From: Terriglobia bacterium
GTDB taxonomy: Bacteria; Acidobacteriota; Terriglobia; Acidiferrales; UBA7541
NCBI GenBank assembly: GCA_020072785.1
Contig: JAIQGG010000002.1
Span: 372,001-436,000, forward strand
DNA: 64,000 nt
Reading direction: 5' to 3'
A program made the position numbers and the translations under genes. Positions 1-64,000 of this stretch are shown here, in pieces (positions within the stretch are counted from its first letter, which is position 1; the number at the start of each line of letters is the position of its first letter). The notes below the pieces were generated by a model. It saw nothing but the letters and a program-made list of their open reading frames with translations. It had not been told where the DNA came from and searched no databases.

Positions 1-2714
1 ACCTGGACACTTTGATCACGTCGAATCCCCTGGCGATCGTCGTCACGGACGCACGCGGGGAAATCGAGATGAGTAACGCCGCCTTCCACAAACTTTTCGG
101 TTACGAGAAGGACGAAGTGCAGGGGAAATCCCTGGACGATCTGGTGGCGCCGGGAATCTTGCGGGAGAAGGCCGGGCAGCTCACCGGTGCGGTGCTTGCG
201 GGGCAAACGGTGCACGCCAGACTGCCGCGGCGGAGAAAAGACGGGCAGCTCGTCGACGTAGAAGCGTACGGCGTTCCGCTCGTTTTGGACGGAGAAATGC
301 ACGGGCAGTTCTCCATCTATAAGGATATTACGCAGCAGGCGGCCGCGGAAAAGGCGCTGCGGCAGAGCGAAGAGCTTTTCCGGACGCTCAGTGCCGCGGC
401 GCCGGTAGGCATTTTTCGCACCGATGAGGACGGCCATTGCATTTACCTCAATGAGCGGCTGCGCGAGATGATGGGCCTGAGCCTGGAAGAGGCTCTGGGG
501 CACGGCTGGGAGAAGTCGATTCATCTCGAGGACCGCGAGCGGATCGCCCGCCGCGTCAGCGGTACCCCGGGACAAGACACGGTTGCGCTGGAGGCGCACC
601 GCTACCGCACGCCCGACGGAAGAGAAGGCTGGGCAGAAGGCTACATGAAGGCGCTTTTCGCGGAAGACGGCTTGAGCAGCGGATATGTGGGGATCGTGCA
701 GGATGTTACCGAGCGGCGCCAAGCCGAGAAAGAACTGCGCGAAGCGAAGGAGGCGGCGGAGGCGGCGAACCGCGCCAAGAGCGATTTTCTCGCGCACATG
801 AGTCACGAGATTCGCACGCCGATGAACGGCATCCTGGGGATGACGGAGCTCGCGCTGGAGACGGATCTTTCCAGCGAACAGCACGATTACCTGAGCATGG
901 TGAAGTCTTCCGCGGACGCACTCCTGAATATCATCAACGACATTCTGGATTTTTCGAAGATCGAGGCCGGCAAGATCGAACTCGAGCACATCCCTTTCTC
1001 GCTGCACGAGTGCATCGAGGACGCCCTCCAGCCGCTGAGCATCCGCGCCCAGGAAAAGGGACTGGACCTCGGCTGGGAAGTGGGGGCGGAAATCCCCGAC
1101 GAGATGGTCGGGGATCCGACGCGCTTGCGCCAGGTGCTCTTGAACCTGGCGGGAAACGGGGTGAAATTTACGAAGCGCGGAGAAGTGAGCATTCAGGCGC
1201 AACTGGTTGTAAACGATCCGAATGGCCTGGCCGTGAAGTTCACGGTAGCGGATACCGGCGTGGGCATCCTGCCCGAAAAGCAGAGAAAAGTATTCGAAGC
1301 GTTTGCGCAGGCCGATATGTCCACCACCCGGGAGTATGGCGGGACGGGGCTGGGGCTGTCGATTTCCACGCGGTTGGTCCATCTGATGGGGGGCAAGATT
1401 GAGGTCGAGAGCGAGCCGGGGAAGGGGAGCCGGTTTTTCTTTACCGCGCATTTCGGGAAAACATGCAACCGGGCGCGGACGGGGTCCTGCACTCCGGATG
1501 AGGCCATCCTCCCCGGAAAACGAGTTCTTGCCGCGGACGATTCCGCGGTCAACCGGAGGCTGCTGGAGCAATTGTTCAAGCGCTGGAAGATGGATGCGCG
1601 TCTCGCGGAGAGCGGCAGGGAGGCACTCGAACTCTTCCGCCAGGCGGAAGAAGAGGGTGCGCCCTTCGACGTCTGCGTGCTGGATTTTCACATGCCGGGA
1701 ATGGACGGGCTCCAACTGGCCGCACGCATTCGGGAAATCGCCCGGAACAAACCACCCGTCTTGCTCATGTTGGCGTCATCGGACCTTTCCGGCGTGCGGC
1801 GCGAATGTGAGCAAGCCGGAATCCAGTACACGATGTGCAAGCCGATTCGCATGTGCGTACTGTGCACGGCATTGAATGACGCGCTCCGGCCGCGTTTGCC
1901 GGAGCAACGTTTGCCAACGGGGAAGAGCCATGTCGCCGCCGGCAGCGGTCTGCGAATCCTTCTGGTCGAAGACAATCCTGTGAATCAGAAGCTTGCTGTG
2001 CGCATCCTGGAGAAATCCGGACATCGCGTCGCGGTGGCGAATAACGGCCGCGAGGCCGTGGCGCGAACTGCGGCAGAGGAGTTCGATCTGGTGCTGATGG
2101 ACATGCAAATGCCCGTCATGGGCGGCTTGGAAGCCACCCAGCGCATCCGCGAGCGGGAACAACGCAGCGGCTTGCATGTGCCGATCGTGGCCATGACCGC
2201 GCATGTCCTGAAGAAAGACAAAGAGCGGTGCCGGGAGGCAGGAATGGACGGATACACTTCGAAACCCATCCGGCCGATGGATATGGAGGCCGAAATGAGG
2301 CGCGTACTCGAGGCGGTCGACCCGCGCGCACCCGGGACGGGGCATCCAGGCGACTCCGTCAATGCGGGAGATCTGCTCGACCGTGTGGATGGCGACCGCG
2401 CCCTGGTCGCAGATCTGTTGGGGATGTTCCGCCAGGACTATCCGAAGCATCTGCAGGCGCTGCGCGATGCGCAGGCGCGGGGCGCCGCGGAGGAGATCGA
2501 GAGCGGCGGGCACGCGCTGAAGGGCATGCTGGCGAATCTGGCCGCACAGAAGGCCTGCAAGCTTGCTGCGGAGCTTGAAGAGATGGGGAAGCGCCGGGAG
2601 ACCAGCGGGGCCGCGGCGGCCCTTGCCGCACTGGAGCAGGAACTGCGGCGGGTGGAGACGGCGCTGGAGTTCTTGGCGCAGGGGGTGCAGGTTGAAAATT
2701 CTCGTAGCCGATGA
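1..2714 (+). CDS. Hybrid sensor histidine kinase (PAS-PAS-HisKA-HATPase-REC-REC-HPt), 5' partial
   Basis: The frame is open to the left window edge, so the true start is probably outside; numbering below uses the first start-like codon, TTG at 12. Order: PAS at about 1-115, PAS/PAC at about 118-235, a short coiled coil, HisKA with the SHEIRTP box (phospho-acceptor His265), HATPase_c with the DTGVGI and GGTGLGL boxes, receiver 1 (phospho-acceptor Asp558 in [10 protein letters not shown]), receiver 2 (Asp697 in [10 protein letters not shown]) and a C-terminal HPt domain (His834 in HALKGML). Such kinases relay phosphate His-Asp-His to a separate regulator. No membrane segment is visible, so it is probably cytoplasmic, or its sensor part lies upstream. 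It overlaps the next gene, a REC-GGDEF protein that is the natural phosphorelay target. Domain calls are strong; the stimulus is unknown. Confidence 0.93.
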
Positions 2715-3657
2715 CGACATGATCTCCCGCCGGATGATGGAGTCCGCGCTGGGCGCGGAGGGGTATGAAGTGGTGACCGTTGTGGACGGCGAAGGCGCGG
2801 CAGCCCTGCTGTGCGCCGAGGGCGGACCGCGGCTGGCGCTGCTGGACTGGATGATGCCCGGGAAGGACGGGCCGAGCGTCTGCCACGAAGTGCGCCGCAC
2901 GCGCGAACAGCCCTACGTCTATATGGTGCTGCTGACCACGCGCGACGCCAAGGCCGACATCATCGCTGGTCTGGAGGCCGGCGCGGACGACTACCTGACC
3001 AAGCCGGTCTATCCCGCGGAGCTGCGCGCGCGGCTGCGCTGCGGAAGACGCATCCTGCAGCTGGAAGACAGGCTCATCGAAGCTCGCGAGGAGATGCGCC
3101 ACAAGGCTACGCACGACGCGCTCACTTCGCTCTTGAACCGCGGCTTCATCCTGGAGCTGCTGCAGCGGGAGCTGGAACGCTCTCTCCGCGTTCCCACGAG
3201 CATCGCCCTGCTGCTCGGCGATCTGGATCACTTCAAGAAGATCAACGATGAGCACGGGCATGCCGTGGGCGACGAAGTGCTGCGGGAGACGGCGCGCCGT
3301 ATGGCCAGCGTGGTGCGCCCCTACGATGCCGTAGGGCGCTACGGCGGCGAGGAGTTCCTGCTGGTGCTGATGGGATGCGACGCGGAGCAGGGCAAGAAGC
3401 GCGCGGAGCACATCCGCGCGGTCATCGCCGGCCAGCCGGTGGCCACCGAACGGGGCCCCGTCCCGGTGACCATGAGCATCGGCATCGTGGCCAGCTGCGA
3501 TTGGGAGCACGCCGATGCGGAGCGCCTGCTGCAGGAAGTGGACAAGGCGCTGTACCAGGCCAAGGCCGCGGGCCGCAATACCGTCGTCCTCGTCCGGCCC
3601 GACAGGCTGCCCATCCCCGCCAAGCACCCCGCCGGCTCCGCGCTCTTGCGGCGCTGA
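2692..3657 (+). CDS. Response regulator with GGDEF diguanylate cyclase output
   Basis: The start is TTG at 2692, inside the 3' end of the kinase gene, preceded by a G-rich stretch; it gives KILVADDD, a canonical receiver N-terminus. Receiver at 1-120 with acidic pocket DDD, phospho-acceptor Asp52 ([11 protein letters not shown]) and TKPVYP switch lysine; GGDEF domain at about 145-310 with signature GGEEF at 218-222. An RPYD motif ends five residues before GGEEF, matching the RxxD inhibitory site that binds c-di-GMP. Length 321 aa fits the PleD/WspR-like REC-GGDEF family. It would make c-di-GMP from two GTP when phosphorylated and be limited by its product. Overlap with the kinase suggests translational coupling and a one-to-one pair. 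Confidence 0.92.
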
Positions 3658-3696
3658 GCGACAGGAGCCGGATTGCCGCCGCAGCGGCGAGAAGGC

Positions 3697-4152
3697 TCAG
3701 GCGCTCTTCGGTTTCTGGCGCATCTGTTCTATCATCTGGCGTATTGCGGCGCTTGAGCCGGGCGCCTTTTTCTCGCGCCAGGCTTCCAGGCGCTTGCAGG
3801 CCTCTTCCAGGTTGGCGAAGACCGTGGGATTCTTGAAGGCCGCCCGCCAGGGGGGCACGATGTTGCGGATGCGGTCCCACACCACCCAAATCTCCCCGTT
3901 GCTTTCGAAAAAGAGGTCGTCATTGATCAGCCCGCGGTTGACGATGCTGGCCACCATGTCCCAGTAGCTGATGACCATGCGCACGTAGGCGTTCTCCGCG
4001 CTGCCCTGCGGATATTTCTGCATCATCTCTTCTGCCGAGGCGGGATGGAAATGTTCGAGGAACCAGGTGCGCGCTTCGCGCAACTTGGCCTCGCGCCGCA
4101 GATCGTACAGCCGCAGCATCAGGTTCACTTCATCGTAGGTGACGGTTGCCAT
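3697..4152 (-). CDS. Conserved hypothetical protein downstream of MscS
   Basis: A 151-aa soluble, mostly helical protein rich in Trp, Arg and Glu, with no signal peptide or membrane segment. I do not recognise the family with confidence. The start at 4152 (MATVTYDEV) is chosen over the ATG two codons upstream because a GGAGG sits six bases before it, whereas it abuts the upstream ATG. It lies 26 bases after the MscS gene on the same strand, so the two are probably co-transcribed. The central part (YVRMVISYWDMVASI followed by NDDLFF and GEIWVVWDRI) suggests a helical bundle. No function is assigned. Confidence 0.7.
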   Translation of the reverse strand: MATVTYDEVNLMLRLYDLRREAKLREARTWFLEHFHPASAEEMMQKYPQGSAENAYVRMVISYWDMVASIVNRGLINDDLFFESNGEIWVVWDRIRNIVPPWRAAFKNPTVFANLEEACKRLEAWREKKAPGSSAAIRQMIEQMRQKPKSA

Positions 4153-4178
4153 AGGCATCCTCCGGGTCGCGATGGGGA

Positions 4179-5066
4179 TCAATTCAGCGTGGAACCGGGC
4201 GGCGCAGCGCCCTCGGGCTGGGTGCTCGCGGGCGTGCTCCACTCCACGCGCTGCACGTCGGCCAGGGGTATCGCCTGCCGCTGAAATTCGAGCTGGATCC
4301 TGCGGCGCAGTTCGCAGGCCACTTCGTCCTGCCGGGTAGGCGCGGTGCGCACCTGCAGGCGCACGGTGCAGCCTTTGCGGTCGAAGGACTGCACGCCGAG
4401 AACGCGCGGCCCGTCCACCAGCACCGGAGCCCACGCGGCATCGCCGCGCAGCGCAGCGGCGGCGCTTTCGAAAGCCGCCAGAACTTCTTCCTGCGGGTAT
4501 TGCGCGGAGAGCGTCACGTCCACGAAAGCCTGCGACCAGTCGCGGCTCAGGTTGCTGACCATGCGGATCTCGCCGTTGGCGATGGTCACCAGGCCGCCGG
4601 CCGGATCGCGCACCACGGTGCGCCGCAGCGTGAGGTATTCCACGCGCCCGACTGTGGTGCCGAACTGGATAGTGTCCCCGACCACGTACTGGTCTTCGAG
4701 AACGATGTAGAAGCCGCTGATAAGGTCGCGCACCACGTTTTGCGCGCCGAAGCCCAGCGCCAGGCTGGCCAGGCCGGCCAGTGCCGCCACCGGTGTGACG
4801 TTGATGCCGAACTCCGGCAGCGCCGTCAGGAGGGCGATGCCCCAAACGGCCTTGCTGCCCGCGCTGTAGAGCACAGTGGCCAGGGTGCGCGTCTGTTGCT
4901 CGCGGATCTGCGCTACGCGCGTCGGCGCCACGGCGGGCTTGATGAGCAGATTGGTCATCACGCGCAGCAGGCGGTTGAGGATCAAAGCGAAGAGGAAGAT
5001 GCCCGCGAGGTGCAGGGCATTTGCCACGGTGAATTCCAGCCAATGGATATGGGAACTGGACATCAT
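4179..5066 (-). CDS. MscS-family mechanosensitive ion channel
   Basis: A 295-aa protein with an N-terminal membrane segment (about 12-32), further hydrophobic helices at about 65-110, and the MscS pore and beta domain signature: Gly/Ala-rich pore helix (LAGLASLALGFGAQNVVRD), then ISGFYIVLEDQYVVGD and the IxxVxxR-type stretch with NGEI. The family forms heptameric inner-membrane channels that open on hypo-osmotic shock to release solutes. Length and layout match the small MscS class. The start at ATG 5066 has no clear Shine-Dalgarno; the frame stays open upstream, but that extension is Arg/Gly/Ala-rich and looks non-coding. The small hypothetical gene follows 26 bases downstream. Confidence 0.88.
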   Translation of the reverse strand: MMSSSHIHWLEFTVANALHLAGIFLFALILNRLLRVMTNLLIKPAVAPTRVAQIREQQTRTLATVLYSAGSKAVWGIALLTALPEFGINVTPVAALAGLASLALGFGAQNVVRDLISGFYIVLEDQYVVGDTIQFGTTVGRVEYLTLRRTVVRDPAGGLVTIANGEIRMVSNLSRDWSQAFVDVTLSAQYPQEEVLAAFESAAAALRGDAAWAPVLVDGPRVLGVQSFDRKGCTVRLQVRTAPTRQDEVACELRRRIQLEFQRQAIPLADVQRVEWSTPASTQPEGAAPPGSTLN

Positions 5067-5150
5067 GGTTACAAGGAGGGAAAGTATAGCATTGGAATGA
5101 GCCGGGCGGGCGCGCGGAACGCGCCACGCCCCGGCCCGGAGGAGGTACGC

Positions 5151-5492
5151 ATGACGGATTCCCGGCGGCGTTTCGTTTTGGCCCTGGCTGGACTTGCGGG
5201 TTCGGCGCTGGCCGGTCCGCGCCTGCTGCGGGCGCAGAATCCGGGCCTGGATCCGAGGGAGCAGGAAGAAGAGCCTCCGGCCATTTCCCCGCGCAAAGCC
5301 GCCAAAGCGGCGCTTAAAGAGGAGCAGAAGGAGATTAAGAAAAAAGTAACGCGTCTTTACGAGCTTGCCGCGGAGCTCAAGGCCGAGGTGGAGAAAACCG
5401 ATTCCACAGCGGTGCTCTCCCTGAGCCTGCTGAAAAAAACCGAAGAGATCGAGAAGCTGGCCCGGCAGATCCGCAGCCACGCCAAGGGCTGA
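5151..5492 (+). CDS. Small Tat-exported hypothetical protein
   Basis: A 113-aa protein. The N-terminus SRRRFVLALAGLAGSALA carries a twin-arginine motif and a hydrophobic core, so export by Tat is likely. The mature part is charged and helical (KEEQKEIKKKVTRLYELAAEL and a similar second helix), probably a coiled coil, with no recognisable enzyme motif. A strong GGAGGAGG ends 5 bases before ATG 5151, fixing the start. It is divergent from the MscS gene. Many Acidobacteria carry such short Tat-signal helical proteins; I know no function for them. Confidence 0.72.
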   Translation: MTDSRRRFVLALAGLAGSALAGPRLLRAQNPGLDPREQEEEPPAISPRKAAKAALKEEQKEIKKKVTRLYELAAELKAEVEKTDSTAVLSLSLLKKTEEIEKLARQIRSHAKG

Positions 5493-5630
5493 GTCCGTGT
5501 GGCGGTTGGCGTGAAGCTGCAGCCAGAGGCGGGCGCCTCGCGCTCCGGGCACGGTCCCTGCGCACGCTCTGGCGCGCCGCTTTCGATCAGGTTACAATGA
5601 ATAAGTGCGGTGCCATTCGCCGCGCACTGC

Positions 5631-5707
5631 GCGCCTGTAGCTCAGATGGATAGAGCGCTGGTCTCCGGAACCAGAGGTCGGAGGTTCGAACCCTCTCAGG
5701 CGCGCCA
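5631..5707 (+). tRNA. tRNA-Arg (anticodon CCG)
   Basis: A complete cloverleaf of 77 bases. The acceptor 5' strand GCGCCTG pairs with CAGGCGC, followed by discriminator G and encoded CCA. The D arm (AGCTCAGATGGATAGAGC), anticodon stem-loop CTGGT-CTCCGGA-ACCAG with CCG at positions 34-36, and T arm with GGTTCGAACC are all present. It reads CGG codons. Its 3' part is duplicated at 35499, so it served as an island attachment site, and the intact gene was kept at the left end. Confidence 0.97.
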
Positions 5708-5771
5708 TAACTCTCCTGGAATCAATCAGAGAATTCACTGCACACGCCCGTCGGCCCCCAACTTCGGAACA
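5658..5771 (+). repeat. Left attachment-site repeat (attL-type) in tRNA-Arg
   Basis: From the anticodon stem of tRNA-Arg through 64 bases past its CCA, this 114-bp stretch is repeated at 35499-35612 in direct orientation. By hand alignment the first 68 bases are identical and only four differences occur in the rest. The shared part also encodes the last 12 codons of an integrase on the minus strand, as is typical when an integrase gene abuts its own att site. Confidence 0.92.
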
Positions 5772-5945
5772 TTTCGGAACAATAAGCGCTCAAGACCCTC
5801 GACTGCGCGTCGCTGCGACTTCGGCAGAACCTGCGTGTAGAGATTGAGCGTCATTGCCGCGTCTGCATGTCCGAGCTGGGCTTGCAGGATTCTCGGCTCG
5901 ACGCTTTGGTCAATCGATGCAAAGCACGCTCGGGCGGCAGGACTA
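5735..5945 (-). pseudogene. Tyrosine integrase, C-terminal fragment
   Basis: About 65-70 residues remain: SVEPRILQAQLGHADAAMTL, then NLYTQVLPKSQRR and ERLLF. This is the end of the phage-integrase catalytic domain: the LGH histidine and the nucleophile Tyr (in LNLYTQV) are there, while the N-terminal and core domains and the first catalytic Arg are missing. The fragment stops where the VOC-family gene begins (~5943), so the rest was lost or replaced. It reads toward the tRNA, with its stop within the att repeat. It is the remnant of the integrase of island A. Confidence 0.82.
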
Positions 5946-6452
5946 GGGATTGAACTCCACAAGCTCCATCTGATTGCCCCAAGGATCTAGAAAGTAGATG
6001 ACGCGCATCCCCGCACAAGGGCCATCGGTAACCACGATGGGACCTTCCAGCATCGTGACCCCCGGTTGCCGCTTCAAGTATTGGATGGCCTTGTCGAGGT
6101 TATGAACCTTCAAGGCCAGATGATGACTGCCCAGATCGCAGTTGCGCGGCAGTTGCGTCCGGCGATCTGCCGGGCGGTCGTATTGAAACAGCTCGAGCAT
6201 CAAGTTTGGACCGAGCTGCAGCATGACAAAGCTGAATTTCGCGTCGGCGACATTCACATGGGCATCGCTCCAGTCGCGGCCGCCCGGCATGGAGGGAAGG
6301 AGCTGCGCATCAAAAGGGCCCATACGAAAGAGCTCGGCGCAACCGAACACATCGCAATAGAAGCGGGCAGCGTCCTCCAGATCGGGGACCGTAAGCCCCA
6401 CATGATCGACGTTCGAGAAGCCAGGCAGCATTTCCTTGTTCCTGCGCAGCAT
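5943..6452 (-). CDS. VOC-family (glyoxalase/dioxygenase superfamily) protein
   Basis: A 169-aa single protein. The beta-alpha-beta-beta-beta pattern starts with VDHVGLTVPDLEDAARFY and ends with FLDPWGNQMELVEF; in between comes GSHHLALKVHNLDKAIQYL, the start of the second motif. Histidines in VDHVGL and SHHLAL and the final Glu (QMELVE) match the metal-binding pattern of the fold, as in methylmalonyl-CoA epimerase and extradiol enzymes. The start at 6452 has GGAGG six bases upstream. It is the last gene of a minus-strand run (flavoprotein, hydrolase, SDR, HyuB, HyuA). The substrate cannot be told. Confidence 0.85.
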   Translation of the reverse strand: MLRRNKEMLPGFSNVDHVGLTVPDLEDAARFYCDVFGCAELFRMGPFDAQLLPSMPGGRDWSDAHVNVADAKFSFVMLQLGPNLMLELFQYDRPADRRTQLPRNCDLGSHHLALKVHNLDKAIQYLKRQPGVTMLEGPIVVTDGPCAGMRVIYFLDPWGNQMELVEFNP

Positions 6453-6474
6453 TCACGCCTCCGCACTGCAACTT

Positions 6475-7960
6475 TCAACGCAAACCAGCGCGGGTGCGCA
6501 ACTTGCGGCAGCCCGCAGGACCAAGCAGTTCCTTGGCGACCATCAATCCGGATGCGCCGTGCAGTCCCGCTCCGGGGTGCGTCGATGCGCCGATATGGTA
6601 GAGCTTTGCGATCGGTGTCCGGTGCCGTGGCAGTCCCGGCAGCGGGCGCAGGAGAAAGAATTGGTCTGCCGTGGAAGCGCCCGCATAGGGATCTCCTCCC
6701 ACGAGGTTGATGTTCGTGCGCGCCAGGTCTCCGGGTGAAATCACGTGCCGCTTCCGTATCGCGCTGCCGAGGTTCGGAATGCACTCGCAGAGTCTCTCTA
6801 CCACCCGATCCGCGAACTGTTCGCGCAGAGATTCCGTCCAGATTCCGTCCCCGGTCTCGATCTTACCGGCAGCATCTCCAGCTGGACGGCTGGGCAGCTC
6901 CTGCAACTGAATCCACAGAATCCACTTGCCTTGCGGCGCCCGCGAGGGATCCACGGCGACCGGCTGACCCAGCACGATGGTTGGCTCGGCTGGAAGCAAC
7001 CCGCGCTCCGCCTCATTCACCGCGCGCGAGACACCATCCATGCCACTGGTAATATGCACCATCGCCGTGCGAAGCAGCCGCGGGTCATTGCCTCGCCAGC
7101 GCGGCGGTTCGGACATGGCGATGTGAATCTGCATATCGCCCCGGCCATAACGGAATCGGCGCGCCCGGCCTGCAAACCGTTCGGGCACCACGTTTCGATC
7201 CAGCAACTGCAAGTAAAGCTGCTGAGGCGTAACGTTACAGATGACAGCCCGCCTGGCCCGGATAAGCTGGCCGCGGACGCGGACACCAACTGCCTGGCCG
7301 CCGTTTACTTCGACCGAATCGACGTGACATTCAGTTTCCAATCTTCCGCCTTGGTCGCGAATCAGGCTGGCAAGGGCCTCGATCAGGCGCGCCCCGCCGC
7401 CGCGCGGCACAGGCATGCCGCCCAACTGCAGCGCAACGGCGATCAGCTTGTTCATAAATCCCGATCCCGTCTGGTCCGGTCCCAGGCCTGTGTGCAAAAC
7501 CCATGGGGCCAGCAGGCCGTGGACCCGTGGTGAGGAGAAAGTCTCGGTCAGCCAATGCCGGCTGGAACTGAGAAGCTCCGCGCCGAATTCCAGCGCGCCA
7601 TCCAGGAGCCAGTTCCTCGAAGTGTTTCTTATTGTGGTCCTGCAAGGTGGAGAGGAAGGCTGCGCTGCCATCGGGAAAATACGATGCGGTCGGGTATTCC
7701 GTATTCAGGTATTCCAGACCGCGCTCGGTCAGGTCCGCCTTCAGTAAGGCGTAAGCCTCTGAGCCGGTAAACAACGGATGCCAACCCGCGTAAAGGTCAT
7801 GGAGGAAACCGGGTTCGGTCACCTCAGCGGTACGGATGTTTCCTCCGAGCCAGGCATTGCGCTCCAGCACACACACTTTCCAGCCCGATTTGCTAAGGAG
7901 CGCGGCACCGACCAGTGAGTTGATTCCGCTGCCTACAAAGATCGCATCAAACGTGTCCAT
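6475..7960 (-). pseudogene. Phytoene-desaturase-like FAD oxidoreductase, frameshifted
   Basis: Two overlapping minus-strand frames make one protein. The first (from ATG 7960, with an upstream GAAGGGA) has the dinucleotide-binding start AIFVGSGINSLVGAALLSKSG and continues to about KKHFEE. The second resumes at about DGALEFGAELLSSSRHW and runs through PWVLHTGLGPDQTGSGF to a GASTHPGAGLHG tail typical of CrtI-like flavoproteins. A one-base shift near 7590-7620 is needed to join them. Both halves are otherwise intact, so this is either a recent mutation or a sequencing/assembly error. It is paralogous to the intact flavoprotein at 13895-15517. Its role in the cluster is presumably oxidation or isomerisation of a lipid-like substrate. 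Confidence 0.83.
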
Positions 7961-8015
7961 AATCTTCCCTTCGTCAGACGTACGGGACACAAGCAGCGGC
8001 TCCCGAGAAACTGCC

Positions 8016-8801
8016 TCAGAAACGGGGCTGGATCAGAGTTCTCAGCGCATCCATGGTCCTGGCCCACGGCACGGAATCAGGATTCATAAACTCGAAATGC
8101 CCCACTCCCGGCAACTCTATGTAGCTGACATAGTCTCCCGCAGCGCGGGCAGAGTGGGCATAGTCCTGGCTGATGGACGCCGGCACGCGATCATCGGCGT
8201 CACCGTGCAGCAAAACTTGCGGAACCAACAGCGGCAAGAGGGCTGCGGGAGAGGCAACCGCATAACGCTCCGGAAAGTCGGAAGGCGTGCCTCCCAGAAA
8301 TGCCAGGACGGGGTTTTCTTCTCGTTCGACCTGCGCCATCTGAACCAGATCACAGACGCCTGCGAGGCTGATTACGCCGCAAACCGCGATCGATTTTCCG
8401 TGCACAAAAATGCTGGGCGGGGCCAACCGCCGCCGGGCTGCCAGCCACAGCGCCAAGTGCCCGCCAGCCGAATGTCCAAGACTGACTACACGCTTGAGGT
8501 CAAGAGGATAGGTTTCTCCCAGCGACAGAAGATGATCCGCAGCCAGAGCGACGTCCTGCAGGGTGCCGGGCCACCCGCCACCGGCCTGCCCTACTCTTCT
8601 GTATTCGATGTTCCAGGTGGCAAAACCAGAGCGTGTAAGGTCGGATGCGATTTTTGTGGTTTCTTCGAGGCTGTAGCGTGCGCGCCAGAATCCGCCATGA
8701 ATAACGATCAGGACCGGATGCGGGCCTGTCCCGGACGGCAAGCGCAGATCGCCAAATTGCGAAGCGTCGTTGCCGCAGGCGATGCGTATGGGGACACTCA
8801 T
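8016..8801 (-). CDS. Alpha/beta hydrolase (kynurenine-formamidase/esterase-like)
   Basis: A 261-aa cytoplasmic hydrolase. The oxyanion-hole HGGFW lies at about residue 35, the nucleophile elbow is GHSAGG (Ser in the middle), the acid Asp is in HGDADDRVP, and the His is in GVGHFEF near the C-terminus. HGGFWR followed by a GHSAGGHLALW elbow is the pattern of the bacterial kynurenine formamidase/BD-FAE group of small esterases, which act on formamides or short esters. It lies in the minus-strand catabolic run between the SDR and flavoprotein genes, with 25-55 base gaps, so operon membership is likely. The precise substrate is not known. Confidence 0.87.
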   Translation of the reverse strand: MSVPIRIACGNDASQFGDLRLPSGTGPHPVLIVIHGGFWRARYSLEETTKIASDLTRSGFATWNIEYRRVGQAGGGWPGTLQDVALAADHLLSLGETYPLDLKRVVSLGHSAGGHLALWLAARRRLAPPSIFVHGKSIAVCGVISLAGVCDLVQMAQVEREENPVLAFLGGTPSDFPERYAVASPAALLPLLVPQVLLHGDADDRVPASISQDYAHSARAAGDYVSYIELPGVGHFEFMNPDSVPWARTMDALRTLIQPRF

Positions 8802-8826
8802 TGCGAAAGCGCCTGGCAGGGCCGGA

Positions 8827-9588
8827 TCAGTGCATCACTCCGCCACCGTCAACGACGATTGTCTGCCCGGTCACAAAATCGCTGGCCGGCGATGCAAGGT
8901 AGACGAGCGTGCCGGTCAGATCGGACGGCAACTCCGGCCGGGCAATGGCCCGTTCCTTGGGCAAGCGCTCAAACAGTACCGCGGGAGTAGTCTTGGCGCC
9001 AACCGCAGTCTCGCTCTCCGTCAAACCCGGGGCGATGGCATTGACACAGATGCCGAATGGACCCAGCTCCCGGCTGGTGCAGCGGGTGAAACCGATCACG
9101 GCTGCTTTCGAGGTAACGTAATGCAGCAGCATGGGAGTACCTCGAAACACCGTGGCGGACGTGAGATTGATGACCTTGCCGGACCCTTGTTCCTTCATCT
9201 GCGGCAATACGGCGCGGAGAGAAAGAAACATGCCCTTGATGTTGACCGTCATCACGCGGTCCCACTCGGCTTCCTGAATCTCCCACAGCGGCTGATGCGG
9301 CAGGACGGCGAACAAAGCGGCGTTGTTCACCAAAATATCGATACGCTGAAAAGCCTCCAGTGCGCACTTGGCCATGGCCACGGTGCTGGCCGCGTCGGAG
9401 ACGTCCACCTTGCACGCAACCGCCCTGGCGCCGGCACTACAAAGCCGTTCGGCGGTCTGGATGGCGGCCGCTGCATCAATATCCGCCACGACCACGCTGG
9501 CGCCTTCGCGGGCCAGCGCTTCGCAAAATACCTTCCCGATCCCTTTCCCGCCGCCCGTGACAATTGCGCTTTTGCCCTTTAATTGCAT
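8827..9588 (-). CDS. SDR-family NAD(P)-dependent oxidoreductase
   Basis: A 253-aa classical short-chain dehydrogenase: TGGGKGIG cofactor loop at 11-18, DVSD, NNAA, the catalytic Ser in the strand LTSAT, YVTSK (Tyr and Lys), and the C-terminal GQTIVVDGG signature. An Asp ends beta-2 (VVVADID), favouring NAD over NADP. Such enzymes oxidise or reduce alcohol/ketone pairs. It sits 33 bases after the HyuB-type gene on the same strand, so it likely acts in the same pathway. A ketone product would suit the neighbouring carboxylase-like subunits, but this is inference. Confidence 0.92.
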   Translation of the reverse strand: MQLKGKSAIVTGGGKGIGKVFCEALAREGASVVVADIDAAAAIQTAERLCSAGARAVACKVDVSDAASTVAMAKCALEAFQRIDILVNNAALFAVLPHQPLWEIQEAEWDRVMTVNIKGMFLSLRAVLPQMKEQGSGKVINLTSATVFRGTPMLLHYVTSKAAVIGFTRCTSRELGPFGICVNAIAPGLTESETAVGAKTTPAVLFERLPKERAIARPELPSDLTGTLVYLASPASDFVTGQTIVVDGGGVMH

Positions 9589-9621
9589 AGTTGGATTGGT
9601 TTCCTCGCTGTCTCCCCGCGG

Positions 9622-11784
9622 TCAGTCGACTTTCAACTGCATGTCCCAGAGCGGAGGCATCTCTTTCAGCATGATTTCGACATCCAAAAGCACGGAACAG
9701 CCCGGACAGTAAAATTCCCGCCACACGAACCGGTCGTTTTTCCGATTGTGGGGGTTCGCCATCCAGTTCACTTTACTCAACGGCAGTTCGACCCGGCGCG
9801 CCTTGAGCTTGGGGTTCTGGCTGGGTGGCCCGAATTCGTATCCACAGTGGACGCATCGAATGAGGCGCCCTTTTACGATCGTCGCTGCACACAGGATAAG
9901 ATGTTCGGAAATGCGGGTCCCTTCGCATATCGTGGATTTTCCGGTCTTGTGGGGATCCCGCAATTCCGCACGTCGTGCACGCGTAGCCGGTCCGTCGACC
10001 GATCCATCCGCCTGCAGAACCACCGCATAGGCCTGCTGTGCCATTTCCCGCGAAATGTATCCCTGTCGCACGTCCTCGCTCACCCGCTCGGAGTCGCGAT
10101 CGAATGGGTCGCCATAGCCTCCACCCCCCGAATAGATCGCAACCGAGACATCGGCGGGGCGAAGCTGGAAATTGCTTTTTGCGGGCGGAAATTCGACGGT
10201 TCCCTTCAGTTCCGTCCAGGAAACGGGGATCCTCCCCTGGGAAAAGAGTTCCCGGACGTCAGAGCCTCGTACGACGACCCATTGGTTGGTCGTCGCTGGG
10301 TGCCCGCCAAACAGGCCGACCGATTCCGGTTGCTCGGTCCCGTGCGAAAAATAGACGGTCTGCAGCGGTCTTTCCGTGTCGTGGGCAACGAAGGCATGCT
10401 CGCCGCCCGCTCCGCCGCGATGCTTCCCCGCTCCGCCCGAATCGACGGCAATTTTGCGGTACAGGTAAAGGATGGGAAAGAGATACTCGTTGAGCTCCAC
10501 ATTGGGAATGATCTTATCCATGGAGGACAGGTAGCTCCCCGAATCCAGACCATCCGCGCCGCAGCGCGCTCCTCCGCCGCCCGCCATGGAATCCAGGAGC
10601 ATCGTTCCAAACGGTTCCTTTCGTTGATCCGTGCCAAAGAGAACCTGGGCTCCCGGTACGCACCAGGAAGCCATGGCCACATCGCGATACTTGTCGCTGG
10701 CCGCCAGCATCTTGCCGATGCATACACTGGCCAGATTAAGCACCGAACGCGCCGCCTCCACCGATCCCATACACACGCCGGCAGGCCAGCTTGCGTTATA
10801 GATCTTTCCGGTGTCGCACACGATGCGAATGGCCTTGGAGATTCCTCCCGCCGCCCACGGGATGTCGAAGCACATCAGAGGCAGCACGGCATTCAGCACG
10901 CCGCCATTCAGACCCGAGTGGGTGCAATTGATCAGGGCGGGCGCCTGTGCGGACGATTTGTTAAAGTCGAAGCTCAGCGTGTCCGCTTCCTTGGTCATCT
11001 CCAGGACGCCTGTGTACACCTTGTCTTCCAGGCCGTCGTGATCTAGGAACGCGATATGCCGCCAGGTGCCGTCCGGCAGCTCCCGCAAGCGCGCACGAAA
11101 CCGGCTTTCCGCGTAGTTCTTCAACTCGCGGAACACCAGCAGCAGCGTCTCTTCCCCGAACTCGCTCGCCAATTGCACGACGCGCGACTTCACTGCATTG
11201 TTGGCGGCAATCATGGCGCGCAGGTCCAGCCCCAGCAGGTATGGCTGTCGGGAGCGTCGCAGATACTCGCGCTCGATATCCTTGCGGATTGTCCCGCGTT
11301 CCACAATTTTCAGCGGCGGTATTGGAGGAGGCTCTTGAAAAATGTCGCAGGCACCCACCGCATACCCGCCCGCGACGGGTCCTCCCACATCCACCTGGTG
11401 CGTGGTCGCGCCCGCCCAGGCAATGAGTTCGCTGCCGTAATAAATGGGCGCCACACAGGTGACGTCGTTCTGATGCAGCGCGCCGGAATACGGATCGGAG
11501 CAGATGAACATGTCATCCGCGTGGATGCCGGGATTTTCCCGGTACTCCTGCAGAATTGTCTGCACGATGGGAGTTTGCACGGCCGCCTGCAAGACGACAT
11601 ACGGGCCGATGAAGAGCAGATCACCATCCCGGTCCAGAATGGCGGTATTGAAGTCGTAGGCCTCCGTTGCGATCGGTGACCCGGAGACCAGCCGGATCGT
11701 ATGCCCGGCTTCGTCATTGACCTGCCAGAGCTTGTGCCGCAATACTTCGAACGTGACGGGATCGAGTTGTTTTGTCGTAGCCAC
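9622..11784 (-). CDS. hyuB: Hydantoinase B/ketone carboxylase subunit with fused acetone-carboxylase-gamma-like tail
   Basis: A 720-aa protein starting at GTG 11784 (AGGA seven bases upstream). Residues 1 to about 590 are the hydantoinase B/oxoprolinase domain: DPVTFEVLRHKLW start, DAYDFNTAILDRDGDL-like segment, SDPYSGALHQNDVT, AWAGATTHQVDVGG and SGGGGYGDP. The last ~110 residues contain two Cys pairs (CVHCG and CPGC) separated by about 55 residues, resembling the small zinc-binding gamma subunit of acetone/acetophenone carboxylases. The family either opens cyclic amides with ATP (with HyuA) or carboxylates ketones. The fused tail favours the carboxylase reading. The partner gene hyuA lies 12 bases upstream in the operon. 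Confidence 0.88.
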   Translation of the reverse strand: MATTKQLDPVTFEVLRHKLWQVNDEAGHTIRLVSGSPIATEAYDFNTAILDRDGDLLFIGPYVVLQAAVQTPIVQTILQEYRENPGIHADDMFICSDPYSGALHQNDVTCVAPIYYGSELIAWAGATTHQVDVGGPVAGGYAVGACDIFQEPPPIPPLKIVERGTIRKDIEREYLRRSRQPYLLGLDLRAMIAANNAVKSRVVQLASEFGEETLLLVFRELKNYAESRFRARLRELPDGTWRHIAFLDHDGLEDKVYTGVLEMTKEADTLSFDFNKSSAQAPALINCTHSGLNGGVLNAVLPLMCFDIPWAAGGISKAIRIVCDTGKIYNASWPAGVCMGSVEAARSVLNLASVCIGKMLAASDKYRDVAMASWCVPGAQVLFGTDQRKEPFGTMLLDSMAGGGGARCGADGLDSGSYLSSMDKIIPNVELNEYLFPILYLYRKIAVDSGGAGKHRGGAGGEHAFVAHDTERPLQTVYFSHGTEQPESVGLFGGHPATTNQWVVVRGSDVRELFSQGRIPVSWTELKGTVEFPPAKSNFQLRPADVSVAIYSGGGGYGDPFDRDSERVSEDVRQGYISREMAQQAYAVVLQADGSVDGPATRARRAELRDPHKTGKSTICEGTRISEHLILCAATIVKGRLIRCVHCGYEFGPPSQNPKLKARRVELPLSKVNWMANPHNRKNDRFVWREFYCPGCSVLLDVEIMLKEMPPLWDMQLKVD

Positions 11785-11796
11785 TTTAGTCCTGTG

Positions 11797-13881
11797 CTAC
11801 TGCACGATAATGTTCCGGTAGCCGTCCAAATACCCCTCGCGCTGCGGCGGAATTACCACCGTAGTCGTGGGACCTTCGATCACCGCCGGACCCGGAACCT
11901 TGTTCCCAGGGTTCAGGCGTCCATAGTCATAGACGGGCGTTGGTATAAACCCGGGACCTTGAAAGAAAATGCTTCGCTCGTGTTTGACCGCGCCGGAGGA
12001 ATCCGTATCCCCACAAACGCGCCGAATCAGCTTCGGTTTGTGCGTTCGTCCATAGGCATCGACGCGGAATGTGACGATTTCTTTCCCCGCCTGTTCGTAT
12101 GCGGAACCCTTCCCGTACAGTTCCTCATACCGAACCTTGAAAGCTTCATGGATCCGCTCGAGATCTTCGGTGGTAATCGTTCCCTCCGGCAGCGTCAGCC
12201 AGACCTCGTTGTGGATCTGCCTCCGGTAACGCATGCTCACGAGCTGAACCACCGTGATCTCGCCTGCGCCGAGTTTTCCGCTCCGCAGGCCATCCACGGC
12301 TGTATGCCTGAGGGAGTCCAGTATCTTGTTGACCGTGCCGGCAGCTACCGGCAGAGGCATGGGATCCGAACGAGAGCACGTCTGCAACACGTCGCAGGAT
12401 GCAATTCCCAACGCGGAAAACGCCGCTGCCATCGCCGGCACAACCATCCCGCGCGCTCCCAGATCGCTTCCAAAGGCCACGCCGTGCACCGGCCCGGCGC
12501 CGCCAAACAGAAACAGAGAAAACTGGCTTGGCAGATATCCCTTCTCCACCGTGCTCTTGCGGATCAGATCGGCCATATGCGAGTTGACGATGCGGAAGAT
12601 CGCCGCCGCCGCTTCCTCTACACTCTGTTTGGTATACGCGCAGATATGCTCTCGAATCGCCTGACGTGCTTTCTCGGGGTAGAGCTTCATGCGCCCGCCC
12701 AGGAAAAAATCCGGATTGAGATAACCCAGGACCAGATCGGCGTCGGTCACCGTCGGGCGGGCCCCGCCTTTCCCATAGCAGGCCGGTCCAGGAATCGCGC
12801 CGGCGCCGTCCGGGCCGACATGCAAAACGCCATTGTCCGGCTCCACCCAGGCGATGCTTCCTCCCCCTGCGCCGATGGACCGTATATCGATGGTGGGAAT
12901 CGCCAGATTGTATTTGTCGATGACCGGTTCGCGGGCATAAAGAGCCTGTCCGCGGGCGATCAGCCCCACATCGAAGCTGGTGCCGCCCATATCGGTGGTA
13001 ATAACGTTCTCCAGGCCCAGGAGTTCCCCGAGATGTTTGGCGGCGATGACCCCGCCGATGGGCCCGGAATTCAGGGTGCGCACGCTGGTGCGCGCAGCCT
13101 GGGTCGAGGTAAGCACACCGCCCGCGCTTTGCATGATCAAGGGCGCGCTGCGCAGTCCCGCGGCCTGCAATTGCTTTGTCAGGCCTTCGAAATACGTAAG
13201 CATCGTGGGCCCGATGTAGCAGTTGATTACGGTGGTGGCGGTCCGCTCATACTCGCCGATCACCGGAACCAGCTCGCTCGACACGGTCACAAAAATTTCC
13301 GGGTGCTGCTGCTCGATCAGTTTACGGAGAAGCAGCTCATGCTCCGGCATCTTGAATGACCAGAGCAGGGAAATGGCGATCGCCTGCACTCCTTGCGCTA
13401 CCAACTTAGCAACGGCGCGGCGCGCTTCCTCTTCGGCCAGGGGCACCAGGACCGCGCCCTTGTAATCCACGCGCTCGTTTACTTCCACGATGCGATCCCG
13501 GGGGACCAGCGGTTTCGGCTTGCTGAACCGCGCCGGAAACGTGAGCTCGCTTTCCCCCAGACCCGCCGTCTTCTGATGGGCCCTCCCGATGAGAATCGCG
13601 TCGCCATGGCCAACGGTTGCGATGAGACCGGTCTTGGCCCCACGCCGTGTCAGGAGTGCGTTCAGACCAACCGTTACCCCGTGGGCCAGAACGGTGACCT
13701 GCTGGAGGAAGTCGCCGAGTTTCAATTCCAACTGCAGGGCGACCGCCTCCAGTGCGTCCAGGACGCTCTGGGAGCTTCCCGTGGAGGAAGGAACCTTGCC
13801 GACCGTGACAGTTCCTGCATCGTCGATGGCCACACAGTCTGTAAACGTTCCGCCTGTGTCGATGCCTACGATGTAACGCAT
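11797..13881 (-). CDS. hyuA: Hydantoinase A/oxoprolinase-type ATP-binding subunit
   Basis: An ASKHA-fold ATPase subunit of 694 aa from MRYIVGIDTGGTFTD. ATP-site motifs are IDTGGTFTD at the N-terminus, a second phosphate loop TTDMGGTSFDV, the GPIGG stretch and the PTVTDADLVLGYL block. The ATG at 13881 is chosen because AAGGGA precedes it and the protein then begins as family members usually do; an in-frame ATG at 13902 would add seven residues and overlap the flavoprotein stop by 8 bases. With HyuB it would use ATP to activate a carbonyl (hydantoin hydrolysis or ketone carboxylation). Part of the minus-strand operon. Confidence 0.92.
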   Translation of the reverse strand: MRYIVGIDTGGTFTDCVAIDDAGTVTVGKVPSSTGSSQSVLDALEAVALQLELKLGDFLQQVTVLAHGVTVGLNALLTRRGAKTGLIATVGHGDAILIGRAHQKTAGLGESELTFPARFSKPKPLVPRDRIVEVNERVDYKGAVLVPLAEEEARRAVAKLVAQGVQAIAISLLWSFKMPEHELLLRKLIEQQHPEIFVTVSSELVPVIGEYERTATTVINCYIGPTMLTYFEGLTKQLQAAGLRSAPLIMQSAGGVLTSTQAARTSVRTLNSGPIGGVIAAKHLGELLGLENVITTDMGGTSFDVGLIARGQALYAREPVIDKYNLAIPTIDIRSIGAGGGSIAWVEPDNGVLHVGPDGAGAIPGPACYGKGGARPTVTDADLVLGYLNPDFFLGGRMKLYPEKARQAIREHICAYTKQSVEEAAAAIFRIVNSHMADLIRKSTVEKGYLPSQFSLFLFGGAGPVHGVAFGSDLGARGMVVPAMAAAFSALGIASCDVLQTCSRSDPMPLPVAAGTVNKILDSLRHTAVDGLRSGKLGAGEITVVQLVSMRYRRQIHNEVWLTLPEGTITTEDLERIHEAFKVRYEELYGKGSAYEQAGKEIVTFRVDAYGRTHKPKLIRRVCGDTDSSGAVKHERSIFFQGPGFIPTPVYDYGRLNPGNKVPGPAVIEGPTTTVVIPPQREGYLDGYRNIIVQ

Positions 13882-13894
13882 CCGCTGGGTCCCT

Positions 13895-15517
13895 TCACTC
13901 ATCCGTGCGCGTGGCCGCTCCCACTTCGATTTTCTCCATGCCCAGGTCGTGTAGCACAGCGTTGGCGGTGTTAATGCCAGGAGCCGTGGTCACGCCCCCT
14001 CCGGGATGTGTCGCGGCACCTGTCAAGTATAGATTGGCGAACTGTGTGCGGTAGTTGGCCAAACCCGGCATCGGCCGGAGTCCGTACATCTGGTCCAGGG
14101 TCATATCGATATAGAAATCGCAGCCGCGCGGCAGCCCCAGGCGGCGCTCCAAGTCCAGGGGCGTGACCACGTGCCGGCCTTTCGCAATTTTACGGAAGTT
14201 CGGCACATACTGGCTCACAACTTCGAAGACACGCTCGGCATAGGCGTCCTTGATCTGGTCCCAGTGCTGACCATTGGCCAGGTCATACGGGGCGTTCTGT
14301 ACAGCGAGGTGCATCGTGTGTTTGCCCGCCGGCGCCCGTGTGGGATCCAGCACGGAATGGATGAGCATCATCACCGTTGGGTTGTGGGAAGGTTTCCCCT
14401 GCGCCCCGTCCATGTAGGCTTGGTCGACATATTCGGCCGAAGGCGATATGACCGCGCATCCATTATGACAGGGTGCGGGCCCCTTGCTGGGATAGCATGC
14501 ATATTCTGGCAGACCATCGAGAGGAACATGCATGGTCAGCAATACCGCCGTGGACTTCACGCGCTTCACCTTGCGCACGAACTCTTCGTCGAGGTGCTCG
14601 CGCCCGATCAACCGCAGGAATGTGGCCTTGGGATCCAGGCTGGAGATGACGATGTTACTTTGCAGTACGGTTCCGTCCGATAACTCGACTCCTGCGGCTC
14701 TGCCATTTTCGAGCAGGATTCGCTTGGCGCCATTGTTGGTGAACACCGTCCCGCCGAAATGCTTTACCGCCCGCTCCAGCGCCACACCCAGCATGCCCGA
14801 CCCGCCCTTGGGAAAACGGCACCCCACCTTATGGAAACGGGCAATCATGCCGGCATTCAGCCCGGACCCGGGACTGGAAGGAGCCAGGCCCAGCTGGATG
14901 GCCCAATACGATAGCGCTCCCTTGACGTAGTCACTCTCGAACCAGTGATCGAAGACTTGCCGCGCGCTCGTCAGCGTGGACCAGACGAACTCCGCGGCGA
15001 TCTCCGGCGAATCCACAAACTTCATCAGCGACAGCATCTGATCGAGCGGCGGCGGTTCGCTGAAGCTCAACGTGGACATGAGTTCGCGCAGCCCCAAAGC
15101 CCACTTGATAAACTTGGAATAGGCCTGTCCGTCGTGCTTGGAAAGCCGGCTGATTTCGGCTGCGGTCTTGTCCAGATCCCGGTAAAACATAAGATACTTT
15201 CCGTCCGGATACGGACAGAACATGAACGGATCCGCCTCGATATACTCCAAGCCGAACCTGGCGAGCTCCAGGTCCACCATAGCGGGCGAAAACTGCGTGT
15301 AGATGTGCACCGTGCTGTACGGGTCGCTGAAGTGTCCGGGAAAAAATTCTTCCGTGGCGGTTGCTCCGCCCACCTTTGCGTTCTTCTCGACGACGGCGAC
15401 TTTCAACCCTTTCTTCGAGAGATAGCCTGCGCAGGTCAATCCGTTATGGCCTGCCCCGACGAGGACCACATCATATTTACCGCCGGCTTGCTTGCGATTC
15501 GTTTCCGCGTTTCCCAT
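13895..15517 (-). CDS. Phytoene-desaturase-like FAD-dependent oxidoreductase
   Basis: A 540-aa flavoprotein. The Rossmann motif VVLVGAGHNGLTCAGYLSKKG is at about 17-37, followed by VVEKNAKVGG, and the C-terminal FAD-contact block is NLYLTGAATHPGGGV. This is the CrtI/NAD(P)/FAD-dependent oxidoreductase group close to human PYROXD2, not a proven carotenoid desaturase: no phytoene synthase is nearby. GGAGG lies four bases before ATG 15517. It is intact, unlike its paralogue at 6475-7960, and is the first enzyme of the operon with HyuA and HyuB. The reaction is probably a dehydrogenation in the catabolic pathway. Confidence 0.9.
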   Translation of the reverse strand: MGNAETNRKQAGGKYDVVLVGAGHNGLTCAGYLSKKGLKVAVVEKNAKVGGATATEEFFPGHFSDPYSTVHIYTQFSPAMVDLELARFGLEYIEADPFMFCPYPDGKYLMFYRDLDKTAAEISRLSKHDGQAYSKFIKWALGLRELMSTLSFSEPPPLDQMLSLMKFVDSPEIAAEFVWSTLTSARQVFDHWFESDYVKGALSYWAIQLGLAPSSPGSGLNAGMIARFHKVGCRFPKGGSGMLGVALERAVKHFGGTVFTNNGAKRILLENGRAAGVELSDGTVLQSNIVISSLDPKATFLRLIGREHLDEEFVRKVKRVKSTAVLLTMHVPLDGLPEYACYPSKGPAPCHNGCAVISPSAEYVDQAYMDGAQGKPSHNPTVMMLIHSVLDPTRAPAGKHTMHLAVQNAPYDLANGQHWDQIKDAYAERVFEVVSQYVPNFRKIAKGRHVVTPLDLERRLGLPRGCDFYIDMTLDQMYGLRPMPGLANYRTQFANLYLTGAATHPGGGVTTAPGINTANAVLHDLGMEKIEVGAATRTDE

Positions 15518-15733
15518 CGTTCCTCCGGAATTTACAACTCAAAGCCTCTTTTTTCCCGCACCGCTTGCTGCGTCCCATATCGTTCTGAACGCCTCATTTT
15601 CTTCCGCAGCCTGTGTCCGGATGCGCTCTGCCTCATAAATAACTGCCTCCTGCGGCTTTCCTGCCTGAGCTGCTCGCTGGATTTCTTCCCGCGTGATACC
15701 CGGCGGCCAAATCTGGAACGCCAGTAACCGCCG

Positions 15734-16174
15734 CTACGCGAGGGCGGTTTTGATCGAATCCACCAGAACCTTGATGCTCTGCCTTGCCACAGGCTCCAGC
15801 AAATTCGCCGCGGCCGCAGGTAGCTTCATATTCAGGCTTGATTCGCCCACCCAGTTAACCTGCGTCTGGCCGCCTTTCTCTTCCAGGTCGAATGCCGCGG
15901 TCACGGCAATCGGTTCGCCCGCCACGCTGCCGCTGCCCTTGTACGTCGCATGGCTGTGCGGCTGTTCCCCGCTCAGCGCCAGCCGGATCGTGGCCTTCGA
16001 CTTGATGAAGCCCAGACCAACTTTCACCTGCACGGTGAATTCCCGGTCGTTGTGTATCTCCAGATACTGGAGATTGGGAAACAACGGCGCGAATTTCCTC
16101 GGGTCTGTGAGCAGCCCATAGACCGTTTCGCGATTCTTCAACACTTGGAAATTTCCGCTAAATTTGAAGTTCAT
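15734..16174 (-). CDS. SRPBCC/CoxG-family protein
   Basis: A 146-aa protein of the START/SRPBCC fold, nearest the CoxG (carbon monoxide dehydrogenase subunit G) group: N-terminal FSGNFQVLKNRETVYGLLTDP (helix-grip start), the central GLGFIKSKATIRLAL, and a long C-terminal amphipathic helix ending SIKVLVDSIKTALA. Such proteins bind hydrophobic ligands or help assemble molybdenum hydroxylases; none of the latter is nearby, so ligand binding for the pathway is more likely. It is separated by 216 bases (no gene seen) from the flavoprotein gene it points toward. No clear ribosome site. Confidence 0.82.
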   Translation of the reverse strand: MNFKFSGNFQVLKNRETVYGLLTDPRKFAPLFPNLQYLEIHNDREFTVQVKVGLGFIKSKATIRLALSGEQPHSHATYKGSGSVAGEPIAVTAAFDLEEKGGQTQVNWVGESSLNMKLPAAAANLLEPVARQSIKVLVDSIKTALA

Positions 16175-16323
16175 TCGATTGACTTGGCCGCTTCTCCCGT
16201 ATGGTTAGAGCTGTTCTTCGAATGGAGCGCCGCCCCGAGGTGGCGCTCCTCATTCACTTTCGCGATTTTTGCAAGGTCCAATTCCCCATCTAGCTCCTCT
16301 CATTTCCTCCTCTTGTGATTAAC

Positions 16324-19300
16324 TCAGAAACTAAATCGCAATGAGAATTGAAGCTGACGTGGATTGGCCACGGCCGACGGTGTTCCGTAAACGGGATCGG
16401 GCGAACCTTGAAAGTGCAGCGGCCCGCTCCCGCAAACATTTGGCCCTCCAGCCGGGCAGAAGTCCGCAGCACCGTAGACCGTGTTGAAGTACACAATATT
16501 CAATGTGTTTAAAACATTGAAGGCCTCGGCACGGAATTGCCCTTTAATCCTTTCAGTCAAGTGGAAACTCCGCGACACTCCCACGTCCACAGTGCGTAAC
16601 GAGTCGCCTTGGAAAGTACTCCGGCCTTCGAGACCTGCCCTGTCGTTGAGGTTGAAGACATCTCCATTGACATCGGATCCAGCATAAATGTTGAAGTGGT
16701 GCGGCGATTGAAGTGTCGTGATCGTGCTGAAGGTAAAATCGCGCAGCAAAACCGGCCACTCGGAAGGTGTCGTGAGCAGGACATTGAGCACTGCCCGATG
16801 GCGAACGTCATCGGGCGACAGCGCGCGCTCGGCCCGGAAATTTCCGGTATCCTGCGGGAAAGCGGCGAACGTTGGATTCGCATCATCGTCGATCGTCTTC
16901 GAATACGTGTAACTGAAACCGTAGGACAAGTACTTCGCCGTGCGCTTCTGCACGTTCAAGAGCAAGGCGTCGTACTGCGAGTCAAAGCGCGAGTTATATT
17001 CGAAGTAAATCGCATAGACCGGATTTCGTTCACCTGGAAATAGCGGCGGTCCAACCGGCGGCGGCGCGGAATAGCCGGGGCACTGAAAACTTCCGCAAGC
17101 CTGCATCCAGTTCACGAAGTACATGTTCTTGTACCCCGCGTTGCCCTTGGAGTCGTGCACCAGAACTTGTCCGCTGGGATCCGGCTGGTTCACATTATAG
17201 AAATTCCCTAAATGGACGCCCCGGACGTGCAGGAAGGTGACGTTCACCGCGGTATTCTTGATTGGCTCGAAATCTACGCCTAGGCTGGTTTGTAAACCAT
17301 ACGGCTTCTGGGTATTCGCATCCCACCTCGTGACCGTCACCAGTCCCTGGTATCCGCAACCCGCTAGCACCCCTCCCGGGCAAAAGCCCATTGGGGTTCC
17401 GTCCGGATACAGGCCTTGCAGCATGGTGCCCAGCGCAATGTTCATGATTTGCGGGGAACTCGCGAAGGCATACAGCTGTGACGGGGCGTTCAGATTGCTT
17501 CCGGTGGCCGAGTATTTTGCCTGCCCGCCGCAGCATGTCCCTTGGGGATACAAGCCTTCGGAGAGGATGATGCCGTGATACAGTCCGAAACCTGCGCGAA
17601 CAACGATCTTTCGCGAAGTCCCGAGATCGTAGGCGAGTCCAATCCGCGGATCAAAGTTCTTGTATTTCGTGTTAAACACTCCCGACGGCCAGGTTTCAAA
17701 ATCCCAGCGCACTCCGCCATTCAATGTCAGTCGCTTCCCCGCTCGCCATTTATCCTGCACATAGAATCCCTCGTAGGTATGGCTGGGATTCCACTGCACT
17801 TGGTTCTTGATGCTATCGGGAAAACTGCTTCCCTGAAAAATCGTAGGATTGAAGCTCGGCTCTGTGTAATTCGGAGCCTGCAGTCTCATGAAGAACAGCA
17901 CGGATGGCGTCGGCCCTAACCCCGCGTACGCCCCTGTCCCCAGCAATGCGTCCACGCTAGGGAAGTCCGCTTCAAACGGGTACCACAGTACAAACTTCTC
18001 ATCCGTCTTCACGAAATTGAAATCGCCGCCGAAACTGACCGTATGATGCCCTGAAGTCCAAGTTGCGCTATCTTGCAGCTCAAAGCGCTGCTCTCTGTAA
18101 TAGTCGGGATTCCCCCGGTTCACCCCGATTGCAAATTCATTCGCTACCTCAAGATGCGGCTGCGTGGTAGCGGTGGGAAAGTCAAAGGAACGCCGCGCAA
18201 ACTGGCCGCGCAACTCATTTCCCCAGTGTGCCGACAAATTCGTGGCTAGGCTGATGACAAGGGATTGATCCCGGATGAAGTTATGCTTGAACGCCGAGGG
18301 AAGATCGAAGCCATTATTAAGTGGCGATAGGTTCGTCATTCGCGCGTCCGTAACGAAATAGCGCGTGTATAGATAGTTTTTTCCAAAATTGTGATCGAAA
18401 CGGACGAAACCGTTGTCGTTGTTATTCGTGCGCAGCACGTCCAGCCTTGCAGGCTCCGCCGGCAGCCCAAAAATGTTCACCTTCACCTGATTGATCGCGT
18501 CGATATTAGCCAGCACGATCTTATTATAAAAGGGTGATTCCCCGCGCCGCTGACCTTCATAGTTCGCCAAGAAAAATGTCTGATCCTTCCGCAGCGGCCC
18601 CCCGATGACCGCGCCGAACTGGTTTTGCCGCAACGTGTGCAGTCCGGGCGCATCCAGCAATCCCGTTGCGTCCATTACGTTGTTCCGGAAGTACTCATAG
18701 AGCGAGCCGTGCCAGTCGTTCGTCCCGCTTTTCGTAATGATGTTCACAATCCCGGCGTTGGAGCGTCCAAATTCCGCGCTGTAGTCGGTGTTGATCACCC
18801 GAAATTCCTGCACCGCCTCCTGCGACGGCGTGGCCCGCTGGTTTTGTGAAGCTGTGGAAATATTGTCAGCCCCGTCTACGGCCACAAAATTAAAGTGAAT
18901 GCTCTGCCCCGCAAACGAGATATGCGTGCCGGACTCCACCACGGCGTCCGTGGAACCCGATGTCGAATTGCCGATTTGCACTGCCGGGGATAACAGCGTA
19001 AAGCTGATGAAGTCACGCCCATTGACCGGCAAATCTGCGATCTGCTTTTCCACGATGACCGAACTCACTTGGGTTTTCGTGGTCTCCACCAGCGGTGATT
19101 CGCCGGAAACGGCCACGCTTTCTGCCACCGTCCCCGGCCGAACCGTGAAGTTCAGACTCGCCTCCTGGCCCACTTGCAGTGTTACCTGCGCGTTTTCGAC
19201 ACCAAACCCGGGCTGCTCAGCCCGAATTCGGTACGTACCGGTCGGCAGTCCTGTCAGGGCATAATTGCCATCGGCCGTGGTAAGTGCCGTGCGGGCAAAG

Positions 19301-19476
19301 CCGGTCGCCACGTTCACCACCGTTACCTTTGCTCCCGTCACAGCCCCCCCGCTCACGTCGTACACATACCCCGTGAGCGTGGCCGTGACGCCTTGCCCGT
19401 AACTTTTGACCTGGAGAACGAACAAAGCCAGCAAACTACAGACAACCATGAGGGAAATTGGGCGCAACCGCGTCAT
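16324..19476 (-). CDS. TonB-dependent receptor, Oar-like with carboxypeptidase-regulatory-like domain
   Basis: The start at 19476 (MTRLRPIS) is supported by AGGAGG six bases upstream; a longer frame begins at 19509. Signal peptide at about 1-28 (ends SYGQG), then a carboxypeptidase-regulatory-like beta-sandwich (TATLTGYVYDVSGGAVTGA, ending near residue 120), a plug domain with DLPVNGRDF, and a long outer-membrane beta barrel ending FSLRFSF with a terminal aromatic. About 1050 aa, usual for this Acidobacteria-rich family. It would take up a large or poorly permeable substrate through the outer membrane. It lies between the catabolic operon and its fused regulator, suggesting uptake of the pathway substrate. 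Confidence 0.9.
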   Translation of the reverse strand: MTRLRPISLMVVCSLLALFVLQVKSYGQGVTATLTGYVYDVSGGAVTGAKVTVVNVATGFARTALTTADGNYALTGLPTGTYRIRAEQPGFGVENAQVTLQVGQEASLNFTVRPGTVAESVAVSGESPLVETTKTQVSSVIVEKQIADLPVNGRDFISFTLLSPAVQIGNSTSGSTDAVVESGTHISFAGQSIHFNFVAVDGADNISTASQNQRATPSQEAVQEFRVINTDYSAEFGRSNAGIVNIITKSGTNDWHGSLYEYFRNNVMDATGLLDAPGLHTLRQNQFGAVIGGPLRKDQTFFLANYEGQRRGESPFYNKIVLANIDAINQVKVNIFGLPAEPARLDVLRTNNNDNGFVRFDHNFGKNYLYTRYFVTDARMTNLSPLNNGFDLPSAFKHNFIRDQSLVISLATNLSAHWGNELRGQFARRSFDFPTATTQPHLEVANEFAIGVNRGNPDYYREQRFELQDSATWTSGHHTVSFGGDFNFVKTDEKFVLWYPFEADFPSVDALLGTGAYAGLGPTPSVLFFMRLQAPNYTEPSFNPTIFQGSSFPDSIKNQVQWNPSHTYEGFYVQDKWRAGKRLTLNGGVRWDFETWPSGVFNTKYKNFDPRIGLAYDLGTSRKIVVRAGFGLYHGIILSEGLYPQGTCCGGQAKYSATGSNLNAPSQLYAFASSPQIMNIALGTMLQGLYPDGTPMGFCPGGVLAGCGYQGLVTVTRWDANTQKPYGLQTSLGVDFEPIKNTAVNVTFLHVRGVHLGNFYNVNQPDPSGQVLVHDSKGNAGYKNMYFVNWMQACGSFQCPGYSAPPPVGPPLFPGERNPVYAIYFEYNSRFDSQYDALLLNVQKRTAKYLSYGFSYTYSKTIDDDANPTFAAFPQDTGNFRAERALSPDDVRHRAVLNVLLTTPSEWPVLLRDFTFSTITTLQSPHHFNIYAGSDVNGDVFNLNDRAGLEGRSTFQGDSLRTVDVGVSRSFHLTERIKGQFRAEAFNVLNTLNIVYFNTVYGAADFCPAGGPNVCGSGPLHFQGSPDPVYGTPSAVANPRQLQFSLRFSF

Positions 19477-19642
19477 GGGCCCCTCCTGTTTCTCACTCTC
19501 GGAAGACATGTACAGCGGAAAGCTAATACACCAGGACCTAAATTCCTGTCAAGCACTAAAATGTCAGTGACAGTTCAGTAGAAACACATCAACATGTTAG
19601 CAAGCGTGGAAAAGAAAAACGGGAGGCCCGGAGAGAGGGGGT

Positions 19643-20893
19643 TTACGGGTGCGCCTCGGGCACGGTCTGCCCGTCCTGCGAATAGCATTTGCGGATACTG
19701 CCCCCCAGCTCGCGGATATCCGCCCCGTACACGTGGATCGAAATGGCCGTCTCGCGCGAGGGGTTATCGACGGAATGGATATTCGGACTGTTGGGATCAA
19801 AATAACTTACATCTCCCCGGCGATGATGCGTCACACCAGAAGGAATTAACCCATAATGGCCATCTGCCCCCCCGGCCAAAAGGTACCGCTGTTCCCGCTC
19901 TTCTCCCTGGTACACACCCACGACCCCCCAGCAGGTATGGTCATGAATGGGGCTGGAATGCCCCGCCTCACGCACCAACGCCAGAATCGAGAACCACCCG
20001 TCCGGGTGGCGGTACAAGAGGTACTGTCTGTACGCGTTCGTTGCCGAAGCCACCTGTTCCGCGGTGAGCAGGTTTGGATTCGCCAACAGCCGTGGCATCT
20101 TCTCGGCCACACGGACTGGAGCCTCCATCCCCTTACCGGTCGTGACGATCTGTGCCACTTCCTCCGCAAACTCCCGCAGGGTAATGCTCTCCCACCGCAT
20201 GCCGCCGCCGAAGTGCACCTGCATCGGTCCGGGGTAGGAAAGAATTGCATTCATGACGATCTTCCGGCCCGTCTCAATCTCTGCTGCTGAAATTCGCGCG
20301 GCCGCCTCCCCATCCCCTGCAAGGAGCGCTTCAATCAAGGCATCGTGCCCAAACGGCAACTCTTCCCCCATGCTCCAGGAAGACAGCCCCAAGTGGAACA
20401 GGCGCTCCAGTTGATCATGCAGCTTTTCCAGTATGCCGGCGAGTCGGTCATTGGCACAGGCCCGCGCCAGTGTGACATGAAACTGTCGATTCGCTCTGAG
20501 AAGAGCCGCAACATGCGCTTTGCGTGAACCCGGATGCGCTGTGCACAAGGCATTCAGCCGCTTCAGATGTTCCCCGTCCACGTGTCCGGCCGCGAGCCGG
20601 ACCGCTGTGGGCTCCACCAGTTGTCGAAGCTGGAAGATGGCTTGCACATCCCGGACGGTGACCGGAGCAATGAGATATCCTTTTCGCGGTATGGCCCGGA
20701 CCCAATCCTCCTGGCAGAGCCGCAACAGCGCAGCCCGCACCGGGGCCTTGCCTAGCTTGTATCGCCGCGCCAGCTCGGCCTCCGTCACCTCGATGCCTGG
20801 CTGCAGCGCGGCGCTTACGATGTCCCGCTTGATGCGCTCGAAGGCTACATCACTCAGACGCTCCCCGCCATTCGCTTTTCTATATGCTGACAT
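19643..20893 (-). CDS. GntR/FadR-type regulator fused to cysteine-dioxygenase-like cupin
   Basis: A 416-aa single frame with two parts. Residues 1-75 are a winged helix of the GntR family (ERIKRDIVSAALQPG, then TEAELARRYKLGKAPVRAAL and the KGYLIAPV wing); about 80-225 is the FCD effector domain (QLRQLVEPTAVRLA; ANRQFHVTLARACAN; FGHDALIEALLAGD). Residues 235-416 are a double-stranded beta helix of the cysteine-dioxygenase type, with His317, His319 (PIHDHTCWG) and His373 (NIHSVDN) as the likely iron triad. Stand-alone versions of each are common; a fusion is unusual. It is divergent from the second hyuA operon and next to the TonB receptor, so it probably regulates one or both. The catalytic or sensing role of the cupin is not known. 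Confidence 0.87.
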   Translation of the reverse strand: MSAYRKANGGERLSDVAFERIKRDIVSAALQPGIEVTEAELARRYKLGKAPVRAALLRLCQEDWVRAIPRKGYLIAPVTVRDVQAIFQLRQLVEPTAVRLAAGHVDGEHLKRLNALCTAHPGSRKAHVAALLRANRQFHVTLARACANDRLAGILEKLHDQLERLFHLGLSSWSMGEELPFGHDALIEALLAGDGEAAARISAAEIETGRKIVMNAILSYPGPMQVHFGGGMRWESITLREFAEEVAQIVTTGKGMEAPVRVAEKMPRLLANPNLLTAEQVASATNAYRQYLLYRHPDGWFSILALVREAGHSSPIHDHTCWGVVGVYQGEEREQRYLLAGGADGHYGLIPSGVTHHRRGDVSYFDPNSPNIHSVDNPSRETAISIHVYGADIRELGGSIRKCYSQDGQTVPEAHP

Positions 20894-20914
20894 ATCAGTG
20901 ATATCCTACTGATA
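20893..20914. promoter_or_regulatory. Candidate operator (inverted repeat) at the start of the GntR-cupin gene
   Basis: A perfect inverted repeat, TATCAGT-N8-ACTGATA, overlaps the start codon region of the GntR-cupin gene. Its position suits autorepression by a GntR dimer. Binding is inferred only from position and symmetry. Confidence 0.45.
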
Positions 20915-20944
20915 GGTTAATTGTCATAGATCTGCCGCTTATTT

Positions 20945-21044
20945 CCTCTTTTAATCCCGTGCATTTGCACTAGACTGCGCGCCGCGCTTCGGATTCAATT
21001 GCGATTCTAGTGCAAGTTGCAGCCTCGAATCCATTAAAAAGAGG
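20945..21044. repeat. Long imperfect inverted repeat in the divergent intergenic region
   Basis: The two inner arms, TTGCACTAGA (20965-20974) and TCTAGTGCAA (21006-21015), are perfect complements. Outer arms CCTCTTTTAAT (20945-20955) and ATTAAAAAGAGG (21033-21044) also pair, with one extra base. The rest of 20894-21408 (515 bases) has no convincing gene; it holds the divergent control region for the fused regulator (left) and the hyuA-hyuB-CoA-transferase operon (right). Confidence 0.5.
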
Positions 21045-21304
21045 CGAATGAAGCTGGCATGTATTCACATCTCTTCTCCTATCACCGTGCCGGATCCCTT
21101 AGGGACCGCTGCGGCCTGAGTGCGTCGTTCTCCGACCAAAATCTCGGATTGACGCTCCGGAATTTTCGGTAAATACAAAGCTACTCGTGGACCATTCGGC
21201 GTGAACCTTCCGTCGGCGCTTTTACTGGACCCACTTACCGCTGCTTGGATCTTCCGGTTGAGCAATCCAAGATGTAGATTGTCCTGTGCGCCGCAAGATT
21301 CTGT

Positions 21305-21332
21305 TTGATTTTGCAAACAATTGATTTAATAT
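21305..21332 (+). promoter_or_regulatory. Candidate sigma-70-like promoter of second hyuA operon
   Basis: TTGATT, 16 bases, then TAATAT, in a short AT-rich patch within otherwise GC-rich DNA, about 75 bases before the hyuA start. It would drive hyuA-hyuB-CoA-transferase. Prediction by eye only. Confidence 0.35.
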
Positions 21333-21408
21333 CGCCAATTCTACTCTCCGGCCCTGGCCGGCGGAGGCCGGGATTTCCCTTCGGCATCCGATTTTCTGGA
21401 GCGTTGCC

Positions 21409-23487
21409 ATGAGCTATCGCCTCGCCGTGGATGTGGGCGGCACCTTTACCGACCTGTTGCTATTCAATGAAAAGGCGGGCGAACTCGTCCTCGCCAAGAC
21501 GCCCTCGACCCCTGCCGATCCCTCAGTGGGCGTGCTCACAGGCATCCACAAGATCGCGGCGAAGGCCGGGATTGACCCCAACGAAATCATGCTGATCCTC
21601 CACGGCACCACCGTGGCTACCAACGCCGTCCTGGAAGGCAAGGGCGCACGCGTCGGCCTCCTCACCAACAAAGGCTTCGAACAGATCCTGCACGTGGCGC
21701 GCGGGCAGACGCCCGGGCCGCTGGCCGGGTGGATCATCATGATCAAGCCGGACCCGCTGGCGCCGCTGGAGCTGACGCGGGGCCTCAGCGCGCGAATGAG
21801 CGCGCGGGGCGAAGTGCAGACGCCGGTGGACGAGAAGGAAGTGCGCGCGCACATCAGCGAGCTGCACAAAGCCGGAATCGAAGCCCTGACCGTTTCGCTG
21901 ATCAACTCCTACGCCAACCACACGCACGAGCAGCAGGTGAAGAAGATCGTTCAGGAGATGTACCCGGACTTGCCGGTGACGGCTTCGACGGACATCCTGC
22001 CGGAATTCCGCGAATACGAACGGACGCTGACGACGGTGATGAACTCCTATCTGCGTCCGAAGATGCGCGTGTACCTCGACGGCATGAAGCAGAAGCTGAA
22101 AGAAAGCAAGCTGAAGGCACCGATGCACATCGTGCGCTCTGATGGCGGGGTGATGAGTATCGAGGCGGCTGCCGAGCGGCCCGCGAACACGCTGCTCTCC
22201 GGCCCTTCAGGCGGCGGCGTGGCTTCGGCGTACCTCGGAGCGCTGGCCGGCTTTTCCAACGTGCTGTCGTTCGACATGGGCGGCACGTCCACGGACGTGG
22301 CGCTCTCGCGCGGCGGCAAACCCAACGTGGTGCGCGACACCCGGGTCGGGCAGTACCCGATCAAAGTTCCCAGCCTGGACGTGCACACGGTAGGCGCGGG
22401 CGGCGGATCGATCGCGCACGTGCCGCTCACCGGAGCGTTGCGCGTGGGCCCGCAATCGGCCGGCGCGGAACCGGGCCCGGCGGCCTACGGCAAGGGCGGC
22501 AGCGAGCCGACGGTGACCGACGCCAACATCGTTTTGGGTTATCTCCCGCCCACGCTGCTGGGCGGGGAAATGACGCTGGACGAAAGCCTCTCCGGCAAAG
22601 CCGTGCAGAAGATCGCCGACGCCATGGGGCTTTCGCTGCACGTCGCGGCCGAAGGCATCTACAACATCGTCAACGAGAACATGTTCGGGGCGCTGCGTCT
22701 GGTGAGCGTGCAGCGCGGCTATGACCCGCGGGAATTCGCGTTGGTCGGACTGGGAGGCGCGGGCCCGCTGCATGCCAACGCGCTGTCGATTCTGATCGGA
22801 TCGTGGCCGTCGATCATTCCGCCCATGCCCGGCGTGCTCTCCGCGCAGGGCTTCCTGCACTCGGACATCAAGAGCGAGTTTTCGCGGACGGTGATCCGGC
22901 CGGTGAGCCAGATCGACCTCAAGCAGATGCGCGCGACGCTGGAAACCCTGGGTGAGCAGGCCCGCGAATGGCTGAATTCCGAGCACATCGCCACGAAACA
23001 CCAGAAGATCCAGTTTCAGATCGACATGCGCTACTACCGGCAAGGCTACGAATTTTCCATCGACGTCGAACCGGGCTGGCTGGATTCTCCCGCCGGCGTG
23101 CAGCGGATGATCGAGAAGTTCCGCCAGATTCATTACCAGAACTACTCCTTCAATATCGATCACGAAGTGGAAGTGGTGAACCTGCGGGCGGTGGCCATCG
23201 GGGTGGTGCCCAAGGTGGAGATCCGCAAACACAAGAAGTCGGGGCAGACGGCGGCCAAAGCGCGCAGCGGCTCGCGGAAGATCTACTTCCGGGGGAAGTG
23301 GATCAACGCGGCGGTGTATGACCGCGCCGGGCTCGGGGCGGGCTGCAAGATCGAAGGGCCGGCGATCGTCACGCAGAGCGACACCACGACGCTCATCCTC
23401 CCGGGGCACATCGGCGAGGTGGACCAGTACCTCAACATTCTGATCTGGCCGAAGGGCAAGCGCGCAGCTTCCCGCGGGAAACGTTAG
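21409..23487 (+). CDS. hyuA: Hydantoinase A/oxoprolinase-type ATP-binding subunit (second copy)
   Basis: A 692-aa paralogue of the gene at 11797-13881. It begins MSYRLAVDVGGTFTD (first ATP-binding loop), has HGTTVATNAVLEGKGA, the second loop SFDMGGTSTDVALS, the GAGGGSIAH turn, PTVTDANIVLGYL and the late LVGLGGAGPLHANAL block. GGAG lies eight bases before the ATG. It is followed by hyuB after 26 bases and then a family III CoA-transferase, a set not seen around the first copy. The pair would act as an ATP-dependent hydrolase or ketone carboxylase. Moderate divergence from the first copy suggests a different substrate, not a recent duplication. Confidence 0.93.
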   Translation: MSYRLAVDVGGTFTDLLLFNEKAGELVLAKTPSTPADPSVGVLTGIHKIAAKAGIDPNEIMLILHGTTVATNAVLEGKGARVGLLTNKGFEQILHVARGQTPGPLAGWIIMIKPDPLAPLELTRGLSARMSARGEVQTPVDEKEVRAHISELHKAGIEALTVSLINSYANHTHEQQVKKIVQEMYPDLPVTASTDILPEFREYERTLTTVMNSYLRPKMRVYLDGMKQKLKESKLKAPMHIVRSDGGVMSIEAAAERPANTLLSGPSGGGVASAYLGALAGFSNVLSFDMGGTSTDVALSRGGKPNVVRDTRVGQYPIKVPSLDVHTVGAGGGSIAHVPLTGALRVGPQSAGAEPGPAAYGKGGSEPTVTDANIVLGYLPPTLLGGEMTLDESLSGKAVQKIADAMGLSLHVAAEGIYNIVNENMFGALRLVSVQRGYDPREFALVGLGGAGPLHANALSILIGSWPSIIPPMPGVLSAQGFLHSDIKSEFSRTVIRPVSQIDLKQMRATLETLGEQAREWLNSEHIATKHQKIQFQIDMRYYRQGYEFSIDVEPGWLDSPAGVQRMIEKFRQIHYQNYSFNIDHEVEVVNLRAVAIGVVPKVEIRKHKKSGQTAAKARSGSRKIYFRGKWINAAVYDRAGLGAGCKIEGPAIVTQSDTTTLILPGHIGEVDQYLNILIWPKGKRAASRGKR

Positions 23488-23513
23488 ACGAAATTCGTGC
23501 GCAGGAGCGAGCC

Positions 23514-25364
23514 ATGGCGAAAAGCATGAAGAAGAAGGCGGGCGGGGCGGGCAAGCGCAAGCTTGTGCCGGTGGACAAGATCACGCTGGACATCGTGGAA
23601 AACGCGCTGCGCAACGCGCGCTTCGAGATGGACACAGTGCTGTTCCGTTCGGCGATGTCCCCGGTGATCCGCGAGCAGCACGACGGCTTCCCGATGATCT
23701 GCACGCCGGACGGGCGCATGGTTGTGGGGCAGTTCGGGTCGTACATCAGTGGGTTCATCGAGGGGTGGAAGCGCGGGATCTTTGACGGCGACGTCTTCCT
23801 GATGAGCGACCCGTACCAGTGCAAGGGCGCGATCTCGCACATCAACGACTGGATGGTGCTCATCCCGATTTTCCATGGCGGGGAGCAGGTGGGGTGGAGC
23901 TCGCAGTTCGGGCACACGATCGACGTGGGCGGGCCGGTTTCGGGGAGTTTGCCGACGGACGCGACGACGATCTTCGGCGAAGGCATGCGCATACCGGCGG
24001 TGAAGCTGTTCGAGCGCGGCAAGCTGAACGAGGACGTGCTGGACCTGCTGCTGAACAACTCGCGCATGCCGACGATGAACTATTTCGACCTGATGGCCAT
24101 CGTGGCGGCGTGCCGCACGGCGGACAAGCGGGTGAAGGAGCTGTGCGAGCGCTTCGGCACAACGCTGTATCTCTCGGCCTGCGAGGCGCTGCTGGAGCGC
24201 ACGCACCGGGCGATGGCGCAGCTGATCGTCAAGAACCTGCCGGAGAAGAAGATCAGCTTCGAGGATTACATTGACGACGACGGCCGGGGTAACGGGCCGT
24301 ACAAGATGAAGCTGACGATCTGGCGGGAAGGCGAACACGGGCACTTCGACTGGACCGGCACGGACCCGCAAGCGCCCGGCCCGATCAACTTCTTCCTGAA
24401 CGAAGAGATGTTCAAGATGTTCATCGGCGTGTACCTGATCATGGTCTTCGACCCGCAGATTCTTTTCAACGACGGGTTTTACCCGCTGCTGCACGTCACG
24501 CAGCCCGCGGGCAGCCTCATTCAGCCGAAGTTTCCGGCGGCGCTGGGCTGCCGGACGCACGCGCTGACGCGGCTCTTCGACGTGCTGGGCGGGGCGCTGG
24601 GGCAGCAGGCGCCGGACCTGACCACGGCGGCCGGGTACGGCACATCGCCGTACCTGCTCTATAACGGCACGGACGAGCGCGGCGAATTCTTCCACCTGAT
24701 GGAGATCAGTTTCGGGGGGATCCCGGGCCGCCCGTTTGGCGACGGGATGGACGCGCACTCCTGGTGGCCGCTGTTCGAAAACATTCCCAGCGAGTATCTG
24801 GAGACCTATTACCCGATCACGGTCCTGGAGTACGGCTCGCTCATGGATTCCGGTGGAGCTGGTTTTTACCGCGGGGGCAACGGGGTGCACAAGGTCTACC
24901 GCTTCGAGGCCGACGGGGAGATCGCGATTCATGATGACCGGGAGCGCTCGCAGCCGTGGGGGATTCTCGGCGGACAGCCGGGGCAGACGAGCACGAAGGT
25001 GCTGCTGCGGACGAACGGGGAAAAGGTCAACCTGCCGTCGAAGATCACCGGGGTGAAGGTTGCGAAGGGCGACCGGCTGATCTACCGCACGGCGGGTGGA
25101 GGCGGGTGGAAGGACCCGCTGGAGCGGCCGGCGGAGCGGGTGCAGGCGGACGTGCAGCGGCGGCTGGTGTCGCACGAAAAGGCGCGCAGCGATTACGGGG
25201 TGATCCTCGATGCGAAAACGCTGGCGCCGGATGCCAGCGGAACAAAGCAACTGCGGGAAAAGATGCGCAGGGAACGCGGTGCGGTGGAGAAGTTCACGTT
25301 CGGGCCGGTACCCGAGGCGATCGGCGTGCGCAAAGCCGGCGCCGGGAATCAGGCGGCGAAGTAA
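23514..25364 (+). CDS. hyuB: Hydantoinase B/oxoprolinase-type subunit (second copy)
   Basis: A 616-aa partner of the preceding hyuA. It starts with a basic tail, then VDKITLDIVENALRNARFEMDTVLFRSAMS, MSDPYQCKGAISHINDW (family metal/active-site region), SSQFGHTIDVGGPVSGS, the late GAGFYRGGNGVHKVY and the C-terminal GGGWKDPLERP. Unlike the first HyuB it has no Cys-rich gamma-like tail. The usual length for the family is about 510-650 aa. Together with HyuA it probably carboxylates or hydrolyses a carbonyl substrate, with the product perhaps then activated by the CoA-transferase 39 bases downstream. Confidence 0.92.
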   Translation: MAKSMKKKAGGAGKRKLVPVDKITLDIVENALRNARFEMDTVLFRSAMSPVIREQHDGFPMICTPDGRMVVGQFGSYISGFIEGWKRGIFDGDVFLMSDPYQCKGAISHINDWMVLIPIFHGGEQVGWSSQFGHTIDVGGPVSGSLPTDATTIFGEGMRIPAVKLFERGKLNEDVLDLLLNNSRMPTMNYFDLMAIVAACRTADKRVKELCERFGTTLYLSACEALLERTHRAMAQLIVKNLPEKKISFEDYIDDDGRGNGPYKMKLTIWREGEHGHFDWTGTDPQAPGPINFFLNEEMFKMFIGVYLIMVFDPQILFNDGFYPLLHVTQPAGSLIQPKFPAALGCRTHALTRLFDVLGGALGQQAPDLTTAAGYGTSPYLLYNGTDERGEFFHLMEISFGGIPGRPFGDGMDAHSWWPLFENIPSEYLETYYPITVLEYGSLMDSGGAGFYRGGNGVHKVYRFEADGEIAIHDDRERSQPWGILGGQPGQTSTKVLLRTNGEKVNLPSKITGVKVAKGDRLIYRTAGGGGWKDPLERPAERVQADVQRRLVSHEKARSDYGVILDAKTLAPDASGTKQLREKMRRERGAVEKFTFGPVPEAIGVRKAGAGNQAAK

Positions 25365-25403
25365 GAGACGGGCAGAGCGGGAAAGGAGAGCAGGCTCGAG
25401 TTC

Positions 25404-26645
25404 ATGGACGATACGACAAGCAATCCGAAAAGCGGGGGCGCGAAACACAAGGCGAAGCCGCTGGAAGGCCTGAAAGTGCTGGAGATGGGCCAGTTGCTGG
25501 CGGGGCCGTTCGCCTCGGTGATGCTGGCGTGGTTCGGGGCCGAGGTGATCAAGATCGAGCCGCCGGGCATCGGGGATCCGCTGCGCACGTGGCGGGCGAT
25601 GCACAAGGGCACGGCGCTGTGGTGGTACATCCTGGGGCGGAATAAGAAGTGCGTGACGCTGAATCTGCGCACGCCCAAGGGCCACGACATCGTGCGCGAG
25701 CTAGTGAAGGACATGGACGTGGTCCTGGAGAATTTCAAGCCGGGAACGATGGAGAAGTGGGGCCTGGGCTATGAGGACCTGAAGAAGATCAACCCGAAGA
25801 TCATCATGGCGCGGATTTCCGGCTGGGGACAGACGGGGCCGTATTCGCACAAGCCGGGGTTTGCGTCGGTGGCGGAAGGCGTGGGCGGGCTGCGGTATGT
25901 GAACGGGTTCCCGGACCGGCCGCCGGTGCGGCCGAATCTGAGCCTTGGGGATTCGCTGGCGGGGTTGCACGCAGCGCTGGGGATCCTGATGGCGGTGTAT
26001 CACCGGGACGTGAAGGGCACGGGGCAGGGGCAGATGGTGGACGTGGCCATCTACGAAGCTGTGTACAACATGATGGAAGGAATAGTGCCGGAGTACGACA
26101 AGGCCGGCGTGATCCGGCAGCGCGAGGGCACGCGACTGAGCGGGATCGTGCCGACGGGGACGTATCCTTGCAAGGACGACATCTACATCATCATCGGCGG
26201 AAACAGCGACAGCATCTTCAAACGCATGATGCTGGCCATGGGGCGGCCGGATATGGCCGCGGACCCGCGCTTCGAGCACAACAACGACAGGGCGCAGCAT
26301 GTGGAGGAGATCGATCAGGCCATCGAGAACTGGACGCGGCAGCATCCTTCAGAAGAGGTGGTGCGTATCCTCGAGGGAGCCACGGTGCCGGTGGGGCCGA
26401 TCTATTCCGTGGCGGACATGCTGAAGGATCCGCACTTCCAGGCGCGCGGGCTGTTCGAGGACGTGGACTTGGGCGACGGGGACACGGTGAAGCTGCCGAC
26501 GCTGGTGCCCAAGTTGAGCGAAACGCCTGGGGGCATGGACTGGGTGGGGCCGGCGTTGGGAGCGCACAACCGCGAGGTGTATAGCGGAATGCTGGGGTAT
26601 ACGGACGAGCAGTTAAAGCAGTTGAAGGACGAAGGGGTCATCTGA
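25404..26645 (+). CDS. CaiB/BaiF (family III) CoA-transferase
   Basis: A 413-aa cytosolic CoA-transferase. The N-terminal LEGLKVLEMGQLLAGPFASVMLAWFGAEVIKIE is the classic family III opening, followed by NLRTPKGHDIVREL (nucleotide-like CoA site) and VVLENFKPGTMEKWGL. The catalytic Asp is in the SLGDSLAGLHAALGI region. The enzyme moves CoA between acyl groups, which would let a carboxylic acid enter CoA-linked degradation. It is the last gene of the hyuA-hyuB operon and converges on the GntR gene with 15 bases between stops. The HMG-CoA-lyase-like gene nearby could act on its product; that link is inference. Confidence 0.92.
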   Translation: MDDTTSNPKSGGAKHKAKPLEGLKVLEMGQLLAGPFASVMLAWFGAEVIKIEPPGIGDPLRTWRAMHKGTALWWYILGRNKKCVTLNLRTPKGHDIVRELVKDMDVVLENFKPGTMEKWGLGYEDLKKINPKIIMARISGWGQTGPYSHKPGFASVAEGVGGLRYVNGFPDRPPVRPNLSLGDSLAGLHAALGILMAVYHRDVKGTGQGQMVDVAIYEAVYNMMEGIVPEYDKAGVIRQREGTRLSGIVPTGTYPCKDDIYIIIGGNSDSIFKRMMLAMGRPDMAADPRFEHNNDRAQHVEEIDQAIENWTRQHPSEEVVRILEGATVPVGPIYSVADMLKDPHFQARGLFEDVDLGDGDTVKLPTLVPKLSETPGGMDWVGPALGAHNREVYSGMLGYTDEQLKQLKDEGVI

Positions 26646-26660
26646 TGGCGCGGCGGGGGA

Positions 26661-27620
26661 TCAGAGGACCACGCCGGCGCGGATGCGCACGCTTTCGAGC
26701 GAGGACAGGTCCATGTCCATCAAGGGGCGGGTGACGCGGGGGAGCTTCTTCACCTTGTCGGGCACCTGATTCCAGATGCGGTTGCTGAAGATGACCAGCT
26801 GGTATTTTCCGGAGCGCACGAATTTTTCCAGATCGGGGATTTCGCTTTTGCGGATGGCGACCATTTTCACCGAGGATTCCACGAGGATCTTGCGGTAGCT
26901 TTCGAGGATGAGAGTGAGGGAGGGGTGGTCGCGGTCGTCCACGACCAGGACGACATTTGCGTTGGCGGGGAGCTTGCGGAACTGCTCGCGCATTTCCGGG
27001 GTGAAGACCAGGCTGAGGGGAATGACGTCGGCCCGGTCGCGGCCGACGATCTGGCGCACCTGATCGAGGCGCAGGTAGTTGGTCAGGATGGTGCGGATGC
27101 CCTTGAGACCGGAGGATTGCAGGGCTGCCAGTTCGTCCATGGAGAGGCCGGGGACGTTGACGTGCCAGTAGGAAGAGATCTTGGCGGCGCGCTGGCGGGC
27201 GGTGGATTCGGAGGCGTCGACGAAGACGAGCGAGGGCAGGGTGCGCTCGCGCTCGCGGGCCTGCTGGTAGAGGTAGCGGGCGAAGGCCGAGGGAGTGATG
27301 CCCAGGCGCTCGACGCGGGAGAGAATTTCCGTGGAGAGGCTTTCGCACTGCTCCATGATGCTGCCACGCTCGCTGTAGCTGAGGTCCTTTTCGACGAGGA
27401 CGCCCTTGCCGTGGCGCAGGCTAAGGATGCCGGAGCGCTGCAGGCCGAGATAGGCCTTGCGGACGATGTTGCGGCTGAGACGGGTCTGTTTCTCAACGTC
27501 GCGGATGGAGGGCAGGGTATCGCCGGGGCGCAGGCGGCCGAGGAGCAAGGCGAGCTTGATCTGCTCCTGGAGCTGGAGATGAGGCGGCAGGGTGCTGTGG
27601 GCATCAAGAATAAATTCCAT
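26661..27620 (-). CDS. GntR-family transcriptional regulator
   Basis: A 319-aa regulator. The N-terminal winged helix is of the YtrA/MocR-like kind (HLQLQEQIKLALLLGRLRPGDTLPSIRDVEKQTRLSRNIVRKAY, then GILSLRHGKGVLVE). The long C-terminal part (about 90-319) is not a clear FCD or UTRA domain; it has an alternating alpha/beta pattern suggestive of a periplasmic-binding-like ligand fold. The start at 27620 has GGAG eight bases upstream; the frame opens further upstream to 27659 without a ribosome site. It is divergent from the HMG-CoA-lyase-like gene and probably regulates that operon through the 27.62-27.87 kb spacer. Confidence 0.85.
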   Translation of the reverse strand: MEFILDAHSTLPPHLQLQEQIKLALLLGRLRPGDTLPSIRDVEKQTRLSRNIVRKAYLGLQRSGILSLRHGKGVLVEKDLSYSERGSIMEQCESLSTEILSRVERLGITPSAFARYLYQQARERERTLPSLVFVDASESTARQRAAKISSYWHVNVPGLSMDELAALQSSGLKGIRTILTNYLRLDQVRQIVGRDRADVIPLSLVFTPEMREQFRKLPANANVVLVVDDRDHPSLTLILESYRKILVESSVKMVAIRKSEIPDLEKFVRSGKYQLVIFSNRIWNQVPDKVKKLPRVTRPLMDMDLSSLESVRIRAGVVL

Positions 27621-27693
27621 GGAAACTCCGGCCAGGGAATGAAAGGCGTAGGGCATTGTGCCCGAAGTGGGTGGGGGAACGGCGGGAAAAAGC

Positions 27694-27722
27694 TTGACAG
27701 CGCGTAGCATGTGACATATATA
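27694..27722 (+). promoter_or_regulatory. Sigma-70-like promoter with overlapping palindromic sequence
   Basis: TTGACA, a 17-base spacer, then TATATA: a near-consensus promoter, reading toward the lyase-like gene 150 bases away. The spacer and -10 carry TGTGACATATATACACA, with TGTG/CACA ends, plus a GTGAC and a GTCAC flank, a plausible operator for the divergent GntR protein. Binding is inferred. Confidence 0.5.
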
Positions 27723-27872
27723 CACACCAATTGTCACGATTTTCAAACAGTAGTCAAGAACAACCTGCGGAGTGGCCGCAGGGCCTGGCGCAATCAGGGA
27801 ACGGGGTGGAACTAGAATGACCGCAGCACCCAACCGCACGGCGCAACCCACGGAGTGTTTCTTCCCCCCGGC

Positions 27873-28829
27873 ATGAGCGCATCCTCCCGAGTCACGATCG
27901 TGGAAGTGGGGCCGCGCGACGGCCTGCAGCTGGAGAAGTCCTTTGTGCCCACGGCGCGGAAGATTGAGTTGATCAACGCGCTGACGCGGGCGGGGATCCG
28001 GCGCATGGAAGTGACCTCGTTCGTGAGCCCCAAGGTGATCCCGCAGTTGAGCGATGCCGCGGCGGTGATGGCGGGGATCGAGCGCGTGGCGGGCGGCGTC
28101 TGCGTGGCGCTGGTGCCGAATTTGAAAGGGACGGAGCGCGCGCTGGCCTGCGGCGCGGACTCCGTAAAGATCGTCATCTGCACGAGCGACACCTACAACC
28201 GGCGAAATGTGGGGATGTCGCTGGAGGATTCGCTGAAGAGCTGCGTGGAGGTGCTGGCGGCGGCGCGGCAAGCGGGAAAAATCGCGGAAGTGGTGATCGG
28301 GCTGTCGTTCGGCTGCCCCCTGGAAGGGCCCGTGCCGGAGGATAAGGTGATCGCACTGGCGGGCCGTGTGGCGGAGATGGGCTACACGGAAATCTCCATT
28401 GCTGATTCCATGGGTCTGGCAAATCCCCGACAGGTGCGGAGCATGATGCGGCGACTGCGGCGGGAATATCCGCAGGCCCATTTTTCGCTGCATCTGCACG
28501 ATACGCGCGGGCTGGGTCTGGCCAACGTGCTAGTGGCCTGGGAAGAGGGTATCGACATGTTCGATGCCTCGGTGGGCGGGCTGGGCGGCTCGGCTGTGGT
28601 GGTGGCGGGAGCGACGGGAAACATCACGACGGAAGACCTGGTGAACATGTTCCAGGAGATGGGCGTGGAGACAGGCGTGGACATGGGCAAGCTGCAGGGA
28701 GCGGCGCGGCTGGCGCAGGAGATCATCGGACGGCCGCTGCCGAGCCACATCCTGAACAACGGGACACCGGCGCAGTTCTACCAGCGGGTGCGGGAAGACG
28801 AGGCGCGGAAGGCCGCGCAGGGGAGCTGA
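27873..28829 (+). CDS. Hydroxymethylglutaryl-CoA-lyase-like (DRE-TIM) protein
   Basis: A 318-aa TIM-barrel protein: VTIVEVGPRDGLQ (metal Asp and catalytic Arg) at the start, MEVTSFVSPKVIPQ, GLSFGCPLEGPV, SIADSMGLANP, and the LHLHDTRGLGLANVL metal-binding HxH strand. It cleaves or forms a C-C bond in acyl-CoA relatives. In HMG-CoA lyase the late loop reads GLGGCPYA, with the catalytic Cys; here it is GLGGSAVV, so that Cys is Ser. A Cys in GLSFGCPLEG is retained. A GTG at 27855 could add six residues; no strong ribosome site either way. The isochorismatase-like gene follows after 12 bases, so they are co-transcribed. Confidence 0.9.
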   Translation: MSASSRVTIVEVGPRDGLQLEKSFVPTARKIELINALTRAGIRRMEVTSFVSPKVIPQLSDAAAVMAGIERVAGGVCVALVPNLKGTERALACGADSVKIVICTSDTYNRRNVGMSLEDSLKSCVEVLAAARQAGKIAEVVIGLSFGCPLEGPVPEDKVIALAGRVAEMGYTEISIADSMGLANPRQVRSMMRRLRREYPQAHFSLHLHDTRGLGLANVLVAWEEGIDMFDASVGGLGGSAVVVAGATGNITTEDLVNMFQEMGVETGVDMGKLQGAARLAQEIIGRPLPSHILNNGTPAQFYQRVREDEARKAAQGS

Positions 28830-28841
28830 AGCGGGAAGCGC

Positions 28842-29519
28842 ATGAGCGGTAGCGGCTACAACGAGATGCGCAGCTTTTACGAGAAGCGCGGGCTGGCGGG
28901 CCGGGTGGGCTTCGGCAGCGCGCCGGCGGTGCTGGTGGTGGATTTTTACCGCGGCTCGCTCGATGCGCAGTCGCCGCTGGGGTGCGACCTGGAGAAGCCG
29001 CTGGCGGCGACCGTGCGGATTCTGGAAGCGGCGCGGCAGGCGCATGTGCCGGTGCTGTTCACGGTGGTGGAATACAGCGCGGATTTGCACGAAGGCGGCC
29101 ATTTTTTCGCGAAGGTGCCGAGCCTGAAGATACTGGTGGTGGGGTCACGATGGGTGGAACTGGATCCGCGGTTGGGGCGGCGGGCGGACGAGCCGGTGAT
29201 CAAAAAGCATTATGCTTCGGCATTTTTCAGGACGGATCTGGCGGAGCGGCTGCGCGCGCTGGGAGTGGATACGGTGATCGTGACGGGGTGCACGACGAGC
29301 GGCTGCGTACGGGCCACGGTGGTGGATGCGCTGCAGAACGGATTGCGGGCGATCGTGCCGGAAGAGGCCGTGGGGGACCGCGCGGAAGCGGCGCATGCGG
29401 CCAGTCTTTTTGACATGGATGCGAAATACGGCGATGTGGTGGCATTGGCGGCGGTGCTGGAGTATCTCGGGCGGCTGGGGAAAAAAGAGGGGCAAAAGAT
29501 TCGTTCAGGCGCGCAGTAA
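28842..29519 (+). CDS. Isochorismatase-family cysteine hydrolase
   Basis: A 225-aa hydrolase with the Asp-Lys-Cys triad visible: Asp34 (VLVVDFYRG), Lys122 (VIKKHYASAF) and Cys155 (CTTSGCVRATV with the cis-peptide loop before it). The closest named families are N-carbamoylsarcosine amidase and related carbamoyl/amide hydrolases. In a pathway with hydantoinase-like subunits an N-carbamoyl amide substrate is attractive, because hydantoin opening yields such compounds, but this is inference. It follows the lyase-like gene by 12 bases and precedes the TonB receptor gene by about 70. Confidence 0.91.
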   Translation: MSGSGYNEMRSFYEKRGLAGRVGFGSAPAVLVVDFYRGSLDAQSPLGCDLEKPLAATVRILEAARQAHVPVLFTVVEYSADLHEGGHFFAKVPSLKILVVGSRWVELDPRLGRRADEPVIKKHYASAFFRTDLAERLRALGVDTVIVTGCTTSGCVRATVVDALQNGLRAIVPEEAVGDRAEAAHAASLFDMDAKYGDVVALAAVLEYLGRLGKKEGQKIRSGAQ

Positions 29520-29592
29520 GGTCCGGGCAGGAAACCGAGTTTGGTGGGTGAGCAAGAAATTCTTCCCCGCAAGGGGCAGCGGAGGGGTGGCA

Positions 29593-32500
29593 ATGCACGG
29601 AAACACGAAGCGGTGGCTGGGGTTCATAGCGATTCTCGTGGCGGTGGTGTTGATGGCAGCGCCGGCGCAGGCGCAGAAAACGACGGGCACGATTCTGGGC
29701 ACGGTGGCCGACGCGCAAGGCGGGGCGGTCAGCGGAGCGAGCGTGGCGGCGAAAAACGCGGCCACCAACCTCGAGCGGTCCGCGACGACCGACAGTTCCG
29801 GCTATTACCGGCTGGAGCTGCTGCCGGCGGGAACGTACACGGTGACGGTGGAGAAGACGGGTTTCCGCCGGCAGGTGTTGACGGGGATCGTGCTGCAGAT
29901 CGACCAGGAGGCGCGCATAGACGTGACCATGCAGCTCGGCGAGGTCAGCCAGCAGATCGAAGTCAGCAGCGCGCCCCCGCTGGCGGACACGACGACGGCC
30001 ACGATCGGCGACGTGATCGAGAACAAGCGCATCGTGACGCTGCCGCTGAACGGGCGGAACTTCCAGCAACTGGCGCTGCTGACGGCGGGCACGGCGTCCG
30101 GGCAGCAGGGCGGCACGCAGGACTTCTTCGGGACGGCCGCGGGGAGCATCGGGTTCGTGGTCAACGGCGGGCGCGACGACCAGAACAACTTCCTGGTGGA
30201 CGGCATCAACGTCATCGACCACTACTTCAACTCGTTGACGATTACGCCATCGATCGACGCCATCGAGGAATTTAAGGTGCTGCAGAACTCGTACTCGGCG
30301 GAATCCGGGATGTTCGGCTCGGGGCAGGTCAACATCAGCACCAAGTCCGGCACCAACAGTCTCCACGGGTCGGTCTTCGAATTCCTGCGCAACGACCATC
30401 TGGATGCCAAGAACTTCTTCGACCTGGCGGACCGCAACAAGCCGGCCTTTCATCAGAATAGCTTTGGCTTCAGCCTGGGCGGCCCCGTTAAGAAGGATAA
30501 GACCTTCTGGTTCGTGGCCTATGAAGGCCTGCGCGTCCGGCAGGCGCAGACCGTGCTCTCCTCCCTGCCCACCGCTGACGAGCGCAATGGCCTGTTCACC
30601 GGTCTGAATGCCTGCTTGAACGATCCCAATCCCGCAGATCCCGCGGGACCTTTCGTCTGCACGGGCGGACCTGGCCCCGGCACTTTTCAGACCCAGATTC
30701 CTCTAGGGCGCTTCGGCCCCGTGGCCAATGCCATCATTGCCAAAGCCTTCCCCGTGCCCAATCTGCTCCCCAATACCCCGGGACTTAACAACGTCAGCGT
30801 GGCCAAGCGCCTCGAGGACCGCGACCAGGTAGTCGCCCGCTTCGATCATCGCATCAACGACAAGCATTCTTTCTTTGCCCGCTACATCTGGGCCCGTTCC
30901 GATCAGTCGTTCCCCTTTGGCGACAACATCCTGACCTTCGATCCCGCACCGCCTCCGGGCTTCCCGACTCCCGTGCCGGACAAGAGCCAGAACATAGCCC
31001 TGGGCTTTACCTCGGTACTGCGCAACAACCTGCTCAATGAGCTGCGCATTGGCTGGAACTACTACAATGGCAAGCGCATGGCCGGGAACAACGTCAACTT
31101 TCCCCAGGATGTTCTGGGTCTCCCGGCAGGGACGTACACCAACATCGCCCAGCGCGACCTCGGCTACCCAGCGTTCCACCTCGCGGGGATCTCTCAGTTC
31201 GGCGATTCCGACGTCTTCAACCCGCTCTTCCGCAAGGACCGCGTGTTGCAGATCAGCGACAACCTGATCTGGAGCAAGGGGCGCCACTCCCTGAAGTTCG
31301 GCGGGGACATCCGCGATGTCCGCTTCGACACCCTGAGCAATTTCTTTACCCGCGGCTTCCCCAATTTCGATTCCCTGGTGGGCTTCAACCTGACGGGGAA
31401 CTATGTCGCGGATTTCCTGATTGACCGGCCCTCGGCGATCGTCCGCACCGTCGGCGACACCACCGGCAATTTCGTGACGCACCTATGGGGCATGTACGCC
31501 AACGACGAGTGGCGCGTCAATTCCCGGCTCACCCTTACCATGGGCCTGCGCTATGAAATCTTTCCGCCGATCTACGAAAAGCGCAACCGCATCGCCGTCT
31601 ATGACACGGGTTGCCAGTGCGTGATCATCCCCGGCAGCACTCTGCCGGCCGAGGTCACCGATCCCAACGGCCTGGCCCAGCAATATAACTTGCTGCTGGC
31701 CTTCTTTGGGATGTCTCCGATCACTTACGCGACCGGCGATTCCATGGGCTTGGGCCGTTCCATCACCAAGACCGATTTCAAACGCTTCGCTCCGCGGCTC
31801 GGCGTTGCCTATGACCTCACCGGCAAGGGCAAGACCGTGCTCCGCGGCGCCATCGGCATCTTCAACGCCCTGCGCGATTATTCCGCTTCCAGCGACTCGC
31901 GCAACATGCTCCCCTTCTCCCAGCAGGCGGTTCTGCTCGACTTGAACCGCCTCGGCACTGGCCTGCCTCCGCTGACCTACGACTATATGTATCAGGGCTT
32001 TTTCACTCCCTTCATTCCTTCTCAGGTCGCTCCGGTGGGCAACGTTCCCGGCAGCGGCATCGGCCCGCAGGTCAACATGCCCATTGGCTACACCGAACAG
32101 TACACCGTCAACCTGCAGCACCAGATCGGGCAAAACTTCTCGATTGAGGCGGCCTATGTGGGCGTCCACGGGATCAACCTCAACCGCCTGACCACCACCA
32201 ACCAGGAGCACGTCACGGGGCCGCTCGCAGGCCACCGCGATGACCCGAAATTCAATTTCTTCATTCAGGAGGCCAGCGGCGCGACGAGTTGGTACAACGG
32301 CGGATTCCTCCGCGCCGAAAAGCGCTTCAGCAACGGCTTGGGCTTCGTCTCCTCCTATACCTTCTCGAAATCGCTCGATACGGTTTCTTCCGCCCGTGAA
32401 AACGGCGGAGCGCCGACCCGCGAACAGGATGCCTTCTGCCTGGTGTGCGACAAGGCGGTTTCCAATTTCGATATCCGCCACCGCTTCGTCACCAGCTTCA

Positions 32501-33090
32501 CCTACGATCTGCCCTTCGGTCCGGGCCGCGCCTATGGCCACGACGTGACCGGCGCCTTGGCCAAGCTTCTGGGCGGATGGCAGGCGGGCGGCATCATCAC
32601 CCTGCAGGGCGGCCAGCCCTTCACCCCGCAGTATCCCGGCGGGGCAGGCGCAGGTTTCCGCTTCCCGCGCCCCAGCCAGGATGGCAACGGCAACCTGCCC
32701 GCCGGCCAGCGCGATCCTGCGCAGTGGTTCGATCCCAATGTGTATTACGCACCGGCCAGCTTTTTCACCGATCCCCTGGTCGGCCCGACAAGCTATTCGG
32801 GCAACGCAGGCCGCAACAGCCTCATCGGCCCAGGCTACCAGGATGTGGACTTTACTCTCCAGAAGGACACGGCCATCAACGAGCGCTTGAAGGTCCAGTT
32901 CCGTGCTGAGATCTTCAACCTCTTCAACCATCCGAACTTCAATCTGCCCGACCGCGTCTTCGTGCCGGATCCGAGCTGCAACGTCTTCGATCCGAATGCG
33001 CAGTGCCGGAACTCCAACCCCAACTTCGGCAAGGTCACCAGCGCGCGCCTGCCGCGCGTCGTTCAGTTCGGGCTGAAGTTCACGTTCTAA
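29593..33090 (+). CDS. TonB-dependent receptor, Oar-like (second copy)
   Basis: 1165 aa from ATG 29593, which has GGAGG eight bases upstream; the frame is open further upstream, but those codons overlap the isochorismatase gene. Signal peptide at 1-28 (ends AQAQ), carboxypeptidase-regulatory-like sandwich (GTILGTVADAQGGAVSGASV to about residue 110), plug (PLNGRNFQQLALL, NNFLVDGINV) and a long barrel ending VVQFGLKFTF. It is expected in the outer membrane, taking up a substrate with TonB. From about 30.45 kb (early barrel) codon choice changes visibly from G-ending to C-ending codons, suggesting a mosaic gene. A strong terminator follows. Confidence 0.92.
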   Translation: MHGNTKRWLGFIAILVAVVLMAAPAQAQKTTGTILGTVADAQGGAVSGASVAAKNAATNLERSATTDSSGYYRLELLPAGTYTVTVEKTGFRRQVLTGIVLQIDQEARIDVTMQLGEVSQQIEVSSAPPLADTTTATIGDVIENKRIVTLPLNGRNFQQLALLTAGTASGQQGGTQDFFGTAAGSIGFVVNGGRDDQNNFLVDGINVIDHYFNSLTITPSIDAIEEFKVLQNSYSAESGMFGSGQVNISTKSGTNSLHGSVFEFLRNDHLDAKNFFDLADRNKPAFHQNSFGFSLGGPVKKDKTFWFVAYEGLRVRQAQTVLSSLPTADERNGLFTGLNACLNDPNPADPAGPFVCTGGPGPGTFQTQIPLGRFGPVANAIIAKAFPVPNLLPNTPGLNNVSVAKRLEDRDQVVARFDHRINDKHSFFARYIWARSDQSFPFGDNILTFDPAPPPGFPTPVPDKSQNIALGFTSVLRNNLLNELRIGWNYYNGKRMAGNNVNFPQDVLGLPAGTYTNIAQRDLGYPAFHLAGISQFGDSDVFNPLFRKDRVLQISDNLIWSKGRHSLKFGGDIRDVRFDTLSNFFTRGFPNFDSLVGFNLTGNYVADFLIDRPSAIVRTVGDTTGNFVTHLWGMYANDEWRVNSRLTLTMGLRYEIFPPIYEKRNRIAVYDTGCQCVIIPGSTLPAEVTDPNGLAQQYNLLLAFFGMSPITYATGDSMGLGRSITKTDFKRFAPRLGVAYDLTGKGKTVLRGAIGIFNALRDYSASSDSRNMLPFSQQAVLLDLNRLGTGLPPLTYDYMYQGFFTPFIPSQVAPVGNVPGSGIGPQVNMPIGYTEQYTVNLQHQIGQNFSIEAAYVGVHGINLNRLTTTNQEHVTGPLAGHRDDPKFNFFIQEASGATSWYNGGFLRAEKRFSNGLGFVSSYTFSKSLDTVSSARENGGAPTREQDAFCLVCDKAVSNFDIRHRFVTSFTYDLPFGPGRAYGHDVTGALAKLLGGWQAGGIITLQGGQPFTPQYPGGAGAGFRFPRPSQDGNGNLPAGQRDPAQWFDPNVYYAPASFFTDPLVGPTSYSGNAGRNSLIGPGYQDVDFTLQKDTAINERLKVQFRAEIFNLFNHPNFNLPDRVFVPDPSCNVFDPNAQCRNSNPNFGKVTSARLPRVVQFGLKFTF

Positions 33091-33109
33091 TGTGGGGCAG
33101 GCTCCGGGA

Positions 33110-33140
33110 GAGGGCGCTTGCGAGAGCGCCCTCTTTTTAT
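33110..33140 (+). terminator. Rho-independent terminator after the TonB receptor gene
   Basis: A perfect 9-bp stem GAGGGCGCT/AGCGCCCTC with a 6-base loop, followed by TTTTTAT. It lies 19 bases after the receptor stop codon and ends the lyase-hydrolase-receptor transcript. Confidence 0.9.
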
Positions 33141-33154
33141 TGGAAGGAGGAGAA

Positions 33155-33547
33155 ATGGCCATAAAGCATGCGCGGGATTGGTACGTGGACCTGGCGGTGA
33201 AGAAGTACTTCGCCAACGTGGATCGCAAGAATCTGCAGGGGGTTCTGGACTGCTTAAACGAGGATGCGGTGTTCACCATCCAGTCGCACTTCTCGGAGCA
33301 TCGCGGGCGGGATACCGGCATCCGCAAAATGTTCGAGGAGCTTTTCCAGTACCGGACCATTCTGCACACGGATTTCGAACACATTGTCGACGTCGAAAGC
33401 GAAGCCATCTCCTCGCGCTTCCGCGTGGAGCTCGACCCGGTCAGCGGGCCGCACGTGCACCTCATGAACGTCAACCACTGGTATGTGAAGAACGACAAGT
33501 TTCAGCGCGTCTACGTGTGGATGAGCGGCGAGAATGTGCTGAAATAG
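33155..33547 (+). CDS. NTF2-like/SnoaL-type small protein
   Basis: A 130-aa protein starting at ATG 33155 with AAGGAGG a few bases upstream. The pattern of an N-terminal helix (DLAVKKYFANVDRKNLQGVLDCLNEDAVFTI), a conserved HRG turn and a curved sheet (FEHIVDVESEAISSRFRVELD; VNHWYVKNDKFQRVYVWMSG) is the NTF2/SnoaL cone fold, found in small-molecule isomerases, dehydratases and ligand carriers. No fixed catalytic set can be read. It lies just after a terminator, so it has its own promoter or depends on read-through. Probably island cargo. Confidence 0.78.
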   Translation: MAIKHARDWYVDLAVKKYFANVDRKNLQGVLDCLNEDAVFTIQSHFSEHRGRDTGIRKMFEELFQYRTILHTDFEHIVDVESEAISSRFRVELDPVSGPHVHLMNVNHWYVKNDKFQRVYVWMSGENVLK

Positions 33548-33574
33548 GCAAACTGTCGCAACCGGAGAAACCTC

Positions 33575-33727
33575 TTGAAGGCCGTACGATTCCACGAGCG
33601 TGGCAGCCCCGGCGTGCTCCGCTACGAAGATGCGCCCGAACCAAAGCCCGGCGGGGTGAGACTACCGACAAGCAATCTCCAGGACTCGGTGATCTGGGCC
33701 AATTACAAACTTCTTAAGATTGATTAG
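33575..33727 (+). pseudogene. N-terminal fragment of a zinc-type alcohol dehydrogenase/quinone reductase
   Basis: From TTG 33575 (GGAG upstream) the frame reads (M)KAVRFHERGSPGVLRYEDAP then EPKPGG, the unmistakable start of medium-chain dehydrogenases of the quinone-oxidoreductase group. Homology stops after about 28 codons; unrelated residues follow to a stop at 33727. Nothing of the catalytic or Rossmann domain remains. It marks a deletion or insertion scar near the right end of island A. Confidence 0.75.
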
Positions 33728-33763
33728 ATATGGTCTGCGAATCATGGCGGAGAATGAGCACCG

Positions 33764-34504
33764 ATGACGTTTTGCCTGTACTACCGGCCGGGTTGAAGCT
33801 CCTGCGCGAAAACGAAAGAGTTGCTTTCGTCGTGGGGAATCCCGTTTGACGCTATAAACGTGGAAGGAAATCCGTCGTCACTCCAAGAGCTTGAGCGTCG
33901 CGGCCTGCGGCTTGTGCCCGTGCTCACGGACGGCGAACGCTTTTTCCACGGCTGGAACCCGAAGGAACTTGCACGCTTTGTCGGTGTAGAACATCGCGAA
34001 GCTAAGCGATTGGAAACCGCAGAGCTGGCGTGTCGGCTGCTTCGAATCCTCGCAGCTGCAGAACGCGCGATTCTCGAAGTCCCTCCGAAAGGGTTAAAAG
34101 TCAAAGTTCCAAATCGTGACCGCACGGTATGCGACCTTGCTTTTCATCTCTTCCGGCTGAGCCTGGCGTATCGCGATGCAGTTGAGACCCGATATTTTCC
34201 CGAAAGCTGGCTGCAAGAAACTGCCCCGCCGGAAATGCACGACGGGGCCGCTCTCGCACGGTACGGGGAGGGGGTCAGGAAGCAGTTGACGGCATGGTGG
34301 ACACGCACGGACATAAGCCAAGACAACATCGTGACTTACTATGGGTGCCAGACAGGACCCGAGTTGCTTGAGAGAACGGTGTGGCATGCAGCTCATCACT
34401 TGCGCCAGCTCTATGCATTAATCGAAGGCATGGGCTCCATGCCGAAAGATCCGCTAGCCAACGCCGACTTCGAGGGGCTGCCGCTCCCTCACCAATTGTG
34501 GTGA
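33764..34504 (+). CDS. Candidate selenocysteine glutaredoxin-DinB fusion (in-frame UGA)
   Basis: From ATG 33764 the frame reads MTFCLYYRPG, UGA (33794-33796), then SSCAKTKELL and SWGIPFDAINVEGNP, continuing without a further stop to 34504 (246 aa if UGA is decoded). Residues 1-75 match a glutaredoxin fold, with UGA at the first Cys of the CxxC motif (U11-S-S-C14). Residues about 85-246 are DinB/DUF-like helices with His in DLAFHLF and in VWHAAHH, a likely metal site. Cys-containing relatives with PGCSSC exist to my knowledge. A hairpin of bacterial-SECIS geometry starts 8 bases past the UGA. The alternative is a nonsense-mutated pseudogene, plausible because neighbours are broken. A TTG start at 33821 would discard the active site. 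Confidence 0.65.
33805..33834 (+). promoter_or_regulatory. Candidate bacterial SECIS element
   Basis: Just after the UGA codon: lower stem CGCG/CGTG (one G-U), a three-A bulge, then upper stem ACGAAAG/CTTTCGT closed by loop AGTTG. The apical loop begins 22 bases after the UGA, within the range described for bacterial SECIS elements, and has G-U in the loop as in fdhF-type elements. It lies in the coding sequence, as bacterial SECIS elements do. Hand-folded; SelB binding is inference. Confidence 0.5.
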
Positions 34505-34869
34505 CAGTAAGACAAATCTTTTCCAATATCAGTGCTCCGAGAGGCTCAAAGGAGGCCTGACGGACCATTTTCAGCGATTCTGGATTGATTCTGGGTCATA
34601 GCTGCGGTCACGGACGTGGCATAACCGTCACAGATGCTGTCAATGGGCAGGTGTCGGGCGGGCTCATCGAAATAAGCCCCTTGCTTTAAGTATTTTGCGG
34701 CTATGATGGCCGACGACAATAGTTGCAGACGACGAAAAATGAAAATTCCCTAAGAAAATGGCGTTTCCTGGAAAATCGCCAGATCAGATCGCTCGCCGAG
34801 CGGCGCACCGGTATACTCTATCCACTTGCTTCCGGAAAAAGTTGAAGGAGGTGCGCCGCCCTCTTTCTT
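34505..34869. other. Intergenic, no gene seen
   Basis: 365 bases between the glutaredoxin-DinB gene and the integrase remnant. More AT-rich than neighbours toward its right. A GAAGGAGG sits at 34842-34849, about 20 bases before the integrase-like frame, and may be its old ribosome site. I see no complete gene, tRNA or repeat. Confidence 0.5.
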
Positions 34870-35360
34870 ATGCTCTCCCAGCGAGGCAAACCCACTTGCT
34901 GTCTCACGTCGTGGACGCTGTTCTACTACCATGTCCAATATCGTGACGGCAAGGAGGTCCGGGTTCGCGTCAGCAAGCAGCTGGCAAATCTCGCTGAATA
35001 CCCGAGCAAGAACAGCGTTGGGTATCTCGCCGACGAAATCCTCGCACCACACAACAGGAAACAACTCCAGCCAGAATCGTCTCTGAAGATTACTGGACAT
35101 ATCGAAGACCATTATTCCCCCGTGGTCGAACACGAGTTGCGGCCGTCAATGTTCAAAGGGCACAAAGAATTCATCTACGAAGCGTATTTGAAAAAGCGTG
35201 TAAAGGACATTCGGCTTCGGGATTTCAGAACAGTCCACTGACAACGTATCTTGCGGGAGATCGCAGTCGGCCGCAGAACGCTGACGCACATTAAGTCGTT
35301 CCTAAGCGGAATGCTCTCGAACCTTTGGTACGCGCAAGAGAACAATGACAGATAGCAATA
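34870..35360 (+). pseudogene. Tyrosine integrase, N-terminal part with premature stop
   Basis: The frame reads FYYHVQYRDGKEVRVRVSKQ, LANLAEYPSKNS, then ELRPSMFKGHKEFIYEAYLKKRVKDIRLRDFRTVH: the N-terminal and SAM-like core-binding region of a soil-bacterial phage integrase. A TGA follows FRTVH, after which the same frame continues QRILREIA and HIKSFLSGMLS to TAG at about 35360, so a stop has interrupted it. The catalytic domain is absent. It is on the plus strand, opposite to the other two integrase remnants, and points to the att repeat at 35499. Confidence 0.78.
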
Positions 35361-35406
35361 ATATTCCGCGTGAAGCGCACGCGCTTTTTGGGGTACGCTT
35401 CGGAAT

Positions 35407-35480
35407 AATTTCGGAACAATAAGCGCCGAACACCCACCAAAACAGGCTATCAACCGATAGCTAAAGGCAAAGCGAACCAA
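35407..35480 (+). repeat. Right-end repeat of island A
   Basis: This 74-base stretch matches 48280-48353 without gaps; by hand 61 positions agree, with the first 24 and last 20 almost identical. Its start (AATTTCGGAACAATAAGCGC) also resembles the integrase tail at 5771-5790. It ends 18 bases before the att copy, so it appears to be a right-end sequence shared by islands A and B. Confidence 0.75.
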
Positions 35481-35498
35481 CAGGATACATATTTTCTA

Positions 35499-35612
35499 CT
35501 GGTCTCCGGAACCAGAGGTCGGAGGTTCGAACCCTCTCAGGCGCGCCATAACTCTCCTGGAATCAAGCAGAGAATTCACTGCACACGCCCTTCGGCCCTC
35601 GACTTCGGAACA
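35499..35612 (+). repeat. Second attachment-site repeat: tRNA-Arg 3' part
   Basis: Direct copy of 5658-5771. It holds the anticodon arm, variable and T arms, acceptor 3' strand and CCA of tRNA-Arg but not the 5' half, so it is not a functional tRNA. This is what site-specific integration into a tRNA 3' end leaves at the far end. It is the junction between islands A and B. Confidence 0.92.
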
Positions 35613-36062
35613 CAGTTGCTTGAGGATCTTCGCGACCTGTTCGGGAGATGGCAGAAAGAGTTTCTGCTTCGATTGTTTGGAAGGAAGTCGCATACCGCGT
35701 GCGGGATTGTCCTCGATGTCGCCCCAATCCATCGCAGTGCGGAGCACAGCAGAGAGAACGGACCAAGCATTTTTTATTGATTGACGGGCTAGACCACTCT
35801 GAGAGAGTGCGGCGATCCATCCTTGGACATCGCTCCTCCTTACATCTCGCAACCGCCGGCCCTGCAACCAAGGCACGACATAGCGATTTAGGTTGGCATG
35901 ATAGGAGCTTTGTGTGGATAACTTCAGCGTTGATAGCACGCGGGGCTTCCATCCCCGCTCAATGAAATCGTGAGCGAAAAGGAATGCTTCCGCGCGTGGT
36001 TCGTACGACACCTGTTGCAGGAGCCGTCCGAGAGCCATCACCGCATCCCTCCGGGTTTGCAA
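35613..36062 (-). pseudogene. Tyrosine integrase, N-terminal half, internally deleted
   Basis: Minus-strand frame: EAFLFAHDFIERGWKPRVLS, then STQSSYHANLNRYVVPWLQG and DVQGWIAALSQSGLARQSIK, NPARGMRLP and SPEQVAKILKQL. This is the core-binding domain of a phage integrase. Where the catalytic domain should follow, the sequence jumps at 35612 straight into the att repeat, which encodes only the last dozen integrase codons, in another frame. So about 200 codons were deleted. It is the integrase of island B, oriented toward its att site like the remnant beside the tRNA. Confidence 0.8.
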
Positions 36063-36457
36063 TTCGGCGTCTGATCCGAGGCGGACGTTTCGTTACACCT
36101 GTCGCCGGATTTTTGATTGTTCTTCATTTCGTATCCGTATTCACCAGCAGATTGCTTCAGGCAAACCGTTTTGGGGATAAAATCCTGTCGACGGGGGCAT
36201 ACGCAAAGGTGGAGGAAAGGCATCGGGCGCGGCGAGAACTCAAAAACGCTCGCACCACCGCTCAACTCGTTCCATGCGCCGCGTATTGGCACCTTGCCCG
36301 CCTTCAGGTAACCTAAGTGGGCGCGGTGCGCTGCGCGTCTTTGGCCACGGGGTTGGTTTTGGGGTGCACGGCCGATTTGACGCACGTCCCGCCGCCGCGG
36401 GTACGATTCTGGGCTTAACCTCGCTTATGGCCCGGGCCGCGCTCGAAGGGAGCACGA
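36063..36457. other. Intergenic, no gene seen
   Basis: 395 bases between the integrase remnant and the Crp-type regulator. The left part is relatively AT-rich, the right part GC-rich. Presumably it holds the promoter of the regulator; no convincing promoter, terminator or gene could be picked out. Confidence 0.5.
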
Positions 36458-37147
36458 GTGAAGAATGAATGCTCCGAGTGTCCAGTTCTGAGAAGCGCGC
36501 TCTTCTCCAGCTTGCCGGCCAATCAAGTGGCTCACCTCCTGTGTGTCTTTCGTCCGGCGCACTATCTCAAGACCCAAGTGGTTTACTCCGAGGGCGGGCC
36601 GGCCCACCAAGTTTTCGCCCTCCGCTCAGGTCTCATTAAGCTCATCAAGTCGCTCGAGAACGGCAAGGAGCGCATCGTCCGCATCATTTTCCCCGGCGAG
36701 ATGTTTGGCTTGGAGGTCCTGACGGAGTCTTCCTACACCTTGTCGGCGATCAACCTGGAAGACAGCGAAATCTGCGCGGCGGCTCCCGATGAGCTCTCTG
36801 ATGTCCTGCGGCGTAATCCCGAGATTGCTTTAGGCATGGTCCGCTTCTTGGTGGGAGAAGTGAGCCGTGCGCGACGCGAGGTTGCGGAAATGAGCTTCAA
36901 GGACGCCCGCAGGAAGGTGGCCACGTTTCTTCTTTCCATGGCGCCTCGCTCGAACGGCACCCACGCCAGGGCCGCGTCGCTCAGGTTGCCCTTCTCGCGC
37001 CAGGAAATCAGCGAAATCCTGGGGCTTTCCCCGGAAACCATCAGCCGCGTCTTCGGCCTGCTCCGCAAAGAGCGGTTCATTGAAGCGAGCGGCCGCCGTC
37101 TGACCATCCGCGACCGCGTTGGCCTGGAAAAGGCGGGCCTAAGATGA
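36458..37147 (+). CDS. Crp/Fnr-family transcriptional regulator
   Basis: 229 aa from GTG 36458, with GAAGGGAG seven bases upstream. Cyclic-nucleotide-like beta barrel at about 20-130 (VVYSEGGPAHQVFALRSGLIKL; FPGEMFGLE), dimer helix at 110-150, C-terminal winged helix with recognition helix LPFSRQEISEILGLSPETISRVFG. The N-terminus has a Cys pair (CSECP at 5-8) and further Cys in HLLCVF and SEICAAA, reminiscent of but not equal to the four-Cys Fe-S set of FNR. It leads a run of redox proteins, so control by oxygen or redox state is a reasonable guess. Confidence 0.92.
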   Translation: MKNECSECPVLRSALFSSLPANQVAHLLCVFRPAHYLKTQVVYSEGGPAHQVFALRSGLIKLIKSLENGKERIVRIIFPGEMFGLEVLTESSYTLSAINLEDSEICAAAPDELSDVLRRNPEIALGMVRFLVGEVSRARREVAEMSFKDARRKVATFLLSMAPRSNGTHARAASLRLPFSRQEISEILGLSPETISRVFGLLRKERFIEASGRRLTIRDRVGLEKAGLR

Positions 37148-37381
37148 GCCTTGGTCGATCCGCCCGAGCTTGAATATCACCATCTCCTTCGCCAAGGAAT
37201 CTTCCCGGCGTGTGTTCCGATTCGCCGCCGGACAAATGCCGATTCGCGCGCTTGTTCCCCGCGGTCTCCGTTTGCAACCCGCCTAGTAAGAAAGGATTAC
37301 TGAAGGAAATTGACGCCTGACGGTTTTTTTTCTGCGCCCTGTCATAGCCCCCTCACCGCATTTCACTCATCCTGACGCGGG

Positions 37382-39181
37382 GTGTGGGAAGTGATCTCGA
37401 GCCAGGGTGTGGGTTGTCTTCGATCCTCCGCCGTAGCCACTGCATGCATCCTTCTCTTCGGCCTCGTTTCTGCGATGGCGCCGGAGGGCGCAGTGCGGCC
37501 GCGGCATCAGGTGCAAGGGGCAGTGCCGCCTGATCTCCTATTTGTCCAAGCTCCCGCGGTTGCTTCAGGAGTCCTTGCGGAGCGCTTCCCTCAAGGCAGC
37601 TGGCTTGCGCTCCTCCGCGGCGCAGGGAAGCCGAGTCATGCGAGACGCCTGACGCTCGATCTCTTCGCTGCCGCTGATCCCCAAGTCTCCTTTGATGGTG
37701 CCAAAGTCCTCTTCTCCGGACGGAAAGCTCGGGAAGGAACATGGCAGGTCTGGGAGATGAACGTGGACGGTTCGAACTTGCGCCAGGTGACAACTTGCTC
37801 TCAACAGTGCCTTCGCCCGGCCTATCTCCCCGGAAACGAAATCGTCTACACGGCCGCAACTGTCCAGCAAGGGCGCTGGTCCTCCCATCTGATGGTTTCC
37901 AAGCTTGACGGTTCTCATGCGCAGCGCATCACGTTTGGTCCCGGGGACTTTCAGGTCGAGACGGTTTTGCGCGATGGCCGCATTCTCGCTTCAGCCTCGT
38001 GGCCTCTGGACGCGCAAGCAGACGCCGCCAGTTCGCGCCAGTTTTACACCGTTAAGCCCGACGGCACCGCGCTCGACTCCTTTCGTTGCGAGCACCAGCA
38101 ACGCGCGGTGCGCACCGAGGCCGAAGAACTGGAAGACGGCTCCGTGGTCTTCGTAAAGAGCGCGCCTGTGGATGGTCTCCCCGGTGGCGCGCTTGCCGTG
38201 ATCCGCCGCGGCGCACCGCACAATGCCCTTCTGAGTCCGCCCCGAACGATCTCCTGGTCGTCCCGGCAATTAGCGGCCGGCACGCTGATCGTATCGAAGT
38301 GGATTCCGGCGCTCCGCAACGCGCCCGGGAGATTTGCCCTGTATGCATTCGACCTCCAGAGCCGCACCTTCGGGGAAAGGATTTACGAAGACCCGCAGGT
38401 TTCGAGCATCCAGGCCGTTCCGCTGGCGCCTCGCGATGTGCCCAAGAAGTTCTGGAGCCTGGTGAATCCAGAGGCCCGGGCTGGCTACTTCATCTGTCTA
38501 GACAGCTATCTCAGCGCGGGCAACGTGAGCGGACCGCTCTCCGTCCCGATCGCCAGCGTCCGTGTGTTCGCCCTGGATCTCGCGGCGGACCGGGAACAGA
38601 CCTTGGGCATTGCCCCGGTCGAGCAAGACGGCTCCTTCTACGTATCCGTTCCGCCCGACCTGCCGGTGCGTTTCGCGCTGTTCGACTCGAAAGGCAATTT
38701 GATCCGCGAGCAGCGGAGCTGGATTTGGGCTCGCCCCAACGAGCAGCGGGGATGCCCGGGCTGCCACGAGGACAAGGCCGTCGCTCCGGAGAACCGCTGG
38801 CCGCTCACCCTGCGGCGGTTGGACACGCCTATCTCCGTTAGCAACCGCGCCGGAAAATCCGCCGGGCCCGTGGACTTACATCGCCTGCCCGACTACGTCA
38901 ATTTCAATCACAGTCTTCACTCAAGCAAGGGCATCGGCTGCTCCACCTGCCACGGCCAAAGCGGCCAATTGCCGCAAGTCGCGCCGGCCATTCCTCTCCG
39001 GATGGAGTGGTGTTTTGGCTGCCACAGCAATCCCGAACTCTATCTGCGCCCGCGCGACCAGATTTCCCGCATGGATTGGCGCGCACCTCAGAATCAAGCC
39101 GAGCTGGGGCGGAAGCTTGCCGCCCAGTACGGGATTCGCAGCGTTCAGGCCCTCACCAGTTGCTCGTTGTGTCATCACTAG
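37382..39181 (+). CDS. Exported tetraheme cytochrome with WD40 and hydrazine-synthase-alpha-like domain
   Basis: 599 aa with a signal peptide (ACILLFGLVSAMA); GTG 37382 is the outermost start, and a GTG about nine codons in is also possible. About 60-270 is a TolB/WD40-like propeller (DPQVSFDGAKVLFSGRK; MNVDGSNLRQVT). About 370-480 resembles the middle domain of hydrazine synthase alpha (VEQDGSFYVSVPPDLPVRFAL, then SWIWARPNEQRGCPGCHE). The tail has c7/ActA-like heme spacing (FNHSLHSSKGIGCSTCH; MEWCFGCH). CxxCH motifs begin at 458, 520, 544 and 594, hence four c-type hemes. It is periplasmic or on the cell surface. Its role may be electron transfer; no hydrazine chemistry is implied. Confidence 0.85.
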   Translation: MWEVISSQGVGCLRSSAVATACILLFGLVSAMAPEGAVRPRHQVQGAVPPDLLFVQAPAVASGVLAERFPQGSWLALLRGAGKPSHARRLTLDLFAAADPQVSFDGAKVLFSGRKAREGTWQVWEMNVDGSNLRQVTTCSQQCLRPAYLPGNEIVYTAATVQQGRWSSHLMVSKLDGSHAQRITFGPGDFQVETVLRDGRILASASWPLDAQADAASSRQFYTVKPDGTALDSFRCEHQQRAVRTEAEELEDGSVVFVKSAPVDGLPGGALAVIRRGAPHNALLSPPRTISWSSRQLAAGTLIVSKWIPALRNAPGRFALYAFDLQSRTFGERIYEDPQVSSIQAVPLAPRDVPKKFWSLVNPEARAGYFICLDSYLSAGNVSGPLSVPIASVRVFALDLAADREQTLGIAPVEQDGSFYVSVPPDLPVRFALFDSKGNLIREQRSWIWARPNEQRGCPGCHEDKAVAPENRWPLTLRRLDTPISVSNRAGKSAGPVDLHRLPDYVNFNHSLHSSKGIGCSTCHGQSGQLPQVAPAIPLRMEWCFGCHSNPELYLRPRDQISRMDWRAPQNQAELGRKLAAQYGIRSVQALTSCSLCHH

Positions 39182-39281
39182 AACAGGAGCCCATGAGTTT
39201 TCAGGAACATCCCGCCGGGAAAAACGACATGCAGACGATGCCCGAACGCGCGCCCTTCGATCGCGCCATGAGGAAGGCCGG

Positions 39282-40991
39282 ATGAACCGAAACCTCAAGG
39301 CCCTTGTCCTCCTGGCGGCCTTCCTGCTCTTTGCCAGCGGCGCGGCTGGTTTTCCCCAGAAGCCCGGCCCTCCATCCCCATCCGCGCCGAAGCGCCCCGC
39401 CTACGAAGACATCACCGAGAAAGCAGGCATTCATTTTCAGCATTCTTTCGGCGAGCACAACCTGAGCTCGGTGTTGGAAGCCACCGGCTCGGGTTGCGTC
39501 TGGTTTGACTACAACAACGACGGCCTGCTCGATCTGTATGTCCTGAGCGGCCGCCACCTCGAAGGCGTGACCAACCATTCCAAGCCGGATGGCGTGGGGG
39601 CCACGAATCATCTCTACCGCAACCATGGGGATGGCACGTTTACCGACGTCACGGCACAGGCCGGCGTCGGCGGCACGGGTTTCGCCCTGGGGGTGACCGT
39701 CGGCGACTACGATAACGACGGCTACGAAGACATCTACGTCACCAACTGGGACTCGGCCATTTTGTATCACAACAACGGCGATGGCACGTTCACCGACGTC
39801 ACCGTCAAAGCCGGGGTGCAAAACAAGCACTTTGGGGTGGGCGCCGCCTTTCTGGACTACGACCGCGATGGCCGGCTGGATCTGTTTGTCGGAAACTATC
39901 TGAAATTCGACCCCGCTGCCCGCAAACCCTATTATTCCGCAGACGCCTTCGCGGGGCCCCTGGACTATGAGGCCGAGTCCAACCGCCTCTTCCACAACAA
40001 CGGCGACGGAACCTTCACGGACGTCTCCGATCGCGCGGGGATTGCCGACCCGCCCGGCCGCGCTATGGGCGTTGCCGTCGGAGACTACGACAACGACGGC
40101 TGGCCGGACATCTACGTCGCCAACGATCAAATGGAGAGCTATCTCTATCACAACAATCACGACGGGACGTTCACCAACCTCGCCCAGGAACAGAACGTGG
40201 CCTTCGGCGCGAACGGCGAGACCCCCTCGGCGATGGGACCCGTCTTTGCCGACCTCCACAACCACGGCTGGCTGGACCTGTTTGTCACCGACGTGCGCTA
40301 TCACCGGCTCTATCAAAACGCGGGGGAAAAGCACTACTTCGTGGACATGACCGTCCAGGCGGGCATCGCTCGGGTCTCCGGCCAATACGTCGCCTGGGGC
40401 GACGGAATCTTCGACTTCGATAACGACGGCTGGAAAGACATCTTTGTCGTCAACGGCGGCCTGCACTGGCTCGTGCCCATGGAGGATTCGCTCCTGAGAA
40501 ACAACGGGGACGGATCGTTTTCCGACGTTTCCACGCAGGCCGGGAGCTACTTCCGTTCCAGGAAGGTCGGGCGCGGCGCCTCTTTTGCCGATTACGACAA
40601 CGACGGCCTGACCGATGCCTTCATCGTCGTCCTGGGCGGCCGGGGGATCCTCCTGCATGCCAAGGCGCCCCCCGCCGGTCCCAGGAACCACTGGCTCACC
40701 CTCAAGCTTGTCGGCACGCGGAGCAACCGCGATGGCTTTGGCGCGCGAATTGAGGCGGTCGCTGGGGATCTCCGCCAAATCGTGGAGAACACTCCGCAGT
40801 CCGGCTATCTCTCCCAGAACGATCCGCGGCCGCACTTCGGTTTGGGGCAGCACGGCGAAGTGGACCGGCTCACGATTCGCTGGCCGAGCGGCACGGTGCA
40901 AACGCTCCAGCACGTGAAGGCCGACCGGATTCTGACCGTGACCGAGCCGGCCAGCGCGAACCCCGCACAGCCAGGGGGAGTGAATCCATGA
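39282..40991 (+). CDS. CRTAC1-like FG-GAP/ASPIC-UnbV repeat protein
   Basis: 569 aa from ATG 39282 (AGGAAGG upstream). Signal peptide at 1-23, then a beta propeller of FG-GAP/VCBS repeats, each with a calcium-type loop such as DYDNDGYEDIYV or DYDRDGRLDLFVGN, and each linked by HNNGDGTFTDV segments; the C-terminal ASPIC/UnbV domain has LTLKLVGTRSNRDGFGARIEA and HFGLGQ. These exported proteins are common in Acidobacteria and Planctomycetes; binding of ligands or surfaces is assumed. It overlaps the next gene by 4 bases (ATGA), so coupling is tight. Confidence 0.92.
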   Translation: MNRNLKALVLLAAFLLFASGAAGFPQKPGPPSPSAPKRPAYEDITEKAGIHFQHSFGEHNLSSVLEATGSGCVWFDYNNDGLLDLYVLSGRHLEGVTNHSKPDGVGATNHLYRNHGDGTFTDVTAQAGVGGTGFALGVTVGDYDNDGYEDIYVTNWDSAILYHNNGDGTFTDVTVKAGVQNKHFGVGAAFLDYDRDGRLDLFVGNYLKFDPAARKPYYSADAFAGPLDYEAESNRLFHNNGDGTFTDVSDRAGIADPPGRAMGVAVGDYDNDGWPDIYVANDQMESYLYHNNHDGTFTNLAQEQNVAFGANGETPSAMGPVFADLHNHGWLDLFVTDVRYHRLYQNAGEKHYFVDMTVQAGIARVSGQYVAWGDGIFDFDNDGWKDIFVVNGGLHWLVPMEDSLLRNNGDGSFSDVSTQAGSYFRSRKVGRGASFADYDNDGLTDAFIVVLGGRGILLHAKAPPAGPRNHWLTLKLVGTRSNRDGFGARIEAVAGDLRQIVENTPQSGYLSQNDPRPHFGLGQHGEVDRLTIRWPSGTVQTLQHVKADRILTVTEPASANPAQPGGVNP

Positions 40992-42898
40992 GCGCGGCCC
41001 GTATGCGGCAGCGAATCCGGAGCGGGTGGTCCTGGGTTGCGCTCTCGGCAGCCGGCGTTTTGGCCCTCGCGCTGGGGAGCCCTTGGATGGATGCCGCGCA
41101 GCCGCAAACACGCGAGGCACGGAATCTCGAGCCCAGCTACCTCACGCCAGGGGAACTGAGATTCTCACCCGATGGCGCACGGCTTTACGTCGTCTGTGAA
41201 GGGAGTGACGCGCTCCTGGCCGTGGATGCGCATGCCAGGCGCGTCATCGGAAGGGTCAGGGTTGGACACAAACCGAGAGACGTCGCCGTTTCACCCGACG
41301 GCAAAACTCTCTACGTCTCCAATGAGTGGAGCGACACCGTCAGTGAGATTGACGCGGCCTCCCTCAAGATCCGCCGCACGCTGCAGACTGGCTGGGGCCC
41401 CATCGGCCTGACGACCGACCGTACCGGCACGATTCTCTACGTCGCCAACAGCATCGGCGACGATGTTTCGCTGATTGACCTTCCGCGGGGTGTGGAGATC
41501 AAGCGCCTCGCCGCCTGGCGCTCCCCGCACTACGTTGCTCTCTCCCGGGACGCCCGCCGCGTGTACGTCTCGAATTTGCTCCCCCACCTGGGCCCCTACG
41601 ACCAGCCTCCCGTCTCCGAGCTCACGGTGATTGACACTGCCAAGCAAGTGGTCGGCGCGCGAGTTCTTATTCCAGGGGTCATCGAGCTCCGCCACATCGC
41701 GGAGGCGCCTGGAAAACCCGCGAGCTATCTGCTGGTGCCTTTCCTCCGTCCCAAAAATCTCAATCCACTCATTCAGGTGGCCCAGGGATGGTTTCTCACG
41801 CATGGCATGGCGGTCGTCCGGTTGCGCGGTGGTGGTCCTTCTTCGGAAACGCATCCACAGGTGACGCAGGTCCTTCTCGATGACCTGGATTCCTACTACG
41901 CCGGCCCGAATGGAGCGGTCTTCACGCCCGATGGCCGCTACGCCTTCGTGACCTCGTCCGAAGCCAATATCGTTTCCGTGATTGACACCGCACGGTTGGA
42001 GCGCTTCCTCCGCCGGAAAAAGGATGCGGATCTCTCCAATCGCTTGGATTCGGCCGGGGAGTTCGTGGTTCGCCGTCTTCGGACGGGATTGAATCCCGCC
42101 GCGGTCGCGGTTTCTCCGGACGGCCAATCCGCGTTCATCGCCAACCGCCTGGACGACACCTTGACGGTCGTGAACGTCCGCCGTCTCGAAGTCCAGTCCG
42201 TCTTGCGTTTGGGCGGACCGAAAGAAATTTCCGCATTGCGCCACGGCGAACAGTTGTTCCACGATGCGCATTTTTGCTTCCAGGGGCAGTTTGCCTGTGC
42301 CACCTGCCACCCGGACGAGCATCTCGACGGCGTCGCCTGGAACCTGGAGACGCCGCAACTCGGCCGCGATCGCGTCGCCAACCGCACCCTCCGCGGGATT
42401 GCCGAGACCCCGCCGTACAAGTGGAACGGACACAACCCCGACATCGAAACGCAGTGCGGCCCGCGTACAGCCAAGTTCCTGTTTCACTCCGAGGGCTTCA
42501 ATGCCGGGCAGCTGAAGGATCTCGTGGCGTACGTGAAATCCATTCCTTTGCCGCCTAACCGTCACCTTGCGGCGGACGGTCAGCTCACGCCGGCGCAAGA
42601 ACGGGGCAAGGCCGTCTTCTTTCAGAAGAAGTGCGAGACCTGCCACCCCCCCGCAACGCATTACACCGCCAAGTACAGCACCGACGTCGGCAGCGCCACG
42701 AAATACGACACCTCGGGCCTGTTCGACATTCCCCAACTCGACCGCGTCTATCAGGCGGCGCCGTATCTCCACAACGGCGAGGCCCTGACCCTCGAAGAGA
42801 TCTGGACGCTCTACAATCCCGGGGACAAGCACGGGGTCACTTCCAATATGACCAAGGAGCAGTTGAACGATTTGATCGAGTACCTGAAGACGCTGTAG
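40988..42898 (+). CDS. YVTN-propeller protein with diheme cytochrome c peroxidase-like C-terminus
   Basis: 636 aa with an N-terminal signal segment (about 12-37). Residues about 50-420 are a YVTN/PQQ-like propeller (SPDGKTLYVSNEWSDTVSEID; TILYVANSIGDDVSLID). Residues 425-636 form a MauG/cytochrome c peroxidase-like region with CATCH (from 437) and CETCH (from 549), and PYLHNGEALTLEEIWTLYN, the usual heme-ligand region. It is expected in the periplasm. It may oxidise a partner or relay electrons from the tetraheme protein two genes upstream. Coupled by ATGA to the FG-GAP gene. Confidence 0.92.
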   Translation: MSAARMRQRIRSGWSWVALSAAGVLALALGSPWMDAAQPQTREARNLEPSYLTPGELRFSPDGARLYVVCEGSDALLAVDAHARRVIGRVRVGHKPRDVAVSPDGKTLYVSNEWSDTVSEIDAASLKIRRTLQTGWGPIGLTTDRTGTILYVANSIGDDVSLIDLPRGVEIKRLAAWRSPHYVALSRDARRVYVSNLLPHLGPYDQPPVSELTVIDTAKQVVGARVLIPGVIELRHIAEAPGKPASYLLVPFLRPKNLNPLIQVAQGWFLTHGMAVVRLRGGGPSSETHPQVTQVLLDDLDSYYAGPNGAVFTPDGRYAFVTSSEANIVSVIDTARLERFLRRKKDADLSNRLDSAGEFVVRRLRTGLNPAAVAVSPDGQSAFIANRLDDTLTVVNVRRLEVQSVLRLGGPKEISALRHGEQLFHDAHFCFQGQFACATCHPDEHLDGVAWNLETPQLGRDRVANRTLRGIAETPPYKWNGHNPDIETQCGPRTAKFLFHSEGFNAGQLKDLVAYVKSIPLPPNRHLAADGQLTPAQERGKAVFFQKKCETCHPPATHYTAKYSTDVGSATKYDTSGLFDIPQLDRVYQAAPYLHNGEALTLEEIWTLYNPGDKHGVTSNMTKEQLNDLIEYLKTL

Positions 42899-42936
42899 CT
42901 GCCGCGTCTTCCACGGAAGAGGAACAGAGGAACGCG

Positions 42937-44088
42937 ATGAGACGGGGGAATCCGATGCAAGGAGCCAAACGCTGGAGCTTCTGGGTGCCCGTTGTCGCAT
43001 GGCTGCTGGCTTGCGTCCCGGCCGTCGCCGCCCAGCATCCTCGCCTGTACACGAAGTGGGAGAACTACACGAGAGTCAACGGCATGCCGGACGACAAGGT
43101 GCTGTGCGTAACCGTGGATGGCCAACGCGTGTGGGCGGGCACGGAGAGCGGGCTGGTCCTGATCGCCGAGGGAAAGATCCAGCGAGTGTTCACGCCGGAG
43201 GACGGCCTGGCCCATCGCGTCGTGACCGGCGTTGCCGTGGATCGCAGGACCGGCGACGTCTGGATCGCCACGTTTGGCGGCCTCAGCCGCTACAGTGGCG
43301 GTGTGTTCCAGAACTTCACGAACCTGACCAGCGGCCTGGTCAACGACATCGTCTACGCCGTTGCCGTCCAGGACGAATACATCTGGGCCGCGACCACCGC
43401 CGGCATCAGCCGCTTGAACACCCGCACAGGTGAGTGGTCCATCTTCAGCGATAAGAACGCGCCCATGCATGAGCCTTGGTCCTACGGAATTGCCGTGGCC
43501 GAAAAAAAAGTCTACTTCGCCGTGTGGGGCGGTGGCGTGCTCGAGTACGACATCGCCGGGGGTTACTGGAAACCGTATACGGACCCGGATGAGGAGATGG
43601 AAATCGTTTTGTTCCGCAATCAGGGACTAATTCACATCATCGTGAGCAACGTTGCCTTCAACCCGGACACCAAAATGTTCTGGGCGTCCACGTACTTCGG
43701 CCTCAGCGGTTACGACGGCCGGAACTGGCACAACTATCTTTCGACCGATAGCGGCCTGGCGTCCGACTTCATCAATGCTACCCAGTCTCGCGGCGACGAA
43801 GTCTGGGCGTGTACCGACAAAGGCCTCAGCGTTCTCAACTACAAAACCAACACCTGGGTCACGTATCGGCCCAATGCAGGAACCGGCCGCGGAGAGATTA
43901 TCATCACTGGCCCCGGCAACAAGGTCCGCAAACTCGAATCACCAGCTTCCCTCGCTCACAACTACATTGTGAACATGGATTTTCAGGGCGAGGACGTCTG
44001 GGTGGCCACAGCTAAGGGACTGAGCCACGGCACCTACGAAACTCACAAGGAGAGGAAGCCCCATGAGCACACCGAAAATAGCCGTTGA
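42937..44088 (+). CDS. Exported Reg_prop-type beta-propeller protein
   Basis: 383 aa from ATG 42937 (GAGG seven bases upstream), with a signal peptide ending VAAQ. The body consists of two-component-regulator-propeller repeats: DKVLCVTVDGQRVWAGTES, HRVVTGVAVDRRTGDVWIAT, DIVYAVAVQDEYIWAATTAG and so on, about seven blades. These repeats form the sensor part of hybrid kinases such as BT4663; here no kinase is attached. Its 3' end overlaps the Rid gene by 26 bases. The function is not known; ligand sensing or scaffold in the exported redox complex is possible. Confidence 0.87.
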   Translation: MRRGNPMQGAKRWSFWVPVVAWLLACVPAVAAQHPRLYTKWENYTRVNGMPDDKVLCVTVDGQRVWAGTESGLVLIAEGKIQRVFTPEDGLAHRVVTGVAVDRRTGDVWIATFGGLSRYSGGVFQNFTNLTSGLVNDIVYAVAVQDEYIWAATTAGISRLNTRTGEWSIFSDKNAPMHEPWSYGIAVAEKKVYFAVWGGGVLEYDIAGGYWKPYTDPDEEMEIVLFRNQGLIHIIVSNVAFNPDTKMFWASTYFGLSGYDGRNWHNYLSTDSGLASDFINATQSRGDEVWACTDKGLSVLNYKTNTWVTYRPNAGTGRGEIIITGPGNKVRKLESPASLAHNYIVNMDFQGEDVWVATAKGLSHGTYETHKERKPHEHTENSR

Positions 44089-44581
44089 CACTACTCCATC
44101 GCGCCGCACACAGCAAAGCTTGGTGGAGAAGAGAGCGATCAGCGCGCCGCAAGTCCTGAACGAAGCCTATCACTATCCGCGCCCGTCGTCTTTTTCGCGG
44201 GCCCTGCGGCTGGACATCAAAGGCGTCACCATCCTTCTCATCTCCGGCACGGCGAGCATCGACGAAAACGGTGCGACCCTCCATGTCGGCGATTTCGCGG
44301 CCCAGTTGTGGCGCACCTACCGCAATATCACGGCCCTGCTGGAGTCCGAGGGCGCCAGTTGGAAAGATATCATTCGCACCACCTGTTACCTGCGCGACAT
44401 CGAGCGCGATTACGCCCTTTTCAACGAAATTCGCACGCAGTTCTTAAAGGAGCAGGGACTCGATCCTCTGCCGGCCTCCACGGGCATCCAGGCGATCCTC
44501 TGCCGGCCGGACCTGCTGGTCGAGATCGAGGCGATGGCCATTTTTGATTCCGATAGAAAGCAGAACGATAACCGCGAGTAA
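44063..44581 (+). CDS. Rid-family (YjgF/YER057c/UK114) protein
   Basis: A 172-aa cytosolic protein of the Rid fold: SRALRLDIKGVTILLISGTASID, GDFAAQLWRTYRNITALLESEG, DIIRTTCYLRDIERDYALFNEI and LPASTGIQAILCRPDLLVEIEAMA. RidA proper hydrolyses reactive enamines/imines using an Arg in its last third; here the place corresponding to RVAVEVA reads CRPDLLVEIEA, with Arg before Pro-Asp, a pattern of the Rid2-7 groups. It starts inside the propeller gene and is followed by DAHP synthase, so it may guard against or process an imine made in this pathway. Confidence 0.87.
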   Translation: MSTPKIAVDTTPSRRTQQSLVEKRAISAPQVLNEAYHYPRPSSFSRALRLDIKGVTILLISGTASIDENGATLHVGDFAAQLWRTYRNITALLESEGASWKDIIRTTCYLRDIERDYALFNEIRTQFLKEQGLDPLPASTGIQAILCRPDLLVEIEAMAIFDSDRKQNDNRE

Positions 44582-44619
44582 AGGGCGGACCTCAAGTCCA
44601 TGCCGAAGGTAGGTTGCCT

Positions 44620-45516
44620 ATGAAAATCGCGGGACACATCTCATCAAGCGATCTCTCCAAGGTGTGCTCCCTGCTGAGTCGCAGGGCGAACCCGGGCAAT
44701 GATGGAACCGAGACGCGCGCCGTCCGCGTCGGGCACGTAAGTTTTGGCGGGGAATGCCCCGTCGTGATTGCCGGCCCCTGCGCCGTCGAGAGCCTCGAGC
44801 AGACGCTCGAGGTGGCTCGCACGGTGAAAGCTTGCGGCGCGGACATGCTCCGCGGCGGCGTGTTCAAGCCCCGCACTTCCCCTTATGATTTCCAGGGACT
44901 GGGGCTCGACGGACTGAAGATCCTGCGCGAGGCCAGCCGGGAGACTGGCCTTCCGGTCGTCACCGAAGTGATGGACACGCGATTGGTTGAGCAAGTGGCC
45001 GAATACGCCGATATGCTCCAGATCGGCTCGCGCAACATGCAGAACTATCCCTTGCTCGCCGAAGCAGGCCGCAGCGGGAAGCCGGTCTTGCTCAAGCGGG
45101 GCATGGCTGCCAGCCTGTTCGAGTGGCTAGGCGCGGCGGAGTACATCGCCAAGGAAGGAAATCTCGAAATCGTCCTCTGCGAGCGCGGGATCAAGGCTTT
45201 TCCCTCGGGCGAGTACTCGCGCTACCTCCTCGATCTCGCCGTTATACCGGCAGTCCGGGCGGAAACGTTCCTGCCCGTGATTGTGGACCCGAGCCATGCC
45301 ACCGGAGTCTCGTCCTTGGTGGAGCCTGCAAGCCGTGCGGCCATCGAGTTTGGCAGCCAGGGCCTGATCATCGAGGTGGCCAGCGACCGGCCGGGTGCCG
45401 CTAGGCCCCAGTGCGACGCGGCGCAGGCAATCGGTCCGGCCACTTTGAGAAGCATCGTCGAGTTCATTGATGCGCGAGCAAGGCGCCTCGATAAGAAGAA
45501 AGCACACGCGGTGTGA
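44620..45516 (+). CDS. aroF: 3-deoxy-7-phosphoheptulonate (DAHP) synthase
   Basis: 298 aa from ATG 44620. It joins phosphoenolpyruvate and erythrose 4-phosphate in the first step of the shikimate pathway. Motifs of the class I-beta (AroA/KDO8P-like) group are all present: VIAGPCAVES, RGGVFKPRTSPYDF, QIGSRNMQNYPLL, PVLLKRGM, LCERGIKAF, VIVDPSHATG (metal His) and IIEVAS. A short N-terminal extension (about 35 aa) precedes the barrel, shorter than a full ferredoxin-like regulatory domain. No other shikimate gene is in the window. Its place in an exported-cytochrome cluster is odd and could mean supply of an aromatic precursor. Confidence 0.94.
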   Translation: MKIAGHISSSDLSKVCSLLSRRANPGNDGTETRAVRVGHVSFGGECPVVIAGPCAVESLEQTLEVARTVKACGADMLRGGVFKPRTSPYDFQGLGLDGLKILREASRETGLPVVTEVMDTRLVEQVAEYADMLQIGSRNMQNYPLLAEAGRSGKPVLLKRGMAASLFEWLGAAEYIAKEGNLEIVLCERGIKAFPSGEYSRYLLDLAVIPAVRAETFLPVIVDPSHATGVSSLVEPASRAAIEFGSQGLIIEVASDRPGAARPQCDAAQAIGPATLRSIVEFIDARARRLDKKKAHAV

Positions 45517-45541
45517 GCGGCGCCGCGCAGGGGGATTCGGC

Positions 45542-46960
45542 ATGATCCATTTCGTTTTATGCATCTTCGCTTCGCCAGCGCCCCGGCGAGCAAGACACAT
45601 GCTGTTGCTTCGGATCTCTTGGATGGTTCCCCTCTTCCTCTTGGCGATTCCGGCGTGGCCGCAGGATTCCAAGCCACAGGAGACACAGAGCAAGCCTGCC
45701 GTGCCGCCGCGCTACGCCGACATGCCCGACGAGGCAGTTCCTTACCGCCATTTCACCAAGCCTTATAAGGAGTGGTACACGGAGGCCAACACTCTGGAAT
45801 ACAACGGGGCTTCCAGGGCGCGCCTTTCGATGGACCTGTACCTTCCGCCAACGGTGAATATCGGTTTTCTCGGCCCGATCGAGAACAACCCCGAGTCCGC
45901 GTACGGCCTCGCGATGCTTCATGGCGCGCAGATGGCCGTTGACGAAGCGAACGCCGCGGGCGGCTATCAGTCCCGGGGCATGTCGGCGCCGAAGCCCTAC
46001 GCCCTCAAAATTCACAATGACGCCGCGCTGTGGGGAGCTTCTTCCACCGAACTCGTCAACATGGACTTCGACGAGCACGTCGTCGCCATGCTCGGCTCGA
46101 TTGACGGCGCGTCCACGCACATTGCGCTGCGGGTCACCCTGAAACTCGAGATCCCCATCGTGGACACCGGCACGACCGATCCTACGGTGACCGAGACACG
46201 CATCCCCTGGCTGTTGCACAATTTTCCCGACGACCGCCAGCAGGGCTACGCCCTTGCCGGGTACATTTTCAAGCAGCGCAAGCTCAAGCGCATCGGCATC
46301 CTGCGCACGCAATCGCGCTACGCACGGATCGGCGTCCAGAAGTTCGACGATGAAGCGCGCCGCCTGGGCCATCCGCCCGTCCAGGAACTGAAATTCGAGA
46401 GAGGGGACCAGGACTTTTCGGACCAGCTTCGGATGTTGAAGAACGCTCGTTTGGATGGGGTGGTGATTTGGGGGGAGTCAACGGAAGCCGCCCGGATCCT
46501 CAAGCAGATGCGCGCGATGGGGATCGAGCTGCCGGTTTTTGGCCCCAGCCGCCTCGCTGATCCGCAGCTCCTCGCGATCGCCGGAGCCGCGGCCGAGGAG
46601 TTGGTCACCACGTGTGCTCTGGATCCCTCCCGGACGGACCCGAAGTGGCAGGCGTTTCGGGAACGGTATCGCCAGCGGTTCAACGAAGAGCCGGACGCCT
46701 ATGCCGCCCGCGCCTACGACGGCATGACCCTGCTGCTCACCGCGATCGCGCAGGGAGAATTGAATCGCGGCAGAATCATGGACGCCCTGCGGGAATACCA
46801 GCTCAAGGACGTGGAAGGGGTGAGCGGCCGGACGCATTTCGACCGCACGCTGAACAACATCGCTCCCGTGACTATGGCCCGCGTTTCGGGAGGCCAGTTC
46901 GTGTACTGGACGACCCCTCGCCAGCCAACTTCTGCAACCGAAAAGGCGCAAGGAAACTGA
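45542..46960 (+). CDS. Branched-chain-amino-acid-type periplasmic binding protein
   Basis: 472 aa from ATG 45542 (AGGGGG eight bases upstream); an internal ATG at 45599 gives a cleaner signal peptide (MLLLRISWMVPLFLLAIPAWPQ). The body is a type 1 periplasmic binding fold of the LivJ kind: VNIGFLGPIE opening, MLHGAQMAVDEANAAGG, VAMLGSIDGASTHIA, IPIVDTGTTDPTVTE, AYDGMTLLLTAIAQG. No ABC permease or ATPase gene is in the cluster, so it either works with transporters elsewhere or senses. The next gene is a paralogue. Confidence 0.88.
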   Translation: MIHFVLCIFASPAPRRARHMLLLRISWMVPLFLLAIPAWPQDSKPQETQSKPAVPPRYADMPDEAVPYRHFTKPYKEWYTEANTLEYNGASRARLSMDLYLPPTVNIGFLGPIENNPESAYGLAMLHGAQMAVDEANAAGGYQSRGMSAPKPYALKIHNDAALWGASSTELVNMDFDEHVVAMLGSIDGASTHIALRVTLKLEIPIVDTGTTDPTVTETRIPWLLHNFPDDRQQGYALAGYIFKQRKLKRIGILRTQSRYARIGVQKFDDEARRLGHPPVQELKFERGDQDFSDQLRMLKNARLDGVVIWGESTEAARILKQMRAMGIELPVFGPSRLADPQLLAIAGAAAEELVTTCALDPSRTDPKWQAFRERYRQRFNEEPDAYAARAYDGMTLLLTAIAQGELNRGRIMDALREYQLKDVEGVSGRTHFDRTLNNIAPVTMARVSGGQFVYWTTPRQPTSATEKAQGN

Positions 46961-46965
46961 CCATC

Positions 46966-48204
46966 GTGGACTCCTCCCCTCATGCCCGCGGGCTTGCCAT
47001 TATTCTGGCGAGCGCATCCGTTTTCGCGGCATCGCTGCCATGCGCGGCGCAGACAACTCCGGCTGGTGCCCAGCCCTATGCCTCCCTCAACCGGGACGCC
47101 GTCGGCTACTCCGGCCCGGGTCGCGAAGCGGCGAGCGATCTCCCGCGAGACGCCGTCACGATTGGAATCATCCTGCCGCTCCGCGGCGCCCGCGCAGCAG
47201 AAGGCCAAGGCCTGCTCCAGGCCGCGCAGTTGGCGGTGGAGGACGAAGCCGCCGGCCCTCCTCCAGGCGGGCTGCGCCTGAGGCTCGCCGCGGGCGACGA
47301 AGGCGGGCCGTGGGGTCAGGCAAGCAGCGAAATCGTCCGCCTGGTCTTTGAGGAGCAAGCGGTCGCCCTGGTGACGTCCGCGAACGGCAGCATCGCCCAC
47401 CAGGCCGAACAAATCTCCAACAAGGTCGGCGTGCCCATCCTGACGCTTGCGAGCGACTCGGCGACGACCGAAACCAACATCCCCTGGATCTTCCGCATGG
47501 GCCCGAGCGACGCGGACCAAGCGCGAGCCTTCGCCCTTGATATCTACCAGGAGAGGCGCTTCCAAAGGGTATTGCTGGTTGTCCAAGCGGATCACGACGG
47601 ACGCGCCGGCGGGGACGAGTTCGAGAAGGCCGCGAGGCGAATGGCCGCGCCGCAACCTGCCCGCCTCGCCATCGCTTCTGGGGAGGCGAATTGGGAAGCC
47701 GTGACGGCGCAAATCCGCTCGCACAAGCCGGGGGCCATCGTTCTTTGGATGGACGCGCAAACCGCCGCGGGGCTGCTCCCGAAGATGAGGAACACGAATG
47801 CCTCCGTCCCGATCTACTTGTGCCGCAAGGCAGCCCTCGGCGCGACGCCCTCCTCCTCCGTTTCCCTTGCACAAGACAGCCGGGACGATCCCGGAATCTG
47901 GTCCGTCTACTCTCGCTCCGGCGAACGGATGAGCGCGCGAAAGGAATTTGACCGGCGCTACTACACGAAACTCGGAATCCGGCCGACCGCTGCGGCGGAG
48001 GAGGTCTACGATATGGTCCGCGTCATTGCCGCTGCGTTGCGCCGGTCGGGACCGAACCGGGCGCGGCTCCGCGACCAACTCGCCTCCGGGGCCATCTTTT
48101 CGGGGGGCGCGTTTCCGGTAGCCTTCGATCCCGCCGGAAATACTCGCGGCGATTACGTCGTCCTTGCGGTCGCCACGGGCTCGGCTCAGGGGCTCCCCTT
48201 CTGA
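46966..48204 (+). CDS. Second LivJ-type periplasmic binding protein
   Basis: 412 aa from GTG 46966, five bases after the previous stop. Signal peptide LAIILASASVFAASLPCAAQ, then the same type 1 binding fold: VTIGIILPLRGARAAEGQGLL, LAVEDEAAGPPPGG, VALVTSANGSIAHQAEQ, VPILTLASDSATTETNIPWIFRMG and AAEEVYDMVRVIAAAL. It is clearly related to the preceding gene but well diverged. Two orphan binding proteins in tandem recall quinoprotein-associated ones in methylotrophs, which supply a ligand to a dehydrogenase system; here no quinoprotein dehydrogenase is seen, so this is only analogy. Confidence 0.87.
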   Translation: MDSSPHARGLAIILASASVFAASLPCAAQTTPAGAQPYASLNRDAVGYSGPGREAASDLPRDAVTIGIILPLRGARAAEGQGLLQAAQLAVEDEAAGPPPGGLRLRLAAGDEGGPWGQASSEIVRLVFEEQAVALVTSANGSIAHQAEQISNKVGVPILTLASDSATTETNIPWIFRMGPSDADQARAFALDIYQERRFQRVLLVVQADHDGRAGGDEFEKAARRMAAPQPARLAIASGEANWEAVTAQIRSHKPGAIVLWMDAQTAAGLLPKMRNTNASVPIYLCRKAALGATPSSSVSLAQDSRDDPGIWSVYSRSGERMSARKEFDRRYYTKLGIRPTAAAEEVYDMVRVIAAALRRSGPNRARLRDQLASGAIFSGGAFPVAFDPAGNTRGDYVVLAVATGSAQGLPF

Positions 48205-48510
48205 TCCCCTGAGCCCGCCGAAGGGTTCCCCAAACCTGTGTCCATCGAAAACTGTCTCATCAGAAGGGTGCAGTCGGGCAATTTCGAAACAATAAGCGCC
48301 GAATACTCAGGAAAACCGGCTAACAAGGCTGCGCTAAAGGCAAAGCGAACCAATTGCGGATGGCCGGCCGAAGCGGTATTTCGCGCCAGCGCCGTTAAGA
48401 CCTGGCTCCGCTAAGATCGTTTTCAGATGCATGGCTGATTACAAGAACAGGATGTAAGATCGTGGCGGTAATCCGCCAGGAACTGACGGAACGAACAAAG
48501 AGGAGTATCC
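48205..48510. other. Intergenic right end of island B
   Basis: 306 bases with no gene. It contains the 74-bp right-end repeat at 48280-48353 and the transition to backbone. AGGAGTATCC just before 48511 is the ribosome site of the next gene. No intact tRNA fragment is seen. Confidence 0.55.
48280..48353 (+). repeat. Right-end repeat of island B
   Basis: Ungapped partner of 35407-35480: 61 of 74 positions agree by hand count. Ends (AATTTCGAAACAATAAGCGC and CTAAAGGCAAAGCGAACCAA) are nearly the same, the centre is not. On the minus strand the left part reads RRLLFRN, like an integrase C-terminal tail. Confidence 0.75.
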
Positions 48511-48834
48511 ATGAAAAACAAGCTGCCACAGCGGACGCAAACCCTGCGAAAGAGCTACCCCGGGGTCTGGAAGAGCTTCCAGGACTTGGGAGAGCAGTGC
48601 CATCGCGCGGGTCCGCTGGAGGAACGCGCGCGACGCCTCGTGAAAGTGGGAATTTCCGCGGCGGCCCAGTCCGAAGGAGCGGTTCATTCCGCGGTACGGC
48701 ATGCAAGAATCGCTGGCGTTCCAGCGCAGGAAATTCGCCACGCCATCTTGCTGAGCATCACAACCATCGGGTTTCCGCGGGCCATGGCGGCATTGAGCTG
48801 GGCGGAGGACATCCTGAAACGCCGGGTTGACTGA
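48511..48834 (+). CDS. Carboxymuconolactone-decarboxylase (AhpD-like fold) family protein
   Basis: A 107-aa helical protein, start fixed by AGGAG six bases before ATG 48511. The family core is AAAQSEGAVHSAVRHARIAGVPAQEIRHAILLSI. AhpD has a CxxC pair at the place that here reads EGAVH, so it lacks the redox cysteines and is unlikely to be a peroxidase; the Glu and His of the decarboxylase-like group are kept. It converges on the Rrf2 regulator gene, with stops 16 bases apart. Confidence 0.83.
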   Translation: MKNKLPQRTQTLRKSYPGVWKSFQDLGEQCHRAGPLEERARRLVKVGISAAAQSEGAVHSAVRHARIAGVPAQEIRHAILLSITTIGFPRAMAALSWAEDILKRRVD

Positions 48835-48850
48835 CTCTCTACCGTGCGGT

Positions 48851-49306
48851 TTAGGAGCGCTCGCGTGCGCCCCGTTTCGCGCGGGTGAGAGACTTCTTCT
48901 TGCGGACGATTGTGCGGGCCATGGCATCCAGCGTGGTGGTATTGAAGGATTCGATCAGGTTGCCGCGCATCTGCTTCCACATTTCATGGAGCGGGCAGGG
49001 AGTTTCGTCGGAGCAGGCGGGGAGCCCCGTGACGCACTCATAGAAGTGGTCCAGTCCGTCCACGGCGGCGACGACATCGCGAAGCGAGATCAGTTCCGGA
49101 CGCCGGGAAAGACTAAAACCGCCGCCGGGCCCCCGGCGGGATTCCAGTAGTCCCTTGCGAACCAGATCCAGCAACACCTTGCTCAGAATCGGGTGAGGAA
49201 TATCCTCGGCCCGTGCGATCTCCTCGGCGCGGGCGGCGCCGCCCGGAGTGGCCACGAGAGAGGTCATCGCCTGGATCGCATATTGGCATTGGCGCGAAAA
49301 GATCAT
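48851..49306 (-). CDS. Rrf2-family iron-sulfur transcriptional regulator
   Basis: A 151-aa regulator. N-terminal winged helix: MIFSRQCQYAIQAMTSLVA, EEIARAEDIPHPILSKVLLDL, RRGPGGGFSLSRRP wing. The three Cys of the cluster loop are in FYECVTGLPACSDETPCPLH (spacing 6 and 5), as in IscR/NsrR relatives that bind an Fe-S cluster and sense NO, redox state or iron. The C-terminus is basic (RKKKSLTRAKRGARERS). Regulation of its own promoter in the AT-rich 49.31-49.46 kb region is likely. Targets are not known. Confidence 0.9.
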   Translation of the reverse strand: MIFSRQCQYAIQAMTSLVATPGGAARAEEIARAEDIPHPILSKVLLDLVRKGLLESRRGPGGGFSLSRRPELISLRDVVAAVDGLDHFYECVTGLPACSDETPCPLHEMWKQMRGNLIESFNTTTLDAMARTIVRKKKSLTRAKRGARERS

Positions 49307-49605
49307 AGTGGATAACTATATCTATTATTCCAGTCCTACTGCGTTCGCGTCAAGAACCTCCCAAAACGCCTTGAATGGAAGACTAGGAGAAGTTTCTTTC
49401 ACAGGCAAAAGAAAATTAGACTTGGCAAATAATGAACACAAGAATACAAGATAAAAAACTCTAGCATGGAGATTTGTCAACTCGAAGCCTCTCAGGTCAC
49501 CGCCAGGAACGAGACCCCCGGCGAGCAGAGGGAATCGGCGGGAACTCCCCCCTTGCCGGGGAACAAGGGAAGGGAAAAAGCGAGAACTCGTCGTATCATC
49601 TCAGC
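49307..49605. other. AT-rich intergenic control region
   Basis: 299 bases with no gene, divergent between the Rrf2 regulator and the two-component operon. The stretch 49307-49460 is the most AT-rich of the area (GATAACTATATCTATTATTCC near the Rrf2 start), consistent with promoters and an Rrf2 site. No exact operator is proposed. Confidence 0.5.
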
Positions 49606-50370
49606 ATGCGGCTGCTGCTGGTGGAAGACGATCCGCGCATTGCGCGTTTCGTGGCCAAGGGGCTGCGCGAGCATGCGTATGCTGTCGATGTGGCCACGAC
49701 GGGCGACGAGGCCCTGTACCAGGCGGAGATCAACACCTACGACCTGGTGATTCTCGACGTCCTGCTGCCGGGGCGGGATGGCTTCCAAGTGTGCCGGGAA
49801 CTGCGCAAAGCGGGGCGGCGCATGCCGATTCTCATGCTGACCGCACGCGATGCCGTGGAAGACCGGGTCGCGGGACTCGATCACGGCGCCGATGATTACC
49901 TGACGAAGCCCTTCGAATTCCGCGAGTTGCTGGCGCGTTTGCGGGCCTTGTTGCGGCGTTCCGGGGAACTGCGCCCGGCGCAAATCGTTGTGGCCGATCT
50001 GGTGCTGGACACCGCCGCGCAGACGGCCGCCCGCGGGGGGCGCAAAATATCGCTTACGGCCAAGGAATACGCGCTCGTGGAATTTCTGGCGCGCAATGCG
50101 GGCCGGGTCGTGGGCCGCGAGGAAATCGCCGAACACGTCTGGGATGAATCGTTCGACCCGTTCTCGAACCTTATCGAAGTCTACGTGAATCGCGTGCGCG
50201 GCAAAATTGACGCGGGATCAGCGAAACCCTTGCTGCATACGCGCCGTGGGGCTGGCTACGTTCTCGGTTCCGCCGAAGACACGCGGGAACCCGAGGCCGC
50301 AACGCATCCCTCCAGCCGTGCCTCGCGCCACAAGGGTTCCGGCGCTTCTTCGAGGAAGGCCGATGCTTGA
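49606..50370 (+). CDS. OmpR-family response regulator
   Basis: 254 aa from ATG 49606 (MRLLLVEDDPRIA). Receiver at 1-118: acidic pair EDD, phospho-acceptor Asp in VILDVLLPGRDG, switch Thr in MLTARD and Lys in TKPFEF. DNA-binding winged helix at about 125-222: KISLTAKEYALVEFLARNAG, SNLIEVYVNRVRGKID, TRRGAGYVL. The ~30-residue Ser/Arg-rich tail is not part of the domain. The frame opens further upstream, but the family start is here. It overlaps the kinase gene by 8 bases and most likely switches on the efflux operon that follows. Confidence 0.94.
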   Translation: MRLLLVEDDPRIARFVAKGLREHAYAVDVATTGDEALYQAEINTYDLVILDVLLPGRDGFQVCRELRKAGRRMPILMLTARDAVEDRVAGLDHGADDYLTKPFEFRELLARLRALLRRSGELRPAQIVVADLVLDTAAQTAARGGRKISLTAKEYALVEFLARNAGRVVGREEIAEHVWDESFDPFSNLIEVYVNRVRGKIDAGSAKPLLHTRRGAGYVLGSAEDTREPEAATHPSSRASRHKGSGASSRKADA

Positions 50371-51838
50371 GTCCGTCCGTTTTCGCCTGACGCTCTGGTA
50401 CACCGCAGTCCTCGCGCTGGTCCTCGTCGTGCTCTCTATGGCGGCCTACTTCATTCTTCGCCAGAGCACGCTGCGGGGGACGGACAGCAGCCTCACCGAG
50501 CTCGCGGACGCATTTCTCACGACCCTGCAGGCCGAACTGACGGATCAATCGGGGCCCAACGCCTTGAAACTCGCCGCGGCACAAGCCTTGTTTGAACATC
50601 GCTATCGCGACAATCTCTTCGTGATTCTGGATCCGCATGGCAATCCCGTCATCGCTTCCGAGGACCTGCCCGTGCCGAACCCGCCGGTAAGAGACCATGT
50701 GGCCGGGATCTTCACCTCCGGGGCTTTCCGCGAGCTCATCGAAGCGTCCAGGCATGGCGATCGTTTTTTTCAGAATGTGCCGGCCGGGCCGGACAACTAC
50801 CGGGGATTCGTCCGCAAGTTTCCCGTGAACGGACATGAACATACCTTGCTCGTTCTGCAATCCCTGCGCCGCCAGGCGGAGCTGCTGGAAGAGATTGCGC
50901 GGACGTTTGCCTGGGTCATCCCCATGGCGGTGCTGCTGGCCTGCGCCGGGGGCTATTTTCTGGCGCGCAAGAGCCTCGCCCCGGTCGTGGATATGGCCAC
51001 GCAGGCCGGGCGCATCGGCGCGGAGAACCTGCATGAGCGTCTGGCCGTGCGCAACCAGAAAGACGAACTCGGGCACCTCGCGCGGGCCTTCAACAGTCTT
51101 CTCGACCGGCTGAGCCAGTCCTTCGAACGCCAGCGGCGCTTCATGGCCGATGCTTCGCACGAACTGCGCACGCCGGTGGCGATCTTGCGGGGGGAGGCGG
51201 AAGTGGCGCTTTCCCAGCCGTCGCGAACCATGGAGGAATACCGCGAGTCCCTGGTGCTGCTGCGCGCTGAGGCGCAGCGGCTGACGCACATTGTCGAGGA
51301 CCTCTTTACACTGGCACGGGCGGATGCGGGGCAGTATCCGCTGACGCGAAGCGATTTTTATCTGGACGAGCTGGTTGCCGACTGCACCCGCAATACCCGC
51401 ACGCTGGCCTTGGCGAAGCAGATCACGCTGGCCGTGGATGCGCCGGCGGAATTGCCCATTCATGCCGATGAAGCCTTGCTGCGCCGGATGTTCCTGAATC
51501 TGCTGGATAACGCGATCAAATACACTCCGGAGGGCGGCCGGGTCTCCGTCGCCTGCCGCCGCGAGGGCGAAGAATACGCCGTGAGCGTCACGGATACCGG
51601 GCCGGGCATTCCCGCGGAGCTGCAGCCGCGAATCTTCGAGCGTTTTTTCCGGGCGGACGAAGCGCGGTCCCGCGGTGACAAAGACGGGGACGGGGCAGGC
51701 CTCGGTCTCTCCATCTCGCGCTGGATCGCGGAAGCGCATCAGGGCCGGCTGGAACTCACCCGCTCCGGCTCCTCCGGGAGCACATTTACCGCGTTTCTGC
51801 CCGCCGCGGCGGCAGGTGCGCCGTCCCCGGGCCGTTAA
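50363..51838 (+). CDS. Membrane sensor histidine kinase (HAMP-HisKA-HATPase)
   Basis: 491 aa from ATG 50363. Membrane helix 1 (about 12-32), periplasmic sensor loop (about 35-170), helix 2 (AWVIPMAVLLACAGGYFLA), HAMP (KSLAPVVDMATQAGRIG), HisKA with DASHELRTPVAILRGEAEVAL (phospho-His), N box NLLDNAIKYTPEGG, G boxes DTGPGIP and GAGLGLSISRWI. The layout matches CusS/QseC-type kinases that sense metals or toxic compounds in the periplasm. Together with the regulator it directly precedes tolC-adaptor-RND genes, so efflux of the sensed compound is likely. Confidence 0.94.
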   Translation: MLESVRFRLTLWYTAVLALVLVVLSMAAYFILRQSTLRGTDSSLTELADAFLTTLQAELTDQSGPNALKLAAAQALFEHRYRDNLFVILDPHGNPVIASEDLPVPNPPVRDHVAGIFTSGAFRELIEASRHGDRFFQNVPAGPDNYRGFVRKFPVNGHEHTLLVLQSLRRQAELLEEIARTFAWVIPMAVLLACAGGYFLARKSLAPVVDMATQAGRIGAENLHERLAVRNQKDELGHLARAFNSLLDRLSQSFERQRRFMADASHELRTPVAILRGEAEVALSQPSRTMEEYRESLVLLRAEAQRLTHIVEDLFTLARADAGQYPLTRSDFYLDELVADCTRNTRTLALAKQITLAVDAPAELPIHADEALLRRMFLNLLDNAIKYTPEGGRVSVACRREGEEYAVSVTDTGPGIPAELQPRIFERFFRADEARSRGDKDGDGAGLGLSISRWIAEAHQGRLELTRSGSSGSTFTAFLPAAAAGAPSPGR

Positions 51839-51965
51839 TCCTGCGTTTATCTGGAAATCGTTACCTTGCTTCGTGAGCCTGCTTTCCGCAGACTTGGGCT
51901 TCTGCCGGGAGACGGCAGCGGCAGCGGACAACACCGTGGCCGTAAGAAGCACGCTGACGAACGCC

Positions 51966-53375
51966 ATGCGAAATAGAACTCGATTGACGCAACATGCGCT
52001 GCGGGGACTCCTCCTGGCAGCCGGCATCCTCGCCGGGACTTGCACCGGCGCACGCGCGGGACAGCAGCAAGCGCCCGCGGCCGCGCTGGCCCCGCCGAAT
52101 CCTGTCGCCCAGCCGCAGGGAGGCGCCACGGCCGCTGCGCCGCTGCGCTTGTCTCTGCAGGAGGCTCTGGAGCGCGCGCGGAAGTACAGCACCCAGTTCC
52201 AGGCGGCGGCGACCGATTCCGCCATCGCCCACGAAGACCGCACGCAGGCGCGCGATGCGCTGCTGCCCACGGCCAGCTACAACCTGCAAGCGCTGTACTC
52301 GCCGGCTTTCGTCACAGCCAGTGGAGTCCGCCGTTTCATCGCGACCAACGGGCCGCAGGAATACATCAGCCAGGGCAACGTGCATCAGGTGCTCGACCTC
52401 GCGGCGTTCGCGAGCTTCAGGCGGGCTTCGGCGGCAGCCGCCGCAGCCCGGGCGCGCAAGGAGATTGCTTCGCGGGGGCTGGTCGTGACGGTCGTGCAGG
52501 GCTATTACGCGGTGGCTGCGGCCCAGCAGAAGCTGGAAGTGGCGCGGAAATCGGCGGAGGAGGGCGAGCGCTTCCTCAAACTGACGCAGGATCTGGAGCG
52601 CGGCGGGGAAGTGGCGCACTCCGACGTCATAAAGGCGGAACTGCAGACACAGGACCGCCGCCGCCAGTTGCAGGAAGCGCAACTGGCGCTGCTCAACGCG
52701 CGGCTCGATCTGGCGGTCCTGCTTTTTCCGGATTTCAACGACAATTACGAAGTCGCCGACGACCTGCATGCCGCGGTCCCGCTGCCCACGCTTGCGGAGG
52801 TGCAGCAGCTTGCGGCGCGCGACAACCCGGATGTCCGAGCCGCGCTGGCCTCCGTGCAGGCGGCCGGGCACGACGTCACCGGCGCGCGGGCCGGCTATTT
52901 GCCTTCTCTGAGTTTCGATTATTTCTACGGCATCGACGCGGCGCAATTTGCCGCAAAAGACGCCGCCGGCAACTCGAACCTGGGTTCTGCCGCGACGGCC
53001 ACTTTGAGTCTCCCCCTCTGGAACTGGGGCGCCACGCAGAGCCGCATCAAGCAGGCGGAGCTTCGCCGCGCCCAGGCGCAGCGGGAACTCTCGCTGGCGC
53101 AGCGCAAGCTGCTGGCGGAGATCCGCTCGCTGTATGCGGAGGCGGAAACCGCGCTGAACGAGCTCAGCGGTCTGAACCGTTCGGCGGTGCTGGCGGGCGA
53201 CAGCCTGCAGTTGACCATGCTGCGCTACAAGGGCGGCGAAGCCACCGTTCTGGAAGTGGTGGACGCGCAAAGCACCTACAGTCAGGCGAATTACGCCTAT
53301 CAGGACGGCGCGGTCCGCTACCGCGTGGCTCTGGCAAACTTGCAAACTCTGACGGGAGTGCTGACCTCTCCATGA
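51966..53375 (+). CDS. TolC-family outer-membrane efflux protein
   Basis: 469 aa from ATG 51966, with a signal peptide ending ARAG. Two tandem outer-membrane-factor repeats: LRLSLQEALERARKYSTQFQ, then the long helices YYAVAAAQQKLEVARKSAEEG and NARLDLAVLLFPDF, and in the second half RAQAQRELSLAQRKLLAEIRS and YKGGEATVLEVVDAQSTYSQA. The family makes a trimeric tunnel through the outer membrane and periplasm. Its stop overlaps the adaptor start (ATGA), so the tripartite pump is one operon. Confidence 0.92.
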   Translation: MRNRTRLTQHALRGLLLAAGILAGTCTGARAGQQQAPAAALAPPNPVAQPQGGATAAAPLRLSLQEALERARKYSTQFQAAATDSAIAHEDRTQARDALLPTASYNLQALYSPAFVTASGVRRFIATNGPQEYISQGNVHQVLDLAAFASFRRASAAAAAARARKEIASRGLVVTVVQGYYAVAAAQQKLEVARKSAEEGERFLKLTQDLERGGEVAHSDVIKAELQTQDRRRQLQEAQLALLNARLDLAVLLFPDFNDNYEVADDLHAAVPLPTLAEVQQLAARDNPDVRAALASVQAAGHDVTGARAGYLPSLSFDYFYGIDAAQFAAKDAAGNSNLGSAATATLSLPLWNWGATQSRIKQAELRRAQAQRELSLAQRKLLAEIRSLYAEAETALNELSGLNRSAVLAGDSLQLTMLRYKGGEATVLEVVDAQSTYSQANYAYQDGAVRYRVALANLQTLTGVLTSP

Positions 53376-54748
53376 ACCTTACGACTCTAGGCGTGACCGC
53401 AAAGCGGTCCACGATCACGCGCACGCTGAACCTCGGCTCCGCAATTCCGCTGGCTGGCGCCATGGCCACACTGTTTGCGGTGCTGAGCGGCTGCGGCAGC
53501 CCGGAAAAAGAGAAGGAACCTGTCGTCTCGGTGCAGACCACGCCGGCGCGGAGGGGGCCCATCTCCCAGATTATTTCCGGCGAGGCGGTGGTTTATCCCC
53601 TGCAACAGGCCGTCATCATGCCCAAGATTACCTCGACGGTCAGCAAGTTTCTCGTGCAGCGCGGGAGCCGCGTGCGCAAGGGCCAGTTGCTGGCGGTGCT
53701 TGAAAACGCGGATCTCGCTGCCGCCGCCGAACAGGGCAAAGGCGAATTTGAGCAAGCGGAGGCGAGTTACACGACCACGACCGGGGCGAGTCTCCCGCAG
53801 GACCTGCAGAAAGCGGAGCTGGATGCCGCCGCTGCCAAGGCCGGTTTTGACGCCCAACAGAAAGTCTACGACAGCCGGAAGGAGCTGTTTCAGCAGGGGG
53901 CCATACCGCGGCGGGATCTGGATTCCGCGGAAGTCGCGCTGGCGCAGGCGCGCAGTCAGTATCGCGTGGCGGAACGCCAATGGAACGACCTCCAGCGCTT
54001 GGTCCAGCAACAGGCGCTGAAATCCGCATCGGGCCAGCTCTCCGCGGCAAAAGGCAAGTACCTCGGAGCGAAGGCGCAGCTCAGCTACTCGGAGATCAGG
54101 AGTCCCATCGACGGCGTGGTCACCGACCGGCCGCTGTATCCCGGCGAGCTGGCTACCGCGAACCAGCCGCTTCTCACGGTAATGGATACGACCAGGCTCA
54201 TCGCGAAAACGCACATCGCCCAGTCGGAAGCCGCGCTGCTCCGGGCCGGCAATCCGGCGGATTTAAGAATTCCCGGTCTCGACGCCTCCCTGAAAGGCCG
54301 CATCAGCCTGGTCAGCCCTGCGCTCGATCCGGGCAGCACGACGATCGAGGTCTGGGTCGAAGCGCTCAAGGCGGACCCCGCGCTGAAGCCGGGGATGACC
54401 GTAGAAGTGGCGATGACCGCGAAGACGGCCAAGGATGCGATCGTGGTGCCCGCTTCCGGCCTGTTTAAGAATAGCGAAGGAGCCGACTACGTTCTTGTCG
54501 CTGGCTCCGATGGCCGCGCGCACCTCAAGACGGTTCAAGCGGGCATCCGCAACGCCGGGCTCGCGCAGATCGTCAGCGGCATCAGCGCCGGCGAGCCGGT
54601 GATCGTCTCCGGCGGCTACGCTCTGCCGGACAACACGCAGATCAAGATTGCGCCCCCTGCTCCGGCGGAGAAGGATGCTGGCGGCCAGGCTGGCAAAGCG
54701 GACCAGGCCGGCGGCTCCGCGAAGCCGGCCGGCAAGGACAAAGAGTAG
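53372..54748 (+). CDS. RND efflux periplasmic adaptor (membrane fusion) lipoprotein
   Basis: 458 aa from ATG 53372. A lipobox FAVLSGC puts Cys41 as the lipid anchor after a long signal region. The biotinyl-lipoyl-like half motifs (VVYPLQQAVIMPKITSTVSKF; LVQRGSRVRKGQLLAVLE and LSYSEIRSPIDGVVTDRPLYPGE) flank an alpha-helical hairpin of about 130 residues, followed by the beta barrel and membrane-proximal domains. It links TolC to the inner-membrane pump. The last 30 residues are low-complexity Ala/Lys/Gly. The pump gene starts 6 bases after it. Confidence 0.93.
   Translation: MNLTTLGVTAKRSTITRTLNLGSAIPLAGAMATLFAVLSGCGSPEKEKEPVVSVQTTPARRGPISQIISGEAVVYPLQQAVIMPKITSTVSKFLVQRGSRVRKGQLLAVLENADLAAAAEQGKGEFEQAEASYTTTTGASLPQDLQKAELDAAAAKAGFDAQQKVYDSRKELFQQGAIPRRDLDSAEVALAQARSQYRVAERQWNDLQRLVQQQALKSASGQLSAAKGKYLGAKAQLSYSEIRSPIDGVVTDRPLYPGELATANQPLLTVMDTTRLIAKTHIAQSEAALLRAGNPADLRIPGLDASLKGRISLVSPALDPGSTTIEVWVEALKADPALKPGMTVEVAMTAKTAKDAIVVPASGLFKNSEGADYVLVAGSDGRAHLKTVQAGIRNAGLAQIVSGISAGEPVIVSGGYALPDNTQIKIAPPAPAEKDAGGQAGKADQAGGSAKPAGKDKE
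53395..53409. repeat. REP-like palindrome copy 1 (variant)
   Basis: GACCGC-AAA-GCGGTC, inside the first codons of the adaptor gene (encoding VTAKRST). Two further copies at 60373 and 63318 differ only in the centre (GAA or TTC). The flanks (GTG before, an AC after) are also shared. Confidence 0.5.
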
Positions 54749-54754
54749 GCGCGC

Positions 54755-57700
54755 ATGGATCCCCGGCCCGAATCCACCCGCGCAGCACAGGCTCCCGAGA
54801 AGCCGCCGGCTCCCTGGTTCCAGCGGCTCTCGCGCCCCATCCTGTTTCTAATCGTCAGCCTCGCTCTGGTCGGGGTTTATCTCGCGTTCACGATCCCCGT
54901 GGCCGTTTTCCCCAACACGGATTTTCCGCGCATCGTGATCGGCGTGGACAACGGCGTCATGCCCATCGACCAGATGCTGGTCACCATCACGCGCCCGCTC
55001 GAGGAAGCCGTCAACATCGTGCCGGGCCTGCAACAGGTAAAATCCATCACCAGCCGGGGCTCCGCCGAGATCAACCTCTTCTTCGACTGGAAAGTGGACA
55101 TGTTCCAGACGTTGCAGCGCGTGGACGCTGCAGTCTCGCGAGTGCAGTCGGAACTTCCGCCCACGGCGAAAATCGAAACGCACCGGCTCACCTTCGCCAC
55201 ATTTCCCATCCTGGGCTACAGCCTGACTTCCGACAGCGTGCCGCAGAACAAGCTCTGGGAAATCGCCACCTACGAGATCAAGCCGCGCATCAACCGGCTG
55301 GACGGCGTATCGTCGGTACTGGTGCAGGGCGGCCGCGTCCCCGAATTTCAAGTGACGCCCGACCCGGCCCGGCTGCTGGCCGCCGGCGTCACCGTAAACG
55401 ACATCCTCGATGCGATTCGCCGCACCAATCTGATCGATTCGCCCGGCCTGTTCGAACACAACCACCAGCTTGTGCTGGGCCTGGTCAGCGGCCAGGTGCG
55501 CACTCCGGAACAGATCGGCCAGATCGTCCTCAAGAATTCCCCTGCGGGCGTACCCCTCCGTCTGGGGGATATCGCGACGATCGCCCCCTCGGTTGCGCCC
55601 GTGTACACGATTGTCACGGCCAACGGCAAACCTGCGGTCCTGCTGAGCGTCAATCGCCAGCCCGACAGCAATACGGTGGCCGTAGCCGGCGAAGTGCATG
55701 CCCAGATCGAAGAGCTGCGCGCGTCGCTCCCTCCGGGCGTGCACCTGGAACCGTTCTACGACCAGTCCACCATCGTCCATGAATCGATCGCCAGCGTTCG
55801 CGACGCCGTGTTGCTAGGTTTGCTGCTGTCGTCCGCGATTCTCGTGCTCTTCCTGCGCGACTGGGGAACGTCGCTCGTGGCCGGCCTGGTCATTCCCGCC
55901 ACGCTGCTCATTACCTTCATCGTTCTCAAAGTTACTGGCCAGAGCTTCAATCTGATGACGCTCGGCGGCCTGGCCGCGGCCGTCGGCCTGGTCATTGACG
56001 ACGCCATCGTGGTTCTCGAAAACATCGTCCTCCACCGCGACGCCGGCGAAAGCCGCCTGCAGGCGATTCAGAGCGCTCTCGGCGAGATGACCGTGCCGCT
56101 CATCGGTTCGACCATTACGCCGATTGTCGTGTTTCTCCCGCTCATCTCCATTACCGGAGTCACGGGAAGCTTTTTCCGGGCGCTGGCGGTCACGATGACC
56201 GTTTCGCTGTTCACTTCGCTCCTGCTCGCGCTCACCTGGACGCCCACGCTCAGTCAATATCTGGTTCGCCGCAAGATGGCCGTTGCGGAGCGCGTGCCGG
56301 CGGACGTCCTGGATTCCGCGGCGCTCCTGTCCGCCGAGGAGGCGCACCTGTTCGGCCTGTTCGGGCGCGTCGTGGAGTTTTATGTGCGCACGATGAAGAC
56401 CGTGCTGAAGCGTCCCTGGACCCTGGCGGCAAGCTCGGCGGTGCTCATCGTTCTTGCGGCCGTCTGCTACAACGCGCTCGGTTCCGATCTTTTGCCGGCG
56501 ATGGACGAAGGCGGATTCATCCTCGACTATTGGACGCCTCCGGGAAGTTCGCTCGCCGAATCCGACCGCATCCTGCAGCACATTGAACGGATCTTGAAGT
56601 CGGTTCCCGAAGTGGAGAATACTTCGCGGCGCACGGGGTTGCAGCTCGGCCTGGCGGCCGTCACGGAGGCCAATCGCGGGGACTTCACCGTAAAGCTCAA
56701 GCGCGACCGCAAGCGCGGCATCGACGACATCATCACCGATGTGCGCACACAGATCGAGCAGACCGAGCCGGGCGCCAAGGTGGAATTCGTGCAGGTCTTG
56801 CAGGACATGATTGGCGACCTGACCAGCGCGCCCGAACCCATTGTCATCAAGCTCTTCTCCCAGGATCCGCAGCTTCTCGCGCAGACGGCGCCGCGCGTCG
56901 CCGGGGCCATCGGGAAGGTGCATGGAGTGGTCGACGTTCTGGACGGCATCGAAAACACCATCAGTGGTCCGGCGGTGACCTTTCGCGTGGACCCGGTGGT
57001 CGCCGCGCGCGCCGGCTTCGCGCCCGAAGAGGTTGCCGCGGACGCCGCCGCCATCCTGGAGGGTGAGCCTGCGGCTACGCCCGTCATTCTCAACGATCGC
57101 GCGTATACCATTCGCGTCCGCTTTCCGGAAAAGAACCGCGCCTCGCTCGACCGCATCAGCAATACGCTCTTGACCAGTTCCACGGGGCGCACGGCCACAC
57201 TCGGTTCGCTGGCTACCCTGAGCACCGACCCCGGTCAGACCGAAATTATCCGGGAGAATCTGCAGCGCCTCACCGAAGTCACCGGCCGGCTTGAAGGCGT
57301 CGACCTGGGCACGGGCATCGCCGCGGTGCAGAAGGCCGTCGCGGATCTGCACCTGCCGTCCTCCATCCGTGTCGAGTATGGCGGCACGTTCCAGGAGCAG
57401 CAGAAATCGTTTCGCGACCTGCTGATGGTTCTCCTGCTCGCGCTGGTGCTCTTGTTTGTTGTGCTGCTCTTCGAATTCCCCAGCTTTTCCGCGCCGGCGG
57501 CGATTCTCGCTTCCGCCTTGCTGTCGACCTTCGGAGGCCTGCTCGCCTTGCTGGTGACCGGCACGACTTTCAACGTCGCGTCCTTCATGGGGATGATCAT
57601 GGTCATCGGCATTGTCGCGAAGAACGGCATTCTGCTCCTGGACGCCGTGCAGCGCTTCCGGGCCCTTGGCTATTCGGCCGAAGAGGCGATGCTGCAGGCC

Positions 57701-57916
57701 GGCCGCCGCCGCCTTCGCCCCATTGTCATGACGGCCATGGCCACCATCGCCGGTATGCTGCCTCTGGCGTTCGCCATCGGCGCCGGATCGCAAATGCTGC
57801 AGCCGCTGGCCATCACGGTCGTCGGAGGACTCTTCAGTTCCATGGTCTTATCGCTCATCTTCACACCGGCCATTCACTTCTTCTTGCAGCCCAGGAGCAG
57901 TGCTGAAGCAGAGTGA
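54755..57916 (+). CDS. RND efflux pump, inner-membrane AcrB/HAE1-type transporter
   Basis: 1053 aa, the usual AcrB size, with twelve expected helices and two large periplasmic loops. Helix 1 is FLIVSLALVGVYLAFTIPV, followed by the canonical FPNTDFPRIVI and the loop start MLVTITRPLEEAVN. The helix-4 proton-relay pair is in GLVIDDAIVVLEN. Late helices include MIMVIGIVAKNGILLLDAV and the signature PIVMTAMATIAGMLPLAF. It uses the proton gradient to export drugs, metals or lipophilic compounds through the TolC partner. The substrate cannot be told from sequence alone. Confidence 0.95.
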   Translation: MDPRPESTRAAQAPEKPPAPWFQRLSRPILFLIVSLALVGVYLAFTIPVAVFPNTDFPRIVIGVDNGVMPIDQMLVTITRPLEEAVNIVPGLQQVKSITSRGSAEINLFFDWKVDMFQTLQRVDAAVSRVQSELPPTAKIETHRLTFATFPILGYSLTSDSVPQNKLWEIATYEIKPRINRLDGVSSVLVQGGRVPEFQVTPDPARLLAAGVTVNDILDAIRRTNLIDSPGLFEHNHQLVLGLVSGQVRTPEQIGQIVLKNSPAGVPLRLGDIATIAPSVAPVYTIVTANGKPAVLLSVNRQPDSNTVAVAGEVHAQIEELRASLPPGVHLEPFYDQSTIVHESIASVRDAVLLGLLLSSAILVLFLRDWGTSLVAGLVIPATLLITFIVLKVTGQSFNLMTLGGLAAAVGLVIDDAIVVLENIVLHRDAGESRLQAIQSALGEMTVPLIGSTITPIVVFLPLISITGVTGSFFRALAVTMTVSLFTSLLLALTWTPTLSQYLVRRKMAVAERVPADVLDSAALLSAEEAHLFGLFGRVVEFYVRTMKTVLKRPWTLAASSAVLIVLAAVCYNALGSDLLPAMDEGGFILDYWTPPGSSLAESDRILQHIERILKSVPEVENTSRRTGLQLGLAAVTEANRGDFTVKLKRDRKRGIDDIITDVRTQIEQTEPGAKVEFVQVLQDMIGDLTSAPEPIVIKLFSQDPQLLAQTAPRVAGAIGKVHGVVDVLDGIENTISGPAVTFRVDPVVAARAGFAPEEVAADAAAILEGEPAATPVILNDRAYTIRVRFPEKNRASLDRISNTLLTSSTGRTATLGSLATLSTDPGQTEIIRENLQRLTEVTGRLEGVDLGTGIAAVQKAVADLHLPSSIRVEYGGTFQEQQKSFRDLLMVLLLALVLLFVVLLFEFPSFSAPAAILASALLSTFGGLLALLVTGTTFNVASFMGMIMVIGIVAKNGILLLDAVQRFRALGYSAEEAMLQAGRRRLRPIVMTAMATIAGMLPLAFAIGAGSQMLQPLAITVVGGLFSSMVLSLIFTPAIHFFLQPRSSAEAE

Positions 57917-58135
57917 CCCGCCCTTCGCGTGGCTGGCGGGCGGAAGGAATCAGGCAGGCGCGAATGCGGGTCTCGCCGGGCAAGGCGCGGCACCGCTTCT
58001 CTCCGCACCTCTCCGTGGATTGTGGGAAAAACATCCTTTGCGTCAGGTGGTTTCGAGGGGCAGCAAAGAGCCGCAAGGTGCGGCCCGTTGCCCAAAATTT
58101 GGAGCGGGCTGCATCACCCGCCGGTCAAACACTTC

Positions 58136-58702
58136 TTATCCCTCGGCCTCACTGGGGCCTGCGACGATGGCCGCTGGCTGCTTGCAATGCCGCGCTCCAT
58201 TCCACGGCATTTTCCCCAACAGGATCCCCATCGGGCAAAAATCCGTCAGCCCTGCAAACGACAGTCCCGTTCCAACAAATCCCGACAAATACATCCAGCG
58301 ATAATTCACCAGCAACCCCAGCACCACACCCAGCAGTACCAGCAGTCCCGCGGCCAGCCGTACTTGACGCTCCAGCGACCAGCGCGTTCTCGCGCTGGCC
58401 ACCAGCGGCAGTCCGGCCTTTACCCAGGCGTTCGTGCCCCCTTTCAGCACCGCCACGTCGTCGCGGCACGGCTTCAACTGCTGCGCCACGATCCGCGCCC
58501 GCGTCCCGCCCTGGCAAATCAACACCACCGGAAGCTCGCGGCTCATATCGTCCAGGCGCGCCGCGATCTGGTCCATCGGGATATTCACCGCACCTGGCAC
58601 GTGTCCCGCGGCATACTCCGAGGCCGACCGCACATCCACCCATTGCGCCCGGCAGTTTCCCGTGCTCGCCGCCTGCAATTCCGTAACACTAGTCTCCTTC
58701 AT
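58136..58702 (-). CDS. Rhodanese-like protein with DUF2892 membrane domain
   Basis: 188 aa. Rhodanese domain at 1-105 (VDVRSASEYAAGHVPGAVNIP; active loop CQGGTRA with Cys63), then YgaP-type DUF2892 membrane region at about 108-165 (LERQVRLAAGLLVLLGVVLG and LTDFCPMGILLGKM). As in E. coli YgaP it may transfer sulfane sulfur at the inner membrane. It is minus-strand, convergent with the efflux operon and separated from it by 219 bases with no gene. No clear regulator nearby. Confidence 0.92.
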   Translation of the reverse strand: MKETSVTELQAASTGNCRAQWVDVRSASEYAAGHVPGAVNIPMDQIAARLDDMSRELPVVLICQGGTRARIVAQQLKPCRDDVAVLKGGTNAWVKAGLPLVASARTRWSLERQVRLAAGLLVLLGVVLGLLVNYRWMYLSGFVGTGLSFAGLTDFCPMGILLGKMPWNGARHCKQPAAIVAGPSEAEG

Positions 58703-58944
58703 GCAGTTTCTCCATTTTTAAGAAGCTATGAGTATATAAGAAAGAGCCCTCTCCCCAATATTCGACTTTTGTGGATTGCTCGGAGAACGGCAAGACCGCC
58801 CGGCCCTGCCTGCGCCGGTGTGCGGACGTTGCGCGCAACGGCAAGACCCGTCCGGGAACCGGCAGAATAGGTGTGACTATTGGGCGGCAACTGAATGAAA
58901 ATACAAATGGGAAATCAACGGGCTCCACTCCCGGATGGGATGAC

Positions 58945-60369
58945 ATGAAAGCAAAAGTGCAGGTCATGAAGTTTGGCGGTACCTCGGTCGGCGATGCCGC
59001 GTGCATCGCCCGTTCGGCGCAGATTGTCGCCAGTGCGGCGAGGGACAGCGCCGTCGTGGTGGTGGTTTCGGCCATGAGCGGCGTGACCAACCGGCTGATC
59101 GACGCCGCCCGGCGCGCGGAAAACGGCGATCGCCAGGCGGGTGCCGCTCTCGTCGACGCCTTGCGCCGGCAGCACGAGGCCGTGCTCGCCGCCCTGGTCG
59201 CCGGCAAGGAAGCGCGCCAGCCGGTCCTGCGCCGGCTGGAGGAGATTCTCGCGGAAGGGCAGCGGCTTTATGATGGCACGGCGCTGCTCCGCGAGCTGAC
59301 GCCGCGCACTCTCGATTCCATCTCCAGCCTGGGCGAGCGCCTCTCCGCTCCGCTCTTCGCCGGCGCTCTCGCCGAACTCGGCGTGCGCGGCGAAGCCGTG
59401 GAAGCCACCGAATTGATAATGACCGATGCCTACCACGGCGGCGCCGAACCTCTCATGGTCCGCACCCGCGAGCGCTGCGAAGCGCGCCTCCGCCCCTTGC
59501 TGCACGCGGGAATCGTTCCCGTCGTCACCGGGTTCATTGGCGCAACCTCCGAGGGCATTCTGACCACCCTCGGCCGCGGCGGCTCCGATTATTCCGCCAC
59601 GATTTTGGGCGCGGCCCTGGGCGTCGACGAGATCATCATCTGGACCGACGTGGACGGCGTTTTGACGGCCGATCCGCGTCTCGTCCCCGAAGCCCGCACC
59701 ATTCCGGAAATTTCCTACCGCGAAGCCGCCGAGCTCGCCTACTTCGGCGCCAAAGTCCTGCACCCCAAGACGCTCCGGGAAGTCATCCCCGCGGCCATCC
59801 CGGTCTGGATCCGCAACAGCTTTGCCCCGGAGCGCCCCGGCACGGTGATTACCCGCGAGGGCCGGCGCATCGGCGGGGGCGTCAAGGCCCTCACGGCGAT
59901 CCGCGACGTGGCCCTCATCAGCGTGGGCGGCCCGGGCATCGTCGGCGTTCCCGACGTCGTGGGCCGCACCTTTTCGACTACCGCGGAGTTGCGCGCCAGC
60001 GTTTTGCTCATCTCCCAGTCCTCTTCCCAGAACGACATCTGCTTCATCGTTTCCGCGGCCGACGCCCAGCGCACCGTGGAGGCGCTGCGTCACGAGTTTG
60101 CCCAGGACCTGGCGCACCAGGTGGTCGAACACATCACCGTCGATCCCAATATCGCCATTGTGGCCGTCGTCGGCGAAAAAATGCACGGCACGCCGGGCAT
60201 TGCCGGACGAACCTTCAACGCCCTGGGGCGCGAGAGCATCAACATTATCGCCATCGCGCAGGGCTCTTCGGAGACCAACATTTCCTTCGTCGTGGAAGAC
60301 CAGGCCATGAAAGCGGCGTTGCTGGCCACGCATCGCGAATTCGGCCTGCACTCCCTGCTTTCCGATTGA
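58945..60369 (+). CDS. Aspartate kinase with two ACT domains
   Basis: 474 aa from ATG 58945. It phosphorylates aspartate in the first step toward lysine, methionine and threonine. Kinase domain at 1-290: VMKFGGTSVGD, SAMSGVTNRLID, LGRGGSDYSATIL, IWTDVDGVLTADPRLVP, ELAYFGAKVLHPKTL. Two ACT domains: ISVGGPGIVGVPDVVGRTF with LLISQSSSQNDICFIV, and VAVVGEKMHGTPGIAGRTF with IAQGSSETNISFVV. This is the ThrA-like class without the homoserine dehydrogenase part. Feedback control by lysine or threonine through ACT is expected. Upstream codons remain open, but this is the family start. Confidence 0.95.
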   Translation: MKAKVQVMKFGGTSVGDAACIARSAQIVASAARDSAVVVVVSAMSGVTNRLIDAARRAENGDRQAGAALVDALRRQHEAVLAALVAGKEARQPVLRRLEEILAEGQRLYDGTALLRELTPRTLDSISSLGERLSAPLFAGALAELGVRGEAVEATELIMTDAYHGGAEPLMVRTRERCEARLRPLLHAGIVPVVTGFIGATSEGILTTLGRGGSDYSATILGAALGVDEIIIWTDVDGVLTADPRLVPEARTIPEISYREAAELAYFGAKVLHPKTLREVIPAAIPVWIRNSFAPERPGTVITREGRRIGGGVKALTAIRDVALISVGGPGIVGVPDVVGRTFSTTAELRASVLLISQSSSQNDICFIVSAADAQRTVEALRHEFAQDLAHQVVEHITVDPNIAIVAVVGEKMHGTPGIAGRTFNALGRESINIIAIAQGSSETNISFVVEDQAMKAALLATHREFGLHSLLSD

Positions 60370-60372
60370 GTT

Positions 60373-60387
60373 GACCGCTTCGCGGTC
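60373..60387. repeat. REP-like palindrome copy 2
   Basis: GACCGC-TTC-GCGGTC four bases after the aspartate kinase stop; the exact reverse complement of copy 3, including the next bases (GTTGACC side). It could also act as a weak hairpin at the transcript end. Confidence 0.5.
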
Positions 60388-60489
60388 GCACGTGAAAGCG
60401 GCAAGAACCTGCGCCGGCGTATTCCGGATTTGCTTCCCATGCAGCTTTCCGGCGAAAGCTGTTTTTCGATGGGGCGTTCCGGTTCTCCC

Positions 60490-61647
60490 TCAAAAGCCCG
60501 CCAGCAGCCGCCGCATCCCCTCCGCAAACTCCCGCTCCGGCGTGATCAGGCTCGCCACCAGGTAGCCGTCGGCAGGGAAGTCGTAGAAGTGTCCGGGATG
60601 CACATACACGTCCTTCTCCGTCAGCAGCGCGATCGCCAGCTCTTCGTCCGGGCGCGTCGCCGGCACCCGCAGCACGGCATACCATCCGCCTTCCACGTTC
60701 AGCCGCGCGCACGCTTCCTGTCCCGCCACCTGCCGGTACAGCTCCGCCAGATTCTTGCGCACCCGCTCCAGCAACTGCAGCTGAAACGCGTGCCGCTGCT
60801 CCAGAAACACCGGCAGCGCCAGTTGCACGGGAGCATTCATCGAAAGATAGGTGTCGGCAATCACCTCCAGCCGCGCCAGCGCCTGCCCCTTGGCCGGTTC
60901 CGGCCCGCTGGTGATCAGCCACGCCGCCTTCATCTGCGGCAGCCCGGAAATTTTCGAGAGCCCGCTCAGCGTAAACGTCAGCGCCCCCCCATTCCCGGCG
61001 AAACTGGCCGGCGCCGCTCCCCCGAGTGCAAAATCCAGAAACACCTCGTCGGCGATCAGGGCCATCCCCCGCGCCGCGCAGAGCGCATTCAGCCGCGCCA
61101 TCTCTTGCGCCTTGCAGAAATGCCCGGTCGGATTGTTCGGGTGCACCACGATCACGCCGCGCGTGCGCGGCGTGATCGCCTGCTCCAGTGCATGGAAATC
61201 AATCTGCCAGCCGTAATCGTAGAGCAGGGGATAACGCGCTACCCGGACATCCTGAATGTCCGCGAGGAAGCCGAAGAGCGGATAGCTCGGTTCCGGCGCC
61301 AGCAGCTCGTCCCCGGGATCGCACAGCGTGCGGAAAACATAGGTGTAGGCTTCGCTGGTGCTGGTGGTGAGAAAGATCTCCTCGGCCGCAATATTTATCT
61401 TGCGCGCCGCGTAGTACCCGGCCACCGCCCGCCGCGCGCTCTCCAGCCCCCGCGGATCCGGCTCATACACCAGCGCCGCCGGATTCGCCAGCGCCCGCAG
61501 GATCGCCGCGCGGTCATAGTTGAACCCGCACGCCGTCGGATTCGACGCGCTCAAATCCAGCAGCGGCTTTCTGGCCGCGCGGTGCCGCGCCAGCGCCGCG
61601 CTTAGCCGGTTCGTCTCCAGGTTCCACTTGGTGCGCTCAGCAAACAT
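60490..61647 (-). CDS. PLP-dependent aminotransferase, class I/II
   Basis: A 385-aa fold type I enzyme: LLDLSASNPTACGFNYD (substrate-side), EIFLTTSTSEAYTYVFRTLCDPGDELL, PNNPTGHFC (family Asn and Pro), LIADEVFLDF (Asp for pyridine N), SGLSKISGLPQMKAAW (PLP Lys in SKISG) and NVEGGWYAVLRVP. It moves amino groups between amino and keto acids; the aspartate/alanine-type subgroup is likely. It is on the strand opposite to aspartate kinase and converges on it with 120 bases between. The upstream 266 bases (61648-61913) are a divergent promoter region without a gene. Confidence 0.92.
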   Translation of the reverse strand: MFAERTKWNLETNRLSAALARHRAARKPLLDLSASNPTACGFNYDRAAILRALANPAALVYEPDPRGLESARRAVAGYYAARKINIAAEEIFLTTSTSEAYTYVFRTLCDPGDELLAPEPSYPLFGFLADIQDVRVARYPLLYDYGWQIDFHALEQAITPRTRGVIVVHPNNPTGHFCKAQEMARLNALCAARGMALIADEVFLDFALGGAAPASFAGNGGALTFTLSGLSKISGLPQMKAAWLITSGPEPAKGQALARLEVIADTYLSMNAPVQLALPVFLEQRHAFQLQLLERVRKNLAELYRQVAGQEACARLNVEGGWYAVLRVPATRPDEELAIALLTEKDVYVHPGHFYDFPADGYLVASLITPEREFAEGMRRLLAGF

Positions 61648-61913
61648 GGTGCGTGCGCCTCGCTATATCTCGGCCATTCGCGGCTGGGCAGGCCGTAGCC
61701 TGTCCCGGCCCCGGCCACGCGAAAGGGTAGCACGCGCGCGGCCCGATCACCCGCCGCAGCGCCGCTCCCGGCAGGGGGTGCAAGTTAAGCGTACACCGGC
61801 GTTTCCACTCGTGAATTTGTAGTAAGGTGAACTCTACGCATTCGAAGAAACTTCCTGAACATGCACAAGCCCGGTTCAATTTCGCGGGAAATCCTCTGAG
61901 GGAGATCGAGAAC

Positions 61914-62384
61914 ATGTCACTCCTATGGAAACGCAGTCTGCTGGCGGTTCTGGCAGGTCTGCTGGTGCTGGGCGCGGCGCTCGCGCAGACCAAAGCCGCC
62001 GGCTATGCCGCCGCGGAACAGGCCGTAACCAAGCTCGAGCAGGAGTGGTTCACCCTGCAGCTCGCGCACGACTGGGGCAAGCTCACCCGCATGGTCTCCG
62101 ACGATTTCATCCTCACGGAGTCCGACGGCAAACTGGGCAACCGCGACTCCATGTTCGCGGGATACAAGGAAGAGGCGGGAATGACGCTCAGCATCAAGAT
62201 GAACTTCATGGTCTCCCACGCCGTGGCTGCCAACGCCGTCATCGCCACCGGCCTCGACGATATCACCCTCAAGGAAAAAGACGGCCGGATCACCCACCGC
62301 TACGAACGCTTCACCGACACCTGGATCCATCGCGATGGCCGCTGGCAATGTGTCGCCGAACAGCTCACGTTGGCGCATCCCTAG
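61914..62384 (+). CDS. Exported DUF4440/SnoaL-like protein
   Basis: 156 aa from ATG 61914, with GGGAG and GAG upstream. Signal peptide KRSLLAVLAGLLVLGAALAQ. The mature part has the NTF2-like pattern: QAVTKLEQEWFTLQLAHDWGK, LTRMVSDDFILTESDGKLGN, then the sheet AVIATGLDDITLKEKDGRITHRYER and the conserved FTDTWIHRDGRWQCVAEQ. DUF4440 members are small ligand-binding or stress-associated proteins with no proven common reaction. Frame continues upstream but the signal peptide marks the start. Confidence 0.86.
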   Translation: MSLLWKRSLLAVLAGLLVLGAALAQTKAAGYAAAEQAVTKLEQEWFTLQLAHDWGKLTRMVSDDFILTESDGKLGNRDSMFAGYKEEAGMTLSIKMNFMVSHAVAANAVIATGLDDITLKEKDGRITHRYERFTDTWIHRDGRWQCVAEQLTLAHP

Positions 62385-62584
62385 CGCCGCCAGTTTCCGC
62401 TGCTTCATCCGCAGGGAGGACATGGAGGTAGCGGCCGAATTGCGGAACATCCAGGAAGCCGCGCAACTCCCCAGTTTCTTCGCGCTCCCCGCGGGCTATC
62501 AAATATACGCGCCCCGCAAGCCCCAGACGCGCTATAGTGCGCCCCATACGGGCTCGCATCTTCACCTTTGAGAGGAGATTGACT

Positions 62585-63094
62585 ATGGCCTTTTGCGGAA
62601 ATTGTGGTGCGGCAGTTCCCGACGGGACGGCTTTCTGTGGTAAATGCGGTGGCCGCGTGGGTGCTGCCTCCGCGGCTCCGGCCGGCTCGGCAACCGGAGG
62701 CTCCGGTGCTTCTGCGGGCGCGCCCGCGGCTGCCAATCCCGGCTTGTCCATTAATCTCGTCTATGCCCTGACTTATGTTTTGGGACTGATCACGGGCATT
62801 CTGTTTTTGGTGCTCGATCCCTACAAGAACGACCGCAAAGTGCGCTTCCACTGCTTTCAGTCGATCTTTTTCCACGTCGTGGTCATCGCTATTTTCATTG
62901 CCGCCTTCATCGTCGAGGCAATCCTGGCGGCAGTCAGCGGAGGCGTTCTCGGCCTGCTCTTCTTGCCCATCCATTTGGTCCTCTGGCTGGGCACTTTCTG
63001 CGCCTGGATCTTCCTGATGTACAAGGCTTACCAGGGCGAGGAGTTCCGCCTGCCCATCATTGGCGCACTGGCGGCCAAGCAGGCCGGCAGCTAG
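62585..63094 (+). CDS. Zinc-ribbon membrane protein (DUF4870-like)
   Basis: 169 aa from ATG 62585 with AGGAG eight bases upstream. Zinc ribbon with Cys pairs CGNC (4-7) and CGKC (18-21), a Gly/Ala/Ser linker to about 52, then four hydrophobic helices (LVYALTYVLGLITGILFLVL; FHVVVIAIFIAAFIVEAILA; GVLGLLFLPIHLVLWLGTFC). The stretch DPYKNDRKVRFHCFQSIF matches the R-FH-QS motif of DUF4870/Tic20-like proteins. Membrane location is clear; function is not known. Confidence 0.87.
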   Translation: MAFCGNCGAAVPDGTAFCGKCGGRVGAASAAPAGSATGGSGASAGAPAAANPGLSINLVYALTYVLGLITGILFLVLDPYKNDRKVRFHCFQSIFFHVVVIAIFIAAFIVEAILAAVSGGVLGLLFLPIHLVLWLGTFCAWIFLMYKAYQGEEFRLPIIGALAAKQAGS

Positions 63095-63111
63095 TCGGCC
63101 CGTCGCATTAC

Positions 63112-63151
63112 GCGGCGCCGGCTGGCTTGCCAGCCGGCGGGCCGGCGCCGC
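63112..63151. repeat. Nested alternative hairpins (REP-like/terminator-like)
   Basis: GCCGGCTGGC at 63117-63126 pairs with GCCAGCCGGC at 63129-63138, a perfect 10-bp stem with nearly no loop. Separately GCGGCGCCGGC (63112-63122) pairs with GCCGGCGCCGC (63141-63151). The two pairings share bases, so they exclude each other. It follows the zinc-ribbon gene by 17 bases; there is no T tract. Confidence 0.6.
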
Positions 63152-63317
63152 AAGGTGCTTTGGAGACAAAGATAAACAGGCACTGCTCCTCGGATCGGCT
63201 CGCGCTTCTTTTCCTCTCGTTGCTCTTCGCGAGTGCCGCTGGCTGCGGCCACTCGATGTCCTCGCCCGCATCCCTCGCGGAGGCGCCGCCAAGTTCCGCC
63301 CTATCCGCTGTATGTGT

Positions 63318-63332
63318 GACCGCGAAGCGGTC
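63318..63332. repeat. REP-like palindrome copy 3
   Basis: GACCGC-GAA-GCGGTC with flanks GTGT and AACG. Reverse complement of copy 2 and one base from copy 1. Confidence 0.5.
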
Positions 63333-63517
63333 AACGCTCCCGCGCCTCGGCGCCAGCGCAAAAAACGGAATTTTCGTCCTCGACAGTTCCTCCGCGCAAG
63401 CCCGCAAGCTCGTCCCCCGCTCGGTCATGTTTCCGCAGGGCCTCACCCTGCGCAAGATCGTTGCCGTGTTCTCCGGCAGGGGAATCGGGCGTATCATGGG
63501 TTGGTTCGCCTACAGCT

Positions 63518-64000
63518 ATGAAATATCACCCCCTTCACGGACACCACGCACTGCACTCACATCCCGCAAACCAGGAAAAAGAGGCAGCCAAGGCGGCGCA
63601 TGTGCCGCCGCAACCAACGCTGCCAGCAGGGCCGAGTGCGGCGGCGGAGCAGGCGATTTCGGGGTTTTCGGGGCTGGGGATTGCTCCGGGGTTGCTGGCC
63701 ACGCTGGTGCGGCTGGGGTACGTGACGCCCACGCCGATTCAGCAGCAGGCCATTCCGGCGGCGCTGCAGGGGAAAGATATTGTAGGGATCGCGCAGACCG
63801 GCACGGGGAAGACGCTGGCCTTCGGCATTCCGATGATCCAGCGGTTGGCGCAGATCAAGGGGCAGGGGCTGGTGGTGCTGCCGACGCGCGAGCTGGCGCT
63901 GCAGGTGGATGAAGCGCTGCGCAAGGCGGGGCAGAGCGTGTCGTTGCGCACGGCGGTGCTGATCGGCGGGGCGGGGATGGGGCCGCAGATGCAGGCGCTG
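63518..64000 (+). CDS. DEAD-box RNA helicase, 3' partial
   Basis: The first 161 codons from ATG 63518 are in the window. After a His-rich N-terminal tail (HPLHGHHALHSHP) the helicase begins: FSGLGIAPGLLATLVRLGY, Q motif TPTPIQQQAIP, Walker A AQTGTGKT, and motif Ia PTRELALQV. The frame is open to the last base; the DEAD box itself lies outside. It unwinds RNA with ATP, as in RhlE/DeaD proteins. The His-rich tail is unusual and could bind metal. Confidence 0.92.
   Translation, partial: MKYHPLHGHHALHSHPANQEKEAAKAAHVPPQPTLPAGPSAAAEQAISGFSGLGIAPGLLATLVRLGYVTPTPIQQQAIPAALQGKDIVGIAQTGTGKTLAFGIPMIQRLAQIKGQGLVVLPTRELALQVDEALRKAGQSVSLRTAVLIGGAGMGPQMQAL

Follow-up and report, generated by a model that had tools for sequence, protein, structure and literature searches.

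Does the UGA codon that interrupts a glutaredoxin–DinB reading frame in a Terriglobia bacterium (Acidobacteriota; GCA_020072785.1) encode selenocysteine (Sec), or is it a nonsense mutation in a decaying gene? The question arose from an earlier note on a 64,000-nt stretch of contig JAIQGG010000002.1 (positions 372,001–436,000; hereafter, the window), in which an ATG-initiated frame was described as open past a UGA located at the first Cys position of a glutaredoxin CxxC motif. Both points were borne out by translation with TGA read through, which yields a protein beginning with MTFCLYYRPG-U-SSCAKTKELLSSWG and leaves the in-frame TGA as the sole interruption of the frame. In the window gene and in all its relatives, the UGA lies at the redox-active site (U-S-S-C), the arrangement by which a bacterial selenoprotein is recognized. 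The comparative evidence assembled here indicates that this is almost certainly an intact selenoprotein gene, in which a glutaredoxin (Grx) domain with a decoded Sec is fused to a DinB domain:

33764–34504, plus strand: predicted Sec–glutaredoxin–DinB fusion gene, starting with ATG at 33764, with UGA at codon 11 and a TGA stop at 34502–34504, 246 aa (translation with TGA read as U; full-length orthologues in other genomes).
33794–33796, plus strand: predicted Sec-encoding UGA, opening the CxxC motif (U11-S-S-C14; the codon is TGA in 33 of 33 relatives and in 31 of 31 loci of a second set, with genomes partly shared between the sets).
33803–33805, plus strand: Cys14, the presumed resolving cysteine (invariant in a 21-sequence alignment).
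33764–33991, plus strand: glutaredoxin/NrdH-like thioredoxin-fold domain, residues 1–76, with presumed cis-Pro52 (PF00462 in 21 of 21 members; VIA-align Z 12–13 to NrdH and other redoxins).
34007–34465, plus strand: DinB/S-transferase-like four-helix domain, residues about 82–234 (AlphaFold2, PDB match, and Pfam DinB_2).
34145–34147, plus strand: His128, first putative metal ligand (invariant in 21 sequences).
34385–34399, plus strand: His208-x3-His212, second and third putative metal ligands (invariant in 21 sequences).

Residues 5–58 match the Pfam Glutaredoxin profile PF00462 with an E value of 8e-11 and a score of 42.4 bits (gathering threshold, 22.9), and U11, C14, and P52 are invariant across the 21 aligned sequences, as expected of a glutaredoxin. 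The AlphaFold2 model obtained with 21 family members has a mean pLDDT of 91.5 and a pTM of 0.89. The best PDB match of its C-terminal domain is the DinB/YfiT protein DR0053 (Z 15.9, rmsd 2.4 over 142 residues), and matches to mycothiol S-transferase and maleylpyruvate isomerase have Z values of about 12–13, a range that calls for caution in the case of helical bundles. Pfam DinB_2 matches 19 of the 21 members at E ≤ 0.01, and the window sequence alone scores below the gathering cut-off for Pfam DinB. The three conserved metal-binding histidines of the DinB/S-transferase-like superfamily (H...HxxxH) have counterparts in H128, H208, and H212, which are invariant in all 21 sequences; the His site of BstA has the same pattern (H67/H160/H164), and B. 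subtilis bacillithiol transferases depend on a metal (PMC5815605).

A complete Sec machinery is encoded in the host genome (3.73 Mb, 98.9% complete), where a search for selA, selB, selC, and selD recovered all four, with E values of 7e-167 for selA and 2e-106 for selB, and with selC in two copies, both tRNA-Sec genes having the UCA anticodon:

G000:C2:1115713 and C2:1112064 (L004 and L005:1501–1599): the two host tRNA-Sec genes.
G000:C1:111200–112165 (L138): host selD, with one in-frame TGA.

The two tRNA-Sec genes lie 3.65 kb apart and are 88% identical, with the similarity reaching only about 54 nt upstream; two sister genomes have one tRNA-Sec gene each, compared with the two in the host. 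Because selD itself contains an in-frame TGA, the host SelD is probably a selenoprotein as well. Among the genomes that carry the fusion gene, tRNA-Sec was found in 17 of the 18 tested and was not detected in a Binatota bin, which is a fragmented MAG.

If the UGA were an accident of this genome, close relatives could be expected to have TGC at this codon, to have lost the hairpin that the earlier note described just downstream, or to carry other stops. In the two orthologues from the same genus (72% and 70% identity), TGA is located at the same codon, there is no further internal stop, and the hairpin is kept. A search of the remaining 92 genomes of the host's order did not find the fusion gene. 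A contig scan with the single window protein as query returned nothing, and one with the three-sequence alignment, covering about 85,000 species genomes, returned 33 loci from at least six phyla (Acidobacteriota, Binatota, Nitrospinota, Rokubacteria, SAR324, Tectomicrobia, and Lambdaproteobacteria being the lineages represented). At 41–72% protein identity, this codon is TGA in every one of the 33, and the full-length copies run on for 235–241 codons to a stop. A profile search of 95 genomes of the Rokubacteria phylum, which was independent of DNA patterns, gave 51 matches spanning the N terminus, every one with the TGA; when profile-found loci, a set partly overlapping the 33, were checked by position, TGA was present in 31 of 31. 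The Rokubacteria matches that lack the TGA begin at residue 75 or later and comprise the DinB part alone. Those in G558:C96, G559:C182, G560:C6, G561:C21, G562:C109, and G568:C214 have no Grx domain, and such matches are possibly stand-alone paralogues.

The fusion gene is rare in Acidobacteriota (2 of 396 sampled genomes). The phylogenetic tree separates the Acidobacteriota and Binatota sequences from the main Rokubacteria clade, to which three of the Rokubacteria sequences do not belong; several of its branches are long, and its pattern suggests, without proving, transfer of the gene between phyla. An alternation of Sec and Cys at this column, which the earlier note had held up as a sign of Sec decoding, did not materialize: every fusion has TGA, and Cys occurs solely in single-domain glutaredoxins. 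No Cys fusion appeared among the scan loci, though one of the two peptide patterns demanded Cys in the motif. The fusion family seems always to use Sec, and never Cys, at this site.

The hairpin, which was said to comprise a perfect 7-bp stem with a 5-base loop beginning 15 nt past the UGA, is present exactly as described:

33812–33830, plus strand: predicted bacterial SECIS core, a 7-bp stem of ACGAAAG (33812–33818) and CTTTCGT (33824–33830) enclosing the loop AGUUG at 33819–33823 (published bSECIS terms, compensatory changes, and synonymous conservation of the paired ACG/TCG codons).
33807–33835, plus strand: possible extension of the SECIS by a lower stem, imperfect in the window gene and well formed in Rokubacteria.

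The published model of the bacterial SECIS specifies a loop of 3–9 nt, a stem of 4–16 bp, a G in the first two loop positions, a spacing of 16–37 nt from the UGA, and an MFE of −7.5 or lower (PMC13188914); the window hairpin has a 5-nt loop (AGUUG), a 7-bp stem, a UGA-to-loop spacing of 22 nt, and an MFE of −15.3. The four additional pairs claimed for it fared less well: the MFE fold of the window gene's own sequence includes them, whereas close relatives do not form them in the same way. What is conserved is the upper stem, and a lower extension persists chiefly in Rokubacteria. Taken singly, the sequence has an unremarkable folding energy compared with shuffled sequences (z about −1), and this energy was dropped as evidence, so that the case for a SECIS rests on comparison.

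This comparison was informative in several ways. Searching the 3.73-Mb host genome for the pattern TGA-N17-GAAAGAGT-N2-CTTTC with one mismatch allowed yielded two sites, both in glutaredoxin UxxC motifs, and a reversed-pattern control yielded none. The site outside the fusion gene belongs to a single-domain glutaredoxin with identical UGA position and hairpin spacing:

G000:C3:20578–20808 (L001:1486–1716): second UGA glutaredoxin of the host, MQKPIVYSQPG-U-IFC..., with the same hairpin 15 nt past the UGA.

Sec glutaredoxins similar to this one were found in several genomes of the host's family. The seven stem pairs are formed in 92% of the cells in Sec fusion genes, in 91% in Sec glutaredoxins, and in 31% in 16 Cys glutaredoxin genes, nearly all of which come from genomes of the same bacterial family. 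Across 154 codon columns, excess synonymous conservation is greatest in Thr+6, which is invariably ACG, and Ser+11, which is invariably TCG; these two codons pair with each other in the stem. The first 33 loci had been selected partly by the peptide TKELLSSW, which overlies the hairpin, and the profile-found loci are free of that bias. Within the latter set, four distinct sequences have C-G in place of A-U at pair 22–34, with Arg CGN at +7 occurring only with Ala GCG at +11, and further compensatory changes from A-U to G-C affect pairs 23–33 and 17–39; pair 22–34 is broken in two sequences (A opposite G). Another compensatory change, from AU to GC, was found at pair 19–37, and when single-domain Sec glutaredoxins were included, pairs 19–37 and 20–36 were changed on both sides. 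A first pair count over the 7-bp stem in 32 sequences showed modest covariation relative to shuffles, and the wider set was clearer: in the fusion family, the paired fraction of 0.884 and the 11 double changes exceed all 1,000 shuffles (maxima, 0.875 and 9), in a test where relatedness of the sequences lies outside the shuffle model. The hairpin covaries in the wider relatives, and on this comparative evidence, it is a conserved RNA element.

We also analyzed the genomic neighborhoods of the fusion gene. At most Rokubacteria loci (L066, L087, L078, L062, and others), a gene for enoyl-CoA hydratase/isomerase (PF00378, E 3e-57) is located upstream on the same strand and is often adjacent. No conserved neighbor genes were evident at the examined loci outside Rokubacteria, and we therefore infer no operon for the window gene. 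Between the SnoaL_2 gene (33092–33547) and the fusion gene, the window contains a short truncated ORF (33577–33717) that resembles by eye the start of a zinc alcohol dehydrogenase and has no Pfam match. The DNA beside the fusion gene in the sister genome (L055:1–2964) matches window positions 21299–24253 at 84.5%; since this stretch lies about 10 kb from the fusion gene and is inverted relative to the sister genome, the locus has been rearranged.

Three alternatives to Sec decoding have to be weighed. Translation might end at the UGA, and a second initiation event, for example at TTG 33821, where a 227-aa ORF begins, might supply the DinB part on its own; the DinB-only matches in some Rokubacteria would fit such an arrangement. 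A protein started at this TTG, however, would lack strand 1 and a large part of helix 1 of the redoxin fold, whereas conservation of the Grx domain extends across the UGA (RPG before it; Cys14 and Pro52 after it), and the stem covaries, making this alternative very improbable.

The possibility kept alive by the earlier note, that of a nonsense mutation in a decaying Cys glutaredoxin–DinB gene, draws on the truncated ORF just upstream and on the rearrangement of the locus relative to the sister genome. It is refuted by the same TGA in 33 of 33 relatives from several phyla, at 41–72% protein identity, together with purifying selection past the UGA. Among close relatives, dN/dS is about 0.08 in the Grx part past the UGA and 0.14–0.18 in DinB, with synonymous sites near saturation, which argues against gene decay; by these estimates, the coding frame downstream of the UGA is under purifying selection. 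With no other stop in the frame, the hairpin conserved, and the Sec machinery present, we regard the probability of decay as negligible. No more credence can be given to a reading of UGA as Trp or Cys in this host, for which no favorable evidence was found, considering that the gene itself and many orthologues end in TGA and that a UCA-anticodon tRNA with tRNA-Sec architecture, SelA, SelB, and a conserved SECIS are present. Decoding of the UGA as Sec, as originally proposed, is thus supported by the machinery, the conserved codon, and the conserved hairpin, and every computable test identifies the product as a Grx-domain selenoprotein of the bacterial type.

How does this protein relate to known systems? 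The Sec-containing glutaredoxin (Grx, UxxC) is an experimentally verified selenoprotein (PMC13188914) that shares with the fusion protein the Grx fold and a Sec in the first active-site position of a UxxC motif with a resolving Cys but is a single-domain protein without DinB, for which U/C variation at the active site has been described. The NCBIfam Uxx-star families (NF041212, NF041211, and NF047338) and the HUGP/GUXX-star fusion (NF045501) also contain a Grx-like Sec domain, but the fusion protein matches their profiles weakly (36.4 bits or less), below all curated cut-offs (66–325 bits); it scores 36.4 bits against a cut-off of 66 for NF041212 and 25.8 against 325 for NF045501, in which, moreover, the fusion partner differs. 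The BstA/YfiT bacillithiol transferase, mycothiol S-transferase, and mycothiol-dependent maleylpyruvate isomerase share the four-helix DinB fold, the three-His site, and an expected low-molecular-weight thiol chemistry, but the solved DinB/S-transferase-like members matched here have no redoxin domain and show 8–18% identity in structural alignments. In glutathione S-transferases and Grx2, a thioredoxin-fold N-terminal domain is likewise followed by an all-helical C-terminal domain, which, however, is GST_C rather than DinB. A GST-like fold of the whole chain was considered and rejected, given the poor Foldseek superpositions (TM 0.45 or less; rmsd about 9–16 Å).

The claim of a new architecture holds for the fusion and not for the Sec glutaredoxin as such, which was already known. 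The Grx–DinB combination is absent from NCBIfam, and a DinB selenoprotein is absent from the 2026 catalogue of 119 selenoprotein families, a review that takes in families from Haft and Tolstoy (mSystems 2025). None is named in the main text of the deep-Sep paper either, and our search of the open-access literature found no report of a DinB selenoprotein. The novelty lies in the Grx–DinB architecture, together with an apparent lack of Cys versions.

Directed by the hairpin just downstream, SelB and tRNA-Sec(UCA) almost certainly decode the UGA of codon 11 as Sec, producing a UxxC glutaredoxin/NrdH-type domain joined to an S-transferase-like DinB domain with a putative three-His metal site. As to metal binding, the thiol partner, and the reaction, we infer the following. 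The metal site may activate a low-molecular-weight thiol (bacillithiol in the host, another thiol in Rokubacteria) or a thiol-linked substrate, from which a mixed disulfide, thioester, or thioether would arise. This sulfur species could then be attacked or reduced by the Sec, a highly reactive residue, of the tethered redoxin, and Cys14 would resolve the selenenylsulfide, so that a single polypeptide would carry out both the transfer and the reductive release. The host probably makes bacillithiol, since it has bshC; bshC was not found in the tested Rokubacteria carriers, so that bacillithiol is not a general co-substrate and was rejected as the universal thiol partner; either the partner varies among carriers or it is another compound altogether. 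We advance this specific scheme of metal-dependent thiol transfer and reduction tentatively. It competes with a simpler view that leaves Sec decoding untouched, namely, that DinB serves only for binding or as a structural element, the protein itself being a plain reductase in the manner of NrdH/Grx. This view, too, is possible although somewhat doubtful: the closest matches of the Grx domain are redoxins of the NrdH/YruB type, but His128, His208, and His212 are invariant, and a noncatalytic scaffold would not need them. Returning to the thiol-transfer scheme, its more general form, in which an obligate-Sec family combines a Sec redoxin and a DinB metal–thiol transferase into one self-sufficient enzyme, comes closer to an even prospect while still falling short of it.

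The fusion appears to add a widespread selenoprotein family, present in about half of the sampled genomes of the Rokubacteria phylum and in other, mostly uncultured lineages; its range takes in several phyla of soil and deep-branching bacteria. The usual methods probably miss this family because they seek Cys/Sec alternation, none of which was seen here, and standard gene callers will truncate the fusion gene or label it a pseudogene. By tying selenium chemistry to DinB thiol-transferase chemistry, the family provides a specific enzyme in which the contribution of Sec to that chemistry can be studied. If the proposed function is correct, it would represent a selenium-dependent counterpart of GST-like reductive thiol transfer in several phyla, linked to enoyl-CoA hydratase metabolism in Rokubacteria.
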